A stretch of DNA of 64,000 nt, from the NCBI RefSeq assembly GCF_030296675.1, contig NZ_AP027736.1, positions 2,542,001 through 2,606,000 of the forward strand, given 5' to 3'. This stretch comes from Demequina sediminis (lineage in GTDB: Bacteria; Actinomycetota; Actinomycetes; Actinomycetales; Demequinaceae). The position numbers and the translations under genes are program-made. Below, piece by piece: positions 1 through 64,000 of the stretch (positions within the stretch are counted from its first letter, which is position 1; every line of letters starts with the position of its first letter). The notes under the pieces are model-generated. The model did not search any database. It was given only the letters and a program-made list of their open reading frames with translations, and was not told the origin of the DNA.

Positions 1-1420
1 GGACCATCATCGTGCCGAAGTAACTGACGTCCTGGACCCGGTCGCGCGCCGCCTCCAGGGTCGCGCCCTTGTGCTTGCGCATCTCGTAGTACGAGGCCGC
101 GAAGCGCTCGACGTATTCGGGATCCGTGGGGTCGATGATGCGTGCGGCGTCGAGCTCGAGGCCCAGTTCCGCGGCACGCGAGCGGATCGACTGCTCGTTG
201 CCCAGGATGGTGAGGTCCACGACGTCGCGGGTGAGGAGGGACGATGCCGCGCGCAGGATGCGGTCGTCGCCGCCCTCGGGGAGGACGATGTGCTGCTTGC
301 GGCTGCGGGCACGGTCGAGCAGTCCGTACTCGAACATCAGCGGAGTAATGACCTCGGTGCGAGCGACGTCGAGCACGCCGCGCAGCTTGTCGGCGTCGAC
401 GCGCTGCTCGAACATCGCGAGCGCGGTGTCGACCTTGAGCTGGCTTTCGCGTGACAGCCGGCCGCGGGTGGTCGAGCAGCGGCGGGCCGTCTCGAACGTG
501 TCGAGAGTGGTGCGGATGACGGGCAGCGGCGAGCCGAGTCCCTCGACCAGTCGACGGACGGCCGTGCGGGGCTCGAGGCCGCCGGTGAGGATCACGCCCG
601 TGAGCGCGGGGAAGCCCTCGGCGCCGTGCGCAGCGAGCAGCGCGAGCAGCGTGTCGGCGCGGTCGCCCGGCACGATCACCACGGAGCCGTCCTCGAGGCG
701 GTCGAGGAGGTTGGCCGCGGTCATGGCGCCCACGATGATGCCGCGCGACTCGCGCGACAGCAGCGCCGGATCGCCCGTGACCAGCGTGCCCTCGACGGCG
801 TCGAGCAGCTGCTTCATGGACGGTGCCACCAGGACGGGGTCCTCGGGGATCACGCCCAGGCACAGGTCGGCGGGAAGCAGTCCCGTGATCGCGTCGACGT
901 CCGCGGCGCTGGACCGGTTGACGAACATCCCGACCACGCTCGCGTGCGAGCCGGCGAGCTCGGCGCGAGCCTGCTCGACCACCTGGGAGACCTCGGCGGG
1001 CGTGCGCTCGTGTCCGTGCACCACGAGCACGACGGGCGCGCCCAGGTTCGCGGCGATGCGTCCGTTGAACTCGAGCTCGGCCGCGGCCGACACGTCGGTG
1101 TAGTCGGTGCCGACGATCACGACGAAGTCACACAGGCGCTCGACTTCGTGATAGCGCGACACGATGGTCTCGAGCGCGCGCTCGGGGTCCGCGTGGACGT
1201 CGTCGTAGGTCACGCCGATCGCCTGCTCGTACGACAGGTCGATGCTGTCGTGACCCAGCAGGAGCTGGAGGACATAGTCCGAACCGTCGGCGACGCGCGC
1301 GACGGGGCGGAAGATCCCCACCCTGCCCACCTGCTTGGCGACGAGGTTGGTGATGCCCAGTGCGATGGTCGACTTGCCCGTGTCCCCCTCGGCGGAGGCG
1401 ATGTAGATGCTTCGTGCCAC
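1..1420 (-). CDS. pta: Phosphate acetyltransferase (long form), 3' end outside window
   Basis: Interconverts acetyl-CoA and acetyl phosphate in the cytoplasm (acetate overflow, with AckA). Reading the minus strand from the GTG at 1420 gives about 473 uninterrupted codons running off the window. The N-terminus has a P-loop-like SAEGDTGKST (residues about 9-18) as in the dethiobiotin-synthetase-like domain of long Pta proteins. A DRTGG-type middle region follows, and the catalytic PTA_PTB domain starts near residue 375 (QHIVLPEGGDDRILRAA). E. coli Pta is about 714 residues, so roughly the last third is missing. No ATG lies in frame upstream; the GTG is the first sensible start although its Shine-Dalgarno is weak. 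ackA would be expected next, beyond position 1. Function is confident from the motif order. Confidence 0.92.
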   Translation of the reverse strand, partial: MARSIYIASAEGDTGKSTIALGITNLVAKQVGRVGIFRPVARVADGSDYVLQLLLGHDSIDLSYEQAIGVTYDDVHADPERALETIVSRYHEVERLCDFVVIVGTDYTDVSAAAELEFNGRIAANLGAPVVLVVHGHERTPAEVSQVVEQARAELAGSHASVVGMFVNRSSAADVDAITGLLPADLCLGVIPEDPVLVAPSMKQLLDAVEGTLVTGDPALLSRESRGIIVGAMTAANLLDRLEDGSVVIVPGDRADTLLALLAAHGAEGFPALTGVILTGGLEPRTAVRRLVEGLGSPLPVIRTTLDTFETARRCSTTRGRLSRESQLKVDTALAMFEQRVDADKLRGVLDVARTEVITPLMFEYGLLDRARSRKQHIVLPEGGDDRILRAASSLLTRDVVDLTILGNEQSIRSRAAELGLELDAARIIDPTDPEYVERFAASYYEMRKHKGATLEAARDRVQDVSYFGTMMV

Positions 1421-1534
1421 GGCCCCATCGTTTCATGAACTGAGGGGTGCCACCTGGCCTAAGGTCCTGATGCCCTCCGGGGTATCGGGTCGAACTGTCG
1501 CCAATCCGCCCTTCTATGCGGGACACCGGTTACG

Positions 1535-1540
1535 TAGACT
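1535..1540 (+). promoter_or_regulatory. Possible -10 box for the GGDEF gene
   Basis: TAGACT lies in the pta/GGDEF divergent gap (1421-1668). It matches the TANNNT -10 boxes seen before other genes here. No convincing -35 box is visible, so this is tentative. Confidence 0.3.
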
Positions 1541-1668
1541 GCGCGAGAGGGCGTCTGCCGTCGGGGGTGAGATCTCCGGCGGGGGACGATGCGCGGCCCG
1601 GGTCCCCGGAGGCGCGTAGCTGAGGGGCCTGCCGTGCGCGCGTCACGCGGGTCAAGACTGGGGGCTCG

Positions 1669-2844
1669 ATGGCGATGCGTGCGATCACCGCGGCGTTGGC
1701 GCGCCTTCCCGCGTTCCTGTCCGCGATCTTCGAGCGTCCCGCGGGTGGGCTCGAGGCGGAGGAGGGCCGCGCCGCCGGCACCGTGCAGACCTTCGCGGTG
1801 ATCTCCGTGGGCACCACGTTCGTGTTCACTGTCGCCTACCTCATGCGCCCCGACCAGACCACGGGTCCGCTGGTGCTGCTCAGCACCGGAACACTGATCG
1901 CCTTCATTGCGAACCTGATCGTTGTGCGCAGCGGGCGCCAACTCGTCGGCGCGATCATGTACCTCACGATCGCGACGGTCGGGATGCTCTACATGGCGCA
2001 GCTCTTCGGCTGGCGCACCGGCCAGCACCTCTACCTCATCACGTCCGCACAGCTCGTGTTCCTGATGTTCACGGACCGCCAGCGCGGCTGGCGCTGGGTA
2101 TTCGTGGTCGGCTCGGCCGCGGCCTTCATCTACACGCAGCTGGGCGCGCCTCCGGTCGGCCCGTACTCGCGGGCCGGCGACGCCACGATCTCCACGATCT
2201 TCGCGGTCAACGCGATCGGCACGGCGACCCTGATGTTCATCCTGTCGGTGGTGGCGCACTATCGCGCCGGCGCGGCGCAGGCGCGCGCCGCGGAGCTCGC
2301 GGCACAGGCCGAGTACCTGGCGAACACCGATCCGCTCACCGGACTCGCGAACCGCCGCCCGATTTCCGCGCGGCTCGAGGCGCTCGCCTCTCTCGACGGC
2401 GCGCGCTACTGCGTCGCGATCGCGGACATCGACCGCTTCAAGGCACTCAACGACGCGCACGGTCACGCCTGCGGAGACCGGGTCCTCGCCGCGCTCGGCG
2501 CGCGGCTGCGTGGACAGCTGCGCACCACGGACGCACTGGGCCGGTGGGGCGGCGAGGAGTTCATCGTGGTGCTCGCGGATACCGGGATCGACGAGGCAGG
2601 CGGCATCATGGAGCGCATGAGAAGTCTTGTGGCCGGCACCCCGGTGGAGTGCGGCGAGCACGTCCACGCCGTGACGATGTCCGTGGGAGTGGCCGACGGC
2701 GTCGCGGACTCGATGAGCCACCGCGTGGTCAAGCGCGCGGACGACGCTCTCTACGACGCGAAGCTCGCGGGCCGCGACCGCGTGAAGGTGCGCGCGCTCG
2801 GCGAGCCTGACTCCGTCCACCCGGCCGCGCGGCGCGGACGGTGA
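1669..2844 (+). CDS. Membrane-anchored diguanylate cyclase (GGDEF)
   Basis: Predicted to make cyclic di-GMP from two GTP at the inner face of the membrane. The 391-residue protein has about six hydrophobic segments between residues 40 and 205, a short linker, then a GGDEF domain (about 218-380). The catalytic signature is GGEEF at 294-298, an accepted active variant. An RxxD inhibitory I-site (RTTD, 285-288) lies five residues before it, as in product-inhibited cyclases. There is no EAL domain. The stop overlaps the next start by four bases (GTGA), so it is probably cotranscribed with the SURF1-like gene. The signal sensed by the membrane part is unknown. Confidence 0.9.
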
Positions 2845-3604
2845 CCCCGCCGCTTCGCGGCCGCATCCTGTGGGGCCGCGTGGTCGCGGGCGTGTTGGTC
2901 GCGGTCGTCGCGGTCGTGGCCTGTGGCGCGCTGGGGTGGTGGCAGTGGTCGCGCGCCCAGACCACCGGCCGCGTGGTCGAACCCGAGCCCGCGGTGGCCA
3001 TCGCGGACGTCTTGCGCCCCGCTGAGTCGGCCGGCGCCGCGCTCGGGCGCCAGGTCACGGTGACGGGGGAGTGGGCCGACGAAGACGCGGCGGTCGTGAC
3101 CGGCCGCGAGGTCGACGGTGTCGCGGCGCAGATGCTCGTGCGCGCGCTCACGGTTCCGGCCGATGCCACGGGCACGGGCGAGGCGGCGACGCTCGCCGTG
3201 GTCGTGGGGTGGCAGCCCGAGGGCGAGGTGACGGGCGTCGACCTCGACGACCCCGCCATGGAAGGCCCCGTGACCCTCGAGGGCTATCTCCGGACGCCCG
3301 AGGCGTCCATGGCATCGTCCCCCTCTCAGGCCCCCGCCGAGGGGACCTTTTGGGCCTCCGCGCTCGCGACCTCCGAGCTGGCCCAGGTGTGGCCCGCCCC
3401 CTCTACGGCGCGCTGCTCGTGTCCTATGAGGGCACCGAGTCCTGGGCCGCGCTCGAGCCGCTGCCGGCGACCACGGAGTTCAACTTCCGGTCCGCCGCGT
3501 ACGCGATCGAATGGTGGCTGTTCGGGGCCTTCGCGCTGTTCATCACGGTCCGTTGGATGCGGGACAATGGTCGCGTTCCCCCAACCCGAGAGGACGGCGC
3601 GTGA
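2841..3604 (+). CDS. SURF1 family protein (cytochrome oxidase biogenesis), frameshifted in this sequence
   Basis: SURF1 proteins help assemble haem-copper terminal oxidases in the membrane. The N-terminus has one transmembrane helix (about residues 14-34) followed by GWWQWSRAQ, typical of actinobacterial SURF1. The C-terminus has a second helix ([20 protein letters not shown]). The reading frame changes near 3390-3405: ...SELAQVW is in one frame and [12 protein letters not shown] continues in another. Adding one C to the C run at about 3398-3402 restores about 254 codons. Without that repair the frame runs on and joins guaA in frame, which is an artefact. It starts with GTG overlapping the cyclase stop and ends overlapping the DUF3817 start. 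Confidence 0.85.
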
Positions 3605-3948
3605 GCGACGCTTCCAGCAAGATCCCCGGGGCGCTGTCCCGCTACCGCGTGATGGCGCTCGTCACGGGCACGCTGCTGCTCATCGTGACCGTCGGAATGC
3701 TCCGGTACTTGCCCGGTCTCGAGGACGTGAAGGAGACGCTCGACCCGATCCTCGGGCCCGTCGCGATCCTGCACGGATGGGTGTTCATCGTCTACCTCGC
3801 CACCGTCACGCAGCTGTGGATGCTGATGGAGTGGAACCTGGGCCGCCTGGTCTACATGGCCGCCGGCGGCATCGTCCCCCTGCTGTCGTTCTTTGCCGAG
3901 CGCCGCGTGCACGCGGAGGTCTCGGCCCAACTGGAGGAGGCCAAGTGA
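3601..3948 (+). CDS. DUF3817 integral membrane protein
   Basis: A 115-residue protein with three hydrophobic helices (about 17-36, 55-77 and 82-100) and a charged C-terminal tail. It matches the small actinobacterial DUF3817 family usually found just before guaA. No biochemical role is established for the family. The GTG start overlaps the SURF1 stop (GTGA) and its own TGA overlaps the guaA GTG, so the run SURF1-DUF3817-guaA is translationally coupled. Confidence 0.85.
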
Positions 3949-5516
3949 CCGAGACCCAGCACCGTCCCGTCCTGGTCGTCGACTGCGGCGCGCAGTACGC
4001 GCAGTTGATCGCGCGCCGCGTGCGCGAGGCGAGCGTGTACTCCGAGGTGGTCCCGCACTCGATGAGCGCGGCCGACATGCTCGCCAAGAACCCCGCCGCG
4101 GTGATCCTGTCCGGCGGCCCCTCCTCGGTATACGAGGACGGCGCCCCTCAGATCGACCCCGCGCTGTTCGAGGCCGGCGTGCCCGTCATGGGCATCTGCT
4201 ACGGCTTCCAGGCGATGGCCCAGGCGCTCGGCGGCACGGTCGCGAAGACCGGCCTGCGCGAGTACGGCCGCACCCAGGCCTCCGTCGCGGTGGCCGGCAC
4301 CGCGCTCGCGGGCAGCCCCGCCGTCCAGGAGGTCTGGATGAGCCACGGCGACTCCGTGCAGGAGGCGCCTCCCGGCTTCGACGTGCTCGCCACCACCGAG
4401 GGCGCGCCTGTCGCGGCGTTCGAGAACCTCGACAAGCGCATGTGCGGAGTGCAGTGGCACCCCGAGGTCAAGCACTCCCCGCTGGGTCAGCACGCGATCG
4501 AGAACTTCCTCTACAACGTCGCCGGGCTCCAGCCCGACTGGACGCCGTCGAACGTGATCGACGAGCAGGTCGCGCTCATCCGCGCGCAGGTGGGTTCCAA
4601 GCGCGTGATCTGCGCGCTGTCGGGCGGCGTGGACTCGGCCGTGGCCGCCGCGCTGGTGCAGAAGGCCGTGGGCGACCAGCTCACGTGCATCCATGTGGAC
4701 CACGGGCTCATGCGCGCGGGCGAGGTCGAGCAGATCGAGAAGGACTTTGTCGCCTCGACCGGCGTGCGCCTCATCATCCGCGACGAGAAGGAGCGGTTCC
4801 TGACCGCGCTCGCCGGCGTGAGCGACCCGGAGACCAAGCGCAAGATCATCGGCCGCGAGTTCATTCGCGTGTTCGAGGACGCCGCGCGCCAGGTGGTCGA
4901 GGAGGCCGGCTCCCACGGGGAGCAGGTGGAGTTCCTGGTCCAGGGCACGCTGTACCCCGACGTGGTCGAGTCCGGCGGCGGCGAGGGCGCGGCCAACATC
5001 AAGAGCCACCACAACGTGGGCGGCCTCCCCGACGACCTGCAGTTCTCGCTGGTCGAGCCGCTGCGCGCGCTGTTCAAGGACGAGGTCCGCGCCGTGGGCC
5101 GCGAACTGGGCATCCCCGAGGAGATCGTGGGACGCCAGCCGTTCCCCGGACCAGGGCTGGGCATCCGGATCATCGGCGAGGTCACGTGGGAGCGGCTCGA
5201 GATCCTGCGCCGCGCCGACGCGATCGCGCGCGAGGAGCTCACCCGCGCGGGTCTCGATCAGGAGATCTGGCAGTGCCCCGTGGTGCTGCTCGCTGACGTG
5301 CGCTCCGTGGGTGTTCAGGGCGACGGCCGCACGTACGGCCACCCGATCGTGCTGCGCCCCGTGTCCTCCGAGGACGCGATGACCGCCGACTGGTCGCGCG
5401 TGCCCTACGAGGTGCTCGCGCACATCTCCAACCGCATCACCAACGAGGTGGCCGAGGTCAACCGCGTGGTGCTCGACGTCACGAGCAAGCCGCCGGGCAC
5501 TATCGAGTGGGAGTAG
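3945..5516 (+). CDS. guaA: GMP synthase (glutamine-hydrolysing)
   Basis: Converts XMP, ATP and glutamine to GMP, the last step of guanine nucleotide synthesis. The 523-residue protein has the usual full length. The class I glutamine amidotransferase domain carries nucleophile Cys85 (GICYGF) and the His172/Glu174 pair (WHPE). The ATP-pyrophosphatase P-loop is SGGVDS at 226-231, and the C-terminal dimerisation domain ends in KPPGTIEWE. The GTG start at 3945 overlaps the DUF3817 stop. A hairpin at 5579-5613 closes the operon. Confidence 0.97.
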
Positions 5517-5578
5517 ACGGCGGACTCGGGGTTTCATCCGTGGACCGTGACCCGGTTCGCGGGCCTATCCGGGACTGA

Positions 5579-5613
5579 CCCGCGTTCCAGGTCGAAGTGA
5601 CCCGGAACGCGGG
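5579..5613. terminator. Hairpin between convergent genes (repeat family C)
   Basis: Arms CCCGCGTTCCAGGTC and GACCCGGAACGCGGG pair over 15 bases with one mismatch and a five-base loop. It sits between guaA (plus) and the 5618-6052 gene (minus), so it probably terminates both. A further GACCCG...CGCGGGC half-copy lies just upstream at about 5548-5564. The right arm resembles the hairpin at 46363-46401. Confidence 0.6.
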
Positions 5614-5617
5614 CGGA

Positions 5618-6052
5618 TCAGGATTCCTTGCGGCTTTCGGGCTCGGTCGGCGTCTCGGCGTCGCCCTGGTCCCACGTGCGGGCGGGCTCGCTCCACCGAT
5701 GCGTCGACGCGGGGCTTGCCGCCGAGGGTGCCGTCCGCGGTGACGCCGCGGTGCGAGGGGACGATGCCGCGGAGGCGGCGAGGTTGGGTGCGGTGCCCAC
5801 GGCATCGGCCTTCCGCTGGGCCGCGAGAGCGGCCCTCTCCTGCCGCGACTGGCGCGTGCCCGCCGCGATCGCGGAGAACAGCAGCCAGCCGCCCAGGGCC
5901 GTGAGCGACACGATCGCGACCAGCTCGAGGTCGATGTCGTAGCCGGACAGGGCCGCGATGAGGAAGCCTCCCGCGGCAGCGACGATCGCCCCCCAGATGG
6001 CCCCGGTGACGCGCTCTGCCGCGCCGCGGCGGGGTCGGATATCGGTGCTCAT
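5618..6052 (-). CDS. Small membrane protein of unknown function
   Basis: A 144-residue protein starting MSTDIRPRRG. Two transmembrane helices (about 17-36 and 41-64) are followed by a long Ala/Pro/Ser/Thr-rich, probably disordered, cytoplasmic tail. The ATG overlaps the stop of the PspC gene (ATGA), so the two are cotranscribed. No family was recognised. The partnership with PspC suggests a role in the same envelope-stress context, which is inference only. Confidence 0.7.
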   Translation of the reverse strand: MSTDIRPRRGAAERVTGAIWGAIVAAAGGFLIAALSGYDIDLELVAIVSLTALGGWLLFSAIAAGTRQSRQERAALAAQRKADAVGTAPNLAASAASSPRTAASPRTAPSAASPASTHRWSEPARTWDQGDAETPTEPESRKES

Positions 6053-7625
6053 GGCTGGACCTCCTCGATCACGATCGTGTAGTACTCGTCGGCCGCGGTG
6101 GAGGCCAGGGTGATGCTGGGGGAGTCGGGGTTGGCCACCGAGAACGAGTCGCTCCCGAGCTCGCACCACACCCCACGGCTGGGCCAGTAGATCTCGCCCA
6201 TCGCGCCGTCGACATCCACCGTGACTCCCGTGCCTGCCGCGACACGGAGCACGGTGTGCTGCGCGTCGAGTGTGACCCGGGTGTCCGAGGTCGCGTCAGT
6301 GAGCGACAGCAGGGCACGCGTGGTGCCCTCGGTGCTCGGCGCCTCGTCGGCAGCGTCGCACCATGCGGGCAGGGTGACCTGCGCGTAGTCGTCGGCGAAG
6401 ACCGCGAGGGCGTCGAGGGTGGGCCCGGGAGCGGGCTCCGCGGAAGACACTTCGGGAACGGGCTCGCCGATCACGATGTCGCCGTCGCCGATGTCGATCC
6501 CGGTGACCTCCTCGCCGTCGCGCTCGATGCGGATCTCGGGGAAGTAGCGGTCGGCCCAGCCGTCGCGAATCTCCTCGGCCTCGATGATCATCACGGCCGT
6601 GGGGATGAGCAGCATCGCCGAGAGGAAGCCCAGAAAGCCCAGCTTGCGACCCGCGAGGGACACGAGCGCCAGGATGACGCCCAGTCCCGTCACGAACAGA
6701 GCGAACCACGCGACCAGGGGATGCACCACGAGCCAGTCGCGCCACGTCGCCCACGCGGTGCCCGCGGCGGAGATGACCAGCCACGCGAGCGTGAGGAGTC
6801 CGAAGGGCGCGCCGGGGCCGGGAACTCGCGGGGTGCGCGGGGGGACGGGGGAGCGGGCGGCGCCGCGTAGTACGCGGGGGGCGGAGTGGGCGCCGCACCC
6901 GGCGGCGGCGGGGTGGTCGACCATGCGGCGGCGCCAGCCGCGGCCTCGGCACGCGCGACGGCCTCGTTGGCCTGCCGTCCCGCGGCCTCCCATTGGGCGG
7001 CGCGCTGGCGCTGACGCTCGGCCGCCCATGCGGGCGGAGCGGCGTAGACGGGCGGCGCACCGTCGGGGCCGGTGGGACCGTGAGGACCCGCGGCGTACTG
7101 CCCGCCGGCGTCGGCACGGCCGCGACGCGCGAGCACCACGATGAGCACGATCACGCCGGCAATGATCGCGAGCGGGATGAGGACCGCGAGGGCGACGCCC
7201 ACCACCCGGACGATGCCGTCGGAGGCAAAGCCGGAGTCCCACGGCCATCCGGTCATGTCCCACGGCCAGCCGTTCCAGGGACTGCGGTTGTCGCCCAGGT
7301 TGACGAGGCCCAGCAGGGCGACGATGCCGATTCCGATGAGCGCACCCACGTTGGGAACGCCGCGTCCGAAGTCCTGAATGATGATGCGGCCCTGGCGATC
7401 CGGCAGCAGCGCCCAGGCAGCCGCGTAGGCGAGCAACACGAGCCCGTTGAGCAGGATCGCGAGACCCACGACTCCCGCGCGGGTCCAGCCGATCGACCAG
7501 CCCAGCTTCTCGGCGAGCCCGCTCGCGACGCCGCTGAAGACGCGCGAGTCGCTGCGGGTGATGTTCCAGCCGCGGATGGTGGTGAAGAACCCGGCCTCGG
7601 TGGGCGGGGTCTGTGGGTCAGTCAT
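6049..7625 (-). CDS. PspC-domain membrane protein, frameshifted in this sequence
   Basis: The N-terminal PspC domain (about residues 20-85; RVFSGVASGLAEKLG then two hydrophobic helices) is typical of envelope-stress proteins. It is followed by more helices and a long Pro/Ala linker. In a second frame come three further helices and an acidic extracellular-looking C-terminal domain. The frame change lies in a C run (G6 on the plus strand at 6839-6844); adding one base gives about 525 codons. The start ATG at 7625 has a good GGAGG site. It is divergent from a histidine kinase/LuxR pair, an arrangement known from actinobacteria, which suggests those regulators control or sense it. Confidence 0.82.
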
Positions 7626-7785
7626 GTCAGTCCTCCGATTCTTCTTCGAGTCTGGCCCCGCGTTCCCGGCGCGCGCTATGAGGGAAGCCCCTGATTCGGC
7701 CCCTGATCCTGGACGCGCCCGCCCGTCCCCGGCATCGTCCGCATGGCCGAGGGCGCCCCGACGCCCCCTGTGCGAACCTGGTCCC

Positions 7786-8802
7786 ATGACCGCCGCGGCA
7801 CCGCGCCTCGCGCGGCCGCTGGAGCGCCGCTCCCCGGCCGCGCAATGGTGGCGCGCCACGTTGGGGGCCGTGCTGCTCGCGTTCGCGGCGACGATGCTGG
7901 TGCACCGCTACGAGTGGGCGCGGCTGTCCTGGTGGTTGCTTCCGCTGCTGATGTTCGTCGTCGCGGTGGTGCTGGTGTGGAGCCCGCTTGAGAACGCCGC
8001 TCAGCTCGACGCGCGCAGGCCGGACAAGGGCCTGTTCTCGCGAGACGCGTGGCTCAGGGCCGCGGCGGGGCTTGCCCTCGCGCTCGGTGCGCTCGCGTGG
8101 TTTGGCGCGGGGACCGCGGAGTGGAACCCGCTCGTGCGCTTCCTCGTGGTGCCCGTGGTCGCGATCCTCGGCGTGGCGCTGGTGCTCGCGCCGTGGTGGC
8201 TCAGGCTGATCCGGCAGGTGCGCGTCGAGCGCGAGCGCCGGGTGCGCGAGTTCGAGCGCGCGGAGATCGCCGCCCACCTGCACGACTCGGTGCTGCAGAC
8301 GCTCACGCTGATTCGCGCCAAGGCGGACGATCCGGAGGCCGTCGCGCGGCTCGCGCGTGCTCAGGAGCGCGACCTGCGCTCGTATCTCTACCAGGAGCGT
8401 CGGTCGACCTCGGAGTCGGTGGCGACGGCCCTCGCCGCGGTGGTCGCCGAGGTCGAGGACGCTCACGGCATCCAGGTCGAGCTCGTGACGGTGGGAGACG
8501 CGCCCACGTCGGTGCCGTTGGCCGCCGCGGTCCAGGCGGTGCGCGAGGCCGTGGTCAACGCCGCGCGCCACGCCCACGCGCCGTACTCGGTCTACGCCGA
8601 GGTCACGGCCACGTCGCTCGAGGTGTTCGTCCGCGACGGCGGTCCCGGCTTCGATCCCGCGGCGGTGCCCGCCGGTCGGCTGGGAATCTGCGAGTCGATC
8701 GTGGGGCGCGTCACGCGCCGCGGGGGAACGGCAGAGATCAGTTCGCGACCGGGTGGCCGCACGGAGGTCGCCATCACCAGCCCCAAGGAGGATCCGCGAT
8801 GA
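7786..8802 (+). CDS. Sensor histidine kinase (HisKA_3 type)
   Basis: A 338-residue membrane kinase of the NarL/LiaS class. Helices in residues 20-150 form the sensor part. The dimerisation/phosphoacceptor helix contains His166 in HLHDSVLQTL. The ATPase domain has an N-box (AVREAVVNAARHA) and a G-box (VRDGGPGFDPA). The start at 7786 was chosen because the upstream frame reads into the divergent promoter region and lacks a kinase-like sequence. The stop overlaps the response regulator start by ATGA. It faces the PspC gene, so envelope stress is the likely input (inference). Confidence 0.9.
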   Translation: MTAAAPRLARPLERRSPAAQWWRATLGAVLLAFAATMLVHRYEWARLSWWLLPLLMFVVAVVLVWSPLENAAQLDARRPDKGLFSRDAWLRAAAGLALALGALAWFGAGTAEWNPLVRFLVVPVVAILGVALVLAPWWLRLIRQVRVERERRVREFERAEIAAHLHDSVLQTLTLIRAKADDPEAVARLARAQERDLRSYLYQERRSTSESVATALAAVVAEVEDAHGIQVELVTVGDAPTSVPLAAAVQAVREAVVNAARHAHAPYSVYAEVTATSLEVFVRDGGPGFDPAAVPAGRLGICESIVGRVTRRGGTAEISSRPGGRTEVAITSPKEDPR

Positions 8803-9449
8803 GTGTCACCGTGGTGATTGTCGACGACCACGACGTGATCAGGGTCGGGGTGCGCGAAAGCCTCGACGCCGGGATCGACGTGGTGGGCGAGGCGCGCGAC
8901 GTCGAGTCCGCGATCGCGGAGGTGCGCGCGAAGGCGCCGCAGGTGGTGATCCTCGACGTGCATCTGCCAGGCGGCACCGGGGGAGGCGCGCTCGACGTGC
9001 TCGCGGAGATCCTCCACCGGCCAGGGGCGCCTCGCGTGCTCGCGCTGTCCGTGTCCGATGCGGCGGACGACGTGGTCGCGACGGTGCGCGCGGGGGCACG
9101 CGGCTATGTCACCAAGTCGATCTCGGGGCCGGACCTGTCGGATGCGGTGCGCCGGGTCGCGGGAGGGGACGCGGTGTTCTCGCCGCGGCTCGCGGGATTC
9201 GTGCTCGACGCCTTCGGTGCGGCGGGCGGCGAGGTCGCGGCGGCCGACGAGGACCTCGACAAGCTCACCGAGCGCGAGCAGGAGGTCATGCGCCTCATCG
9301 CGCGCGGCTACACGTACCGCGAGGTCGCGGAGAAGCTGTTCATCTCGATCAAGACGGTCGAGACCCACGTGGGCAAGGTGCTGCACAAGCTGCAGCTGTC
9401 CAACCGTCATGAGCTTGCGCACTGGGCGGCGCAGCGACGCATCGTCTAG
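8799..9449 (+). CDS. LuxR/NarL-family response regulator
   Basis: A 216-residue regulator paired with the kinase just upstream (ATGA overlap, good AAGGAGG site). The receiver domain has the acidic pair DD near the N-terminus, phosphoacceptor Asp53 (VVILDVHLPGG) and the conserved Lys (YVTKSISG). The C-terminal LuxR helix-turn-helix reads LTEREQEVMRLIARG...ISIKTVETHVGKV. It probably controls the divergent PspC operon and perhaps itself. Confidence 0.93.
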   Translation: MSVTVVIVDDHDVIRVGVRESLDAGIDVVGEARDVESAIAEVRAKAPQVVILDVHLPGGTGGGALDVLAEILHRPGAPRVLALSVSDAADDVVATVRAGARGYVTKSISGPDLSDAVRRVAGGDAVFSPRLAGFVLDAFGAAGGEVAAADEDLDKLTEREQEVMRLIARGYTYREVAEKLFISIKTVETHVGKVLHKLQLSNRHELAHWAAQRRIV

Positions 9450-9461
9450 CAACGGGCCGCG

Positions 9462-10151
9462 TTACCCGAAAAGCGCGACAGCGCGCGCGATCACGAGCGC
9501 GAGCAGGACGAATCCCGAGAAGGCCTGCAACCCCATGAGCGCCTTGGCGCGCCCCGACAGGGGAATCGAGTCGGAGGCGGAGAACGCCATCGAGTTCGAC
9601 AGCGACGAGTAGAGATAGTCGCCGAACCGCGGCCTCCAACCGGACTCGCGCGACGATGCCGCGGCGACCTCCTCGATCGCGTCGTGGTCCTCGTCCTGGG
9701 CGAAGCGCAGGTCGGCGGGCGGGAGATCCGCGCGCAGGGGAGTGAACCGCGTGACGGGGCCGCCTCGATCCAGCTCCCAGAGCACGAGTGCGAACGCGAT
9801 GACGTTGGTGAGCCACACCTGTGCGGCGGCGAGCAGCAGGCCGGGCCCCGAGTCGGCGGGCGGGTCGACCAGCGTCGCGAGCAGCGTGACGAGCGCGACC
9901 TGGTTGGCGGCCGCGAGCAGTAGCGCCTGGCTCACGCTGAGCCGGCGCGTCCACGTGGTCTGGCGTCGCATGCGCACGGGGTTGACGGCGATGAGCGGCA
10001 CCAGCAGCACCAGCCCCACCGCGGCGACGCCGTAACGCATGCCCGGCAGAAACGTCGACGGCAGCGCGAGATACAGCCCGAGCGCGATCAGCAGCGCGAC
10101 CACCGCGGGCCAACGATGCTCTCCGTGTCCGGGTGGGTGTTCGATGGCCAT
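9462..10151 (-). CDS. DUF1345-like integral membrane protein
   Basis: A 229-residue protein with about five hydrophobic segments. The C-terminal pattern FGDYLYSSLSNSMAFSASD followed by a last helix matches the pore-loop-like end of DUF1345 proteins, which have been compared to two-helix ion channels. Function is unknown. It is convergent with the response regulator (12 bases between stops), leaving no room for a separate terminator. Confidence 0.7.
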   Translation of the reverse strand: MAIEHPPGHGEHRWPAVVALLIALGLYLALPSTFLPGMRYGVAAVGLVLLVPLIAVNPVRMRRQTTWTRRLSVSQALLLAAANQVALVTLLATLVDPPADSGPGLLLAAAQVWLTNVIAFALVLWELDRGGPVTRFTPLRADLPPADLRFAQDEDHDAIEEVAAASSRESGWRPRFGDYLYSSLSNSMAFSASDSIPLSGRAKALMGLQAFSGFVLLALVIARAVALFG

Positions 10152-10383
10152 GGCTCGATTGTGCTCTTACCTGATACCCTCGGTGGTACTTGCAGGACCA
10201 CCCCCGGTCCTCCTGCGTCGCAGATTGCTTCCACTTCTCGCCAGCGCCTGGCCTACAGGCCGCGCGGCTCGTAGAAATTCTCTCCGGCGAACGAGCGCGG
10301 ATTCCTCCGCCTTCGCCACCACCGCCGGTGACCTGACCGCTTGAGGTCTGCGCGCATCGGCCCATGCCACGAAGGGCACTCAC
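10152..10383 (+). promoter_or_regulatory. Long untranslated leader of the DEAD-box helicase gene
   Basis: This gap of 232 bases has no plausible gene. It must hold the promoters for the divergent membrane protein and the helicase. No clear -10/-35 pair or known riboswitch fold was recognised. Long leaders are common before cold-inducible RNA helicase genes, but nothing here proves that. Confidence 0.3.
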
Positions 10384-11886
10384 GTGACTTCCACGACTTT
10401 CGCCGAACTCGGCGTTCCCACACACCTCACCGACGTCCTCGAGCGCGAGGGCAAGACCCACGCGTTCCCGATCCAGGTCGACACGCTCCCCGACACGCTC
10501 GCGGGACGCGACGTGCTGGGGCGCGGCCGCACCGGCTCCGGCAAGACGCTCGCGTTCTCCCTGCCGATGGTCGCGCGACTAGGCCAGGCGGGCGGCCGTG
10601 CGCGCCCGGGCAAGCCCCGCGCGCTCGTGCTCGCCCCCACCCGCGAGCTTGCGACGCAGATCGACGCCGTCATCGCGCCGCTCGCCGCCGCATACGGCCT
10701 CACCACCACCACGATCTTCGGCGGCGTGAGCCAGCACCGCCAGGAGCAGGCGCTCGGACGCGGCGTCGACATCGTCGTGGCCTGCCCCGGCCGTCTCGAG
10801 GACCTCATGCGTCAGCGTCACGTGTCGCTCGACGCGGTCGAGATCACCGTGCTCGACGAGGCCGACCACATGGCCGACCTCGGCTTCCTGCCCGGCGTCA
10901 CGCGCATCATGACCGCGACTCCCGCCAAGGGCCAGCGACTCCTGTTCTCCGCGACGCTCGACAACGGCGTGGACAAGCTCGTCAAGCGCTTCCTGTCGAA
11001 CCCGATTATGCACTCGGTCGACACCGAGTCCAGCCCGGTCGAGGCCATGACGCACCACGTGCTGCACGTCGCGGGCGCGGATGCCAAGCGCGACGTGGTC
11101 CAGGCACTTGCCTCGGGTCGCGGCCGCCGCATCCTGTTCATGCGCACCAAGCACCAGGCGAAGAAGCTCGCGAAGCAGCTCACGGCGGCGGGCATCCCCG
11201 CGGTCGACCTGCACGGCAACCTGTCGCAGGCCGCGCGTGACCGCAACCTTGCCGCCTTTGCCGGCAACACTCACCGCGTGCTGGTCGCGACGGACGTCGC
11301 CGCTCGCGGCGTGCACGTCGACGGCGTCGAGCTGGTGGTCCACGTGGACCCGCCGGCCGAGCACAAGGCGTACCTCCACCGCTCGGGCCGCACGGCTCGC
11401 GCCGGCTCCGCGGGCGACGTGGTGACCGTGGTGCTTCCCGAGCAGCGCCGCGAGACCGAGCAGCTCCTGCGCAAGGCCGCGATCCGCGTCCGCCCCCAGG
11501 CCGTCAACGCGGCATCCGCCGAGGTTGTCGCGTTGATCGGCGAGGTGGCACCGTTCGTGGCTCCGGCCGATGCCGTGGTTCCGGGCACCCCCACGCAGCA
11601 GCGTGGGCAGGGGTCGCGCTCGCGCGGCAACGGCGGTGCCGGTGGTGCGGGCGGCCGCGGTCGCCGCGGTGGGCAGGCACGTGCCGGGCAGCCGCGCACG
11701 GGCTCCGGCTCGGCCACGGGTGCGCAGTCGCGTCCTCAGGGCCACGGTGCACACGGTGGCCAGGGCTCGACCGGCGGCGCGTCCCGCGCGGGAGGCGCGT
11801 CCTCCGGCGCCTCTCACTCGGGCGGTGCCGCCGCGTTCTCGAGCCGTGGTGGCTCGGGCGGCGGTCGCGCGCGTCGTTCGCGCTAG
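10384..11886 (+). CDS. DEAD-box ATP-dependent RNA helicase
   Basis: A 500-residue RNA helicase, probably acting in RNA folding, decay or ribosome assembly. Motifs in order are Walker A GRTGSGKT (48-55), Ia APTRELA, DEAD (158-161), SAT, then the helicase C-terminal domain with VATDVAARGVH and HRSGRTARAG. From about residue 400 the protein becomes a Gly/Arg/Ser/Gln-rich low-complexity tail, as in other actinobacterial RhlE-like helicases. It starts with GTG. A strong hairpin follows the stop. Confidence 0.93.
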   Translation: MTSTTFAELGVPTHLTDVLEREGKTHAFPIQVDTLPDTLAGRDVLGRGRTGSGKTLAFSLPMVARLGQAGGRARPGKPRALVLAPTRELATQIDAVIAPLAAAYGLTTTTIFGGVSQHRQEQALGRGVDIVVACPGRLEDLMRQRHVSLDAVEITVLDEADHMADLGFLPGVTRIMTATPAKGQRLLFSATLDNGVDKLVKRFLSNPIMHSVDTESSPVEAMTHHVLHVAGADAKRDVVQALASGRGRRILFMRTKHQAKKLAKQLTAAGIPAVDLHGNLSQAARDRNLAAFAGNTHRVLVATDVAARGVHVDGVELVVHVDPPAEHKAYLHRSGRTARAGSAGDVVTVVLPEQRRETEQLLRKAAIRVRPQAVNAASAEVVALIGEVAPFVAPADAVVPGTPTQQRGQGSRSRGNGGAGGAGGRGRRGGQARAGQPRTGSGSATGAQSRPQGHGAHGGQGSTGGASRAGGASSGASHSGGAAAFSSRGGSGGGRARRSR

Positions 11887-11934
11887 CTTCCCTCGCTCGC
11901 TCCCGGCGCTCCGCACGGAGTCCGGAGCGACACT

Positions 11935-11968
11935 CCGATGGACGGTCCCGCAGGGGGCCGTCCATCGG
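11935..11968 (+). terminator. Hairpin terminator after the helicase
   Basis: CCGATGGACGG pairs with CCGTCCATCGG (11-base perfect stem, 12-base loop), followed by a short CGTTT. It lies 49 bases after the helicase stop. Confidence 0.7.
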
Positions 11969-12015
11969 CGTTTCCGGGTCTTGTGGAATCGCCGCGAATC
12001 GGATATCTGTGGCAC

Positions 12016-12432
12016 ATGCCCCGCGGCGATGCGAAACCCCTGGTCGGGCGTCGGTTCCAGATCGACAGCCGAGACCTGCCCCGTGCCTTCGCGCACGACG
12101 GAGACGACCCGCTGCGCGCGCACGCCTTCTGGACCGCCTGGCCGCGTCGCGACAGGGACGGCACGCTGCGTGCCGAGAGGATCGGTGCGCTCGCGCGTCT
12201 GTCTCCCCGCCTGCGGGTGCTCGCAGAGGATCCGCGTCCCGAGCTGCGCGTCACCTACGCGCTGTGCTTCTCGATCCTCGCGTGGGCGGGACGCGCGCCG
12301 TCGGATCGCGAGGTGTGGCGCACGCTGCTGGGCCTGAGCAAGTACGACGACGACCCCGCGGTGCGCGCGGCCGCCGAGGAGGCGCTCGCGATCTTCGAGC
12401 GACTGGGCACGGTCGCGCGCGACGTGGCGTGA
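12016..12432 (+). CDS. Hypothetical protein, HEAT-like helical
   Basis: A 138-residue soluble protein beginning MPRGDAKPLVGRRF. The C-terminal half (DPAVRAAAEEALAIFERLG) looks like an alpha-helical HEAT-type repeat. No family was recognised. An earlier in-frame ATG at 11938 would start inside the terminator hairpin and was rejected. No strong ribosome site is visible, so expression is less certain than for neighbours, but codon use is normal for the genome. Confidence 0.5.
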   Translation: MPRGDAKPLVGRRFQIDSRDLPRAFAHDGDDPLRAHAFWTAWPRRDRDGTLRAERIGALARLSPRLRVLAEDPRPELRVTYALCFSILAWAGRAPSDREVWRTLLGLSKYDDDPAVRAAAEEALAIFERLGTVARDVA

Positions 12433-12487
12433 GTTCCAGCGCCTGCTCCCCACCTGCCCCCACCCCGCACCCGTCCCGCGCCCCTCT

Positions 12488-12644
12488 TGCGGCTCCGCCA
12501 CCCCGCGCCCACCCCGCGCCCCTCTTGCGGCTCCGCCACACAAGCCGCCCGGGGCATCGTCCCTGAGCGCGCCTCCGGGCGCGACACGCCGGCGACACGC
12601 CGAGACCCGTGTGGCGGAGCCGCGATTCCGTGTGGCGGAGCCGC
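12488..12644. repeat. Four copies of a 15-base intergenic repeat (family B)
   Basis: GCGGCTCCGCCAC occurs at about 12489-12501 and, in the longer form GCGGCTCCGCCACAC, at 12527-12541. Its inverse GTGTGGCGGAGCCGC occurs at 12609-12623 and 12630-12644. The first two lie in a tandem duplication of about 38 bases. This accounts for most of the gene-free gap 12433-12756. The same sequence forms a perfect inverted repeat at 40164-40271. Confidence 0.8.
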
Positions 12645-12741
12645 GGGGGCGGCGCGCGGGAGAGGCGCGGAGCCGCGGAAGGCAGGTGAGGCGGCGCGGA
12701 AGGCAGGTGAGGAGGCGCGCCCGACGGTCGGAGCCAGCGCC

Positions 12742-12747
12742 TAGACT
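12742..12747 (+). promoter_or_regulatory. -10 box of pcrA, near-leaderless
   Basis: TAGACT lies nine bases before the ATG at 12757. That spacing implies transcription starting at or within a few bases of the start codon, with no Shine-Dalgarno. Confidence 0.5.
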
Positions 12748-12756
12748 TTCCGGGTC

Positions 12757-15115
12757 ATGGATGCGCTCTTCGACCTCTCTGAGGCCCCCAGTCCCCGCTC
12801 GTCTCCGGGCTCAACCCGCCGCAGGCCGAGGCCGTGCTCCACGCGGGCGACGCGCTGCTCATCATGGCGGGAGCGGGATCGGGCAAGACCCGCGTCCTCA
12901 CGCATCGGATCGCGCACCTGCTCGAGGCGGGGCGCGCGCGTCCGCACCAGATCCTCGCGATCACCTTCACCAACAAGGCGGCGGCCGAGATGCGCGAGCG
13001 TGTCGAGGCGCTCGTGGGCCCCGAGGCACGCGGCATGTGGGTGTCGACGTTCCACAGCGCGTGCGTGCGCATCCTGCGCAGCGACCACGAGCTCGCGGGG
13101 CTCAGCAGCTCCTTCTCGATCTACGACACGTCGGACTCGATCAACCTCATGAAGCTCGTCATGAAGGAGCTCGACCTCGACCCCAAGAAGTTCACCCCCG
13201 CGCTCTGCTGGGACGGATCGGGAAGTTCAAGGACGAGCTGATCGACCCCGAGGTTGCGCTTGCGGGGGCCGCGATGGCGTCGCGCTTCTCAATCGAGCAT
13301 GCCGCCGCGCACGCGTATCCGCTGTACCAGCGCCGGCTCGCGGCGGCCAACGCCGTCGACTTCGACGACATCATCGTGCGCACGGTGCGGCTTCTCCAGG
13401 ATCACCCGCAGGTGGCGCGCGCGTATCGCGAGCGCTTCCGCCACATCCTGGTCGATGAGTACCAGGACACCAACCACGCGCAGTATGTGCTCGTGCGCGA
13501 GCTGGTCGGGCCCGCCGACGATGCAAGCCTCCCGCCCGCCGAGCTCACGGTCGTCGGTGACGCTGACCAGTCGATCTACGCGTTCCGCGGCGCGACCATT
13601 CGCAACATCCTCGAGTTTGAAAAGGACTATCCGAACGCGCACATCGTGCGCCTCGAGCAGAACTACCGTTCGACGCAGAACATCCTGTCCGCGGCCAACG
13701 CGGTGATCGCGAACAACTCGGACCGCCGTCCCAAGAACCTGTGGACGGACTCGGGCGCGGGCGCGACCATCACGGGCTACGCCGCGGACACCGAGCAGGG
13801 CGAGGCGCAGTACATCGCGACCGAGATCCGCCGCCTCATCGACGCGAACGAGGCCCAGCCTTCGGACATCGCGATCATGTACCGCGCGAACGCGCAGTCC
13901 CGCGCGATCGAGGAGCGCTTCATCCGCGCCGAGATCCCCTACAAGGTCGTCGGCGGCACGCGCTTCTATGAGCGCAAGGAGATCAAGGACATGCTCGCGT
14001 ACCTCGCCGCCGTGGTGAACGAGGATGACGACATCGCGACCCGCCGCATCATCAACACGCCCAAGCGTGGAATCGGGGACACGGCGGTGGACTCCGTCGA
14101 GGCGGTGCGCCGCTCGCTCGCGCTCGCTGGCGAGCAGGTGAGCTTCGGGACGTCGCTGAGGCGCCTGGACGATGCCGGGCTTGCGGCCCGCTCGCGGCGC
14201 GCCATCGAGGACTTCGTGCGGCTCATGGACGACCTGCGCGCGCTCGCGAAGGACAACGGCGCTGCGGGGGTGCTCGACGCGATCGCGGACCGCAGCGGCA
14301 TGCTGGCGTCGCTGCGATCGAGCGAAGACCCGCAGGACGCGAGCCGCATCGAGAACATCATGGAGCTCGTCGCGGTGGGGCGTGAGTTCTCCGAGGACAA
14401 CCCCGAGGGCACGCTCGCCGACTTCCTCGAGAAGGTCGCGCTGGTCGCCGATGCCGATCAGGTGCCCGATGCCGACGGCACCGGCGGCGTGGTCACGATG
14501 ATGACCCTGCACACCGCGAAGGGCCTCGAGTTCCCCGTGGTCTTCCTCACGGGCATGGAGGACGGCACGTTCCCGCACATGCGGTCGATCGAGTCGGGCG
14601 ACCTCAAGGACATGGAGGAGGAGCGGCGCCTTGCCTACGTGGGCCTCACTCGCGCGCGCGAGCGGCTCTACCTCACGCGAGCCGAGGCGCGGTCCTCGTG
14701 GGGATCCCCGCAGTACTTCGGCGCGAGCCGCTTTGTCGAGGAGATCCCGGCCGATCTCATGACGTGGACGCGCGCCGCGGTCACGATGTCCTCGCTGCGT
14801 GCCACCTCGGACCGCGGCAGCTCCCGCTCCGGCGCATGGTCGGGCATGGGCTACGGCGGCAACCAGGATCGCGAGGACGGCAACACGTATTCGCGCGCGG
14901 GTGCGGTCAGCACGCGGCGGGTGCCGCCGAGCCCGCCGGGCGTGGGCTCGGGGGACATCGGCTTCGAGGTGGGCGAGCGCGTGCTGCACGACAAGCACGG
15001 CATGGGCAAGGTCGTGGGCACCGAGGGCGTGGGCCGCAACGCGGTGGTCAAGGTCGACTTCGGCGGCGACGTGAAGCGCCTCGTGTTGCGCTTCAACAAC
15101 CTCGACAAGCTGTAG
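12757..15115 (+). CDS. pcrA: ATP-dependent DNA helicase PcrA/UvrD, two frameshifts in this sequence
   Basis: A superfamily 1A 3'-5' DNA helicase for repair and for clearing stalled RNA polymerase. The pieces in order are MDALFDLSEAP, then (second frame) LNPPQAEAVLHAGDALLI with Walker A GAGSGKT and TFTNKAAAEM. In a third frame follow VDEYQDTN, GDADQSIYAFRGA, QNYRSTQ, TLHTAKGLEFP and VGLTRARERL. The C-terminal Tudor-like tail (HDKHGMGKVVG) is known to bind RNA polymerase in PcrA. Breaks fall at about 12785-12792 and 13192-13200. Adding one C to each C5 run gives EAPQSPLVSGLNPPQ and FTPRALLGRIGKFK, about 786 codons, the normal length. Confidence 0.93.
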
Positions 15116-15133
15116 CCGCCAGCGCTAGCATTC

Positions 15134-15168
15134 CCCCAGGTAGGCGTCGGTGCCGACGCCTCATGGGG
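15134..15168 (+). terminator. Hairpin terminator after pcrA
   Basis: CCCC...AGGCGTCGG pairs with CCGACGCCT...GGGG: a nine-base perfect core at 15142-15161 with a two-base loop and flanking C/G pairing. It lies about 20 bases after the pcrA stop and just before the next gene. Confidence 0.65.
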
Positions 15169-15172
15169 GACG

Positions 15173-15790
15173 ATGCGCGGGTGGGCCTGGGCGGGAGCGG
15201 TCGCCGTGGCGGTGATCGTGGCCGCGCTCGCGGTGCCCTGGGTGCCGGCGGCGGCCGTCAGCACGGTGCCGGTCGAGCGCGAGTGGACGCTCACGGACGA
15301 GCAGTCGGGCCACTGCGTCGACGTCGGCTTCTCCACCACGCTTGAGGGCACGGAGCGACGCCCCGTGATCGCGGCGCTGCCGTGGCGCGTGTGGACGGAC
15401 ACGTCGCTCGTGGGCGACACGATCGCGAGCGTGCACGCCGGCACCGGTTGCACGGGCGTGGGCGAGCTCAGCGCCATCGACGCAGGGATCGTGGTGGGGG
15501 ATGCGACGTGCGGCGAGTGGGACTTCGGGCCGCCGTCGATGGGCGACTCGCTCGCCGAGATGACGTTCGGCTGCGACGAGACCTCACTGCGCTTCGATGT
15601 CGGGAGCCTCGACGCGGCAACCGGCACGGAGTCGCACCAGGAGGTGTACCCGTGGTGGGGCATCGGCCGCGACGGCTGCATCGAGGTCGTCGCGTGGGCG
15701 ACCATCAGCTCGACGCGCGGTGAAGCGGCGTTCTCGGCTAGCGTCCCCGGTCCCGAGCGCGCGACCTTCTGCCTGTCCGACGCGGACTGA
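15173..15790 (+). CDS. Exported protein of unknown function
   Basis: A 205-residue protein with an N-terminal signal peptide or anchor (MRGWAWAGAVAVAVIVAALA, possible cleavage near residues 28-30). The mature part of about 175 residues is Asp/Glu/Thr-rich with six cysteines (HCVD, GCTG, TCGE, GCDE, GCIE, FCLS), suggesting disulfides outside the cell. No family was recognised. The start codon lies inside a copy of the GGACGATGC motif. In many actinobacteria an exported protein occupies the pcrA-sucC interval, but usually an M23 peptidase; no peptidase motif is present here. Confidence 0.65.
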   Translation: MRGWAWAGAVAVAVIVAALAVPWVPAAAVSTVPVEREWTLTDEQSGHCVDVGFSTTLEGTERRPVIAALPWRVWTDTSLVGDTIASVHAGTGCTGVGELSAIDAGIVVGDATCGEWDFGPPSMGDSLAEMTFGCDETSLRFDVGSLDAATGTESHQEVYPWWGIGRDGCIEVVAWATISSTRGEAAFSASVPGPERATFCLSDAD

Positions 15791-15853
15791 ACCCGCGCAT
15801 CGTCCGATCCAAGCGCAACTCCGCACCCGCGCCGGCACCCGAACCCTGCGCAC

Positions 15854-15924
15854 GTCACACATCTGACGCCGGGTAATCCGGAGTCCCCGTGTGGCTCGCG
15901 CGCACCGGTCGCCAGATGTGTGAC
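15854..15924. repeat. Intergenic inverted repeat (family A)
   Basis: GTCACACATCTG (15854-15865) is repeated inverted as CAGATGTGTGAC (15913-15924) with 47 bases between. It is closely related to the pair at 55312-55391. It lies in the gap 15791-16039 before ldh and may be a terminator, a regulator site or a small mobile remnant. Confidence 0.7.
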
Positions 15925-16001
15925 TTCCGGAACGGGGGTGGGGTCGGGGTGCGGGGAAAAGGGACGCGAGCGAGGTGGGGGCGCGGCCCGGGCGGGCGGA
16001 C

Positions 16002-16007
16002 TAGGCT
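16002..16007 (+). promoter_or_regulatory. -10 box of ldh
   Basis: TAGGCT lies 32 bases before the ldh ATG, leaving room for a short leader containing the GGAGG ribosome site. No clear -35 is seen. Confidence 0.45.
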
Positions 16008-16039
16008 CGTACCCGGATCATCGAACCTCCGGAGGAACC

Positions 16040-16996
16040 ATGGAAACCAAGACGTCGAAGGTGTCGATCGTGGGTGCGGGAGCCGTGGGCTCGACCCTCG
16101 CATACGCGGGACTGATGCGCGGATTCGCGCGTACCGTGGCGCTCTACGACATCAACAAGGCCAAGGTCGAGGCGGAGGCGCTCGACCTCGCGCAGGGCAT
16201 CCAGTTCATGCCCGAGGCGACCGTGCTCGGCTCGAACGACGTCGGCGTGGTGGAGGGCTCGGACGTGGTCGTCATCACCGCCGGCGCCAAGCAGCAGCCC
16301 GGCCAGAGCCGCATGGACCTGGCCGGTGCGACCATCTCGCTCATGGACAAGGTCCTGCCGCCGCTGCTCGAGGCCGCGCCCGACGCGATCTACATCCTGG
16401 TCACGAACCCCGTCGACGTGGTCACGTACGCGGCCATCAAGAAGTCGGGCATGGACCCGGCGCACATGTTCGGCTCGGGCACGGTGCTGGACAGCTCGCG
16501 CCTGCGCCACGAGATCGCGCGAGAGTGCGACGTCGCCGTGGGCAACGTGCACGCCTACATCGCGGGCGAGCACGGCGACACCGAGGTCGCGCTGTGGTCG
16601 TCGGCGACCATCGGCGGCCTGCCGCTCAACGAGTGGAAGGGTCGCGACGGCAAGGTCGTCATGACCGAGGACGTGCGTGAGCGCATCCACCACGACGTCA
16701 TGCGCTCCGCCTACACGATCATCGAGGGCAAGGGCGCGACCAACTACGCGATCGGCGCCGCCGGCGCGCGCATCGTCGAGGCGGTCCTGGGCGACCAGCG
16801 CCGCGTCCTGCCGGTCTCGACGCTCATCGAGTACCCCGGCGTCGGCGAGGTCTGCATGTCCCTGCCGGCCGTCGTGGGACGCAACGGCATCGAGCACCAG
16901 GTGCAGGTGCCGGTGGACGATGCCGAGAGGGCGGCGCTCGACGCGTCCGCCGCGTCGATTCGTGAGACCGCGACGAGGTTCGGCGCGGGCGGCTGA
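16040..16996 (+). CDS. ldh: L-lactate dehydrogenase
   Basis: Reduces pyruvate to L-lactate with NADH. The 318-residue protein has the NAD-binding GAGAVGS (12-18), the substrate/active-site loop Arg in QSRMDLA, the NPVDVVT motif and catalytic His178 in GEHGDTE. The residues fit lactate rather than malate dehydrogenase: Gln in the KQQPGQSR loop and the NPVDV pattern. Start chosen at the ATG with GGAGGAA eight bases upstream. A separate malate dehydrogenase is at 38951. Confidence 0.93.
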   Translation: METKTSKVSIVGAGAVGSTLAYAGLMRGFARTVALYDINKAKVEAEALDLAQGIQFMPEATVLGSNDVGVVEGSDVVVITAGAKQQPGQSRMDLAGATISLMDKVLPPLLEAAPDAIYILVTNPVDVVTYAAIKKSGMDPAHMFGSGTVLDSSRLRHEIARECDVAVGNVHAYIAGEHGDTEVALWSSATIGGLPLNEWKGRDGKVVMTEDVRERIHHDVMRSAYTIIEGKGATNYAIGAAGARIVEAVLGDQRRVLPVSTLIEYPGVGEVCMSLPAVVGRNGIEHQVQVPVDDAERAALDASAASIRETATRFGAGG

Positions 16997-17048
16997 GCGC
17001 ACGACGGCGGGCAGGGGACCATGGTCCCGAATGGGCGGCCGATCTCGG

Positions 17049-17054
17049 TAGGCT
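17049..17054 (+). promoter_or_regulatory. -10 box of sucCD
   Basis: TAGGCT lies about 60 bases before the sucC ATG. A perfect 14-base palindrome GGGACCATGGTCCC (17015-17028) lies 20 bases upstream of it, near the -35 position, and could be an operator (inference). Confidence 0.4.
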
Positions 17055-17114
17055 GAGCCTGGACCATCGGACCAGCGCGCCGACGAGGGCGCGCGTATCG
17101 CGTGAGGACAGTGC

Positions 17115-18286
17115 ATGGACCTGTACGAGTACCAGGCGCGCGACATGTTCGAGAAGCACGGCGTACCCGTGCTTCCCGGAATCGTCGCCACGACCCCCGC
17201 CGAGGCACGCGCCGCGGCAGAGCAGCTGGGCGGCGGCGTGGTCGTCGTCAAGGCGCAGGTGAAGACCGGAGGCCGCGGCAAGGCCGGTGGCGTCAAGGTC
17301 GCCCGCTCCCCGAGGAGGCCGAGGCACACGCCGCGGCGATCCTGGGCATGGACATCAAGGGCCACACGGTCCACCGCGTGATGATCGCGGCCGGCGCGCA
17401 GATCGCCGAGGAGTACTACTTCAGCGTGCTGCTCGACCGCGCCGAGCGGCGCTACCTCGCGATGTGCTCGGTCGAGGGCGGCATGGAGATCGAGCAGCTC
17501 GCGGTCGAGCGTCCCGACGCCCTCGCGCGCGTCGCGGTCGACCCGCTGGTGGGCATCGATGCCGCGAAGGCCGCCGAGATCGTCGCCGTCGCGAACTTCC
17601 CCGAGGACCTGCGCGGTCCCGTCGCGGACGTCATTCAGAAGCTGTGGACCGTCTACGCCGAGGAAGACGCGACCCTGGTCGAGGTCAACCCGCTCGTCCG
17701 CACCGAGGACGGGAGCATCGTCGCCCTCGACGGCAAGGTGACGCTCGACGAGAACGCGGGCTTCCGCCACGCCGACCACGAGGCGCTCGAGGACAAGGCC
17801 GCGGCCGACCCCCTCGAGGCCAAGGCCAAGGCGCTCGACCTCAACTACGTCAAGCTCGACGGCGCGGTGGGAATCATCGGCAACGGCGCGGGGCTCGTGA
17901 TGTCCACGCTCGACGTGGTCGCGTACGCGGGCGAGCAGTTCGGCGGGGTCAAGCCCGCGAACTTCCTCGACATCGGTGGCGGCGCGTCCGCGGCCGTGAT
18001 GGCCAACGGCCTCGACGTGATCCTCAACGATCCTCAGGTGAAGAGCGTGTTCGTCAACGTCTTCGGCGGCATCACCAGCTGCATCGAGGTCGCCAACGGA
18101 ATCGTCGGCGCGCTCGAGACGCTGGGCGACGAGGCCTCGAAGCCCCTCGTGGTGCGCCTCGACGGCAACGCCGTCGAGGAGGGCCGCGCGATCCTGGCCG
18201 CCGCCAACCACCCGCTCGTGACCATCGTCGAGACCATGGACGGCGCGGCGGCGAAGGCCGCAGAGCTCGCCGCCGCGGCCGCCTAA
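17115..18286 (+). CDS. sucC: Succinyl-CoA synthetase beta subunit, frameshifted in this sequence
   Basis: With SucD, it interconverts succinyl-CoA and succinate with ADP or GDP phosphorylation. [19 protein letters not shown] and the ATP-grasp start [19 protein letters not shown] are in one frame. [17 protein letters not shown] and the rest, through NFLDIGGGA and NVFGGITSC, are in another. At 17310-17313 the sequence has CTCCCCGAGG where one more C gives the expected ARSPEEAEAH, restoring 390 codons (normal length). It lies nine bases before sucD. Confidence 0.94.
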
Positions 18287-18295
18287 GGAGCACTC

Positions 18296-19180
18296 ATGGC
18301 CATCTTCCTCACCGCAGACTCCAAGGTCGTCGTCCAGGGCATGACCGGCTCGGAGGGCATGAAGCACACCACGCGCATGCTCGCCTCGGGCACGCAGATC
18401 GTGGGCGGCGTCAACCCGCGCAAGGCCGGCGAGCAGGTCGACTTCCCCGGCGACGTCACGATTCCCGTATTCGGCTCGGTCGCCGATGCCATGGCCGCGA
18501 CGGGCGCCGACGTCTCGGTGGTCTTCGTGCCGCCCGCCTTCACCAAGGCGGCGGTCATCGAGGCCGTCGACGCCGGCATGCCGCTCATCGTCATCATCAC
18601 CGAGGGCGTTCCCGTCGCCGACACCGCGGAGTTCTTCGCGTACGCGCAGTCCAAGGGCACGCGGCTCATCGGCCCCAACTGCCCCGGCCTCATCACGCCC
18701 GGCCAGTCGAACGTGGGCATCACCCCCGCGACCATCACCGGACCCGGACGGATCGGCCTCGTGTCGAAGTCCGGCACGCTGACCTATCAGATGCTGTTCG
18801 AACTGCGCGACCTGGGCTTCTCGACCGCCGTCGGAATCGGTGGCGACCCGATCGTGGGCACCACCCACATCGACTGCCTCGAGGCCTTCGAGAACGACCC
18901 AGACACCGCGGCGATCGTGATGATCGGCGAGATCGGCGGCGACGCCGAGGAGCGCGCGGCCGCCTACATCAAGGAGCACGTGACCAAGCCCGTGGTGGGC
19001 TACGTCGCGGGCTTCGAGGCGCCCGAGGGCAAGACGATGGGCCACGCCGGCGCGATCGTGTCCGGCTCTGCGGGCACCGCCCAGGCCAAGAAGGAGGCAC
19101 TCGAGGCCGCCGGCGTCAAGGTCGGCAAGACCCCGTCTGAGACGGCGCGCCTCATGCGGGAGATCCTCACCGCTTCCTGA
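18296..19180 (+). CDS. sucD: Succinyl-CoA synthetase alpha subunit
   Basis: Partner of SucC; carries the phosphohistidine. The 294-residue protein has the CoA-binding domain at the N-terminus ([13 protein letters not shown]), the LIGPNCPG motif, and active-site His250 in [11 protein letters not shown] with AAGGAG upstream. It is followed by a 19-base-stem hairpin. Confidence 0.96.
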
Positions 19181-19194
19181 CAGTCTCCGTCCAC

Positions 19195-19244
19195 CTGACA
19201 CATGGGTGCTCGAACGGCGCGGTACTCGAGCACCCATGTGTCAG
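19195..19244. terminator. Perfect 19-base hairpin between convergent genes (family A)
   Basis: CTGACACATGGGTGCTCGA and its exact complement TCGAGCACCCATGTGTCAG flank a 12-base loop. It sits 15 bases after sucD and 14 bases from the stop of the minus-strand gene. TGTCAGTCAGGG is directly repeated at 19239-19250 and 19252-19263. There is no T-tract, so a bidirectional terminator is likely but not certain. Confidence 0.65.
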
Positions 19245-19257
19245 TCAGGGGTGTCAG

Positions 19258-20187
19258 TCAGGGTCTGGGCCGGCGCGTCGCGAGGACTCGCAGCAGCATC
19301 TCCCGGCACCACTCGGGCCGCTCGCGCAGGTCCCGAAACGAAAACCTGACGGTGTGCCAGCCTTCGGATGCGAACTCGACGTCCCTGGTGCGATCACTGT
19401 CGACGGCAGTGCGCGACGAGTGATAGCCCGCGCCGTCGAGCTCGATCACCACGCGGCGCGCGCGGTGCAGCGAATCTGCGGTCCGGTCCCGTCCGGCGAT
19501 CCGCATTGCGACGTGCCATTCGAGGTCGCGGAAGCGCTGGCCCGTGAAGACTTCGCGCCTCGCCATCACCTCCGAAGGAGACGTCGCACCGTCCAAGAAG
19601 TCGCCCATGATGGCATCGAAATGCGCACGGTCGGGTAGGCGACGCCGGCGCGCGGCTTCCGAAATCAGTCGCCTCGCGCCCACGATCTTCAGCCACAACG
19701 CCTGGTAGAGAATGTCCTTGCGGCGGTGCGCTGGGGCTCGGGCCCACGCGTCGAGCAGGGCGTCCTCGGCTGCCAGGCACGGCACCATTCGAAAGGTGGA
19801 CCTGGTGCGAGGCATAGGGCGTCGGCTGAGGTCCAGCCACGAAGGCGGGCGCGCATTCCAGTGCGGCGGCCCGATTGCTCTCACTCTTGCCGGGGCGGCG
19901 AAGCGTGGATTCGCAAGGTGAAGGGCGGACTCTCCGCCGATGAGTATCCGGCCCTTGCTCCACACTCGCACGGCGGCGCACCGTACGCGATGGTCCAGCG
20001 CGAGGTCTCCCGCGACGTAGATCCCTGGCAGCACCGAGACCAGTTCGCTGTGCGCGACTGCTGACTCGAGTCCGCGGCGCCCGATGGCGGCGAGAACCTC
20101 GGCGCGCGTCAGCGCCGGCTCGAAAGGCCCGTGGAGGCGCGCGAGGAGCTCCTCGATTGCGCGCGAGACGCGAGCGTGACGGGTCAT
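19258..20187 (-). CDS. AbiEi-like/DUF559 (Vsr-type nuclease fold) protein
   Basis: A 309-residue protein. The N-terminal part (LTRAEVLAAIG...HSELVSVLPGIYV) resembles the winged-helix antitoxin domain of AbiEi proteins. The C-terminal part (RVVIELDGAGYHSS..., D-R-x-R-D, GWHTVRFSFRDL) is a DUF559-type, Vsr-endonuclease-like domain. Such standalone proteins are common in actinobacteria and their function is unknown. No AbiEii partner is adjacent. Codon use is somewhat less extreme in GC than its neighbours, which may mean transfer. Confidence 0.7.
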   Translation of the reverse strand: MTRHARVSRAIEELLARLHGPFEPALTRAEVLAAIGRRGLESAVAHSELVSVLPGIYVAGDLALDHRVRCAAVRVWSKGRILIGGESALHLANPRFAAPARVRAIGPPHWNARPPSWLDLSRRPMPRTRSTFRMVPCLAAEDALLDAWARAPAHRRKDILYQALWLKIVGARRLISEAARRRRLPDRAHFDAIMGDFLDGATSPSEVMARREVFTGQRFRDLEWHVAMRIAGRDRTADSLHRARRVVIELDGAGYHSSRTAVDSDRTRDVEFASEGWHTVRFSFRDLRERPEWCREMLLRVLATRRPRP

Positions 20188-20264
20188 GCGTCATGGTCCG
20201 TCGCGGGGCTCGGCGCGTGCAGGTGACCGCGAGAATCTGTGGACAGCGACGTCACCCCGCGCCC

Positions 20265-20318
20265 CGCTGACACAACAGTGTCCAGAACGCTGCGAAATCG
20301 GGCACCCACGTGTCAGCG
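20265..20318. repeat. Intergenic inverted repeat (family A)
   Basis: CGCTGACAC (20265-20273) is inverted as GTGTCAGCG (20310-20318). The right side, GGGCACCCACGTGTCAG, closely resembles the right arm of the sucD hairpin. It lies in the gap 20188-20412 between divergent genes, so here it cannot be a simple terminator. Confidence 0.6.
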
Positions 20319-20412
20319 AGACGGGGTAGGGGGCGACGGAGCGGACGGGGCAGCAGGACGCGGTCCGGACCCCGCGCGCCGGTCCGCCGCATTGCGACCG
20401 CGCCGCGCGACC

Positions 20413-21771
20413 ATGGATGCCATGCCCTTCGACCCGCCGCGCCCGGCATCAACCCCGCGCCCGGACCCCGCGCCGCGCAGTTCGCGTCCCGCTCGCGCGC
20501 CGCGCGCCGTGCGCCGTGCGATCAGTCGCATGCGTGAGGCGCTGCCCGGGTGGGCCGGCGGTGTCCTCACGGGGCTGCAGGGCGTGCTGTTGTCCTATCT
20601 CGTGGTGCTCGCCCCCGCGCTCGCGGCGGTCGCGGGCGCGCCGAGCCTCGACGGCTCGGCCGCGGTCGATTGGTCGGGTGCCGCGACCGTGGCGACCCGC
20701 CTGTGGCTGCTCGGGCACGGCGTTCCGGTTCCGGCGGGTGACGGCGTCGTGTCGCTCGTGCCGCTGGGCATGGTGCTGTTGAGCGGCGCGATCCTCGCGT
20801 CCGTCGCGCGCCGCTTCGCGGTCAAGACGTGGACCAGCTGGGGACTCGCCGTCGCGGCCTTTGCCGGGGGTGCTGGGGTGATTGCGGGGCTGGCGACCGC
20901 CGCGACCGACTCGACCACGGCATCGGTCCTGCGGGCCACGACCGTGGGCGCGCTGATCGCCGCGCCGGCGGTGGCGATCGGGATCTGGCGCGCATACGGC
21001 GCGCGCCTCGAGATGCTCGACCGCATCCCCGCGACGATCCGTGCGGGGCTGCGCCTGGGCCTTGCGACGCTCGCCCTGGTGCTCCTGCTGGCCGCGGCAG
21101 CCGGAACTGCGTGGGCGGTGCTGGGGATGGACCGCGTCGCATCCACGGCGACCGGCCTCGCGATGGACCCGCTGGGCGCGGGCGCGCTCGCGCTGGGCGA
21201 GGTGCTCTACGTGCCCACGCTCGCGTGCTGGATGGTCGCGTGGGTGATCGGTCCCGGCTTCGTGGTGGGCACAGGGTCGCTGTACGCGCCCGACACCCTG
21301 ACGGAGGCCGCGCTGCCGCAGCTACCCCTGCTCGGCGCGCTGCCGTCGGGCTCCGGTGGATGGTGGGTATGGGCACCGGCGGTTGTGGCGGCACTCTCGG
21401 CGCTCGCGTTCGCGCTGCTCCACCGACGCGTGGGCCGTGGGTGGGCCGGGGCACGCGCGGCGGGCACCGCCGTCGCGGTGGTCGCCGCGGGTCTCGCTGT
21501 GCTCACGATGGTGTCGCGCGGGTCGATTGGCCCCGGGGCGCTCGCGGTCGCTGGCGCCGAGGTCGTGCCCGTCACGATCGTGGGAACCGCCCTGGTCGCG
21601 GGTGGCTACGCCGCGGTGTGGGGCGCACGCGAGGGGTGGCGGTGGCTGCGCTCTCGCGGGAATGATGCCGGTCGCACGGAAGATGCCGGTCGCGCCGGTG
21701 AGGATGCCGTGGGTCAGGGCGAGGTGTCGGCGGGCGGGGTGAGGCCCCAGCGCTCGAGCAGGTTGATGTAG
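20413..21771 (+). CDS. DUF6350 polytopic membrane protein
   Basis: A 452-residue protein with about ten transmembrane helices and a Pro/Arg-rich N-terminus (MDAMPFDPPRPAS). It matches the DUF6350 family normally encoded between sucD and purN in actinobacteria. Its role is unknown; some databases link it to cell division (PerM-like). The C-terminus (GRTEDAGRAGEDAVGQGEV then SAGGVRPQRSS) reads into the 73-bp repeat that marks the left edge of the island, so the last 20 or so residues may not be original. ATG 20413 was chosen; upstream in-frame starts pass through the family A repeat. Confidence 0.8.
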   Translation: MDAMPFDPPRPASTPRPDPAPRSSRPARAPRAVRRAISRMREALPGWAGGVLTGLQGVLLSYLVVLAPALAAVAGAPSLDGSAAVDWSGAATVATRLWLLGHGVPVPAGDGVVSLVPLGMVLLSGAILASVARRFAVKTWTSWGLAVAAFAGGAGVIAGLATAATDSTTASVLRATTVGALIAAPAVAIGIWRAYGARLEMLDRIPATIRAGLRLGLATLALVLLLAAAAGTAWAVLGMDRVASTATGLAMDPLGAGALALGEVLYVPTLACWMVAWVIGPGFVVGTGSLYAPDTLTEAALPQLPLLGALPSGSGGWWVWAPAVVAALSALAFALLHRRVGRGWAGARAAGTAVAVVAAGLAVLTMVSRGSIGPGALAVAGAEVVPVTIVGTALVAGGYAAVWGAREGWRWLRSRGNDAGRTEDAGRAGEDAVGQGEVSAGGVRPQRSSRLM

Positions 21772-21777
21772 GCCTGC
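21705..21777. repeat. Left copy of the 73-bp direct repeat flanking the island
   Basis: Identical to 33614-33686 at 69 of 73 positions. The right copy is the 3' end of an intact minus-strand gene (33623-34048); this left copy is a truncated duplicate of that 3' end. It marks the left boundary of an 11.8-kb accessory segment. Confidence 0.85.
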
Positions 21778-21849
21778 GGGAGTCTCGAGCGTTCGCGAGG
21801 GCGCCTGGCGCTGAAGTTGACCCCGTTTCCCGGACAGGTAGTTGGTTGG

Positions 21850-22683
21850 TCATGCGGCCAGCGCGAGCTGGCGGCGTTCGTACTCTAGCGGGCTGAGGTA
21901 GCCCAGGGCGCTGTGGCGTCGGCGGGCGTTGTACCAGCCGTCGATCCAGGTGTAGGAGCCTCGCCGGGCATCCTCGATGGTCGCGAAGACGTGCCGGTGG
22001 TAGTACTCGTTTTTGAACACCGACCAGAACGACTCGGCCGGGGCGTTATCCCAACACACGCCGGTGCGGCCCATCGATCGCAGCAGTCCGAGTTCCTTGG
22101 CGGCAGCGGCGATCTGTGCGCTGGTGTATTGGACGCCGCGGTCGGCGTGGAAGACGACCTTGCCGGCCAGGTCGCCGCGCAGGGCCACGGCCTGGCGCAG
22201 CGCGGCCTCGACCACGTCGGTGTGCAGCGAGTCGGCGACGGCCCGACCCAGGACCCTGCGGGTGTGTCCATCGCGCACGACGCACAGGTACGCCCAGCCC
22301 TCACCGGTGCGCAGATACGTGATGTCGGACAGCCACACGCAGTCACGTGCGCCGGTGTCGAAAGCGCGCTCGACAAGGTCAGGCACGGGGAACGGGTCGG
22401 CACCACGCACCGTGGTCGGCGGATGCCACGTGCGCGGGCTGATCCCTGCGATACCAGCGTCTTTCATCAACGACGCGACCTTCTTGCGTGACACCGCCAC
22501 ACCCTCGTCGCGCAGGTCCGCCCGGATGCGCGGGGCCCCATAGGTGCCAGCCGACGCATCGTGGAACGCGCGGATCTGAGCCGTGAGATCGGCATCGCGT
22601 TGCTCGCGCGCGGAGGGCCCTGCGGCCTGCCTGGCCCGCCACTCGTAGTAGCGGCGACGGTCCACGCCAAGCAGGTCGCACAT
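21850..22683 (-). CDS. IS3-type transposase OrfB (DDE integrase domain)
   Basis: A 277-residue rve-type integrase. The DDE triad lies in LSDITYLRTGEGW, VFHADRGVQYTS and NAPAESFWSVFKNE; the HTH_21-like region YGAPRIRADLRDEGV is N-terminal. The frame stays open upstream of the ATG (RFALIEAEKANYPVTRM), consistent with synthesis as an OrfAB fusion by -1 frameshifting from orfA. It is intact, so the element may be active. Confidence 0.92.
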   Translation of the reverse strand: MCDLLGVDRRRYYEWRARQAAGPSAREQRDADLTAQIRAFHDASAGTYGAPRIRADLRDEGVAVSRKKVASLMKDAGIAGISPRTWHPPTTVRGADPFPVPDLVERAFDTGARDCVWLSDITYLRTGEGWAYLCVVRDGHTRRVLGRAVADSLHTDVVEAALRQAVALRGDLAGKVVFHADRGVQYTSAQIAAAAKELGLLRSMGRTGVCWDNAPAESFWSVFKNEYYHRHVFATIEDARRGSYTWIDGWYNARRRHSALGYLSPLEYERRQLALAA

Positions 22684-22718
22684 GCGGGTGACCGGGTAGT
22701 TGGCCTTCTCCGCCTCGA

Positions 22719-23030
22719 TCAGCGCGAACCGTTCCTCCGGTCGTGCTTCGAGGCGAAGAAGGCCGCCGCTTTTCCCAAGAACTCGTTATCCATCCGCAGC
22801 TCGGCAACCTCGCGCCTGAGCCGATCGAGCTCGGCCCGCTCGTCGACATCCAACGGCCGCTCACCCCCGCCCGACCGTGCCCGCTCGGCCGCGACCCAGC
22901 GCCCCAACAAGGCCTCACCCACGCCGATCTCACGCGCCACCGCGACGATCGTGCGCCCGGTATCGATCACCAGCCGCGCAGCCTCACGCCGATACTCCGG
23001 CGTATACGTCTTCCTCTTCTTCGTGCCCAT
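22719..23030 (-). CDS. IS3-type transposase OrfA (helix-turn-helix)
   Basis: About 103 residues: MGTKKRKTYTPEYRREAARL opens a standard IS3 OrfA helix-turn-helix. A leucine-zipper-like region follows (ERAELDRLRREVAELRMDN). The ATG at 23030 has GGGAGG nine bases upstream and is preferred over the upstream ATG at 23063. A GGGAAAAG stretch (plus-strand cttttccc, about 22771) is a candidate slippery site for -1 frameshifting. Confidence 0.88.
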   Translation of the reverse strand: MGTKKRKTYTPEYRREAARLVIDTGRTIVAVAREIGVGEALLGRWVAAERARSGGGERPLDVDERAELDRLRREVAELRMDNEFLGKAAAFFASKHDRRNGSR

Positions 23031-23331
23031 CACGGACATCCTCCCCGACAGGCACTCGCTCACGCGAAACCCGTCTGGTCAGTGTCCGGAATCCGGGGTC
23101 AACCCCACGCTGCCGTACCGCGTCGTTGGCATGAAGCGAGTGTGACATATTGCACTCCGTGTTGCCTTGCGACGGGTGGTGTCTGTCCTGGTAGAAATGG
23201 CGCAGCTCACGAGTGGGGTTGCCTGGGGAGGTGGCTACGGAGCGGCGGTTGGCGTGGTGTCAGTTCCGCTGTTGCTGGCTTCTTTCTGTCTGGGGTTGGT
23301 CGTCTTGATCCTGTCTGGTGGGCGTGTGCGG

Positions 23332-26300
23332 ATGTCGGATCCGTGGTCCTTGTCGTTCCGGTTGGCGTCTATGTTGACGGCCGGGGCGTTGTGTGTCGTG
23401 GCAGTCACTGAGGCGGGCCCGGCCGCAGCGGCTGTGATCGAGGAGTCCGCGACGGATTGGACTGTGGCTGGTGCGTCTGGTGGTTTGACTGCGCCTGATG
23501 CTGTGTCGGCTTCGGTGTTGGCGCGGGTGCGTGGTGAGGCTGTTGAGGATGTGTCTCAGCGCACCGAGTCGTCGCAGACGTTCGCTCTTCCTGATGGTCA
23601 GTGGCGTTCGGATATGTCGAGTGGTCCGGAGTGGGTGGCGACGGGTGAGGATCCGTCGACGGAGGCTGGCTGGGAGCGTGTGGACACGCAGCTGGTGCGT
23701 TACAGCGATGGTTCGTATCGTCCGGTCGCGCATCCGGGTGATCTGGTGTTCTCCGGCGGGGGCAATGGGCGTGTCGACGTGGTCGCGGGTGTCGACGCTG
23801 AGGGGCAGCCGTTCACGTTGTCGTGGGAGGGGACTGTTCCGGCTCCGGTGGTTGAGGCTGACGCGATCCGCTATGTGGATGTGCTCCCTGGTATTGACTT
23901 GGTGTTCTATGTCACCGCTACGGGCTATGAGCAGTTCTTCGTGGCACATGACGCCGACGCTTTGGAGCGGGCCGAGCGGTTGACGTTGACGGTGGCCAGC
24001 CCTGACGGTGATTTGCGCAAGGCGCGCGAGGAAGTGGTGGTGCGTGGCAGTGAGGGCGACGTGGTCGCCCAGGTCTCTGATGTTGCGGTGTGGGATGCGC
24101 ACTCCGATGAGCGGCGTATGGTGCCGGTGGCGTCCATGGCTGCCGATGACGCGACACAGGCAAGTTCGGAGCCTGTGGTGGCCGCGAGCGTAACCGCGGT
24201 CGCGGATCTGAACGTTCCTCCGACGGAGATTGAGGTTCCTGCCGCGGTGGCGGTGACGGATGGTGTCGCGACCATCAGTGTCGACGCCGACGATGTGCCG
24301 TTCTCTGATGGTGACGCGTTCCCTGTGGTGATTGATCCGTCCGTGAACTTGTCGTTGACCTTTGACACGTACGTGTCGAATGCGTCGACGGTGGATAAGT
24401 CGTCCGAGACTGAGTTGCGGGTGGGGACGTGGGACTCGGGGGCTTCGAAGTACCGCTCGTATCTGAACGTGAACGTGTCGCCGATTCTGGGCAAGAAGGT
24501 CACGTCGGCGACGTTGAAGCTGTACAACTGGCATTCGTGGTCGTGCACGGCACGCAACTGGGAGGTGTGGTCGACGTCGACCACGTCGACCGCGACGCGA
24601 TGGTCGAACATGCCTGCGATGTCGGTGAAGTACGACACGGTGTCTTCTACGAAGGGCTACTCGTCGTCCTGCAGTGACGGCTGGGTCAGCGCTGATGTGA
24701 CCACGATGGCGCAGAACTGGTCGACGGGAACGGTCACTGCCAAGGGCATTGGTGTGAAGGCGTCCTCGGAGACGGACAACTCGTATTGGAAGCGGTTCTA
24801 CTCGGGTAACTCGGCATCGAACAAGCCGGTGCTGTCCGTGACGTATAACTCGTACCCGAACACGCCGATGGGTGTGAAGGTCAACGCAAGTGCACCGGTG
24901 GCGGGTTCGACGGTGTACACCAACGATCCGACCCCGACGTTCTCGGTGACGGTGTCTGATCCTGATGGCGGCAACGTGAAGGGCAAGTTCTCCTTCAATG
25001 GTGCAACAGCAGTGTCGGGCTCCACGGTGGCTAGCGGTGCGGTGTCCTCGTACACGCTTCCCACGCAGGCCAACGGGTCCTCGCGCACAGTCAAGGTGTG
25101 GGCCAACGACGGCTCGCTTGATTCCAAGGCGTCGTCGAACCCGACATGGTCGGTCGTTGTGGACACCGTCGCACCCGGCGCCACCACCATCAGCTCGGCG
25201 CAGGTGAGCCACGGGCAGTGGCTTGAAACTCCTCCGGCATCAATCAGCGCCTCACTGGCCGCGACCGATGCAGTGAAGTTCGAGTACAAGGTCGATGGCG
25301 GGACCGTGAAGACGGTGAACGCCACCTCGGGCAGCGCGATCGTGACCGGCCTGCCGCGCACGAACGGTGGTCACAAGGTCGAGGCGCGTGCGATCGACCG
25401 CGCCGGCAACACCAGCGCGTGGAAGACCCTCGAGTACGGCATCGGAACGGTCGGGATTACCTCCCCGACTGCGGCCTATAAGACCACCGACAAGGTCAAG
25501 ATCTCCGCTGATGCCCCTCCAGGAGCCAACGGCACGGTCAAGCGTGCTGTGTACTGGCGTGCGGGCGGCACGGCGAATGGTGCCGGGTACTCGGACGCGA
25601 CCGGGTCAACGGACGGTTGGGAGAAGATCGCTGACCTACCAGACGCCACCGCCGGGTCTAGCGCCAAGGCTGACTACACATGGAATGCCGCCGCCACCGC
25701 AGCAAGCGCGGGCAAGGAGCGCGTTCCTTTCCTGATGGAGGTGCAGGTGTGCTTCACCTACACCTACACCAACGATGTGCTCTGTACCTGGCGTGACGAC
25801 CCCGCGACGCATCCCTCGGTACTACGAATTCCGCATGCGTTTGGGAACAACTTCCCTGTGGCGGATGCTGGTCCGGGCCAGGTCTCGCTCTGGACGGGTG
25901 AGTTCCACGCCGGCGCGACGGATGCGGCCGTGCCTGGGTACATGGACACTCTCTCGGTGTCAAGGAACTATCTGACGTTCGGCGACGGAGGAGCATCGTC
26001 GGTGTTCGGTCCGGGTTGGATCGCGTCTTTCGACGGGCCGAGCGTGGGCGCGGCAGGTATGCGTGTGATCGACAACACCGGCGTCGATGGCACGATCGCT
26101 TTCGAGGACGGAACAGGTAGCTACTTCACGTTCCGGGAGCCCAGCGCGGGAATCGTCGCACGCGAGATCGGGGCCTATGCGCCGCTCGATCGCGCCACCA
26201 TTGCGTCTGGCGCCCAGCTTACTCTTACTGGTTCCGGTACCGCGGCACGCCTGGTCCTGACCGATGGCAACGTGTCGACGACGTGGTCGTATATGGCGAG

Positions 26301-29300
26301 CGGGGAGTGGAAGCCGCTGTACGTCGACAAGCAGGTGTCCGCAACAGCTGTGCTGCGGACCACCTACACGTATGACGCGCTGGGACGGGTGGAGTCGATC
26401 GTTGCCCCCGCGCCCGAGGGAGTCGACTGTTCGACTGTGTCGAGTGCCGGGTGCCGTGCACTCGAGATGACCTACTACACGGCCATGGACGCCGCGACGG
26501 GCGCCTACACGGGACGCATCGCGTCGATCGGGTACCGCGCCTGGGACCCCGACCTCGAAGCCATGCGTACCGACGCTGTCGTCGCCTACACCTACGATTC
26601 GTCAGGGCGACTGGCACGTGCCATCGACCCGCGCTCGGGCCTGGGCACGACGTACGGGTACACCATGTCCGGCGGAGTGTTGCTACTGACCCTCGTCGCC
26701 GAGAGCGGTCTCGCGCCGTGGACTATCGAGTATGGGACATCGACCCAAGGTGCGTCGTCCGTGCTGCGTGTCACGCGCAAGCACTGGGACGGAACGCAGG
26801 CTGACGTCCCGGTCGCACGATTCGTGTACGGCATCGACACGGCCAACCCGCCCGCGGCAAGCCCCGACATCCGGTCCGCCGCCACGGCGTGGACCAGTGA
26901 GCAGACGGCGACTACCGGGTTTGCAGTATTCGGCCAGGGCCACGACCCGGGTGGCTCGACCGTGGCAAGCGTCGACTCCAACGAGTGGCTCAACGCCTCG
27001 GTCACCTTCACCGACGCCCACGGCCGGGTGGTCAACACTGCCAACTACGGCGCTGGTGCCTGGCAGTACACCGCTAGCGACTACGACGACAACGACAACG
27101 TCGAGGGATCCCTCGACGTTTCGGGCACCACGACTGTGGCCAGCCAGGTTACCGAGACGGCGCCGACTGTCGATTATGACAATGTTCAGTCCGCCTCGAC
27201 CCGCACGGAATACAACGACTCCGGCACCCGGATCACCGACATCTGGACCCCGCAAGCTTACGGCGCGACCACCCACATCCATTACACCTACGCCGACGAG
27301 AACCCGGTCGAGGCAGAACGACCGCTCGCGGGAGCGGTACCCAACCTCGTATGGAAGACAGACATCACGTCCGAGAGGGGAAACTCCAGCTCTGTTATCA
27401 GCACGTACACCATGACCTACGCGGGCACCGCATGGTTTACTGGCGTGCCCTCCACCGTCACCACCACCGGAGCAGACACGGCCGAGAGCCTCTCGGCGGT
27501 CACAGGCTTCGACGCTCTCGGACGCCCCGTCCTCAGCCAAGAAGCTGGGTCCACCGGCGCAGATGCTGGCACTACCCACACGGTCTACTACACGGCCGGC
27601 GCCAATGACCTCGACACGGCCTGCGGCAACCAGCCCGCGTGGGCTGGCGAGATCTGTGTCACGAAGTCGCTCGCCGATCTCCCGCTGACCCGCATGACCC
27701 GGTACTCGATGTACCTCGATCCTGAAACGATCGTTGAAGGCGTCGGGAACGCCACACGGACCACGACGACGAGCTACCTCCTCGACGGACGGCTTGAGTC
27801 CACATCAGTTGCCACTATGGGCTTTCCGGGCTCCACGCCGCTACCCTCAACCTGGCACACGTACGACAGCACTACCGGACTGCAGACGAAGACAACGTCG
27901 GGATCGACCGCCGGGCCCGGCGTGCGTACGACCTACGACACCTGGGGACGCGTCCAGAACTACGTCGACACCGACGGCGCAACTACCGTCACCACCTACG
28001 ACATGTTCGGCAATGTTGGCAGCATCGACGACGGACTTCAGGTCACCACCTACACCTACGACGGTACCGATGCCAACGGCCTCGTCGAGCGCCGCGGACT
28101 GGTCACCGGCAAGGTCGTGACCAGTAGCGATGGGCAATCCTCGTATGCCTTCGCGGCAGCCTACGACGCAATGGGACGCCTGACGCGACAGACCATGCCT
28201 GGAGAAATCGTCCAGTTGACCACCTACAGCGACGCCGGCCACGTCGCTGAACTCTCCTACGCCTTCGTCACTGACGACGGGGAGACGCCTCTGCTGACCT
28301 GGTCAGCCGACTATGACGCTGCGGGCCGAATGACCGCAGAGTCAACACCAGCGACGGGACTCGATCCTGACCACGTCACGGGATTCGGACGCACCTACGC
28401 CTACGACGCGTTCGGGCGTCTCGTGACCGTCCAAGATCAGAGCCTGCTCTACGCAGATCCTGCGGATACAAGTGGCATCACACCATGCGTCACCCGGTCC
28501 TACACCTTCGACACGCGTGGCCACCGCCTCGCGCGAAACACCGCAATCTCCGACACCGCCAACGTATGTCCCGCCGTAGGAACCGGGACATCCGAGACCT
28601 GGACCTACGACAACAAGGACCGTGTCCAAACCGGCGCGAATGGGACCGGGTCGTACGTCTACGACCTATTCGGTCGTCAAACCACGATCCCAGCGGTCGA
28701 CACTGCTGGGGGCGTCGCTGCGGGTGACATCACGCTGGGCTACTACGACAACGACCTCGCCCACGCGGTCAGCCAGGCAGGCGTGACGACAACCTACAGT
28801 CTCGATGCCGCACAGCGACGCTCGATCGCGACCACCGTGTCAGGTGCTGGAACGTCGACGCTAGTGCGCCACTATGCCGATGGCTCCGACAACCCCGCTT
28901 GGGCCGTCGAGACCGACGTCAGTGGTGCGACGACCACAACATGGTATGGGTCCGCGATTGAGGGCGGACTCGGCCTGACGGTGTCCAGCGAAGTCGCGTC
29001 ACTTCAACTTGCGGACTTGCGCGGCGACATCGCGCTGCCGCTTACAATCGCCGCCGATGGGGCGGTGACAGGGGTCGGCGCGTACTCCGACTACGACGAG
29101 TACGGTCGCCTCCTCGCCGGCAACGTCGCAGCGGCAACGGGTGCAATCACCTACGGCTGGCTGGGATCGCATGAGCGTGCGGCCGACAGCTTCGGACTCA
29201 CCCTCATGGGCGTGCGCCTCTACAATGCGCAGACCGGTCTGTTCACTTCCGTTGATCCGGTTGTGGGTGGGAATGAGACCGTCTACGGGTATCCAGCAGA

Positions 29301-29691
29301 TCCAATCAACAAACTAGACACCACCGGCGCACTAAGCGCATGGGCCAAGGCCGGGTTGTGGGCGGCCGCCCTTGTCATTGCGGGCGGTGCGCAGGTCTTC
29401 TGCACAGCGTCGATTGCCCTGCGCCCAGTGTGCACAGGCTTTTTCACCGGAGTGTCGAGCATTCTCAAGGCCCTTGCGGACAACAACGGTACCCTGACAA
29501 CCAAGCAAATCGTGAGCGCCTTCATGAAAGGTTTCGTCGCGGGCGCCTTCTTAGGAGCGAGCAAAGTCGTACTGGTTCGATTCATGAAAAGCTCGCTCGG
29601 TAAGCGGGCAAGTGATTGGATTTTGCGTAAGGGCAGGGGTGGCCGTATGGAGCCAGCCATCAACAAGTTCTTTCAGTGGCTATGGTACTAG
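23332..29691 (+). CDS. Giant secreted RHS/YD-repeat protein, predicted polymorphic toxin
   Basis: About 2,119 residues from the ATG at 23332; the frame is open from a TTG at 23167 with another ATG at 23197, so the start is uncertain. 23332 is preferred because a signal peptide follows directly (LASMLTAGALCVVAVTEAGP). Domains in order are a beta-rich N-terminal region, a DNRLRE-like domain (about 338-503), Ig-like segments (about 503-720), then about 1,000 residues of YD/RHS repeats (such as TYTYDALGRVESI). The canonical RHS core follows, near 1948-1999 (GVRLYNAQTGLFTSVDPV, YGYPADPINKLDTTG). The last 120 residues are a hydrophobic, Gly/Ala-rich variable tip ending in basic residues. In this family the core shell encloses a C-terminal toxin. 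The toxin activity here is not recognised. Confidence 0.85.
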   Translation: MSDPWSLSFRLASMLTAGALCVVAVTEAGPAAAAVIEESATDWTVAGASGGLTAPDAVSASVLARVRGEAVEDVSQRTESSQTFALPDGQWRSDMSSGPEWVATGEDPSTEAGWERVDTQLVRYSDGSYRPVAHPGDLVFSGGGNGRVDVVAGVDAEGQPFTLSWEGTVPAPVVEADAIRYVDVLPGIDLVFYVTATGYEQFFVAHDADALERAERLTLTVASPDGDLRKAREEVVVRGSEGDVVAQVSDVAVWDAHSDERRMVPVASMAADDATQASSEPVVAASVTAVADLNVPPTEIEVPAAVAVTDGVATISVDADDVPFSDGDAFPVVIDPSVNLSLTFDTYVSNASTVDKSSETELRVGTWDSGASKYRSYLNVNVSPILGKKVTSATLKLYNWHSWSCTARNWEVWSTSTTSTATRWSNMPAMSVKYDTVSSTKGYSSSCSDGWVSADVTTMAQNWSTGTVTAKGIGVKASSETDNSYWKRFYSGNSASNKPVLSVTYNSYPNTPMGVKVNASAPVAGSTVYTNDPTPTFSVTVSDPDGGNVKGKFSFNGATAVSGSTVASGAVSSYTLPTQANGSSRTVKVWANDGSLDSKASSNPTWSVVVDTVAPGATTISSAQVSHGQWLETPPASISASLAATDAVKFEYKVDGGTVKTVNATSGSAIVTGLPRTNGGHKVEARAIDRAGNTSAWKTLEYGIGTVGITSPTAAYKTTDKVKISADAPPGANGTVKRAVYWRAGGTANGAGYSDATGSTDGWEKIADLPDATAGSSAKADYTWNAAATAASAGKERVPFLMEVQVCFTYTYTNDVLCTWRDDPATHPSVLRIPHAFGNNFPVADAGPGQVSLWTGEFHAGATDAAVPGYMDTLSVSRNYLTFGDGGASSVFGPGWIASFDGPSVGAAGMRVIDNTGVDGTIAFEDGTGSYFTFREPSAGIVAREIGAYAPLDRATIASGAQLTLTGSGTAARLVLTDGNVSTTWSYMASGEWKPLYVDKQVSATAVLRTTYTYDALGRVESIVAPAPEGVDCSTVSSAGCRALEMTYYTAMDAATGAYTGRIASIGYRAWDPDLEAMRTDAVVAYTYDSSGRLARAIDPRSGLGTTYGYTMSGGVLLLTLVAESGLAPWTIEYGTSTQGASSVLRVTRKHWDGTQADVPVARFVYGIDTANPPAASPDIRSAATAWTSEQTATTGFAVFGQGHDPGGSTVASVDSNEWLNASVTFTDAHGRVVNTANYGAGAWQYTASDYDDNDNVEGSLDVSGTTTVASQVTETAPTVDYDNVQSASTRTEYNDSGTRITDIWTPQAYGATTHIHYTYADENPVEAERPLAGAVPNLVWKTDITSERGNSSSVISTYTMTYAGTAWFTGVPSTVTTTGADTAESLSAVTGFDALGRPVLSQEAGSTGADAGTTHTVYYTAGANDLDTACGNQPAWAGEICVTKSLADLPLTRMTRYSMYLDPETIVEGVGNATRTTTTSYLLDGRLESTSVATMGFPGSTPLPSTWHTYDSTTGLQTKTTSGSTAGPGVRTTYDTWGRVQNYVDTDGATTVTTYDMFGNVGSIDDGLQVTTYTYDGTDANGLVERRGLVTGKVVTSSDGQSSYAFAAAYDAMGRLTRQTMPGEIVQLTTYSDAGHVAELSYAFVTDDGETPLLTWSADYDAAGRMTAESTPATGLDPDHVTGFGRTYAYDAFGRLVTVQDQSLLYADPADTSGITPCVTRSYTFDTRGHRLARNTAISDTANVCPAVGTGTSETWTYDNKDRVQTGANGTGSYVYDLFGRQTTIPAVDTAGGVAAGDITLGYYDNDLAHAVSQAGVTTTYSLDAAQRRSIATTVSGAGTSTLVRHYADGSDNPAWAVETDVSGATTTTWYGSAIEGGLGLTVSSEVASLQLADLRGDIALPLTIAADGAVTGVGAYSDYDEYGRLLAGNVAAATGAITYGWLGSHERAADSFGLTLMGVRLYNAQTGLFTSVDPVVGGNETVYGYPADPINKLDTTGALSAWAKAGLWAAALVIAGGAQVFCTASIALRPVCTGFFTGVSSILKALADNNGTLTTKQIVSAFMKGFVAGAFLGASKVVLVRFMKSSLGKRASDWILRKGRGGRMEPAINKFFQWLWY

Positions 29692-30152
29692 AAAAGTGGT
29701 TATCAATGAGGCGAGCGTTGACCTGGGCGTGGGTAGCAACGGTCTATATCGGCTGCGTCGTGGTGGTCATATCAATCCCGCCGTTGTCGGGACATTCCTT
29801 CTGGAGAATCGTAGCCGTGTTCGCGCTCGGTGCCCCGGCGCTAATTGTGGCGCGGCGATTTGATGGCCGTGCCCGTGGGGACCGGCGAGGGCTGCCCCTG
29901 CCCGTTGTTGGGCTCGACGGCGGGGAGTGGGCTCTACATCTTGATGGCATCCCGGAAGGCGGCGGTGAGCGAGTCGAGATCATGCGTTACCTGATGCAGT
30001 CTCATGGCGTCTCAGTGAGCGCAGCGAAGGGTGCGGCGTTCGCAGAGAGTTTTCCTGTGGTGATTGCGGCTGGTGCGAGCAGTGAAGTCGTTGGTGCGTT
30101 CGCGAAGGCCCTTCGCGAACTGGGGGCGAGCGTCTCCGTCCACCAGGGATGA
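29682..30152 (+). CDS. Small membrane protein with L7/L12-like C-terminus, candidate immunity protein
   Basis: A 156-residue protein whose start overlaps the RHS stop (29689-29691), as expected for an immunity gene. Two transmembrane helices (about residues 13-33 and 38-57) are followed by a linker and a C-terminal domain. That domain's pattern (GVSVSAAKGAAFAESFPVVI, then A-x-L-R-E-L-G-A-S-V-S-V) resembles the ribosomal L7/L12 C-terminal fold. An ATG at 29706 (MRRALTWAW) is an alternative start. The immunity role is inferred from position and from the membrane nature of the toxin tip. No known Imm family was recognised. Confidence 0.55.
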   Translation: MVLEKWLSMRRALTWAWVATVYIGCVVVVISIPPLSGHSFWRIVAVFALGAPALIVARRFDGRARGDRRGLPLPVVGLDGGEWALHLDGIPEGGGERVEIMRYLMQSHGVSVSAAKGAAFAESFPVVIAAGASSEVVGAFAKALRELGASVSVHQG

Positions 30153-30304
30153 ACATTGCATTGGTGATGGCTCTAGCGGCTCCTCGCAGTTGACGGTGTA
30201 GCGCGTGGGGCGTGGTGAACGAACAGGTGACAGTCTGACCTGACCCACGGTTTGGTTACCAGTGGCAGTGTGTCGTTCAGGCTCGATTGCGAGGAGTCCG
30301 AACC

Positions 30305-30601
30305 ATGCCAAAGCCCTACCCTTCCGAGTTTCGTCAGCGAGCTGTCGCGCCCGTGCGTGCCGGCAAGCCCGTCACCGTCGTTGCCCCGAGCCTAGGCATC
30401 AGCGAGGGGTGTTTGCGCAACTGGGTGCGTCAGGACCGGATCGATCATGACGAAATCGCCGGGACGACAACGACCGAGAACGCCGAGCTGAAGGCGGCCC
30501 GCAAGCGCATCCGCGAACTCGAACGTGAAGTCGAGATTCTGCGCGTCGCGGGCAAGCTCCTGGGAGAGGACAAGCCTCACCCAAAAGAGTCCACCCGGTG
30601 A
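30305..30601 (+). CDS. IS3-type OrfA transposase subunit
   Basis: A 98-residue helix-turn-helix protein (MPKPYPSEFRQRAVAPVRAG) with a C-terminal coiled coil (ELKAARKRIRELEREVEILR). It is complete because the nested element inserted just after it and duplicated the target. Its orfB partner is far downstream and broken. Confidence 0.88.
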   Translation: MPKPYPSEFRQRAVAPVRAGKPVTVVAPSLGISEGCLRNWVRQDRIDHDEIAGTTTTENAELKAARKRIRELEREVEILRVAGKLLGEDKPHPKESTR

Positions 30602-30630
30602 TCGACCTCCTCGTCGCCGTCGGGCACCCC
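30429..30630. repeat. Left copy of a 202-bp perfect target duplication
   Basis: Identical to 32356-32557. It covers the 3' part of orfA and the first bases of orfB of the host element. It ends exactly where the IS1634-like terminal repeat begins, so it is a target-site duplication made by that insertion. Confidence 0.93.
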
Positions 30631-32355
30631 CTGACTCGTGCCACCCTCGCCTCGGCGTACGGCTCGGGCCCGATGTACCTGGGGCTTCGTGTTGGGGTGG
30701 GGTGTGTGTCGGTCACTAGGAAGTCGGTTGTGGGAGTCTTCGGGGGTGGCTTCCCGGTTCGTGCGTAGGGTTCGCACCACGTCCGGCGCGGTCGCGGTGC
30801 AGATCATCACGCGCATCCCGGGTGAGGCCGACAGCATCGAGCATGTCGGGTCGGCCCACACGGATGCGGAGCTGGCGGTGTTGATGGCTCTGGCGCGTGA
30901 CCGCGTCGCTCCTGGGCAGGGCGAGCTCGACCTGGGCGCGCTTGCTGCGGTGCCGGCGCGGATGGACGACATCGCGGACTGGACGGCCGCCAAGGTCGAA
31001 GCGGCCGACGCGGCTACGGGTGTGGGCCGGCCGGTGAAGGTCGCCGCGGGCGGGCGCACGGTCCGCACCTCTGCGACGGTGCTGTGGCGCGTGTTGACGG
31101 ACGCGTACACGCGGCTGGGATTCGACGTCGTCGACGACGAGGCGTTCCGGGCGATGGTGCTGGCGCGGCTGATCGAGCCGACATCGAAGGCCGACACGGT
31201 GCGGGTCTTGGCGTCCGTGGGCGCGCCGCCGGTGGCGCTCAGAACGCTGTTCCGGTCGCTGCAACGCGTGAATGAGCGCGGCTACCGCGACCAGATCGCC
31301 CGTGCCTGCCTGGCCTACTCATTGAAGGCGACCGGTCCGGCGACGTTCGTGATGTACGACGTGACGACCCTGCATTTCGAGAACGACGACGAAGACACCC
31401 TGCGACGTGTGGGGATGTCCAAGGAACATCGCGTGGACCCGCAGGTCCAAGTCGGGCTCCTCGTCGACCAGGCCGGGGTGCCGCTCGAGATGCACCTGTT
31501 CGAAGGCAACAAGGCCGAGACCACCACCCTGATCCCGGTGCTGCACGCCTTCCAGACCCGTCACGGCATCGACGACATCGTCGTCGTCGCCGACGCCGGC
31601 ATGCTGTCCGCCGGTAACCTCAACGCCCTCGAGGATGCGGGCTTGTCGTTCATCGTCGGGTCCCGTCTGACGAAAGCGCCCTACGATTTGGACGATCACT
31701 TCCACGCCCACGGCAACCACTTCACCGACGGGCAGATCCTCGAATCCACGCGCGTGATGGGCTCCGGGGCCGGCGCGCGTGAACGGCGGATCGTCTACCA
31801 GTGGTCGTTCAAACGCAACAAGAGGGACGACCGCAACATCAACCTCATGATCGCCAAGGCCGAAAGAATCGCCGCCGGACAGATGCCGCTACGCAAGACA
31901 CGGTTCTTGAAGGTGTCCGGTGCGCGCAAAGAGCTCGACCAGGCCACCATCGACCGTGCCCGCCAACTGGCCGGCATCAAGGGCTACGTCACGAACATCC
32001 CACCCAAGATCATGCCTGGCAGCGCCATCATCGGCGCCTACCACGACCTGTGGAAGGTCGAGCAGTCATTCCGCATGACAAAGTCCGACCTGAAAGCCCG
32101 ACCGGTCTTCCACCACAGGCGCGACGCGATCGAGGCGCACCTGACCGTCGTGTTCGCAGCCCTCGCCATCGCCCGCCACCTGCAAGCCGCCGGCGAGATG
32201 AGCATCAAGAAAATCATCACGACGCTGCGCGAGGTCCGCTCCTCCACCGTCAGCATCAACGGCGAGACCATCACCTTCGAAGCCGAGCTCGAAGAAGACG
32301 TCCAGGCACTACTCGATCGACTCGAATCCAGTCACTAGGGAGTGGCACGAGTCAG
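30631..32355 (+). mobile_element. IS1634-like insertion sequence
   Basis: 1,725 bp with perfect 14-base ends CTGACTCGTGCCAC (30631-30644) and GTGGCACGAGTCAG (32342-32355). It encodes one full-length transposase. It is flanked by a 202-bp perfect direct repeat. The IS1634/IS1549 group is known for unusually long target duplications. The perfect identity of the copies suggests a recent insertion. Confidence 0.93.
30746..32338 (+). CDS. IS1634-family (IS4-like) DDE transposase
   Basis: About 530 residues from the GTG at 30746 (VASRFVRRVRTTSG, the usual N-terminus). Upstream in-frame codons read through the IS end and were excluded. Likely catalytic acids lie in MYDVTTLHFE, VVVADAGMLS and YHDLWKVEQSFRMTKSDL. 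It ends four bases before the right terminal repeat. It is intact, so the element is probably functional. Confidence 0.92.
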   Translation: MASRFVRRVRTTSGAVAVQIITRIPGEADSIEHVGSAHTDAELAVLMALARDRVAPGQGELDLGALAAVPARMDDIADWTAAKVEAADAATGVGRPVKVAAGGRTVRTSATVLWRVLTDAYTRLGFDVVDDEAFRAMVLARLIEPTSKADTVRVLASVGAPPVALRTLFRSLQRVNERGYRDQIARACLAYSLKATGPATFVMYDVTTLHFENDDEDTLRRVGMSKEHRVDPQVQVGLLVDQAGVPLEMHLFEGNKAETTTLIPVLHAFQTRHGIDDIVVVADAGMLSAGNLNALEDAGLSFIVGSRLTKAPYDLDDHFHAHGNHFTDGQILESTRVMGSGAGARERRIVYQWSFKRNKRDDRNINLMIAKAERIAAGQMPLRKTRFLKVSGARKELDQATIDRARQLAGIKGYVTNIPPKIMPGSAIIGAYHDLWKVEQSFRMTKSDLKARPVFHHRRDAIEAHLTVVFAALAIARHLQAAGEMSIKKIITTLREVRSSTVSINGETITFEAELEEDVQALLDRLESSH

Positions 32356-32557
32356 GTCAGGACCGGATCGATCATGACGAAATCGCCGGGACGACAACGA
32401 CCGAGAACGCCGAGCTGAAGGCGGCCCGCAAGCGCATCCGCGAACTCGAACGTGAAGTCGAGATTCTGCGCGTCGCGGGCAAGCTCCTGGGAGAGGACAA
32501 GCCTCACCCAAAAGAGTCCACCCGGTGATCGACCTCCTCGTCGCCGTCGGGCACCCC
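32356..32557. repeat. Right copy of the 202-bp perfect target duplication
   Basis: Identical to 30429-30630. It carries a second, 5'-truncated piece of orfA and restores the start of orfB. Confidence 0.93.
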
Positions 32558-33413
32558 GTCCTGACCTGCTGCCGCATCCTGGGCGTGTCCAAGCCTGGTT
32601 ACTACCGCTACAAGCATCGCCCGACCTCCCCGACGAAGATGCGCCGCGAGTGGCTCTCCGGGCTCATCCGCGAGGTTCACCTCGCTTCCCGCGGCACGTG
32701 TGGCTACCGCAGAGTTCACGCCGAACTGACGATGGGAATGGACGTCTCAGTCAGCTCCAGGCTCGTGTTCACCTTGATGCACGACGCAGGCCTCTACGGA
32801 CTCCCGGGACCGACACGGATCAAGCGGCTACGAGGCGTCGTGACCGCCGACGACCTCGTGAACCGCAAGTTCCACCGGATGAAGCCCAACGAGCTGTGGG
32901 TCACCGACGTGCGCTCCAACACAGGACGCGGGAAGGCTGGCTGTACTGCTGCTGCGTCCTGGACGCCTTGCGCCGCAAGATCGTCGGCTGGTCCATCGAC
33001 TCCAGTGCCGACACCCGACTCGTACTGAACGCCCTCGACATGGCCATCAAGACCCTTGGGCCCCGCGCCCGGAGGTATCGTTCATGCCGACCACGGAGCC
33101 CAATTCACGTCCGGGGCTTGTCACGCAACCGCATCCGCGCCGCCGGCCTCATGCCCTCGTTCGGCACCGTCGGCGACGGGCTCGACAACGCGTGTGAATG
33201 GAATCGTTCTGGTCCTCGATGCAGATCGAACTGCTCGACCGTCAACGATGGAACACCCGCGTCGAGCTCGCCAACGCGATCTTCGAGTACATCGAGGTGT
33301 GGCACAACCGCGCTCGACGCCACTCGTCGATCGGATATCTCACGCCCGTCGACTTCGAACTACAGTCACAAAAGCACACCATCCCCGCCCGCACGGCACA
33401 CCTGATCAGGTAA
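32525..33413 (+). pseudogene. Decayed IS3-type OrfB transposase
   Basis: It begins MIDLLVAVGHPVLTCCRILGV in the frame expected after orfA. Integrase-like sequence (YRRVHAELTMGMDV, NELWVTDV) then moves through other frames: EGWLYCCCVLDALRRKIVGW, VHADHGAQFTS, SFGTVGDGLDNA and MESFWSSMQIELLDRQRWN. At least three frame changes lie outside G/C runs, so this looks like true decay rather than the undercalls seen in housekeeping genes. Without a working OrfB the host element should be immobile unless helped in trans. Confidence 0.82.
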
Positions 33414-33613
33414 CCAAACCGTGGGTCAGGTCAAGATGTCACCTATCCGTTCACCACGCCCACCGGCACCGTCCTCCTTTCGGCTCCTTGGTGCCGCTCT
33501 GGTTGACGATGCCGGTCGGCTTCATAGCGGCGTGCCTTGTGGGGGTGCCCCTCCCGCGCGGACGTGGCTCTTCCCGATTCGCACAAGAGTCCGTCAGTCG
33601 AGGGACACCGGGT

Positions 33614-33686
33614 TGCCGTGGGTCAGGACGAGGTGCCGGCGGGCGGGGTGAGGCCCCAGCGCTCGAGCAGGTCCATGTAGGCCTGC
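33614..33686. repeat. Right copy of the 73-bp direct repeat flanking the island
   Basis: It matches 21705-21777 at 69 of 73 positions. It contains the stop and last 21 codons of the gene at 33623-34048, which is intact here. The 150 bases to its left (33462-33613) hold no recognisable feature. Confidence 0.85.
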
Positions 33687-34048
33687 TCGTACTCCGCGAT
33701 GCACTGGCGCTGCGCGGTCTGGGTGATCGCCCGCTCCTGGCACTGTGCGAGCTGCTCGACGGGCTCGCGCAGCACCACCAGCCCCAGCCCGTAGAGCAGC
33801 GCGATGACGGACACCCCGATCCCGACCCCGAGCATCACCTTGAGCGCCACGAGGCGCACCCCGCGCAGCATCACCAGCGCGGTGATCATGGCCGCCGCCG
33901 TGGCCGGCGCGACCACGAGCGACAGCAGTCCCCAGCGCGGACCGATCAGCAGCACGAGCATGGTGAGGGCGAGCAGGGCGAGGCTCCACTGGACCGCGCG
34001 GCGAGCGCCGGCGCCCACCTCGGGCGGGGCGTCGGGGGTCGGTGTCAT
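33623..34048 (-). CDS. Four-helix membrane protein of unknown function
   Basis: A 141-residue protein starting MTPTPDAPPEVG at an ATG with GAGGGAG upstream. Four hydrophobic helices (about 20-38, 40-60, 62-80, 84-102) are followed by a cytosolic tail with two cysteines. No family was recognised. Its 3' end is duplicated at the other side of the island, so this gene is the likely ancestral target. It is divergent from purN. Confidence 0.72.
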   Translation of the reverse strand: MTPTPDAPPEVGAGARRAVQWSLALLALTMLVLLIGPRWGLLSLVVAPATAAAMITALVMLRGVRLVALKVMLGVGIGVSVIALLYGLGLVVLREPVEQLAQCQERAITQTAQRQCIAEYEQAYMDLLERWGLTPPAGTSS

Positions 34049-34085
34049 GGTGCTCCCTCGGTCGGTGTGGACCCCAGCATGCCGA

Positions 34086-34091
34086 TAGGCT
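34086..34091 (+). promoter_or_regulatory. -10 box of purN, leaderless type
   Basis: TAGGCT lies seven bases before the GTG start at 34099, so transcription should start at or next to the start codon. No ribosome site is present. Confidence 0.55.
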
Positions 34092-34098
34092 CGGCGCT

Positions 34099-34749
34099 GT
34101 GACAAACGCACCCCGGTCCCGGCGTGTCGTCGTGCTCGCCTCCGGGACGGGATCGACCTTGCGTGCGGTGATCGAGGCGGCTCGCGAGGAGTCCTACGGC
34201 GCGCGCGTCGTGGGCGTGATCACGGACGTCGCGGACGCCGGCGCGCTCGACATCGCGCGCTCCGAGGGCATCCCCACCGCCGTGGTTCGCCTCGCGGACT
34301 TCGAGGACCGAGATCAGTGGGACGCCGCGATCGCGCGCACCCTCGCCACCTTCGACCCCGAGCTCGTGCTGCTCGCGGGCTTCATGCGAATCTTGGGGGC
34401 GCCCGTGCTCGAGCGCTTCGGGGGCCGCATCCTCAACACGCATCCGGCCCTGCTGCCCGCCTATCCCGGCGCGCACGGGGTGCGGGACGCCCTCGCGGGC
34501 GGCGCCAAGATCACGGGCTGCACCGTCATCCTGGTCGACGCCGGCGTGGACACCGGGCCCATCGTCGCTCAGGCGGCGATCGAGGTCCTCGACGACGACA
34601 ACGAAGACACCCTTCATGCACGCATCAAGGAGGTCGAGCGGGGGCTGGTCGCCCGCACGCTCGGCCGCCTCGCGCGCGAAGGGTGGACCGTGACCGGCCG
34701 CTCCGTCCGCATCGGAGCCGCCATCCCCACCACCGAGGAGTCATCATGA
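34099..34749 (+). CDS. purN: Phosphoribosylglycinamide formyltransferase
   Basis: Transfers the formyl group of 10-formyl-THF to GAR (third step of purine synthesis). The 216-residue protein has the substrate-binding [10 protein letters not shown] loop near the N-terminus. The catalytic region [28 protein letters not shown] and [16 protein letters not shown] follows. The GTG start is set by the adjacent -10 box. The stop overlaps purH by ATGA. Confidence 0.95.
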
Positions 34750-36299
34750 CCGAGCGTCAGCCCGTGCGCCGCGCCCTCATCTCCGTCTACGACAAGACCG
34801 GCATCGAGGAGCTCGCGACCGCCCTCACCCACGAGGGCGTGCAGATCGTGTCGACCGGCTCGACCGCGCAGCGCATCGCGTCCGCGGGAGTGCCCGTCAC
34901 CCCCGTCGAGGAGCTCACCGGCTTCCCCGAGTGCCTCGACGGCCGCGTCAAGACGCTGCACCCGCGCGTCCACGCCGGCATCCTGGCCGACCGCCGTCTC
35001 GAGTCGCACCGCGCGCAGCTCGCGGAGCTCGAGATCGAGGCCTTCGACCTCGTGATCGTCAACCTCTACCCGTTCGCCGCGACCGTCGCGTCGGGCGCCG
35101 CTCCCGACGAGATCGTCGAGCAGATCGACATCGGCGGCCCCTCGATGGTGCGCGGCGCCGCCAAGAACCACGCGAGCGTCGCCGTGGTCGTGGACCCCGA
35201 GGACTACGAGGCGGTCGCCAACGCCGTGGGCCACGGCGGCTTCACGCTCGCGGACCGCACGCGGCTCGCGGTCAAGGCCTTCCGCCACACGGCCGACTAC
35301 GACGTCCAGGTCGCGACGTGGATGACCACCCAGGCCCCCGACGACGACGCGACGGGCCTCGCGGGCTGGATCGGGGCATCGTTCACCCGCGAGACGGAGC
35401 TGCGCTACGGCGAGAACCCCCACCAGGCCGCGGCGTTGTACGCGGACGGCACGGGCGGCGGCATCGCCGGCGCGCGTCAGCTCCACGGCAAGGAGATGTC
35501 CTTCAACAACTACGTGGATGCCGATGCCGCGGTCCGCGCGGCGTATGACCACGCGCGCCCCGCTGTCGCGGTCATCAAGCACGCGACCCCGTGCGGGATC
35601 GCGGTCGCGGACAGCATCGCCGAGGCGCATGCCAAGGCGCACGCGACGGACCCCGTGAGCGCGTTCGGCGGCGTGATCGCCGCGAACGGCGTGGTGACGG
35701 CCGATGCCGCGCGTCAGATCGCGGAGATCTTCACCGAGGTGGTGGTCGCGCCCGCGTATGACGACGAGGCCGTCGAGATCCTCGCGAAGAAGAAGAACCT
35801 GCGCATCCTCGAGATCGACCCGGCCCCGCTCGACGTCGAGTGGCGTCGCGTCACCGGCGGCCTGCTCGTGCAGGCGGTTGACGCGATCGACGCGCCGGGA
35901 GACGCGCCCGAGTCGTGGACTCAGGTGGCGGGTCCCGCCGCCGACGCGGAACTGATCGCCGAGCTCGAGTTCGCGTGGCGCGCATGCCGCGCGGTCAAGT
36001 CGAACGCGATCCTGCTCGCCAAGGACGGCGCCGCCGTCGGAATCGGCATGGGGCAGGTCAACCGCGTCGACTCGTGCCGCCTCGCGGTCCAGCGCGCGGG
36101 GGATGACCGCGTCAAGGGTGCGGTCGCGGCATCGGACGCGTTCTTCCCGTTCGCCGACGGCCTGCAGGTGCTCGCCGAGGCCGGGGTGCGCGCGGTCGTG
36201 TCTCCCGGAGGGTCGGTGCGCGACCCCGAGGTCATCGCCGCCGCCGAGGCCGCGGGCGTGACGCTCTTCCACACCGGCACCCGGCACTTCTTCCACTAG
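34746..36299 (+). CDS. purH: Bifunctional AICAR transformylase/IMP cyclohydrolase
   Basis: Performs the last two steps of IMP synthesis: AICAR (ZMP) is formylated, then cyclised. The 517-residue protein has the N-terminal MGS-like cyclohydrolase domain ([41 protein letters not shown]). The transformylase domain ([43 protein letters not shown]) follows. It is cotranscribed with purN. Its substrate ZMP relates to the ZTP riboswitch at 43941. Confidence 0.97.
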
Positions 36300-36307
36300 G
36301 AGCGCTC

Positions 36308-36568
36308 ATGAGCGACGGCCTCACCCCGCAGCGCCTTGCCGTGACGGTCACCGTCGCGGTGGTGCTCATCGCGCTGTCGGGACTCGTGATCGGCGTGGGC
36401 CCCGCGGTGATCCTGCTCGCGGTGTTCGCCGCCGCGGGCGCCGTCGCGCGCGTGGTGACGCCGGTGGGCCGCGCGTTCGCGGTGCGCAGGCGCGCGATTG
36501 ACGTCGCGGTGCTCGCGATCCTCGCGATCGGGCTGGGCTTTCTGGGGGCGACCACCCCGCTGGGCTGA
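36308..36568 (+). CDS. DUF3017 membrane protein
   Basis: An 86-residue protein with three transmembrane helices (about 10-30, 32-50, 65-82). It matches DUF3017, a small actinobacterial family typically found after purH. Function unknown. It lies eight bases after purH with an AGGAG site. CCCCGCTGG/CCAGCGGGG at 36555-36594 could form a weak nine-base terminator stem overlapping its end. Confidence 0.8.
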   Translation: MSDGLTPQRLAVTVTVAVVLIALSGLVIGVGPAVILLAVFAAAGAVARVVTPVGRAFAVRRRAIDVAVLAILAIGLGFLGATTPLG

Positions 36569-36615
36569 GTCCAACTGGGCTGAGGCCAGCGGGGCGGTCG
36601 CGACCCTGGTGGACG

Positions 36616-37455
36616 CTAGACCTCGTGGATCTCCTCGACCACCTCGATGACCTCGATGCGCTCGATGTCCTCCTCGGGGCCGAACGCCCTCACGAGCAGT
36701 CCGGCGATCGCGCCGCCGATCACGGGTGCGAGCCAGAACAGCCACAGCTGCTCGAGCGCCCAGGTCTCCGCGAACAGCGCGGCGCCGGTCGCGCGCGCCG
36801 GGTTGAGCGCGCCATTGGTGAACGGGATCGCGAACATCAGCAGCGCACCCAGCGTGAGTCCGATGGTGACGGGCGCGAGGTTCTTCACCGCGCGCACCGA
36901 GGTGGCGGCGAGGATCACGCCCACGAAGATCGCGGTCGCGATCACCTCGACGGCGAAGCCGGCGCCCCACGGGAACTGAGTGGGGGAGTGATCGGCAAAG
37001 CCGATCGCGACGGAGTTGACGATCGTGCGTGCGTCGGTGACCTGGGGGTTCGATCCCAGCAGCGCCCACAGCGTCGCGCCGGCGGCGCTCGCTCCCATGA
37101 CCTGCGCGAGGATGTACGGCGCGACGTCACGGCCGGGGAAGCGCCCCGCGATCCACACGCCCACGCTGACGGCGGGGTTGAAGTGTCCGCCCGACACGCC
37201 GCCGAACATCACGATCATGGCCCACAGCGGGACCGCGAAGCCCAGCAGCACGAGCACCTTGGAGTCGGTGAAGACCGCCACGGTGAGCGCGAGCAGGATG
37301 AAGATGAAGGTGCCCACCGCCTCCGCGGTCATGCGGGCGACGAGTCCGGGACCGGACGTGTCCTCGACCCACACCTCCTCGGTGAGGTCCTCGGTGAACT
37401 CGATCTGGTCAGGAACCGCCTGCGTGTGTTCGTGTTCGAAAGGTGCGTTCGACAT
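36616..37455 (-). CDS. Aquaporin/glycerol facilitator family channel
   Basis: A 279-residue MIP-family channel for water or small solutes. The two pore NPA boxes are GGHFNPAVSVG and NGALNPARATG, with six hydrophobic helices. The N-terminal extension of about 40 residues is acidic (DQIEFTEDLTEEVWVED), and the C-terminal tail is Glu/Ile/Val-rich. Substrate choice cannot be read from the sequence alone. ATG with GAGGAGGAACG upstream. Divergent from icd. Confidence 0.93.
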   Translation of the reverse strand: MSNAPFEHEHTQAVPDQIEFTEDLTEEVWVEDTSGPGLVARMTAEAVGTFIFILLALTVAVFTDSKVLVLLGFAVPLWAMIVMFGGVSGGHFNPAVSVGVWIAGRFPGRDVAPYILAQVMGASAAGATLWALLGSNPQVTDARTIVNSVAIGFADHSPTQFPWGAGFAVEVIATAIFVGVILAATSVRAVKNLAPVTIGLTLGALLMFAIPFTNGALNPARATGAALFAETWALEQLWLFWLAPVIGGAIAGLLVRAFGPEEDIERIEVIEVVEEIHEV

Positions 37456-37584
37456 CGTTCCTCCTCGGTCGGGCGTGCCGCTACCCGGACGCTCACCCGC
37501 ATCGTTCCACGCCACCCGTGCGAACGCGAGGGCGACGTGCCAGCGCGGGGCGTGACCGGGACGAAGGTCCCCGCGCACGTGGAC

Positions 37585-37590
37585 TAGCCT
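37585..37590 (+). promoter_or_regulatory. -10 box of icd
   Basis: TAGCCT lies 33 bases before the icd ATG, leaving a short leader with GAGGAAG as ribosome site. Confidence 0.45.
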
Positions 37591-37623
37591 GGTGCCACAA
37601 CCCCGACGGTGTGAGGAAGACGC

Positions 37624-39940
<2,317 letters not shown>

Positions 39941-39954
39941 GTCGTCTTGCTGCG

Positions 39955-39989
39955 CGAGGGCCCTCGGGGGTAATTCCCGGGGGCCCTCG
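39955..39989 (+). terminator. Terminator after mdh
   Basis: CGAGGGCCC (39955-39963) pairs with GGGCCCTCG (39981-39989), with extra inner G/C pairing around TAATT. Confidence 0.75.
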
Positions 39990-40163
39990 TCGCGTGTGGG
40001 GTCCGGTGCGGGCTCCGGCCTGGATCGCGGGCGGGTTCCGGCTCGGTCCGCTACTCGCGACGCGGGCAGCCCGAGACGCGGGCGATTCGCCGCACCACCC
40101 GCCATTCAGGCGATCGGCTACTCCGCGGCGTGGAGCGCGATCACGTGGCACCCCACACCATGT

Positions 40164-40271
40164 CGCGGCTCCGCCACACGCACGCGACCATGAGCGTCCC
40201 ATGGCGCGCCGATTCCTCCGAGAAGCGACCACACGTGTCCCATGCGGAGTCCGGCGTGTGGCGGAGCCGCG
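40164..40271. repeat. Perfect 18-base inverted repeat (family B)
   Basis: CGCGGCTCCGCCACACGC (40164-40181) and its exact inverse GCGTGTGGCGGAGCCGCG (40254-40271) enclose 72 bases. The arms are the same sequence repeated four times at 12488-12644. It lies in the gap between convergent mdh and purU (39941-40289), which otherwise holds only the mdh terminator. Confidence 0.85.
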
Positions 40272-40289
40272 CGAAACGGGGGAGTGAGG

Positions 40290-41140
40290 CTACTTGAAGA
40301 CGATGGTGCGGTGGCCGTCGAGCAGCACGCGGTGCTCCGCGTGCCAGCGAACGGCCCGTGCCAGCGCGCGACGCTCGACGTCCGCGCCGATCGCGGTGAG
40401 CGACTCCGGCGTGTACGTGTGGTCGACGCGCTCGACGTCCTGCTCGATGATCGGGCCCTCGTCGAGGTCGCCCGTGACGTAGTGCGCGGTGGCGCCGATG
40501 AGCTTGACGCCGCGGTCGTGCGCCTGGAAGTACGGGCGCGCGCCCTTGAAGCTGGGCAGGAACGAGTGGTGGATGTTGATCGCGCGCCCGCGCAACGCGT
40601 CGGACAGTTCGGGGAGAGGATCTGCATGTAGCGCGCGAGCACCACGAGCTCGGCGTCCATGTCCTCGACGAGCGCGAGCAGCGCGCGCTCCGCGTCGGGC
40701 TTGGTGTCGGGCGTGACGGGGATGTGGTGGAACGGCTTGCCGTAGAACTCCGCCAGGTCGCGCAACGTCGGGTGGTTGCCCACCACCGCGACGATCTCGA
40801 CGGGAAGCGTCTTCGCGCGCTCGCGGAAGAGGAGGTCGTTGACGCAGTGTGCGGCCTTGGACACCATCACGATCGTGCGCATGCGCCTGCCCGCGACGTC
40901 GAGACGCCACGTCATCTCGAAGCGCTCGCCCAGCTGGCCCAGCGCTGCCTCGAGCTCGGCGCGCGGCGCCGCGGAGGCGAACTCGACGCGCATGAAGAAC
41001 AGCCCCGTGTCCGGGTCGCCGAACTGCTGAGACTCGGTGATGTTGCCGTCGTGGTCGGCGAGCACGCCGGAGACCGCGTGGACGATGCCTGGCCGGTCGG
41101 GGCAGGACAGGCTGAGGACCCAGGAGGACGCGTCGGTCAT
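40290..41140 (-). CDS. purU: Formyltetrahydrofolate deformylase, frameshifted in this sequence
   Basis: Hydrolyses 10-formyl-THF to THF and formate, balancing the one-carbon pool. An N-terminal ACT domain ([21 protein letters not shown]) is followed by a formyltransferase domain: [20 protein letters not shown], then [13 protein letters not shown] and [17 protein letters not shown]. The frame breaks after ARYMQILS near 40617-40621. One more C in the CCCC run gives [21 protein letters not shown] and 283 codons, the normal length. The ATG is eight bases after a -10 box. Confidence 0.94.
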
Positions 41141-41148
41141 GGTGTCCT

Positions 41149-41154
41149 AGGTTA
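41149..41154 (-). promoter_or_regulatory. -10 box of purU, leaderless type
   Basis: TAACCT on the minus strand lies eight bases before the purU ATG, with no ribosome site between. Confidence 0.5.
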
Positions 41155-41223
41155 GCGGTCCGCGCACCCCTCCTCGGAGCGTCACGGACACCGGTCATCG
41201 TGCCGTCATGCCACGATAGGGGC

Positions 41224-41760
41224 ATGAGCGAGGGCGACCAGATCCGGATCGACGTGGTGACCGTTGACGACGCGGGCGAGCTGCTGACCGTGCGGCGTGC
41301 CGCGTTCGTCTCCGAGGCGCAGGTGTTCAACGACCCGAACATCCCCGCGCTCACGCAGACGCTCGAGGAGTTGATCGTCGACCTGCAGTCCGAGGACGTC
41401 GTGACCTTGGGCGCGTGGAAGGGGCACCGGCTGATCGGCTCGATCCGCGTGGGCATCGAGGACGACAAGGCGACGATCGGACGCCTCGCGGTCGCCCCGG
41501 ACCAGCAGGGGCACGGCATTGGGACCCAGCTGCTGTTCGCGGTGCTCGCGTACCTGCCCGAGAACACCCGCGAGGTGTGGGTCTTCACCGGTCAGAACTC
41601 GAAGCACAACATCTCGCTGTACAACAAGCACGGCTACGAGCACCAGTTCGACCAGGTCGCGGGCGACCTCACCTACGCCTACCTGCGCAAGGTGCTCGAG
41701 GCGGGGGCGATCGTCGACGACGCGGCGGACGAGGACAACGCCGTCCGCGGCGAGAACTGA
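41224..41760 (+). CDS. GNAT family N-acetyltransferase
   Basis: A 178-residue acetyl-CoA-dependent acyltransferase. The motif A region ([22 protein letters not shown]) carries the acetyl-CoA loop Q-x-x-G-x-G/A. The later [11 protein letters not shown] segment is typical of motif B. Substrate unknown. ATG at 41224 has no upstream ribosome site, so it may be leaderless. Confidence 0.88.
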
Positions 41761-41818
41761 GGAAGGACGATACGGGGGTGACCCTCGTTCTTACCCGCGA
41801 GATGCGCGGCTAGGCCGA

Positions 41819-41939
41819 GATTCGGGTAACGCAGGTGTTCCGCTGACATCGGTCTTGGGTTGTTTCCCGAACATGCACGTGCTACGTTCGCATAATTACG
41901 CGATTCCGCTGGCGGCGGATTCGGTCAATTACCCGAATC
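41819..41939 (+). promoter_or_regulatory. Promoter and possible operator of the AbiE-like pair
   Basis: GATTCGGGTAA (41819-41829) is exactly inverted as TTACCCGAATC (41929-41939). A nearer half-site GATTCGG lies at 41918-41924. Between them TTGTTT (41860-41865) and TACGTT (41883-41888) form a -35/-10 pair with 17-base spacing. The region is more AT-rich than its surroundings. An autoregulatory binding site is inferred because AbiEi-type regulators repress their own operons. Confidence 0.45.
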
Positions 41940-41951
41940 GTGGTGAGCGTC

Positions 41952-43034
41952 ATGGCTGTCGACCCGGCCCCCACATCTGTAGACATCGAGCGGCGCATCG
42001 TTGCGGCGATTCGCACCAGCTTGCCGTCGACGTGGCGCGTGATCGAGAGCAAAGCCTCTCGTGGCAGCACCGCGGACGTCGATCTTGAACTGAGCGTGGA
42101 GGCTCCCGGTGGCGAGGCGTCGCGCCTCTTGGTCGAGGTGAAACAAGCAGTCGAGCGCCGAGACGTGGCTCGCATCGCTGACCGGCTGCGAGGCGCGATC
42201 ACCGAACGTTCCGGAATCCCGATGGTCGGCGCGCGCTACCTTTCGCAATCTGTCCGCGATGCGCTCACTGCGGAGCGCATCGCCTACGCGGACGCGACAG
42301 GCAACATGCGCCTAGAGAGCAACTCGCCCGCCGTCTTCATCTCGTGCCAGGGGGCCGAGAGCGACCCATGGCGCAAGGGGCGCCCGCGAGGGACGCTCAA
42401 GGGAGAGCCTGCGGCGCGCATCGCGCGAACCCTTCTGGACTACGACCGCACGTGGCGCGTGCGTGAACTCATCGCAGTCGCGGGCGCCTCGAGCGGTGCA
42501 ACCTATCGAGTCCTCGACTATCTGCAGCGCGAGGACTTGGTGGTCAAGGAGGGCGACCGGTACGCAGTGACCGACTGGGAGCGGCTGCTGCGAACCTGGA
42601 GTGCCGACGCATCGTTTACGACAACAACGCGGACTATGGCCTTCATCGAGCCGCGCGGCCTCGATGCTTTCCTCGCCAAGCTAGACCCGAAGCCTGCGTT
42701 TCCGGTTGCGGTGACCGGGACGGTGGCCGCGAAGGAGTGGGCAATGTACGCACCGGCGAAGGCGGCGTACGTGTACGTGTCCTCCATTCAGGAGGCCGCC
42801 GACGCCTGGAGCCTGCGACCGAATTCGGTCGCACCGAACGTCGTGCTGCTCGAGCCCGCCACCGTGGGTGACGTTCCCTTCCGCAATGTGACGCCTGCCA
42901 GCGCTGGATACCCCGTCGCGGCTCTCGCCCAGGTGGTCGCTGACCTGCTCAACGGTCCGGGTCGAGAGCCGGCCGAAGGTGAGTACCTCATCGAGTGGAT
43001 GAGGGCCAATGAATCGCGGTGGCGGCGTGAGTGA
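41952..43034 (+). CDS. AbiEi-like regulator with PD-(D/E)XK-like N-terminal domain
   Basis: A 360-residue protein. Residues 10-150 resemble a PD-(D/E)XK nuclease fold, with acids in STADVDLEL (Asp42/Asp44) and the EVK motif (62-64), then a mixed alpha/beta stretch. Residues about 155-220 form a winged helix-turn-helix (RTLLDYDRTWRVRELIAVAG, LDYLQREDLVVKEGDRYAV). The C-terminal 130 residues (VTGTVAAKEWAMYAP, then GYPVAALAQVVADLLNGPGRE) resemble the AbiEi C-terminal region. It overlaps the downstream nucleotidyltransferase. GTG codons at 41940 and 41943 are alternative starts; ATG 41952 has GGTGAG upstream. Probable antitoxin/repressor. Whether the nuclease-like part is active is unknown. Confidence 0.65.
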   Translation: MAVDPAPTSVDIERRIVAAIRTSLPSTWRVIESKASRGSTADVDLELSVEAPGGEASRLLVEVKQAVERRDVARIADRLRGAITERSGIPMVGARYLSQSVRDALTAERIAYADATGNMRLESNSPAVFISCQGAESDPWRKGRPRGTLKGEPAARIARTLLDYDRTWRVRELIAVAGASSGATYRVLDYLQREDLVVKEGDRYAVTDWERLLRTWSADASFTTTTRTMAFIEPRGLDAFLAKLDPKPAFPVAVTGTVAAKEWAMYAPAKAAYVYVSSIQEAADAWSLRPNSVAPNVVLLEPATVGDVPFRNVTPASAGYPVAALAQVVADLLNGPGREPAEGEYLIEWMRANESRWRRE

Positions 43035-43854
43035 TCCGGTGACGCTGGCGCGGACGGGGTTGCTCGACGCCCTTGAGGCGCTCAAGGCTCACTTGGACGC
43101 ACTTGTCGTCGTCGGCGCGCAAGCGATCTACCTGCACACAGGAGCGGCAGAGGTCGCGCTGGCGGAATACACGACCGACGGCGACCTTGCCGTGGATCCG
43201 GACTCGCTCGGTTCCGATCCCCGTGTCGAGGCCGCGATGATCGCGGCGCACTTCGAAGCGGACCCGAGGGACCATGCGGTAGGGACGTGGATCTCGCCGC
43301 GCGGTGTGCCGGTCGACCTCATGGTGCCCGAGGCCGTCGCTGGCCTGGGTTCGCGGGCTGCCAGCGTGCCTCCACACGACCGGAAGGCGATGCGACGCGC
43401 GCGGGGGCTGGAAGCGGCGTTGGTGGACAACACCAGGATGATGATTCGTGCCCTTGACGTGTCGGCCGACTCGCGCGAGTTCGAGGTCGCGGTTGCGGGA
43501 CCCGCCGCATTGCTCGTCGCGAAGCTCCACAAGATCCAGGACCGCATCGATCAACCGAGTCGTCTCGACAACAAGGACGCGCATGACATCTACCGCGTGC
43601 TCCGCTCGATCGACACCGAGGTTCTCGCGGTCGCCACGCACGGCCTCCTGAACGCGCGCCTGAGCCGCGCTGTCACGCTGGAAGCGTTGGAGCACCTCGA
43701 ACGGCTGTTCGCTGCCGGGTCGAGGGCGGTTGGGTCCCGCATGGCTGGCGCGGCGGAGGAGCTTGTCGGCGATCCAGCCACAGTTTCGGAGAGCGTCGCG
43801 CTCCTGGCGCAGGATCTTCGCGACGCGCTCAATGCGCGGCAACATGAAGGGTGA
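43009..43854 (+). CDS. AbiEii-like nucleotidyltransferase (candidate toxin)
   Basis: A 281-residue protein overlapping the upstream gene by 26 bases (an alternative GTG start at 43027 leaves an 8-base overlap). The N-terminal LVVVGAQAIYLHTG and TTDGDLAVDP (Asp57, Asp59) fit the G-G/S...DxD active site of polymerase-beta-like nucleotidyltransferases. The later LLVAKLHKIQDRID...NKDAHDIYRVL matches the conserved Lys/Arg/Asp helix of AbiEii/AbiGii toxins. In type IV systems such enzymes block growth or phage infection by modifying RNA. Gene order (regulator first) and overlap match abiE operons. Confidence 0.72.
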   Translation: MNRGGGVSDPVTLARTGLLDALEALKAHLDALVVVGAQAIYLHTGAAEVALAEYTTDGDLAVDPDSLGSDPRVEAAMIAAHFEADPRDHAVGTWISPRGVPVDLMVPEAVAGLGSRAASVPPHDRKAMRRARGLEAALVDNTRMMIRALDVSADSREFEVAVAGPAALLVAKLHKIQDRIDQPSRLDNKDAHDIYRVLRSIDTEVLAVATHGLLNARLSRAVTLEALEHLERLFAAGSRAVGSRMAGAAEELVGDPATVSESVALLAQDLRDALNARQHEG

Positions 43855-43932
43855 CCGCGTCGCGAGAACTGAGTCGGGACGATGCGGGGGTGACCCTCGC
43901 ACGAACCCGACCCGTGCATCGTTCCGCGTTGC

Positions 43933-43938
43933 TAGACT
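43933..43938 (+). promoter_or_regulatory. -10 box of the glyA-folD transcript
   Basis: TAGACT is placed so that transcription would start near 43945, just before the riboswitch P1 strand. Confidence 0.55.
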
Positions 43939-43940
43939 GA

Positions 43941-44022
43941 CGCTCGCCGCAACTGGCGCAGTGGGTCACCCACAGGGAGCGGCAAGGAGTTCTTCGACTG
44001 CTGGTCGCACGCCTGGGCCACT
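43941..44022 (+). ncRNA. ZTP/ZMP riboswitch (pfl motif)
   Basis: The aptamer core is clear. ACTGGCG (43952-43958), a GTGGG/CCCAC hairpin, GGGAGCG and a P1 helix (GCCGC 43946-43950 with GCGGC 43979-43983) are followed by the second conserved block CGCCTGGGC (44010-44018). This is the pfl RNA, which binds the purine intermediate ZMP/ZTP and generally turns on folate genes when 10-formyl-THF is short. It lies 54 bases before glyA and should control glyA and folD. The first and second blocks are joined by a 25-base variable linker. Confidence 0.9.
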
Positions 44023-44075
44023 GGTCACCGGAAGCTAGGTGCCGGCGACCCGCCGGCGTACAGACAAGGACCGTC

Positions 44076-45368
44076 ATGACTACTGACTCCAGCGCCACCG
44101 CAGCGGTGATGAACGCCACGCTGCAGGACTTCGACCCCGAGATCGCCCAGGTCCTCGACCGCGAGCTGGGCCGCCAGCGCGACTACCTCGAGATGATCGC
44201 GTCCGAGAACTTCGTGCCGCGCTCCGTGCTGCAGGCGCAGGGCTCCGTGCTCACCAACAAGTACGCCGAGGGCTACCCCGGCCGCCGCTACTACGGCGGC
44301 TGCGAGGAGGTCGACGTCGCCGAGTCGATCGCGATCGATCGCGCCAAGGCCCTCTTTGGCGCCGAGTACGCCAACGTCCAGCCCCACTCCGGCGCGACCG
44401 CCAACGCGGCCGTGCTACACGCTCTCATCAACGCGGGCGACAAGATCATGGGCCTGTCGCTCGCGCACGGCGGTCACCTCACGCACGGCATGAAGCTCAA
44501 CTTCTCCGGCAAGCTCTACGACGTCTCCGCCTACGGACTCGACGAGGCGACGCACCGCATCGAGATGGACAAGGTGCGCGAGCAGGCGCTCGCGACCCGC
44601 CCCGACGTCATCATCGCCGGCTGGTCCGCGTACCCCCGTCACCTCGACTTCGCCGCGTTCCGCGAGATCGCGGACGAGGTGGGCGCGAAGCTGTGGACCG
44701 ACATGGCGCACTTCGCGGGCCTCGTGGCCGCGGGCCTGCACCCGAGCCCCGTGCCGCACTCCGACGTGGTGTCCTCGACCATCCACAAGACGCTCGGCGG
44801 CCCCCGCTCGGGCCTCATCGTGTCGCGCGACACCGCTCTCGCGAAGAAGCTCAACTCCGCGGTGTTCCCCGGCCAGCAGGGCGGGCCGCTCATGCACGTG
44901 ATCGCCGCCAAGGCCGTGGCGCTCAAGGCCGCCGCCGCGCCGGAGTTCAAGGAGCGCATGGAGCGCGTCCTCGAGGGCGCCCGGATCATCGCGGACCGCC
45001 TCACCTCTCCCGACGCGATCGAGGCCGGCGTCAACGTGGTCACCGGCGGCACGGACGTGCACCTGGTGCTCGCGGACTTGCGCCACTCGCCGCTCGACGG
45101 CCAGCAGGCGGAGGACCTCCTCCACGAGGTGGGCATCACGGTCAACCGCAACGCGGTACCGTTCGACCCCCGTCCCCCCATGGTCACCTCCGGCGTGCGC
45201 ATCGGCACCGCGGCTCTCGCCTCGCGCGGGTTCGGCGCCGAGGAGTTCACCGAGGTCGCCGACGTCATCGCCACCGCGCTCAAGGGCGGCGCAGACATCG
45301 ACGCCCTGCGCGCCCGTGTCGCGAAGCTCGCGGACTCCTTCCCGCTGTACGAGGGCCTCGCGCAGTAA
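44076..45368 (+). CDS. glyA: Serine hydroxymethyltransferase
   Basis: Converts serine and THF to glycine and 5,10-methylene-THF. The 430-residue PLP enzyme has [20 protein letters not shown], the [14 protein letters not shown] motif and PLP Lys238 in [13 protein letters not shown]. The ATG follows the ZTP riboswitch leader. Its TAA overlaps the folD ATG by one base. Confidence 0.97.
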
Positions 45369-46264
45369 TGGCCCCCGCCACTCAGGGGCCGCGGGTTCTC
45401 GATGGCAAGGCGACCGCTGCTGCCATCAAGGCCGAGCTGACCGAGCGGGTGACGGCGCTGCGCGAGCGCGGCGCCGTCCCCGGCCTCGGGACGCTGTTGG
45501 TCGGTTCGGACCCGGGTTCGACCTGGTACGTCAACGGCAAGCACGCCGACTGCGCGGAGGTGGGCATCGCCTCGATCCGCGAGGACCTGCCCGAGACCGC
45601 CACTCAGGAGGAGATCGAGGCCGCGGTCGCGCGCCTCAACGCGAACCCGGAGTGCACCGGATTCATCGTGCAGCTGCCGCTGCCGCACGGCATCGACACC
45701 AACCGCGTGCTCGAGCTGATTGACCCCGACAAGGACGCGGACGGCCTCCACCCGACCAACCTGGGCCGGCTCGTGCTGCGCACGTCCGAGGAGATCACGT
45801 CGAGCCTGCCGTGCACGCCCAAGGGCATCATCGAGCTCATGACGCGCCACGGGATCGACCTCAACGGCAAGGAGGTCGTGGTGGTGGGCCGCGGGACCAC
45901 GGTGGGCCGCAGCATCGGCCTGCTGCTCACCCGCAAGGCCGTCAACGCGACCGTGACGCTGTGCCACACGGGCACGGCGGACCTTGCGTCGCACACGCGC
46001 ATGGCCGATGTCGTGGTCGCCGCCGCGGGCGTGCCCGGGATCGTGACGGCCGACATGGTCAAGGACGGCGCGGTGCTCATCGACGTGGGCGTCTCCCGCG
46101 TCACCGATCCCGCGACCGGCAAGTCGCGCGTGGCTGGGGACATCGATGCCGCGGCGCGAGAGAAGGCGTCGTGGTACTCGCCCAACCCGGGCGGTGTGGG
46201 TCCCATGACCCGCGCGATGCTGCTCGCGAACGTGGTCGAGAGCGCGGAGCGGGCGCTCGGCTGA
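45368..46264 (+). CDS. folD: Bifunctional methylene-THF dehydrogenase/cyclohydrolase
   Basis: Oxidises 5,10-methylene-THF and hydrolyses it to 10-formyl-THF. The 298-residue protein has the YVNGK catalytic Tyr/Lys pair, [32 protein letters not shown] and the NADP loop [16 protein letters not shown]. It directly follows glyA, so both answer to the riboswitch and supply formyl groups for PurN and PurH. Confidence 0.96.
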
Positions 46265-46362
46265 TCCGGCTCGCTTGGGTCGGCGTGACTGACCTCTGGT
46301 GCGCCTGATTCTTGGCGTGACTGAGCTTCGGCGCGCCTCGGAACGCGGGCCCATTGCTCGAT

Positions 46363-46401
46363 GGCCCGCGATTCGGGTCGCGCTGACCCGAATCGCGGGC
46401 C
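46363..46401. terminator. Perfect 17-base hairpin after folD (family C)
   Basis: GGCCCGCGATTCGGGTC (46363-46379) and GACCCGAATCGCGGGCC (46385-46401) pair perfectly around a five-base loop. The right arm has the same GACCCGnAnCGCGGGC pattern and loop length as the hairpin at 5579-5613. It is the main feature of the 256-base gap 46265-46520. Confidence 0.7.
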
Positions 46402-46507
46402 GTCTGCGGGGCCGCCCGCTCGCGCGGCGGGGGCATGCGGCGTGTGGCGGGCGGCGGGTGATGCGCGTGCCAATGGCGACGGGGGACGCGATGTCGGTGC
46501 GAGCCGG

Positions 46508-46513
46508 TAGCGT
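46508..46513 (+). promoter_or_regulatory. -10 box of the exonuclease III gene, leaderless type
   Basis: TAGCGT lies seven bases before the ATG at 46521. Confidence 0.45.
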
Positions 46514-46520
46514 CGTGGCC

Positions 46521-47321
46521 ATGAGAATCGCTTCCGTCAACGTCAACGGCATTCGCGCTGCCGCGCGCAAGGGCATGGGCGACTGGCTCGCCGCGGCCAC
46601 CCCCGACGTGGTGTGCCTCCAGGAGGTGCGCGCGCCGCTCGAGACCACCGCTCCGCTCGTGGGCGAGGGCTGGCACGTGGTCGAGCAGGCGTGTGAGATC
46701 AAGGGGCGCGCGGGTGTCGCGATCGCGTCGCGCACGCCGCTCACGGACGTCATCGCGGGCGTCGACGCGCTGGGCGGCGCGATGGGCGAGCCGGTCCACA
46801 CCGGGCGGTGGATCGAGGCGACCGTGGAGTCGCCCGCGGGACCCGTGCGCGTCGTGAGCGTCTACATGCACTCCGGCACCGCGGGCACTCCGTCGATGGA
46901 TGACAAGTACGCGATGCTGGAGGCCGCGACCGCGCGCATGGCGGCGCTGCGACCGCAGTACGAGCGGGTCGTGGTGATGGGCGACATCAACATCGCTCAC
47001 ACCGAGAATGACATCAAGAACTGGAAGGGCAACCTCAAGTCCGCCGGCTTCCTGCCCGAGGAGCGCGCGTATCTCACGCGCTGGGTCGAGGCGGGCTGGG
47101 TCGACGTGCACCGCGCCCTCGAGGGCAACCGCCCCGGTCCGTACACGTGGTGGTCGATGCGGGGCCAGGCCTTCGACAACGATGCCGGTTGGCGCATCGA
47201 CTACCAGTACGCGTCGCCTGCGCTCGCGGCCGCCGCGACCGCGGTGCGCGTGGACCGTCAGGCGAGCTGGGACTCCCGGTGGACCGACCACGCGCCGCTC
47301 GTGGTCGACTACGCGCTCTGA
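46521..47321 (+). CDS. xth: Exodeoxyribonuclease III (AP endonuclease)
   Basis: Base-excision repair nuclease of the exonuclease-endonuclease-phosphatase family. The 266-residue protein has IASVNVNGIRAAARKG, the metal-binding Glu in CLQEVRA, GDINIAHTENDIKN, DYQYAS and the terminal SRWTDHAPLVV catalytic His/Asp. Convergent with galK; only nine bases separate the stops. Confidence 0.94.
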   Translation: MRIASVNVNGIRAAARKGMGDWLAAATPDVVCLQEVRAPLETTAPLVGEGWHVVEQACEIKGRAGVAIASRTPLTDVIAGVDALGGAMGEPVHTGRWIEATVESPAGPVRVVSVYMHSGTAGTPSMDDKYAMLEAATARMAALRPQYERVVVMGDINIAHTENDIKNWKGNLKSAGFLPEERAYLTRWVEAGWVDVHRALEGNRPGPYTWWSMRGQAFDNDAGWRIDYQYASPALAAAATAVRVDRQASWDSRWTDHAPLVVDYAL

Positions 47322-47330
47322 CGCGGGGGC

Positions 47331-48562
47331 CTACACCAGCAGGAACGTGGGTCGGGGGAGACCCCGCGCGACGAACATCGCGTCGACCTGATCGGCGATG
47401 TGCTCGGCCTGGGTGGCGCGCACGAGGGCGATCGCGCCGCCGCCAAACCCGGCCCCCGCGAGCCGGGCGCCCAACGCGCCAGCAGCGAAGGCCGTGTCGA
47501 CCGCGAGGTCGAGCGCGGGAGTGCTCGCATCGTAGTCAGCGCGCAGCGAGCCGTGGGAGTCGAGCATGAGCGCGCCGATCTCGGTGAAGCGGTCGTGTGC
47601 GGGGCCCAGCCCCCGAGCGCCGCGACCGCGTCGGCCACGCGCCGATCCTCGGTGACGATGTGCCGCGCGCGCCTGCGCGCGGTGGGGTCCTCGATGCCCG
47701 CGAGGCGCCTCACCCCGTCGGGCTCGTCGGCGAGCAGCCGCAGCGAGTCGACCCCGAGGGCCTGCGCAGCGAGCCGCGCGTCGCGGCTGCGGCGCGCATA
47801 TGCGTCCATCCAGTCGTCGCGTCGCGCTCCCGTGTCGACGACGAGCAGGCGCAGCCCGTAGTCATGGAAATACAGCGGATAGCGGGTGAGGCTGGGAGGC
47901 ACGGTAGCGAAATCCACCATGACTGCCTCGTCCTCAGCGCACCGCAACACCGTATGGGTGTCGAGTCGGCCGCAGGGGAAGCCAACGTAGGCGCTCTCGG
48001 CGTCCCACGCCGCCTCCGCGAGCTCGATCGCGCCAGCCTCGCCGTCGAGCGCAAGACCCCACACCGCATTGCACGCGAGCCCCACCCCCGCCGTGAGGGA
48101 GGCCGATGCCCCGAGGCCCGCCTCGAGCGGCAGGCACCCGACGATCGCGAGGTCGAGCCCGGTCACGGAGTAGCCGCGCTCGGTGAGCGCCCAGACGACG
48201 CCCGAGGCGTAGTAGGGCCAGTCGATGCCGGTGCCGGGAACGAGCGCGGAGATCGCCCCCTCCCATCGCTCGGGCTCGCCCGGCGGGGGATTGCCCGACA
48301 CCATGCGCAGCGCCTCATCCTCGCGCCGGCGCACCGCGACAAACGTGCGGTGCGCGACCGGCGCCGCGAGCGAAAGACCCTCCGTGTAGTCGGTGTGATC
48401 GCCGATCACGGTGATGCGACCGGGAGCCGACACGATCGCTTCGGGCTCTCCTCCGAAGGCCTCCTCGAAGAGAGCGCGGGCGCGGTCGGAGCCCTCGTCG
48501 AGGGTCCACGGGATCAGCCAGCGAGGTGCATCGTCCTGGGGAGAGACGGTCACACCTGTCAT
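47331..48562 (-). CDS. galK: Galactokinase, frameshifted in this sequence
   Basis: GHMP kinase phosphorylating galactose. Motifs are SAPGRITVIGDHTDYTEG (substrate signature), LEAGLGASASLTAGVGLA (ATP loop) and, in the second frame, LMLDSHGSLRADYDAS and GAGFGGGAIALV. The break is near 47612-47616: one more base in the GGGGG run gives AALGGLGPAHDRFTEIG and about 410 codons. The ATG at 48562 starts MTGVTVSPQDD. No other Leloir gene is next to it. Confidence 0.9.
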
Positions 48563-48653
48563 TCTGCCAGTGAGTGACGCGGCGGGCGTGCGCCCGTGTT
48601 CACGGCGCGGCGCACGCGTGACAAGATGACAGGACACGCCACAGGAGGTCGCC

Positions 48654-49259
48654 ATGCCACGCAAGCCCGCCGCGTCAGCGCCCGAGCCGGACCCCACGCC
48701 CCCGCCCGCGTCCGCTCCCGCGGATCTCCCTCCCAGCGTGCCGCCGGCCGCCGACGTGCCTGGCACCGAGCCAGCGGCGACGACCCAGCCCGTGCCCACC
48801 GCGGCATCGTCCCTTCCGCCGTCCGTCCTGGACCGGGTGAGGGACAACCGCATGGGCCCGCTCGCGGCCACACTGGGCGTCGCGCTGCTGGTGGCGATGC
48901 TGCTCGCCGTGCTGGTCCCGAACCGTCCCAACCTGTACGCCATGACCGTCCTGGGCCTGCTGCTCACGGCCGCCGTGGGCTTCACCGTCCGCTATCTGTC
49001 GCGCGAGCGCGGGCTGCGCGCGCAGGCGACCGCGCTGATCGCGACCGCGATCGGGCTGCACGTCATGGGCGTCACCGGGACGCTCGACGGCGCGGGCACT
49101 GGAGAGGGCGGGATGGTGAGCCTGTTGGGCATCGAGGGCCCCGGATTCGACGATGCCCTGCTGGGCGCGCTCGCGACGCCCGCCGTGTCGACGGGTGGCG
49201 TCGTGTGCGGACTGATCGCCGCGATCATCGTGGGCTGGGGACCGCGCTCCAAGGCCTGA
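48654..49259 (+). CDS. Membrane protein with proline-rich N-terminus, unknown function
   Basis: A 201-residue protein. Residues 1-58 are Pro/Ala-rich and disordered, followed by DRVRDNRMGP and four hydrophobic helices (about 70-88, 93-110, 120-140, 175-195). No family was recognised. ATG with an AGGAGG site nine bases upstream. Convergent with mrp. Confidence 0.68.
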   Translation: MPRKPAASAPEPDPTPPPASAPADLPPSVPPAADVPGTEPAATTQPVPTAASSLPPSVLDRVRDNRMGPLAATLGVALLVAMLLAVLVPNRPNLYAMTVLGLLLTAAVGFTVRYLSRERGLRAQATALIATAIGLHVMGVTGTLDGAGTGEGGMVSLLGIEGPGFDDALLGALATPAVSTGGVVCGLIAAIIVGWGPRSKA

Positions 49260-49281
49260 GAGGCGCCCGAGCGCCCGGCCG

Positions 49282-50405
49282 CTACCTCTTGACGGGGGTG
49301 ACCCCTAGCGAGCGGCCCGCCAGGCCGCGCTGGCGCGCGGTGAGCGTGCGTGCCACGGCGCGCAGGGCCGATGCCGCGGGGGAGTCCGGGTCCGAGATGA
49401 CCACCGGGGTTCCGGCGTCGCCCGCCTCGCGCGCGGTGATGTCGAGCGGGACCTGACCGAGCAGCGGCACGTCCGTGCCGAGGGTCTTCGACAGGCGGCC
49501 CGCGACCGTCTGGCCGCCGCCCGAGCCGAAGACCTCGAGGCGAGTGCCGTCGGCCTGCTCGAGCCACGCCATGTTCTCGACCACACCCACGACGGACTGT
49601 GAGGTTTGCACCGCGATCGCGCCGGCACGCTCCGCGACGCCCGCCGCGGCGGACTGCGGCGTGGTGACCACGAGGATCTCGGCGTGGGGCAGCAGCTGCG
49701 CGACGGAGATCGCGATGTCGCCCGTGCCGGGGGAAGGTCGAGCAACAGCACGTCGAGGTCGCCCCAGAACACGTCCGCGAGGAACTGCTCGATCGCGCGG
49801 TGCAGCATGGGTCCACGCCACACGACGGGCTGACCCTCGGGCACGAACATGCCGATCGACACGGCCTTGACCTCGTGCGCGATCGGAGGCAGCAGCATGT
49901 CGTCGAGTCGCGTGGGCTGACCCTCGACGCCCAGCATGCCGGGAATCGAGAAGCCAAAGATGTCCGCGTCGAGCACGCCCACCTTGAAGCCGTCCTGCGC
50001 CATCGCGGCGGCGAGGTTCGCCGTCACCGTCGACTTGCCCACGCCGCCCTTGCCCGAGGCGACCGCGTAGATGCGCGTCATGTTGCCCGGCTGGGTGAAC
50101 TGGATGATGGGCTCGGGCTTGCCGCCGCGCAGGGTCGAGCGCAACTCGAGGCGCTGCTCCTCGGACATCACGCCCAGCTCGATGCGCACGTCCTCGACCC
50201 CCGACACCGTGCGCGCCGCGGCCTCGACGTCCGACGTGATGCGTTCGCGCATCGGACAGCCCTGCGTGGTGAGGTCGATTCCGATGACCGCGAGGTCCCC
50301 GTCCACGTCCACCGAGCGGACCATGCCGATCTCGGTGATGGGCCGGCGGATCTCCGGGTCGATGACCGTCGCGAGGGCGTCGCGGATGAGCTCGACGGTA
50401 GGCAT
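49282..50405 (-). CDS. mrp: Mrp/NBP35-type Fe-S cluster carrier ATPase, frameshifted in this sequence
   Basis: ParA-like ATPase that carries or inserts iron-sulfur clusters. An N-terminal DUF59/MIP18 domain (residues about 3-75; IDPEIRRPITEIGMV, TTQGCPMRERI) precedes the ATPase domain with the deviant Walker A SGKGGVGKST (about 117-126) and VLDADIFGFSIPGMLG. The frame breaks after LLLDLPP near 49730-49735; one more C gives LDLPPGTGDIAISV, about 374 codons. ATG 50405 was preferred over 50414 because the -10 box TACGAT ends seven bases before it. It is followed upstream by the DUF1003 and MgtE_N genes. Confidence 0.92.
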
Positions 50406-50412
50406 GGCGTCC

Positions 50413-50418
50413 ATCGTA
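50413..50418 (-). promoter_or_regulatory. -10 box of mrp, leaderless type
   Basis: TACGAT on the minus strand, seven bases before the ATG at 50405. It overlaps the alternative ATG at 50414, which supports the downstream start. Confidence 0.45.
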
Positions 50419-50435
50419 GGCGCTCCCGCCGGGGC

Positions 50436-50954
50436 TCAGCGCGCGCGGCGGCCGGGCTTGCGTTGGTCGTCGTCCGCGTCGGGCTCGTGGTCCTCGTCGC
50501 GCAGTTCCTCGAGAAGAGCGCGCAGCTCCGAGCGCACGAAGTCGCGCGTCGCCGTCTCGTTGACCGCTTGGCGCAGGGCCGCGACCTCGCGGGCGAGGTA
50601 CTCGGTGTCCGCGAGGGAGCGGGCCGCCTGTTGGCGGTCCTGCTCGGCGGCCACGCGGTCGCGGTCGGCCTGACGGTTCTGGGCCAACAGGATCAGCGGC
50701 GCCGCATACGAGGCCTGCAGCGACAGCATGAGCGTCAGCGCCACGAAGCCCCACTCGTCGAAGCGGTACTCCTCGGGCCCCAGCGTGTTCCACCCGATCC
50801 ACGCGATGACGAAGACCGTGAGGTAGAAGATGAAGCGCGGCGTGCCGAGGAAGCGCGCGATGGCCTCGGAGATGATGCCCGCGCGATCCGATCCCTTGCT
50901 GCGCCGGAAGAAGCCGCGCTCGGCGCCCTTGGGCCGATCCAGCCGGTCAGCCAC
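50436..50954 (-). CDS. DUF1003 membrane protein
   Basis: A 172-residue protein with two transmembrane helices (about 42-62 and 72-95; IFYLTVFVIAWIGWN, FVALTLMLSLQASYAAPLILLAQNRQ) characteristic of DUF1003. A long charged coiled-coil tail follows. GTG start, overlapping the end of the MgtE_N gene by eight bases. The Mrp-DUF1003-MgtE_N/CBS trio is conserved in actinobacteria; function unknown, presumed linked to divalent cations. Confidence 0.88.
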   Translation of the reverse strand: MADRLDRPKGAERGFFRRSKGSDRAGIISEAIARFLGTPRFIFYLTVFVIAWIGWNTLGPEEYRFDEWGFVALTLMLSLQASYAAPLILLAQNRQADRDRVAAEQDRQQAARSLADTEYLAREVAALRQAVNETATRDFVRSELRALLEELRDEDHEPDADDDQRKPGRRAR

Positions 50955-52269
50955 GACCGCCTCCCGCGGTCGACTCCTGCGCGGCGTCGGCCTGCGTCGC
51001 GGCGGAGTCGTCCTCGTCCATGTGCTCGCGCCAGTCGCTGGGCAGCAGGTGGTCGAGGACGTCGTCGATCGAGATGGCGCCCACGAGGCGGTGCTCATCG
51101 TTGACGACGGGCAGCGCGAGGATGTCGTACGCAGCCATGCGACGCGCGACGACCGACAGGTGGTCGCCCGGGTGCAGCGGCGCGATCGCGGGATCCACGA
51201 GACCGCCAATGGAGTCGTGGGGAGGCTCGCGCAGGAGCCGCTGAATGTGCACGAGCCCGATGTAGCGGCCCGTGGGCGTCTCGAGCGGGGGACGCACCAC
51301 GAACACCATCGAGGCGAGAGCGGGCGGGAGCTCGTTCTTGCGCACCAGCGCAAGGCACGTCGCGACCGAGGTCTCGGGGCCCACGATCACGGGCTCGGTG
51401 GTCATCAGGCCACCCGCGGAGTCGTCCTCGTAGCCCAGCAGCTGCTCGACGTTGCGCGCGTCCTCGGGCTCCATGAGCTCGAGCAGCGCCGCCGCCTGCG
51501 TCGCGGGCAGGTCGCCTAGCAGGTCCGCGGCATCGTCGGGATCCATGGCCTCGAGGACGTCCGCCGCGCGCTCGGACTGCAGCGTCGACAGCAGGATGAT
51601 CTGCTCGTCCTCCGGCATCTCCTCGAGCACATCCGCGAGCCGCTCGTCGTCGAGGGCGGCGGCGATCTCGGCGGACCGCGAGGGCGTCATCTCCATGAGC
51701 GCCGCCGCGAGGTCGGCCGGCTTGTGGTCGCTGAAGGCCTCGATGACCAGCGAGGCGCCCTGGTTCTTGTCGCGCACGGACAGCCCGGTCACCTGGTCGA
51801 CGTCGACGACGAGCGCCTCGCCCCTGCGCGAGAAGCCGAGCACGCCGGTGCGACGCTGGGCGCGGCGCACGTAGAGCTTGGTGAGCCGCCACGTCTTGGT
51901 GCGGTCCTGCTCCATCGCGATGTCCTCGATGTACGCGGTCGAGCGGTCCTCCTTGAGCTTGACCGACCTCTCGAACAGCTCCGCGATCGCGAGCGTCTCG
52001 CCCTGGCGCGCCTTGAAGCGGCGCAGGTTGATGACGCCGGTGCAGATGACCTGGCCCGGGTTGATCGCGGTGACGCGCGTGAGGGGCATGAAGACGCGCC
52101 TGCGCCCAGGAACCTCGACCACGAGCCCCACCGCGGTGGGCGGGGTGCCGCCCGTGCGGCGCACCACCACCACGACATCGCGGACGCGCCCCACGGCGTC
52201 GCCGAGCGGGTCAAAGACCGTGGTGCCCGCGAGGCGCGCGATGTAGACGCGGTCGACTGCGGTGCTCAT
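50947..52269 (-). CDS. PRC-barrel/MgtE_N/CBS domain protein (no transporter domain)
   Basis: A 440-residue cytosolic protein. An N-terminal PRC-barrel-like region (residues about 5-90; TVFDPLGDAVGRVRDVVV) is followed by an MgtE N-terminal helical repeat domain (about 195-290; DVLEEMPEDEQIILLSTLQ, AADVLEAMDPDDAADLLGDLP) and a CBS pair (about 295-415). The transmembrane domain of MgtE channels is absent, so it is not itself a magnesium transporter. The MgtE_N and CBS parts sense Mg2+ or nucleotides in MgtE, so a regulatory role with the DUF1003 partner is plausible. A five-codon upstream ORF overlaps its start. Confidence 0.88.
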   Translation of the reverse strand: MSTAVDRVYIARLAGTTVFDPLGDAVGRVRDVVVVVRRTGGTPPTAVGLVVEVPGRRRVFMPLTRVTAINPGQVICTGVINLRRFKARQGETLAIAELFERSVKLKEDRSTAYIEDIAMEQDRTKTWRLTKLYVRRAQRRTGVLGFSRRGEALVVDVDQVTGLSVRDKNQGASLVIEAFSDHKPADLAAALMEMTPSRSAEIAAALDDERLADVLEEMPEDEQIILLSTLQSERAADVLEAMDPDDAADLLGDLPATQAAALLELMEPEDARNVEQLLGYEDDSAGGLMTTEPVIVGPETSVATCLALVRKNELPPALASMVFVVRPPLETPTGRYIGLVHIQRLLREPPHDSIGGLVDPAIAPLHPGDHLSVVARRMAAYDILALPVVNDEHRLVGAISIDDVLDHLLPSDWREHMDEDDSAATQADAAQESTAGGGRG

Positions 52270-52283
52270 GTGTCCAACCTCAT
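52266..52283 (-). CDS. Five-codon leaderless upstream ORF (MRLDT)
   Basis: The -10 box TACGCT (minus strand, 52290-52295) ends six bases before an ATG. That ATG opens M-R-L-D-T-stop. The stop TGA overlaps the ATG of the MgtE_N gene (ATGA). Translation of the real gene would therefore be coupled to this minimal ORF. It may be a regulatory leader or a chance start; no ribosome site precedes the main ATG. Confidence 0.4.
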   Translation of the reverse strand: MRLDT

Positions 52284-52303
52284 GTGCCCAGCGTAGTCCC
52301 GGC

Positions 52304-53775
52304 TTATGCGCGCACAGCCTCCCAGCACTCGAGCAGCGCCGCGACGCTCGCGCGCACGTCGTCCTCCGTGGTCGCCTGGTCCGACACGGAGATCCGCATC
52401 GCGGGCCTGCCCTTCCAGACCGTGCCCCCCGCCCACATGGTCCCCTCGCGCTGCGCCGCCTCGATTACGGCGGCCGTCACGGCATCGTCCCCCGTCCGCC
52501 GGGCGCGGAGCCAAAGGCGACCATGACCTGGTTGAGGGCCACGGGCGCGAGCACCTCGACGCCCGCATCGCACAGGAGCGACGCGAAGAGACGCGCGCGG
52601 GCGCACGTGCGGTCGATGAGATCGGCGACGCCGGAGCGGCCGTTCGACGCGAGCATCGCCCACGTCTCGATGCCGCGGGCGCGCTGCGACATCTGCAGGC
52701 CCAGGCTCATGAGCGGGCGCGCGTCCCCGCTCGCGACGTAGGCGGCGCTCATGGCCGTCGTGCGCTCGAGGTCGGCGCGCTCGCGGACGATCGCGATGCC
52801 CGAGTCGTACGGGACGTTGAGCCACTTGTGGGCATCGGTGCCCCACGAGTCGGCGAGAGCGGCGCCCGCCACCTGGTGGCGCAGCAAGGGCGAGGCGGCG
52901 GCCCACAGCCCGAACGCGCCGTCGATGTGCACCCAGCCGCCGCGCTCGCGCACCCCGGGGATGATCGCCTCGAAGGGGTCCGAGGCCCCCGTGTTGACGT
53001 TGCCGGCCTGCAGCACCACGAGCGTGAGGTGGTCGGTGTCGGTGGGGAAGCGCGCCGCGTCGATCGCGCCGGTCGCGTCCGTGGGGACGCGCTCGATCCG
53101 GTCCACTCCCAAGCCCGCGAGCCGCAGGGCCTTGAGTGCGGAGACGTGAACCTCCTCGCCGGTGATGACGCGCAGCGCGGGTGCCCCGAAGAGCCCGTCC
53201 GCGTTGACGCTCCACCCCGCGCGGGTGAGCAGCGCGTCGCGGCCCGCGAGGATGCCGGTGAGGTTTGCGAGGGTCGCTCCCGGGGTGAACGTCGCGGTGG
53301 CCGTGGGGGGCAGGCTCAGCAGGTCGAGCACCCAGCCCGCCGCGACCTCGTCCAAGGTGGAGGCGACGGGCGACATCACGGGCAGTGCGGGATTCTGGTC
53401 CCACTGGCCCGCGAGCAGGGCCGCGGCGCCCGCGGCGTTGTCGACGCCGCCGTTCACGAACCCGAAGAAGCGGCCCTGTGCCTGCGCGACGGTCGCGGGG
53501 GAGCCGAGCGTGTCGAGCTCGACGAGCACCTCGCGCGCGTCGCGTGGGCCGTCCTGCAGCGGCCGGCGGAACGCGTCGAGCGCGGCGACCGCCTCCGGAT
53601 CAGGCGCGATGGGACGATGCCTGGCGCCGGCCACGTACGAGGCCGCCCGTCGCGCCGCCTCCGTGATGAGGCCGATGCGCTCGCGGGCGAGGGCCAGGGA
53701 GGTCGGGTTGGTGAGGGCGCGGTCGAGGGTGGCCCGCGGTGCGGCGCCGGGGCGGGCCAGATCGGTGAGGGACAT
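52304..53775 (-). CDS. PLP-dependent group II amino acid decarboxylase, frameshifted in this sequence
   Basis: Aromatic-amino-acid/glutamate-type decarboxylase of about 490 residues. Motifs are FFGFVNGGVDNAAG, FTPGATLANLTGILAGRDAL, HIDGAFGLWAAAS and PLP Lys317 in GTDAHKWLNVPYDSG. The frame breaks at 52487-52491: one more base in the run gives APGGRGDDAVTAAVIEAA and the expected C-terminus (WKGRPAMRISVSDQATT). Substrate not determinable; aromatic L-amino acids or glutamate-like acids are possible. It is divergent from a MocR regulator, which probably controls it. Confidence 0.88.
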
Positions 53776-53814
53776 GCCAGCATCCTCGTGTCGAGTGGCC
53801 CCCGTGGACCAGGG

Positions 53815-53859
53815 CCAGTTCGGGAAGTCATGGCCCTTGGCAGAAGGTGCCAGTTCGGG
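53815..53859. promoter_or_regulatory. Direct-repeat operator between decarboxylase and MocR genes
   Basis: CCAGTTCGGG occurs at 53815-53824 and 53850-53859 in the same orientation (35-base period), within the 97-base divergent gap. TGGCCC/GGGCCA half-sites flank the first copy. MocR regulators such as PdxR and GabR bind direct repeats in this position. Confidence 0.5.
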
Positions 53860-53872
53860 GTGAGATGGACCC

Positions 53873-55273
53873 ATGCGCACCACCGCCGACCAACTCTCTG
53901 GCGTGCTCGACCACTGGAAGTCGGGCACGGGACCGCTGTACCAGCAACTCGCCGACGCGATCGTGTCTCTCGCGGAGGCGGGCTCCCTCGAGCACGGCGC
54001 GCGGCTGCCGTCGGAGCGTGCCCTCGCCGTCCAGCTTCACCTGTCGCGCAACACCGTGACCGCCGCGTACCAGCGGCTGCGCGATCAGGGGTGGCTCGAG
54101 GCCTCTCCCGGCTCCGCGCCGCGGTTGGGGATGCGCTCTCGCGGGGTGTCCGCGCTCACGGCCCAGGATCGCTTCTCGAGGATCCTTGTGGGGCAGCAGG
54201 AGCCGCTCGTCGCGCTCAACACCGCGTCGCCGCCGCCCGCACCCGCGGTGTCCGAGGCGCTGTCGCGGCCCGAGGAGTTCTTGGGTGCGATCGCGGCCGT
54301 GGGCAACGGCTACGCGGCGCTGGGGGACCGGGATCTCACGCTCGCGGTGACGGATCACCTGCGCGCGCTTGGCATCGCGGCGCGGCCCGACGAGGTCGTC
54401 ATCACGTCGGGTGCGCAGCAGGCCCTGTGGCTCGCGGTGACCGCGCTCGCGAGCGCGTCGACCCCGGTGGCGCTCGAGGCGATCACGTATCCGGGTGTCT
54501 TCGACGCGATCCAGGCCGCGGGCTCTCGGCCCCTCGCGCTGCCCATGAGCGACACCGGCCTCGACGTCGAGGGAGCGGCCAAGCTGCTCCGCGCCGCGCA
54601 GCCCGACCTCGCGTATGTGACCACGTTCAACAACCCCACGGGAACCGCGCTGCGCGACGGCGACGCGGTGCGCCTGCTCGAGGCCGCGGCAGCGGCGGAG
54701 ACCACGGTGATCGACGATCGCATCATCGGCGACCTCGCGCTCGACGGCTCGCGGCCGCGCCCGTTCGCGGCCCTGGGCACGCGTGCGTCGGTGGTGACCA
54801 TTGGGGGTCTGTCCAAGGTCTTCTGGGGCGGGCTGCGCATCGGCTGGCTGCACACCAACGCGACCCTGGCCGCCCAGCTGCGTCACCGCCGCGCCGCGAT
54901 GGACCTCGGCAGCCCGGCGCTGTTCCAGCGGCTGGGCGCGCGGCTGCTGCGCGAGCACTTCGAGGAGACGCTCGCGTGGAGGATCGAGACTCTGCGCGAG
55001 TCACTCGGGGTCGCGCGCGAGGCGATCACGGAGGCGGGGCTCGACTGGGAGTACGTCGAGCCGGCCGGCGGACCGTCGCTGTGGGTGCGCCTGCCAGGAA
55101 TGTCGGCGGAGCGCTTCGCCGAGCGGGCCGAGCGCGCGGGCGTGCCCGTGGTCGCCGGATCGGCGTTCTCGGTGGTGCCTGGGTCGGGATCGGATCGCTT
55201 CCGGCTGCCCATCTACCTGCCGCCCGAGCAGATCCGGCTGGGGATCAAGGTGCTCGCCGAGCGCGCGGCCTGA
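53873..55273 (+). CDS. MocR-family transcription regulator (GntR HTH fused to aminotransferase fold)
   Basis: A 466-residue regulator. The N-terminal GntR winged helix (residues about 10-80; GPLYQQLADAIVSL, GARLPSERALAVQLHLSRNTV) is joined by a linker to an aminotransferase class I/II domain. It keeps the PLP Lys315 (TIGGLSKVFWGGLRIGW), NNPTGTAL and DDRIIGDL, so it should bind PLP or an amino-PLP adduct as effector. It is divergent from the decarboxylase, its likely target. Confidence 0.92.
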   Translation: MRTTADQLSGVLDHWKSGTGPLYQQLADAIVSLAEAGSLEHGARLPSERALAVQLHLSRNTVTAAYQRLRDQGWLEASPGSAPRLGMRSRGVSALTAQDRFSRILVGQQEPLVALNTASPPPAPAVSEALSRPEEFLGAIAAVGNGYAALGDRDLTLAVTDHLRALGIAARPDEVVITSGAQQALWLAVTALASASTPVALEAITYPGVFDAIQAAGSRPLALPMSDTGLDVEGAAKLLRAAQPDLAYVTTFNNPTGTALRDGDAVRLLEAAAAAETTVIDDRIIGDLALDGSRPRPFAALGTRASVVTIGGLSKVFWGGLRIGWLHTNATLAAQLRHRRAAMDLGSPALFQRLGARLLREHFEETLAWRIETLRESLGVAREAITEAGLDWEYVEPAGGPSLWVRLPGMSAERFAERAERAGVPVVAGSAFSVVPGSGSDRFRLPIYLPPEQIRLGIKVLAERAA

Positions 55274-55311
55274 GGACTCGCCGCCGCCCGCCACCCCCAC
55301 CTCCCCTTTTC

Positions 55312-55391
55312 GCAAGTCACACATCTGGCGACAGGTGGAGCGCGAATCACGCACGAATCGCGAGACACCGGTCCTCAGAGGTGTGACTTGC
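55312..55391. repeat. Intergenic inverted repeat (family A)
   Basis: GCAAGTCACAC (55312-55322) is inverted as GTGTGACTTGC (55381-55391); the left arm continues into ATCTGGCG as in the copy at 15854-15924. It lies between the convergent MocR and monooxygenase genes. It may act as a terminator although its 58-base spacer is long. Confidence 0.65.
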
Positions 55392-55443
55392 GGGGGTCGC
55401 GCGGGTGGGGGTCCGGGGCCGGTGGGCGCGGGTGCGGCTGCCC

Positions 55444-56421
55444 CTAGGCCCCCGCGAGACTGACGGAGCGCAGCCGCGACTCGGGCTCGAGAGAGGGGTG
55501 CACGGTGATGAGCTCGTCGGCGCGGGCCGCGGCTGCGAACTCCTCGAGCCCCGCGCGCACCTGCTCTGGGGTGCCGACCGCAGCCTTCGACATCATCGCC
55601 GCGATCCCCGCGCCCTGCTCGGTCGTGAGGAACGCGTCGATCTCCGCGTCGCTGTAGTCGCGCGCCGCGGGCCCCCGCGCAAGGAGCGACCTCACGCGGT
55701 ACCGGCGGGCGGCCTCGAACTCGGCAACGGCATCGGCCTCATCCTCCGCCGCCACCACGTTGACGCCCGCGATGACGTGCGGCTCGGGGTGCGCCTCGCT
55801 GGGCGTGTAGGTGCCCCGGTAGAGCGCGACGGCCTGCTCGAGGGCCTGTGGGGCGAAGTGCGAGGCGAACGCGAAGGGCAGGCCGAGCTGCGCCGCGAGT
55901 TGGGCGCCGAACAGCGACGAGCCCAGGATGTACAGCGGCACGCGGGAGTGTGCGCCCGGTGTCGCGGTGAGGCCGTCGGGACGGGAGTCACCCGCGAGCA
56001 GCCCCTGCAGCTCGACCACGTCCTGAGGGAAGCGATCCGAGGCGTCAGGGGTGCGCCGCAGCGCCGCATAGACGGCCCGCTCGCCGCCGGGTGCCCGGCC
56101 CAGCCCCAGGTCGATGCGGCCCGGGTGCAGCGCCGCGAGCGTGCCGAACTGCTCCGCGACCACGAGCGGCGAGTGATGCGGAAGCATGACGCCGCCCGCG
56201 CCGAGCCGGATGGCCGAGGTGTGGGCCGCGACGTGCGCGATCACCACGGCGGGTGCGGACGATGCGATGGTGGGCATCCCGTGGTGCTCGGCGTACCAGA
56301 CGCGGCCGTAGCCGGCGGACTCGGCGGTGCGGGCGAGCTCGACCGAGTGGGCGAGGCTTTCCGCGGCGGTGCCGCCGGGGCGGATGAAGGCGAGATCGAG
56401 CAGGGACAGGGCGACGGGCAT
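55444..56421 (-). CDS. Luciferase-like flavin-dependent monooxygenase
   Basis: A 325-residue LLM-class oxidoreductase of the MsnO8/YhbW type ([67 protein letters not shown]). It should use reduced flavin from a separate reductase; no reductase is adjacent. Substrate unknown. It is a complete TIM barrel. Confidence 0.9.
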
Positions 56422-56521
56422 GGCGGCCTTTCGGGCGGGGAGGGTGATGCTCCCTCAACGCGCGAGACCCCCGTGGGTATGCCCGGGGAGGCGCGGCGAT
56501 GCCGCGACGATGCGGCGGGGT

Positions 56522-57976
56522 CTACGACCCGTCGCGCTCGCCGGTGACCTCCGCCGCGCCCGCGGCGACCTCGTCCGCGGTGCCGTGTGTGGCATCGTCC
56601 AGTCCCCTCGACCGTCGCACCCGCACGGTCACTACGTGAATCGCGCCGGCGAGCGCGAAGGCGCCCACGAAGAGCAGCAGCGCGGCGACGGGGTTCTCCA
56701 TGAGGGTCGGGTCGATCACCATGACCGCAGCCAGCACCAGCATGGTCACGCCCGCGATGAGCTTGAGCAGCTCGCCGTGCTTGTCCTGCATCTTGGTGGC
56801 GCGCATGGTCGCGACGGCGATACCGAACACGATGAGCTCGTCGAGCAGGAACGGGATCATGTAGGCCACAAACAGCAGGCCGGTCTGCGCGGGACCCACG
56901 TCGTTGGCCTGCAGCAGGCCCGTCCACAGCACGGGGAAGCCCGCCGTGCACGGGGTCTCGAGGAGCGACACACCCACCGCGAGCACCACTGTTGCGCCCA
57001 ACGCCGGCAGCAGCGCCTTCTTGCCCGCGGCCTCACGCATGCGCCGGTAGATGCCGGGCTTAGCGGAGTCCGAGATCGTGAAGGACAGCCCCTTCTTGAA
57101 GGCGAAGTAGTCCTTGACCGACACGATGCCGAACACGCCGGCGACCAGCGCGACCACCACCTGAATCCAGCCCAGGAAGCCCACCACCGTGAGCGCCGAG
57201 TAGAACGCGGCCATGTAGAGCGCGTACATCGCGGCCGTGACGGTGAGGAACGTGGTGCCGATCGCGATGACGCGGCGGCGGTTGTTGGTGCGCAGCACGA
57301 TCGTCAGCAGGACCGAGATCACCCATAGCGAGCACGGGTTGATGCCGTCGACAAACCCGATGATGAGGGTCGAGACCAGCAGCGACTTGTCGCCGAGCGA
57401 GACGTCGCCGACGAGGGGCACCTCGATGAGCGTGCCGTCGTCCTCGACGGTGCAGATGCCCTCCTCCTGCGAGCACGTGCCGGCGCCCGCGGTGCCATAG
57501 ACGCCCGGTCGCGGCGCCTCGCCGCGGTCGACCTGCGCGAGTGCGGCGGCGAGGTCCTGGGAGATGGGGTCCGTCCAGCCGATCCAGATGCGCTCGCCCA
57601 CGATCGTCGTGGGCACTGACCCGGCCTCGAAGTCCATCTCCTCGCCCACGCGGGCGAAGAGGTCGCGGTTCGCGGCGTCGTTCCACACCTCGAGCTGCAC
57701 GATCTCGAGGTCCGGATACTGGCTCGCGACGCGCTCGAGCCACTCCTTCTCCTCGGCGCAGTTGGGGCAGCCGTCGCCCCAGAACAGCACGAGGTCTGCC
57801 TCGGGGAGGGACGATGCCTCGGTCGGGTCGGCGACGTCGGTGGTGGCCGTCCCGGCGACGGTGGCGGGTGCGGCGGTCCACGAGGTGGCCTGGGCGGGTG
57901 CGGAGACGAGGAGGAGCCCGCCCAGCACCGCCGACCCGAGCACGAGGAGGCGTGGCAAGCGTGCGGCGGCGTGCAT
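56522..57976 (-). CDS. Thioredoxin-like/CcdA-type membrane thiol-disulfide protein
   Basis: A 484-residue fusion. A signal peptide (about 1-31; LLVLGSAVLGGLLLVSAPAQA) is followed by an extracytoplasmic thioredoxin fold with a CPNC redox motif (near residue 70; FWGDGCPNCAEEKEW) and SVPTTIVGERIWIGW. A CTF loop with three more cysteines comes next. The C-terminal half has about eight helices with cysteines at GINPCSLWV and LETPCTAGFPV, as in the DsbD/CcdA electron-transfer domain. It probably carries electrons from cytosolic thioredoxin across the membrane to the attached thioredoxin domain. Confidence 0.82.
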   Translation of the reverse strand: MHAAARLPRLLVLGSAVLGGLLLVSAPAQATSWTAAPATVAGTATTDVADPTEASSLPEADLVLFWGDGCPNCAEEKEWLERVASQYPDLEIVQLEVWNDAANRDLFARVGEEMDFEAGSVPTTIVGERIWIGWTDPISQDLAAALAQVDRGEAPRPGVYGTAGAGTCSQEEGICTVEDDGTLIEVPLVGDVSLGDKSLLVSTLIIGFVDGINPCSLWVISVLLTIVLRTNNRRRVIAIGTTFLTVTAAMYALYMAAFYSALTVVGFLGWIQVVVALVAGVFGIVSVKDYFAFKKGLSFTISDSAKPGIYRRMREAAGKKALLPALGATVVLAVGVSLLETPCTAGFPVLWTGLLQANDVGPAQTGLLFVAYMIPFLLDELIVFGIAVATMRATKMQDKHGELLKLIAGVTMLVLAAVMVIDPTLMENPVAALLLFVGAFALAGAIHVVTVRVRRSRGLDDATHGTADEVAAGAAEVTGERDGS

Positions 57977-58135
57977 GGAGTCTCCTCGGGGTCGGCTTCG
58001 GCCGGTGCCAGGTTAGGCGTGGACCCCGCCCGCGGCGTGGGCAGTTGGTCCCGTGGTGTGGGCGCTGAGGGGCCGCGGGCGCTACGGTCGAGGCAGCGGG
58101 TCCCAGGACCGATGCGGGGCGGGGGAGGAGCGACG

Positions 58136-58999
58136 ATGCTGCTGTTCTACGTGGACGAGTCGGGCGGGACCACGATGGGCGGCTCGCTCGCGCCGCTGGT
58201 CGAGGGGCGCACCCACGTGCGCGATCTCTTCGCGCTCGCGGCGGTGGGCATCCACGACTCGTCGCGGGAGCCGCTCGCGGAGGAGCTGGTCGCCGTCAAG
58301 GCTCGCCACTTTGGCGAGGGCGCCGTCGCGCGCGCGTGGGGCGAGACGGAGATCAAGGGGCGCAACCTCGCCGAGGCCGCGCGGGCGCGCGAGGGTCACG
58401 CGCCGCGAGACCTACCCGCAGGCTATGCGGCCGTCGCGGATCCGGCGAGGCTCGGCAATCTGCTGCGCGACCTGGGGCAGCTGTTCGCGAAGTTCCGCCC
58501 ACTGGTCTTCACGGTGATCGTCGACAAGCGGGCCCTGCGCGCGATCGACCCCCTCGCGAGCCCTCTCGGCATCGCGTACGCGCGCCTCTACGAGCGCGTC
58601 GCTCAGACGCTCGGCAGCGTCAACAGGGGTGAGGGGGCGATCTTTGTGGCCGACCGCCAGGATGAGCACGAGGCGTACTTCGACTCGGGCGCGATGCACC
58701 ACGTGCGTCGCGAGATGGCGTCCAAGGGCGTCAACCGCCCCAACTTCAACCTCGTCATCGACAAGCCGGTGTGGATCGACCCGACCCTCAGCACGTGGGA
58801 TCGCGAGCTCATCCAGCTGCCCGACCTCGTGGCCTTCGCGGTCCGGGCCTGGTATGCGCACGGCCGCCCGCCCGCGGCGCGGCACTATCTGTGGGACAAG
58901 ATCGAGCCGTGCTTCGCCGCGCACTGGAACACCACCAAGGCGCAGGGCGGCGGCATCATGGTCTACCCGGACCCCGGCAGGTATCCGCCGGTGCGGTGA
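58136..58999 (+). CDS. DUF3800 protein
   Basis: A 287-residue protein beginning MLLFYVDESGGTTMGG. The FxDESG motif and later Asp/Glu-bearing segments (VTVIVDKRAL-like, FVADRQDEHEAYFDSG, LPDLVAFAVRAWY) are the hallmark of DUF3800, an RNase H-like family of unknown function sometimes found in defence or mobile contexts. ATG 58136 has GGAGGAG upstream. It stands alone between convergent and divergent housekeeping genes. Confidence 0.82.
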   Translation: MLLFYVDESGGTTMGGSLAPLVEGRTHVRDLFALAAVGIHDSSREPLAEELVAVKARHFGEGAVARAWGETEIKGRNLAEAARAREGHAPRDLPAGYAAVADPARLGNLLRDLGQLFAKFRPLVFTVIVDKRALRAIDPLASPLGIAYARLYERVAQTLGSVNRGEGAIFVADRQDEHEAYFDSGAMHHVRREMASKGVNRPNFNLVIDKPVWIDPTLSTWDRELIQLPDLVAFAVRAWYAHGRPPAARHYLWDKIEPCFAAHWNTTKAQGGGIMVYPDPGRYPPVR

Positions 59000-59008
59000 G
59001 CCTGCGGG

Positions 59009-60451
59009 TCAGGCGCGGCGCAGTCGCGCCATCCACTGTTCGATCGCGTCGACCTCACGGGGGAGCGCCGCGGACAGGTTTTCCGCCCCGTCCTCGGTGA
59101 CCAGGACATCGTCCTCGATCCTGATCCCGATCCCGCGCAGCTCCGCGGGCGCCGCGAGGTCGCCCTCCTGGAAGTACAGGCCGGGCTCGATCGTGAAGAC
59201 CATGCCGGGCTCGAGGACGCCCTCGAGGTAGAGGTCGCGCTTGGCCTCGGCGCAGTCGTGGACGTCGAGACCCAGGTGGTGGCACGTGCCGTGGACCATC
59301 CAGCGTCGGTACAGCTTGGACTCCGGGTCCTCCTGCGCGGGGGCGATGCCCCACTCGGTGAGGCGCTGCTCGATGACCTCCATCGCCGCGAGGTGAACGT
59401 CGAGGAAGCGGATGCCGGGCCTGACGATGGCGAAGGCCGCATCGGCGGCCTCGAGCACGATCTCGTAGACCCTACGCTGCGTCGCGGTGAAGGTGCCGTC
59501 GACCGGCAGCGTGCGCGTGATGTCCGCGGTGTAGAGGCTCTCGACCTCGACGCCCGCGTCGAGCAGCAGGAGGTCACCCGCACGCACCTGGCCCGTGTTG
59601 GAGATCCAGTGCAGGGTGGTGGCGTGCGGGCCCGAGGCGGCGATGGTCTCGTAGCCCACGCCGTTGCCCTCCTCGCGCGCGTGGCCGTCGAAGGTCGCCT
59701 CGATCACGCGCTCGCCGCGCTTGTGGCCGATTGCGCGCGGCAGCTCGGGGACCACTCGCTCGAAGCCCGCGATGGTCGCGTCGACAGCGTCGCGCAACTG
59801 CTGGATCTCGTACTCGTCCTTGACGAATCGCATCTCGGACAGCGCGACCCGCGCCTTCTTGCTCGGCTGATTCGCGGTGCGCACGCCCTTCGGGAGGTCC
59901 GCCAGCGCCCTCGTCTCGATGCCGGTCATCGCGGCAAACTCCGCGAGGCCCGGGCGGCGCCCGATCCAGAACTCGCCCGCCGCGGGGTCCGAGTAGAAGC
60001 CCTCGTCCCCCGGCTGCGCGGGCGGGATGAGGTACAGCGTGACGTCGTGCCCCTCGCCCTCGCGGGGCTCGAACACCAGGATCGCGCCGGGCTCGCGGTC
60101 GATCCCCAGGCCGGTGAGGTAGGTGAAGTCCGACGACGGGCGGAAGCGATAGTCCGTGTCGTTGGCGCGGGTCTTCAGGGTGCCGGCCGGCACCACGATG
60201 CGTTCGCCTGGGAAGCGTGCGCTCAGCCGCGCTCGCCGCTCGGCGGCGTAGGGCGCGGCCGCGATTCGCGTCACCTCGACGTCCTCGTGTGGCGCCCAGT
60301 GCTCGCCCATGAAGTCCTTGAACTCCTGCGTGGAGGGGCGGGTGGTGCGGGCCTTGTTGGTCTGGACCTTGTCGTTCACCTCGCCATGCTCCCACGGCTC
60401 GGGCGGGGGACGAATCGTGCGAAGGGGACGGATTGCATCGTCCCTGGTCAT
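59009..60451 (-). CDS. pepP: Xaa-Pro aminopeptidase (M24B)
   Basis: A 480-residue metallopeptidase releasing N-terminal residues before proline. An N-terminal creatinase-like domain (YRFRPSSDFTYLTGLGIDREPG) is followed by a pita-bread domain with metal ligands in LLLDAGVEVESLYTADITRT, HGTCHHLGLDVHD, MVFTIEPGLYF and GIRIEDDVLV. The first ATG (60451) gives an N-terminal extension; a GTG at about 60380 (VNDKVQTNK) is an alternative. Confidence 0.93.
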   Translation of the reverse strand: MTRDDAIRPLRTIRPPPEPWEHGEVNDKVQTNKARTTRPSTQEFKDFMGEHWAPHEDVEVTRIAAAPYAAERRARLSARFPGERIVVPAGTLKTRANDTDYRFRPSSDFTYLTGLGIDREPGAILVFEPREGEGHDVTLYLIPPAQPGDEGFYSDPAAGEFWIGRRPGLAEFAAMTGIETRALADLPKGVRTANQPSKKARVALSEMRFVKDEYEIQQLRDAVDATIAGFERVVPELPRAIGHKRGERVIEATFDGHAREEGNGVGYETIAASGPHATTLHWISNTGQVRAGDLLLLDAGVEVESLYTADITRTLPVDGTFTATQRRVYEIVLEAADAAFAIVRPGIRFLDVHLAAMEVIEQRLTEWGIAPAQEDPESKLYRRWMVHGTCHHLGLDVHDCAEAKRDLYLEGVLEPGMVFTIEPGLYFQEGDLAAPAELRGIGIRIEDDVLVTEDGAENLSAALPREVDAIEQWMARLRRA

Positions 60452-60561
60452 GGTCGTGTTGCAATCCGCGCCAGGATGCCTAAAACGGCCGCGGCGAGAG
60501 CCGGTGCGGCCATAGGATCATCGTGGCCTCACGGCCGTCCCCGACCCTGAAGGAGAGCACA

Positions 60562-61935
60562 GTGCTCGCACGCATCACCTCCGCCGTGGCGGCCTCGCTC
60601 GTCGCGGCGACGCTCGTCGCGACGCCCGCGGGTGCCGTCCCCCGCCCATCGCTTCTCGACGAGGCACAGGCCCTCGCCGCCGAGGCCCGGACCGCCGTCG
60701 ACGCCGTCAACGCGGCATACGTCGCCCGCGACGTCGACGTGCTGCTCGCCAGGGCTGCCGAGGTCGACGCGGCCGACGCCGCCCTCGAGGACCTGCTCGC
60801 CCAGGCGCAGGCCGCGGTTGCCGACGCCGACGCCGCCGCGGACAACGCTCGGGACGTCGTCGAGGCCGCCGAGGTGGACGTCGACCAGTACGCGCTGCTC
60901 GATGCCGAGGTCGTGGCCGCCCAGACCGAGTACGACGACGCGGTGGCCGCGCTCGCAGCGATCGATGTGACCATCGCCTCGCTTGGGGCTCAGCTGGCCG
61001 CGACGCCCGCGACGATCGCTGGACCCCCGATGTGCTTTCCCGATGCCGTCGTCGGGACGATATGCCTCCCGGGTATGTCGATGCCCAACCCGACGTACAC
61101 GTCGCTGCAGATACAGGTCGGAACCGCACAGGCGAACCGCGTGAGCGCGCAGGCTACGCTCACCACTGCGTCGGACACCCTTGGCGATGCGATCGCGGCG
61201 CGCGACGTCTACGCGGGTGCCGCCGACGCTCTCGCAGTCGCGATCGTGACCCGGGACTCCGTCGTGATCGTGGCCGCAGCCGCCGCGGATGAGCGCGACG
61301 AGATCACGAACCTGCACCACGAGGTGCACTGGCTCGCCGGGGAGGTCGCGGACCGCCGTCTCGATGCTGCGGACCTGGTCGCGTTCGAGGAGTCTGCCGG
61401 CTGGACGTTCGGTGAGCCGAGCGAGGCCTCCGCGGGCGACACGGTCCGCCTCGAGTTCTCCCTGGTGAACACGGCGGCGTTCCAGCTGTTCGACGCCACG
61501 GTCGCCGTGGTCGAGCCCGCTGGACTCGACGCGACGTGCGACATCACGGATGGCACGATCGCCGCCGGCGAGGCGGTCTCCTGCACCGTCGACTACACCG
61601 TCACGAGCGCCGATGCGGCGCGCGGTTCCGTCGACATCACCGTCGAGCTCACGGGCTTCCTGCCGATCGGTCCGGGCAACCCGCGCGCCGCCGCGGTTGC
61701 CAATGGCACCGAGGTCACGGTGGCGCAGACCTTCTCGTTCGACGTCGCTGCCGCGGCTGTCGTGGACGAGGAGGAGGACGTGGTGACCGACACCGCCCCC
61801 GTGCGGGACCGGGACGCCACGGTCGCCGACGAACTCTCTGACACCGGCGCCGAGTCCCTTCCGCTCCTGGTGGTGTCTGCATCGCTCATTGCGGCAGGCG
61901 CGCTGCTCGTGTCCCGCCGCCGCGCGCGGGCGTAA
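60562..61935 (+). CDS. Secreted coiled-coil protein with LSDTG sorting signal
   Basis: A 457-residue surface protein. It has a signal peptide (VLARITSAVAASLVAATLVA, cleavage near ATPAGA) and a long Ala/Asp/Glu-rich helical region (about 30-150). A short cysteine-containing insert with no helix follows (MCFPDAVVGTICLPG), then a second helix and a beta-sandwich of the DUF11-like type (about 285-390; TVRLEFSLVNTAAFQLFDAT). The C-terminus has LSDTG, a hydrophobic helix and RRRARA, a sortase-type anchor with a non-standard motif. GTG start with GAAGGAGA upstream. No sortase is in the window. Confidence 0.75.
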   Translation: MLARITSAVAASLVAATLVATPAGAVPRPSLLDEAQALAAEARTAVDAVNAAYVARDVDVLLARAAEVDAADAALEDLLAQAQAAVADADAAADNARDVVEAAEVDVDQYALLDAEVVAAQTEYDDAVAALAAIDVTIASLGAQLAATPATIAGPPMCFPDAVVGTICLPGMSMPNPTYTSLQIQVGTAQANRVSAQATLTTASDTLGDAIAARDVYAGAADALAVAIVTRDSVVIVAAAAADERDEITNLHHEVHWLAGEVADRRLDAADLVAFEESAGWTFGEPSEASAGDTVRLEFSLVNTAAFQLFDATVAVVEPAGLDATCDITDGTIAAGEAVSCTVDYTVTSADAARGSVDITVELTGFLPIGPGNPRAAAVANGTEVTVAQTFSFDVAAAAVVDEEEDVVTDTAPVRDRDATVADELSDTGAESLPLLVVSASLIAAGALLVSRRRARA

Positions 61936-61993
61936 CCCGAGCATCGTCCCCACGAAGGCCGGGTCCCGTGCGGGGCCCGGCCTTCGACGTGCC

Positions 61994-61999
61994 TAGGCT
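61994..61999 (+). promoter_or_regulatory. -10 box of the PHP gene, leaderless type
   Basis: TAGGCT lies exactly six bases before the GTG start at 62006, the clearest leaderless arrangement in the window. Confidence 0.6.
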
Positions 62000-62005
62000 G
62001 GTGAC

Positions 62006-62830
62006 GTGCGCATCGACCTCCACACCCACTCGTCCGTCTCGGACGGCACCGGCACGCCCGCGCAGGTGATGCGCGAGGCCGCGGCCGCGGGACTCGACGT
62101 GGTCGCGCTCGCGGACCACGATTCGACCGACGGCTGGGACGAGGCCGCCGCCGAGGCCGACCGTCTGGGGCTCGGCTTCGTGCCGGCAATCGAGGTGTCG
62201 GCACGCGACCGGTGGGTCTCGATTCACATGCTCGCGTACTGGCCGCGAAGGAACGATGCTGGCCTCGCCGAGATCCTGTCGCTCACCAGGGAGGCCAGGC
62301 TGGGGCGCGCGCGGTCCATGGTCGAGAAGATCGCGATCGACTACGAGCTCGCGTGGGAGGACGTGGTCGAGCAGGCGGGTGGCGCCGCGACGGTGGGGCG
62401 GCCCCACATCGCCGATGCGCTCGTGGCGCGCGGTCACTTCCGCGTGCGCGACGAGGTCTTTGTCGAGGTGCTGCACAACAGTTCGCCGTATTACGTGCCG
62501 CACTACGCTCCGGACGTTCACGATGCCGTGCGAGCCATCCGCTCGGCGGGAGGTGTGCCGGTCTTCGCTCATCCAGGGGCCCACGCGCGGGGGCGGGTCG
62601 TGTCCGACTCGGTGATCGCGTCGCTCGCCGCGGCGGGGCTCGCGGGGCTCGAGGTGGACCACCGGGACCACGACGCGAACCAGATCGAGCGGCTCGGCGA
62701 GCTCGCGGAGCGTCATGGGCTCATCCGGACGGGGTCGTCGGACTATCACGGCATGGGCAAGCTCAACCGGCTGGGCGAGAACCTCACGTCGGAGGCGGCC
62801 TTCGAGGCGCTGGTGGCGCAGCGCGGGTAG
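62006..62830 (+). CDS. PHP-domain phosphoesterase (RNase AM/YciV-like)
   Basis: A 274-residue PHP metallohydrolase with the trinuclear-site motifs in order: DLHTHSSVSDGT, LADHDSTDGW, AIEVSA, VFAHPGAHARG and SSDYHGMGK. Family members are 5'-3' exoribonucleases or 3',5'-nucleotide bisphosphate phosphatases (RNase AM type). The leaderless GTG start is set by the -10 box. Convergent with the DEAD-box gene across a very strong hairpin. Confidence 0.88.
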   Translation: MRIDLHTHSSVSDGTGTPAQVMREAAAAGLDVVALADHDSTDGWDEAAAEADRLGLGFVPAIEVSARDRWVSIHMLAYWPRRNDAGLAEILSLTREARLGRARSMVEKIAIDYELAWEDVVEQAGGAATVGRPHIADALVARGHFRVRDEVFVEVLHNSSPYYVPHYAPDVHDAVRAIRSAGGVPVFAHPGAHARGRVVSDSVIASLAAAGLAGLEVDHRDHDANQIERLGELAERHGLIRTGSSDYHGMGKLNRLGENLTSEAAFEALVAQRG

Positions 62831-62877
62831 CGGAGGCGGAGTGCGTGGCTGGGGCTGCGGCGACACCGAGCCCCACG

Positions 62878-62917
62878 GCAGAAGGGGCGGGACCCTCGCG
62901 GGTCCCGCCCCTTCTGC
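62878..62917. terminator. Perfect 18-base bidirectional terminator
   Basis: GCAGAAGGGGCGGGACCC (62878-62895), loop TCGC, then the exact complement to 62917. It lies between the convergent PHP and helicase genes. On the minus strand the stem begins with an A/G-rich arm. Confidence 0.85.
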
Positions 62918-62928
62918 GACGATTCGTG

Positions 62929-64000
62929 CTACTCGCCCGCGGGCTGTGCCTGAGCCGGCGCGGCTCCCTCGCCCGAGCCGCCACCCGAGCGGCGGCGACG
63001 ACGGTTGCGGTTGCGGCGCGGCGCGGCCTCGCCCTCGGCGGACTCCGCACGAGGAGCGCGGGGCTCACGGGGCTCGCTGGTGCCCTCGCCCGAGGAGTCG
63101 CTCGCGCCCGAGCGGCGACGCTCGCCGCCGCGGCCACCGTCACGACCACCACGGCCGCCGTCGCGACCGCCGCGGCCACCGTCGCGACCGCCCGACGCGG
63201 GCTTCTTGCCCGTCTCACCGAGGTCCTCGAGGGTCTCCGCCTCGAGTCCGGCGCGCGTGCGCTGGTCGCGGGGCAGGCGTCCCTTGGTGCCGGCCGGGAT
63301 GTCCAGGTCCTCGTACAGATGCGGCGAGGAGGAGTACGTCTCCTGCGGCTCGGGGTAGCCGAGGTCGAGCGCCTTGTCGATGAGGGACCAGCGCGGGAGG
63401 TCGTCCCAGTCCACAAACGTTACGGCGGTGCCGGTCTTGCCCGCGCGGCCCGTACGGCCGATGCGGTGGAGGTACGTCTTCTCGTCCTCGGGGCACTGGT
63501 AGTTGACCACGTGGGTGACGTCCTCGACGTCGATGCCGCGCGCCGCGACATCGGTCGCCACGAGGATGTCGATCTTGCCGGTGCGGAACGCACGCAGGGC
63601 CTGCTCGCGGGCGCCCTGGCCCAGGTCGCCGTGGATCGCCCCGGCTGCGAAGCCGCGCTCGCGCAGGTCATCGGAGACCTTGGCAGCGGTGCGCTTGGTG
63701 CGCGCGAACACCACGGTGAGGCCGCGGCCGTTCGCCTGCAGGAGTCGTGCGAGCACCTCGACCTTGTCGAGGGCGTGGGCGCGGTAGACCACCTGCTTGA
63801 TGGCCTTGACGGTCGCGCCGTCGTCGTCGGGGTCGGCCGCACGGATGTGCGTGGGCTGGGTCATGTAGCGGCGCGCGAGGCTCACGACGGCACCCGGCAT
63901 GGTCGCGGAGAAGAGCATGGTGTGGCGCGAGGCGGGCGTCGCGGACAGCAGCTTCTCGACGTCGGGAAGGAAGCCCAGGTCGAGCATCTCGTCGGCCTCG
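62929..64000 (-). CDS. DEAD-box RNA helicase, 5' part outside window
   Basis: C-terminal 357 residues or so. The window edge cuts motif II: the last readable codons are EADEML. Then SAT (LFSATMPG), VVFARTKRTAAK, HGDLGQGAREQALRAFR, VATDVAARGID and HRIGRTGRAG. The tail has a tandem GGRDGGRGGRDGGRGG repeat (RGG-like, RNA binding) and a basic patch (RRNRNRRRRRSGGG). It is distinct from the helicase at 10384. Confidence 0.92.
   Translation of the reverse strand, partial: EADEMLDLGFLPDVEKLLSATPASRHTMLFSATMPGAVVSLARRYMTQPTHIRAADPDDDGATVKAIKQVVYRAHALDKVEVLARLLQANGRGLTVVFARTKRTAAKVSDDLRERGFAAGAIHGDLGQGAREQALRAFRTGKIDILVATDVAARGIDVEDVTHVVNYQCPEDEKTYLHRIGRTGRAGKTGTAVTFVDWDDLPRWSLIDKALDLGYPEPQETYSSSPHLYEDLDIPAGTKGRLPRDQRTRAGLEAETLEDLGETGKKPASGGRDGGRGGRDGGRGGRDGGRGGERRRSGASDSSGEGTSEPREPRAPRAESAEGEAAPRRNRNRRRRRSGGGSGEGAAPAQAQPAGE

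Follow-up and report, generated by a model that had tools for sequence, protein, structure and literature searches.

Tse5, an RHS effector, forms membrane pores and is paired with an immunity protein that has two predicted transmembrane (TM) regions (PMC9637101). In the literature searched, it stands as the characterised membrane-acting RHS effector, and its source is Gram-negative. Protection against EsxX combines membrane proteins with a cytosolic pair of alpha/beta fold that grips the glycine zipper of the toxin (PMC12744356). Zhang et al. (2012) list two-TM immunity proteins, Imm-CdiI and Imm17, and a pore-forming tip, Tox-WTIP (PMC3482391), and a membrane-anchored ClpS-L7/L12 domain has been noted in another setting, beside Lipocone genes (PMC12419801). 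The closest working parallels to the locus presented here would be the CDI ionophores, Tse5 and EsxX. Judging from its sequence, this locus (23332-30152) is probably an intact-looking, membrane-type toxin-immunity cassette.

The locus lies within a one-contig genome of 2.7 Mb, whose gene content and G+C point to an actinobacterium, and all positions refer to the window, the 64,000-nucleotide stretch of DNA that was analysed. An uninterrupted frame on the plus strand (23332-29691) encodes a 2119-residue protein; the frame is stop-free from 23167, with a likely ATG start at 23332 and the stop codon at 29689-29691. The N terminus resembles a Sec-type signal peptide by eye (about 23332-23433) and is followed by a DNRLRE domain (24364-24843, residues 345-504; NCBIfam NF033679, E=5.4e-24). 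The profile search also returned RHS_repeat above its cut-off and an Rhs-associated core (29092-29328; TIGR03696, E=3.2e-7), which scores 30.8 bits, slightly below the cut-off of 32.5, and marks where the conserved part ends. By these profiles, the product can be assigned to the RHS polymorphic toxins, with RHS repeats, a core and then a variable tip. The G+C content falls to 0.56-0.58 in the two 500-base intervals that cover the tip and the start of the next gene, against 0.60-0.68 across the remaining RHS gene and more than 0.70 at 20000-21999, and this drop fits an acquired cassette. Two IS3-like elements lie nearby. One (21816-23103) has 21-base inverted ends and stops 228 bases short of the RHS start codon, on its upstream side. 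The other (30208-33461) has inverted arms at 30208-30282 and 33387-33461; a DDE transposase gene interrupts it, and it contains a 202-base exact duplicate (30429-30630 and 32356-32557), far above the usual length of a target duplication.

The tip comprises the final 121 residues (29326-29688, plus strand). The sequence-only reading had described the last 120 residues after the RHS core as a Gly/Ala-rich hydrophobic segment and then basic helices, resembling no recognised toxin, and both parts of that description stand. The tip has 15 Lys/Arg against three Asp/Glu, and no trusted match was found in Pfam or NCBIfam (best hits prePAAR_I, E=0.3, and FocA, E=0.021) or, up to E=10, in a PDB sequence search. 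When 49 tips and 19 partners were scanned against NCBIfam, this pair likewise matched no toxin or immunity family. Hydropathy in 19-residue windows exceeds 1.0 at residues 1-52 and 60-92; segment 14-32 is the sole one above 1.6, and a second, 66-84, peaks at 1.59. A structural model built without an alignment has five helices (residues 5-28, 30-52, 59-88, 90-103 and 110-120) at a mean pLDDT of 60. A fold search with this model matched just unspecific helical and membrane proteins.

Within the tip, the hydrophobic hairpin carries a cysteine pair, C-x9-C (29401-29433), a motif whose looser spacing, C-x(5-14)-C, occurs in 15% of shuffled tips. Helix 3 holds an extended glycine zipper, A-xxx-G-xxx-G-xxx-G (29518-29556; 4% of shuffled tips), of which GxxxGxxxG spans residues 69-77 (3%). 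The C-terminal helices are basic (29593-29685). A helical moment was calculated for four segments, and it is clear for residues 105-121 alone (p=0.003; the others p=0.054, 0.60 and 0.80); this amphipathic stretch ends in an aromatic, tryptophan-rich tail, as in a good share of relatives. The Wx[ST]IP motif of the second membrane helix of Tox-WTIP is absent from the 121 residues.

The next frame overlaps the RHS stop codon and encodes a candidate immunity protein of 156 residues (29682-30152, plus strand; alternative starts GTG 29676 and ATG 29706). Such a close start is common: among the 47 other discovery cassettes for which a partner was assigned, 24 have it beginning in the final 60 bases of the toxin frame. 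The protein has two membrane segments (29715-29852), with hydropathy peaks of 2.16 and 1.87, both above 1.6, and its model places helices at residues 2-30 and 37-64. The positive residues stand outside both segments by eye, which suggests that the N and C termini are both cytoplasmic. Residues 78-156 (29913-30149) form a domain of likely L7/L12-ClpS fold, as indicated by Pfam, a PDB sequence search and a model. The Pfam match to L7/L12 has E=0.02 with the full partner and E=0.0035 with the domain alone, whose score of 18.1 bits is below the curated cut-off of 25.9 for PF00542. None of nine shuffled copies matched L7/L12, the top seven matches of the PDB search were all L7/L12 (best E=0.011), and the domain model adopts a ClpS/L7-L12 fold with low confidence. 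The overlapping membrane partner and its L7/L12-like domain, both proposed from the first inspection of the letters, are thus borne out.

Neither the tip nor the partner has a clear relative in the collections searched. For the tip, 297 genomes of the order gave two weak matches, both in frames that look unrelated; a scan of genome contigs gave one match, taken as spurious, in a frame free of RHS features; and viral contigs gave none. For the partner, no trusted relative was found in 59 relatives or 72,556 plasmid records, its own window aside, and none in viral contigs by a search sensitive to close relatives only. The same held for 386 genomes of the order, where 146 had matches at E<=0.1, its own included; four loci were inspected and the others were judged from their E-values. 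At L069, L070, L073 and L077, the aligned region is a partial partner domain inside longer, unrelated-looking frames, and these matches were put down to chance.

We then compared the tip with those that follow the same RHS core elsewhere. The end of the core was found in 39 of 396 genomes of the order (E<=1e-15) and 17 of 394 of the class (E<=1e-30), both counts including its own genome, and in 24 of 186, 6 of 47 and 17 of 101 genomes of three further families (E<=1e-25). The same core precedes differing tips and differing next genes, and 85 other tips were compared. The discovery set held 61 tips, of which seven were dropped as open or shorter than 60 residues, which left our own and 53 more; for 47 of these 53 a partner was assigned. 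In this set, a rule was discovered post hoc: a C-x(5-14)-C pair in a hydrophobic stretch goes with a membrane partner, which stands behind 12 of 15 tips with the pair and 7 of 32 others (p=0.0003). With the rule fixed beforehand and the same criteria, fresh genomes gave 12/13 against 5/14 (p=0.0044), so the association of a membrane partner with a membrane-type tip, anticipated by the sequence-only reading, held on fresh genomes. After the first part of the fresh set the count had been 5/5 against 3/7 (p=0.08). The prior rule had named two families, the second of which yielded no new cassette; a third, absent from that rule, was searched alongside the first fresh count. The cassettes are partly related rather than independent, and all these p-values are therefore optimistic.

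Of 36 fresh rows, 27 were kept. L118, L144, L146 and the second of L149 were dropped as open or short, and no partner could be assigned for L117, L119, L135 and the second of L125, all with the pair, or for L141, which has none. The next frames that start just beyond the rule encode a two-segment membrane protein at L117 and a soluble protein at L119. The frame taken as the partner of L114 is probably incorrect, and that of L147 is doubtful; when these two are left out and a more stringent criterion, set after the fact, is applied, the fresh genomes give 9/11 against 1/14. Discovery and fresh sets together give membrane partners behind 24 of 28 tips with the pair and 12 of 46 without, or 20/28 against 7/46 when at least two hydrophobic segments are demanded. 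Soluble partners stand behind four cysteine-pair tips, and the partners of three fresh tips that lack the pair (L121, L125 and L134) are counted as membrane proteins but resemble secreted proteins or lipoproteins by eye. Cysteine-pair tips with membrane partners span eight taxonomic families (f1, f3, f9, f11, f17, f37, f51 and f59). From the link between pair and membrane partner in both sets of genomes, membrane-type RHS tips and the membrane partners behind them seem to form a class that recurs.

Our tip has the cysteine pair and a membrane partner, and the pair at 29326-30152 fits this class by architecture, not by sequence: homology of the tip to the class was not found, its score against the class profile being no better than that of shuffled copies. 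Co-variation of tip and partner behind other RHS cores, which had been put forward as a check on the pairing, appears as a weak link (rho 0.16, p=0.019, across 24 cassettes, our own included and L114 omitted). With the rule, RHS tips of actinobacteria that lack annotation could more easily be divided into membrane-acting and cytosolic ones. Other candidate hallmarks were rejected. Membrane partners stand behind 4 of 12 tips with a strict glycine zipper and 32 of 62 others, and a looser zipper gives 15/24 against 21/50 (p=0.14). Tip hydrophobicity alone predicts the partner poorly (rho 0.22, p=0.14; thresholded p=0.06, 0.07 and 0.25).

Several of the other loci are noteworthy in their own right. 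By eye, the tips of L027, L030, L035, L038 and L098 have in common a pattern near the C terminus that centres on FRVS and HxH; their assigned partners are soluble, and they may form a separate toxin family. At L040 (499-1494, minus strand), the tip and a membrane partner that looks PH-like by eye follow the core as a single 332-residue frame, so that toxin and immunity protein are either naturally fused or joined by the loss of a stop codon. Genome G001 has four RHS core ends with different tips (L017 and L018), three of them in short frames, and one of its RHS tips is broken by a stop codon. By eye, the long tips of L104 and L110 (337 and 364 residues) seem to carry an intein-like (Hint) domain that separates the core from the toxin.

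We consider it rather likely that the locus is a cognate toxin-immunity cassette, in which a membrane-depolarising RHS tip is matched by a membrane-hairpin immunity protein with a cytosolic domain. The RHS protein would be exported and the 121-residue tip freed from the RHS shell. The freed tip would then enter the cytoplasmic membrane of a competitor as a helical bundle, made up of the hydrophobic hairpin with its cysteine pair, the glycine-zipper helix and then the basic amphipathic helices, and would dissipate the membrane potential. The membrane hairpin of the partner, with both ends in the cytoplasm, would meet the tip in the membrane and block its insertion or assembly. The cytosolic domain of L7/L12 fold might hold the basic tail of the tip, or guard against toxin made inside the cell. 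A bolder version, which we regard as unlikely in full, is that the tip represents an unnamed actinomycete RHS class that attacks the membrane with a cysteine-paired hydrophobic hairpin. The immunity protein would then be of a new design, with a membrane hairpin joined to a cytosolic ClpS/L7-L12-fold domain that captures the tail of the tip, delivers it to Clp for proteolysis or imitates the stalk of the ribosome. One protein would thereby offer both the membrane and the cytosolic protection for which EsxX producers use two protein pairs.

The hydrophobic part of the tip might instead be a translocation linker, with the short basic C-terminal part acting as a cytosolic toxin on nucleic acid or the ribosome and being bound by the partner through its L7/L12-like domain. 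Linkers of hydrophobic character do precede seemingly soluble toxins with soluble partners at L027, L030, L035 and L038, one of these linkers containing a cysteine pair, and in Tde1, an effector with DNase activity, a glycine zipper helps to deliver the protein into the cells it targets (PMC10240207). However, only about 30 residues are left beyond helix 3, which is small for an enzyme, and the partner carries membrane segments, so we judge this account somewhat unlikely. It was also conceivable from the outset that the tip is a truncated linker. Its length is at the low end of the 53 discovery tips (eight are equal or shorter) and hydrophobic stretches precede soluble-type toxins elsewhere, which leaves part of that objection standing; the overlap with the partner and the tryptophan-rich tail speak against it.

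A related account holds that rearrangement between insertion sequences left the tip degenerate or truncated and the pair inactive; such elements do flank the locus on both sides (21816-23103 and 30208-33461). The 24 tips that have both a cysteine pair and a membrane partner are all longer (123-168 residues), and no clear relative of tip or partner was found in the collections searched. Yet both frames are open and overlapping, neither element reaches into the genes (one begins 55 bases beyond the partner stop, the other ends 228 before the RHS ATG), and a tryptophan in the last three residues recurs in 24 of 85 other RHS tips (10.2 expected by composition, p=6e-5, a post hoc comparison); we find decay of this kind improbable. 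The last account takes the partner to be a membrane-anchored L7/L12-like protein of other function that lies here by chance. Within the genus, at least three genomes out of 44 do encode membrane proteins with an L7/L12-like domain but no nearby RHS gene, among them small proteins at L160, L162 and L163, with two in tandem in G020 and G011. By eye, these proteins (one or two segments) sit, in other species of the genus, between genes for a putative proton-pumping pyrophosphatase and an MFS transporter. No homology of the partner to them was found: a profile of five ranks it 954th of 1060, counted among shuffled copies and other partners. The partner also overlaps the toxin gene, in keeping with the close starts of the discovery partners, and chance placement is very improbable. 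The concern that the partner might be widespread without RHS genes applies to L7/L12-like membrane proteins of the genus; no trusted relative of the partner itself was found in the collections searched with it.

The sequence-only reading suggested that this may be an undescribed toxin-immunity pair. Its kind is already known, since two-TM immunity proteins and a pore-forming tip are listed in PMC3482391 and a membrane-anchored ClpS-L7/L12 domain appears in PMC12419801; the combination of this tip and partner looks new within the literature searched. A search for L12 or ClpS with immunity proteins found no report of such an immunity protein in the literature searched, and an immunity protein with a fold like that of the ribosomal stalk or of ClpS would, if confirmed, be unusual in design. 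The C-terminal domain of ribosomal L7/L12 and ClpS match partner residues 78-156 in likely fold and length; here, in contrast, the domain is predicted to be membrane-anchored rather than ribosomal, with its Pfam score under the cut-off.

Among the toxins, CDI ionophores of the CdiA-CT EC93 type resemble the tip in a helical C-terminal end, a GxxxGxxxG motif and five helices in the model, and CdiI has two membrane helices like the partner, whose topology with both ends inside is our inference. This likeness is one of description rather than of sequence alignment. The carrier differs, being CdiA there and an RHS protein in an actinobacterium here, a separate entry domain is not evident in the 121-residue tip, and the partner here adds the L7/L12-fold domain. 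Tse5-CT and Tsi5 share with our pair, again by description, an RHS core, a membrane-type tip without an enzymatic signature and a two-TM immunity protein. Tse5 is a T6SS effector of a Gram-negative bacterium, whereas the RHS protein here has a DNRLRE domain and is apparently Sec-exported by eye. EsxX, an LXG toxin with the immunity pairs ExiCD and ExiAB, is comparable in the glycine zipper of the tip; it travels on a T7SS carrier and its protection is divided between membrane and cytosolic proteins, whereas at our locus the membrane and cytosolic parts would be one protein.
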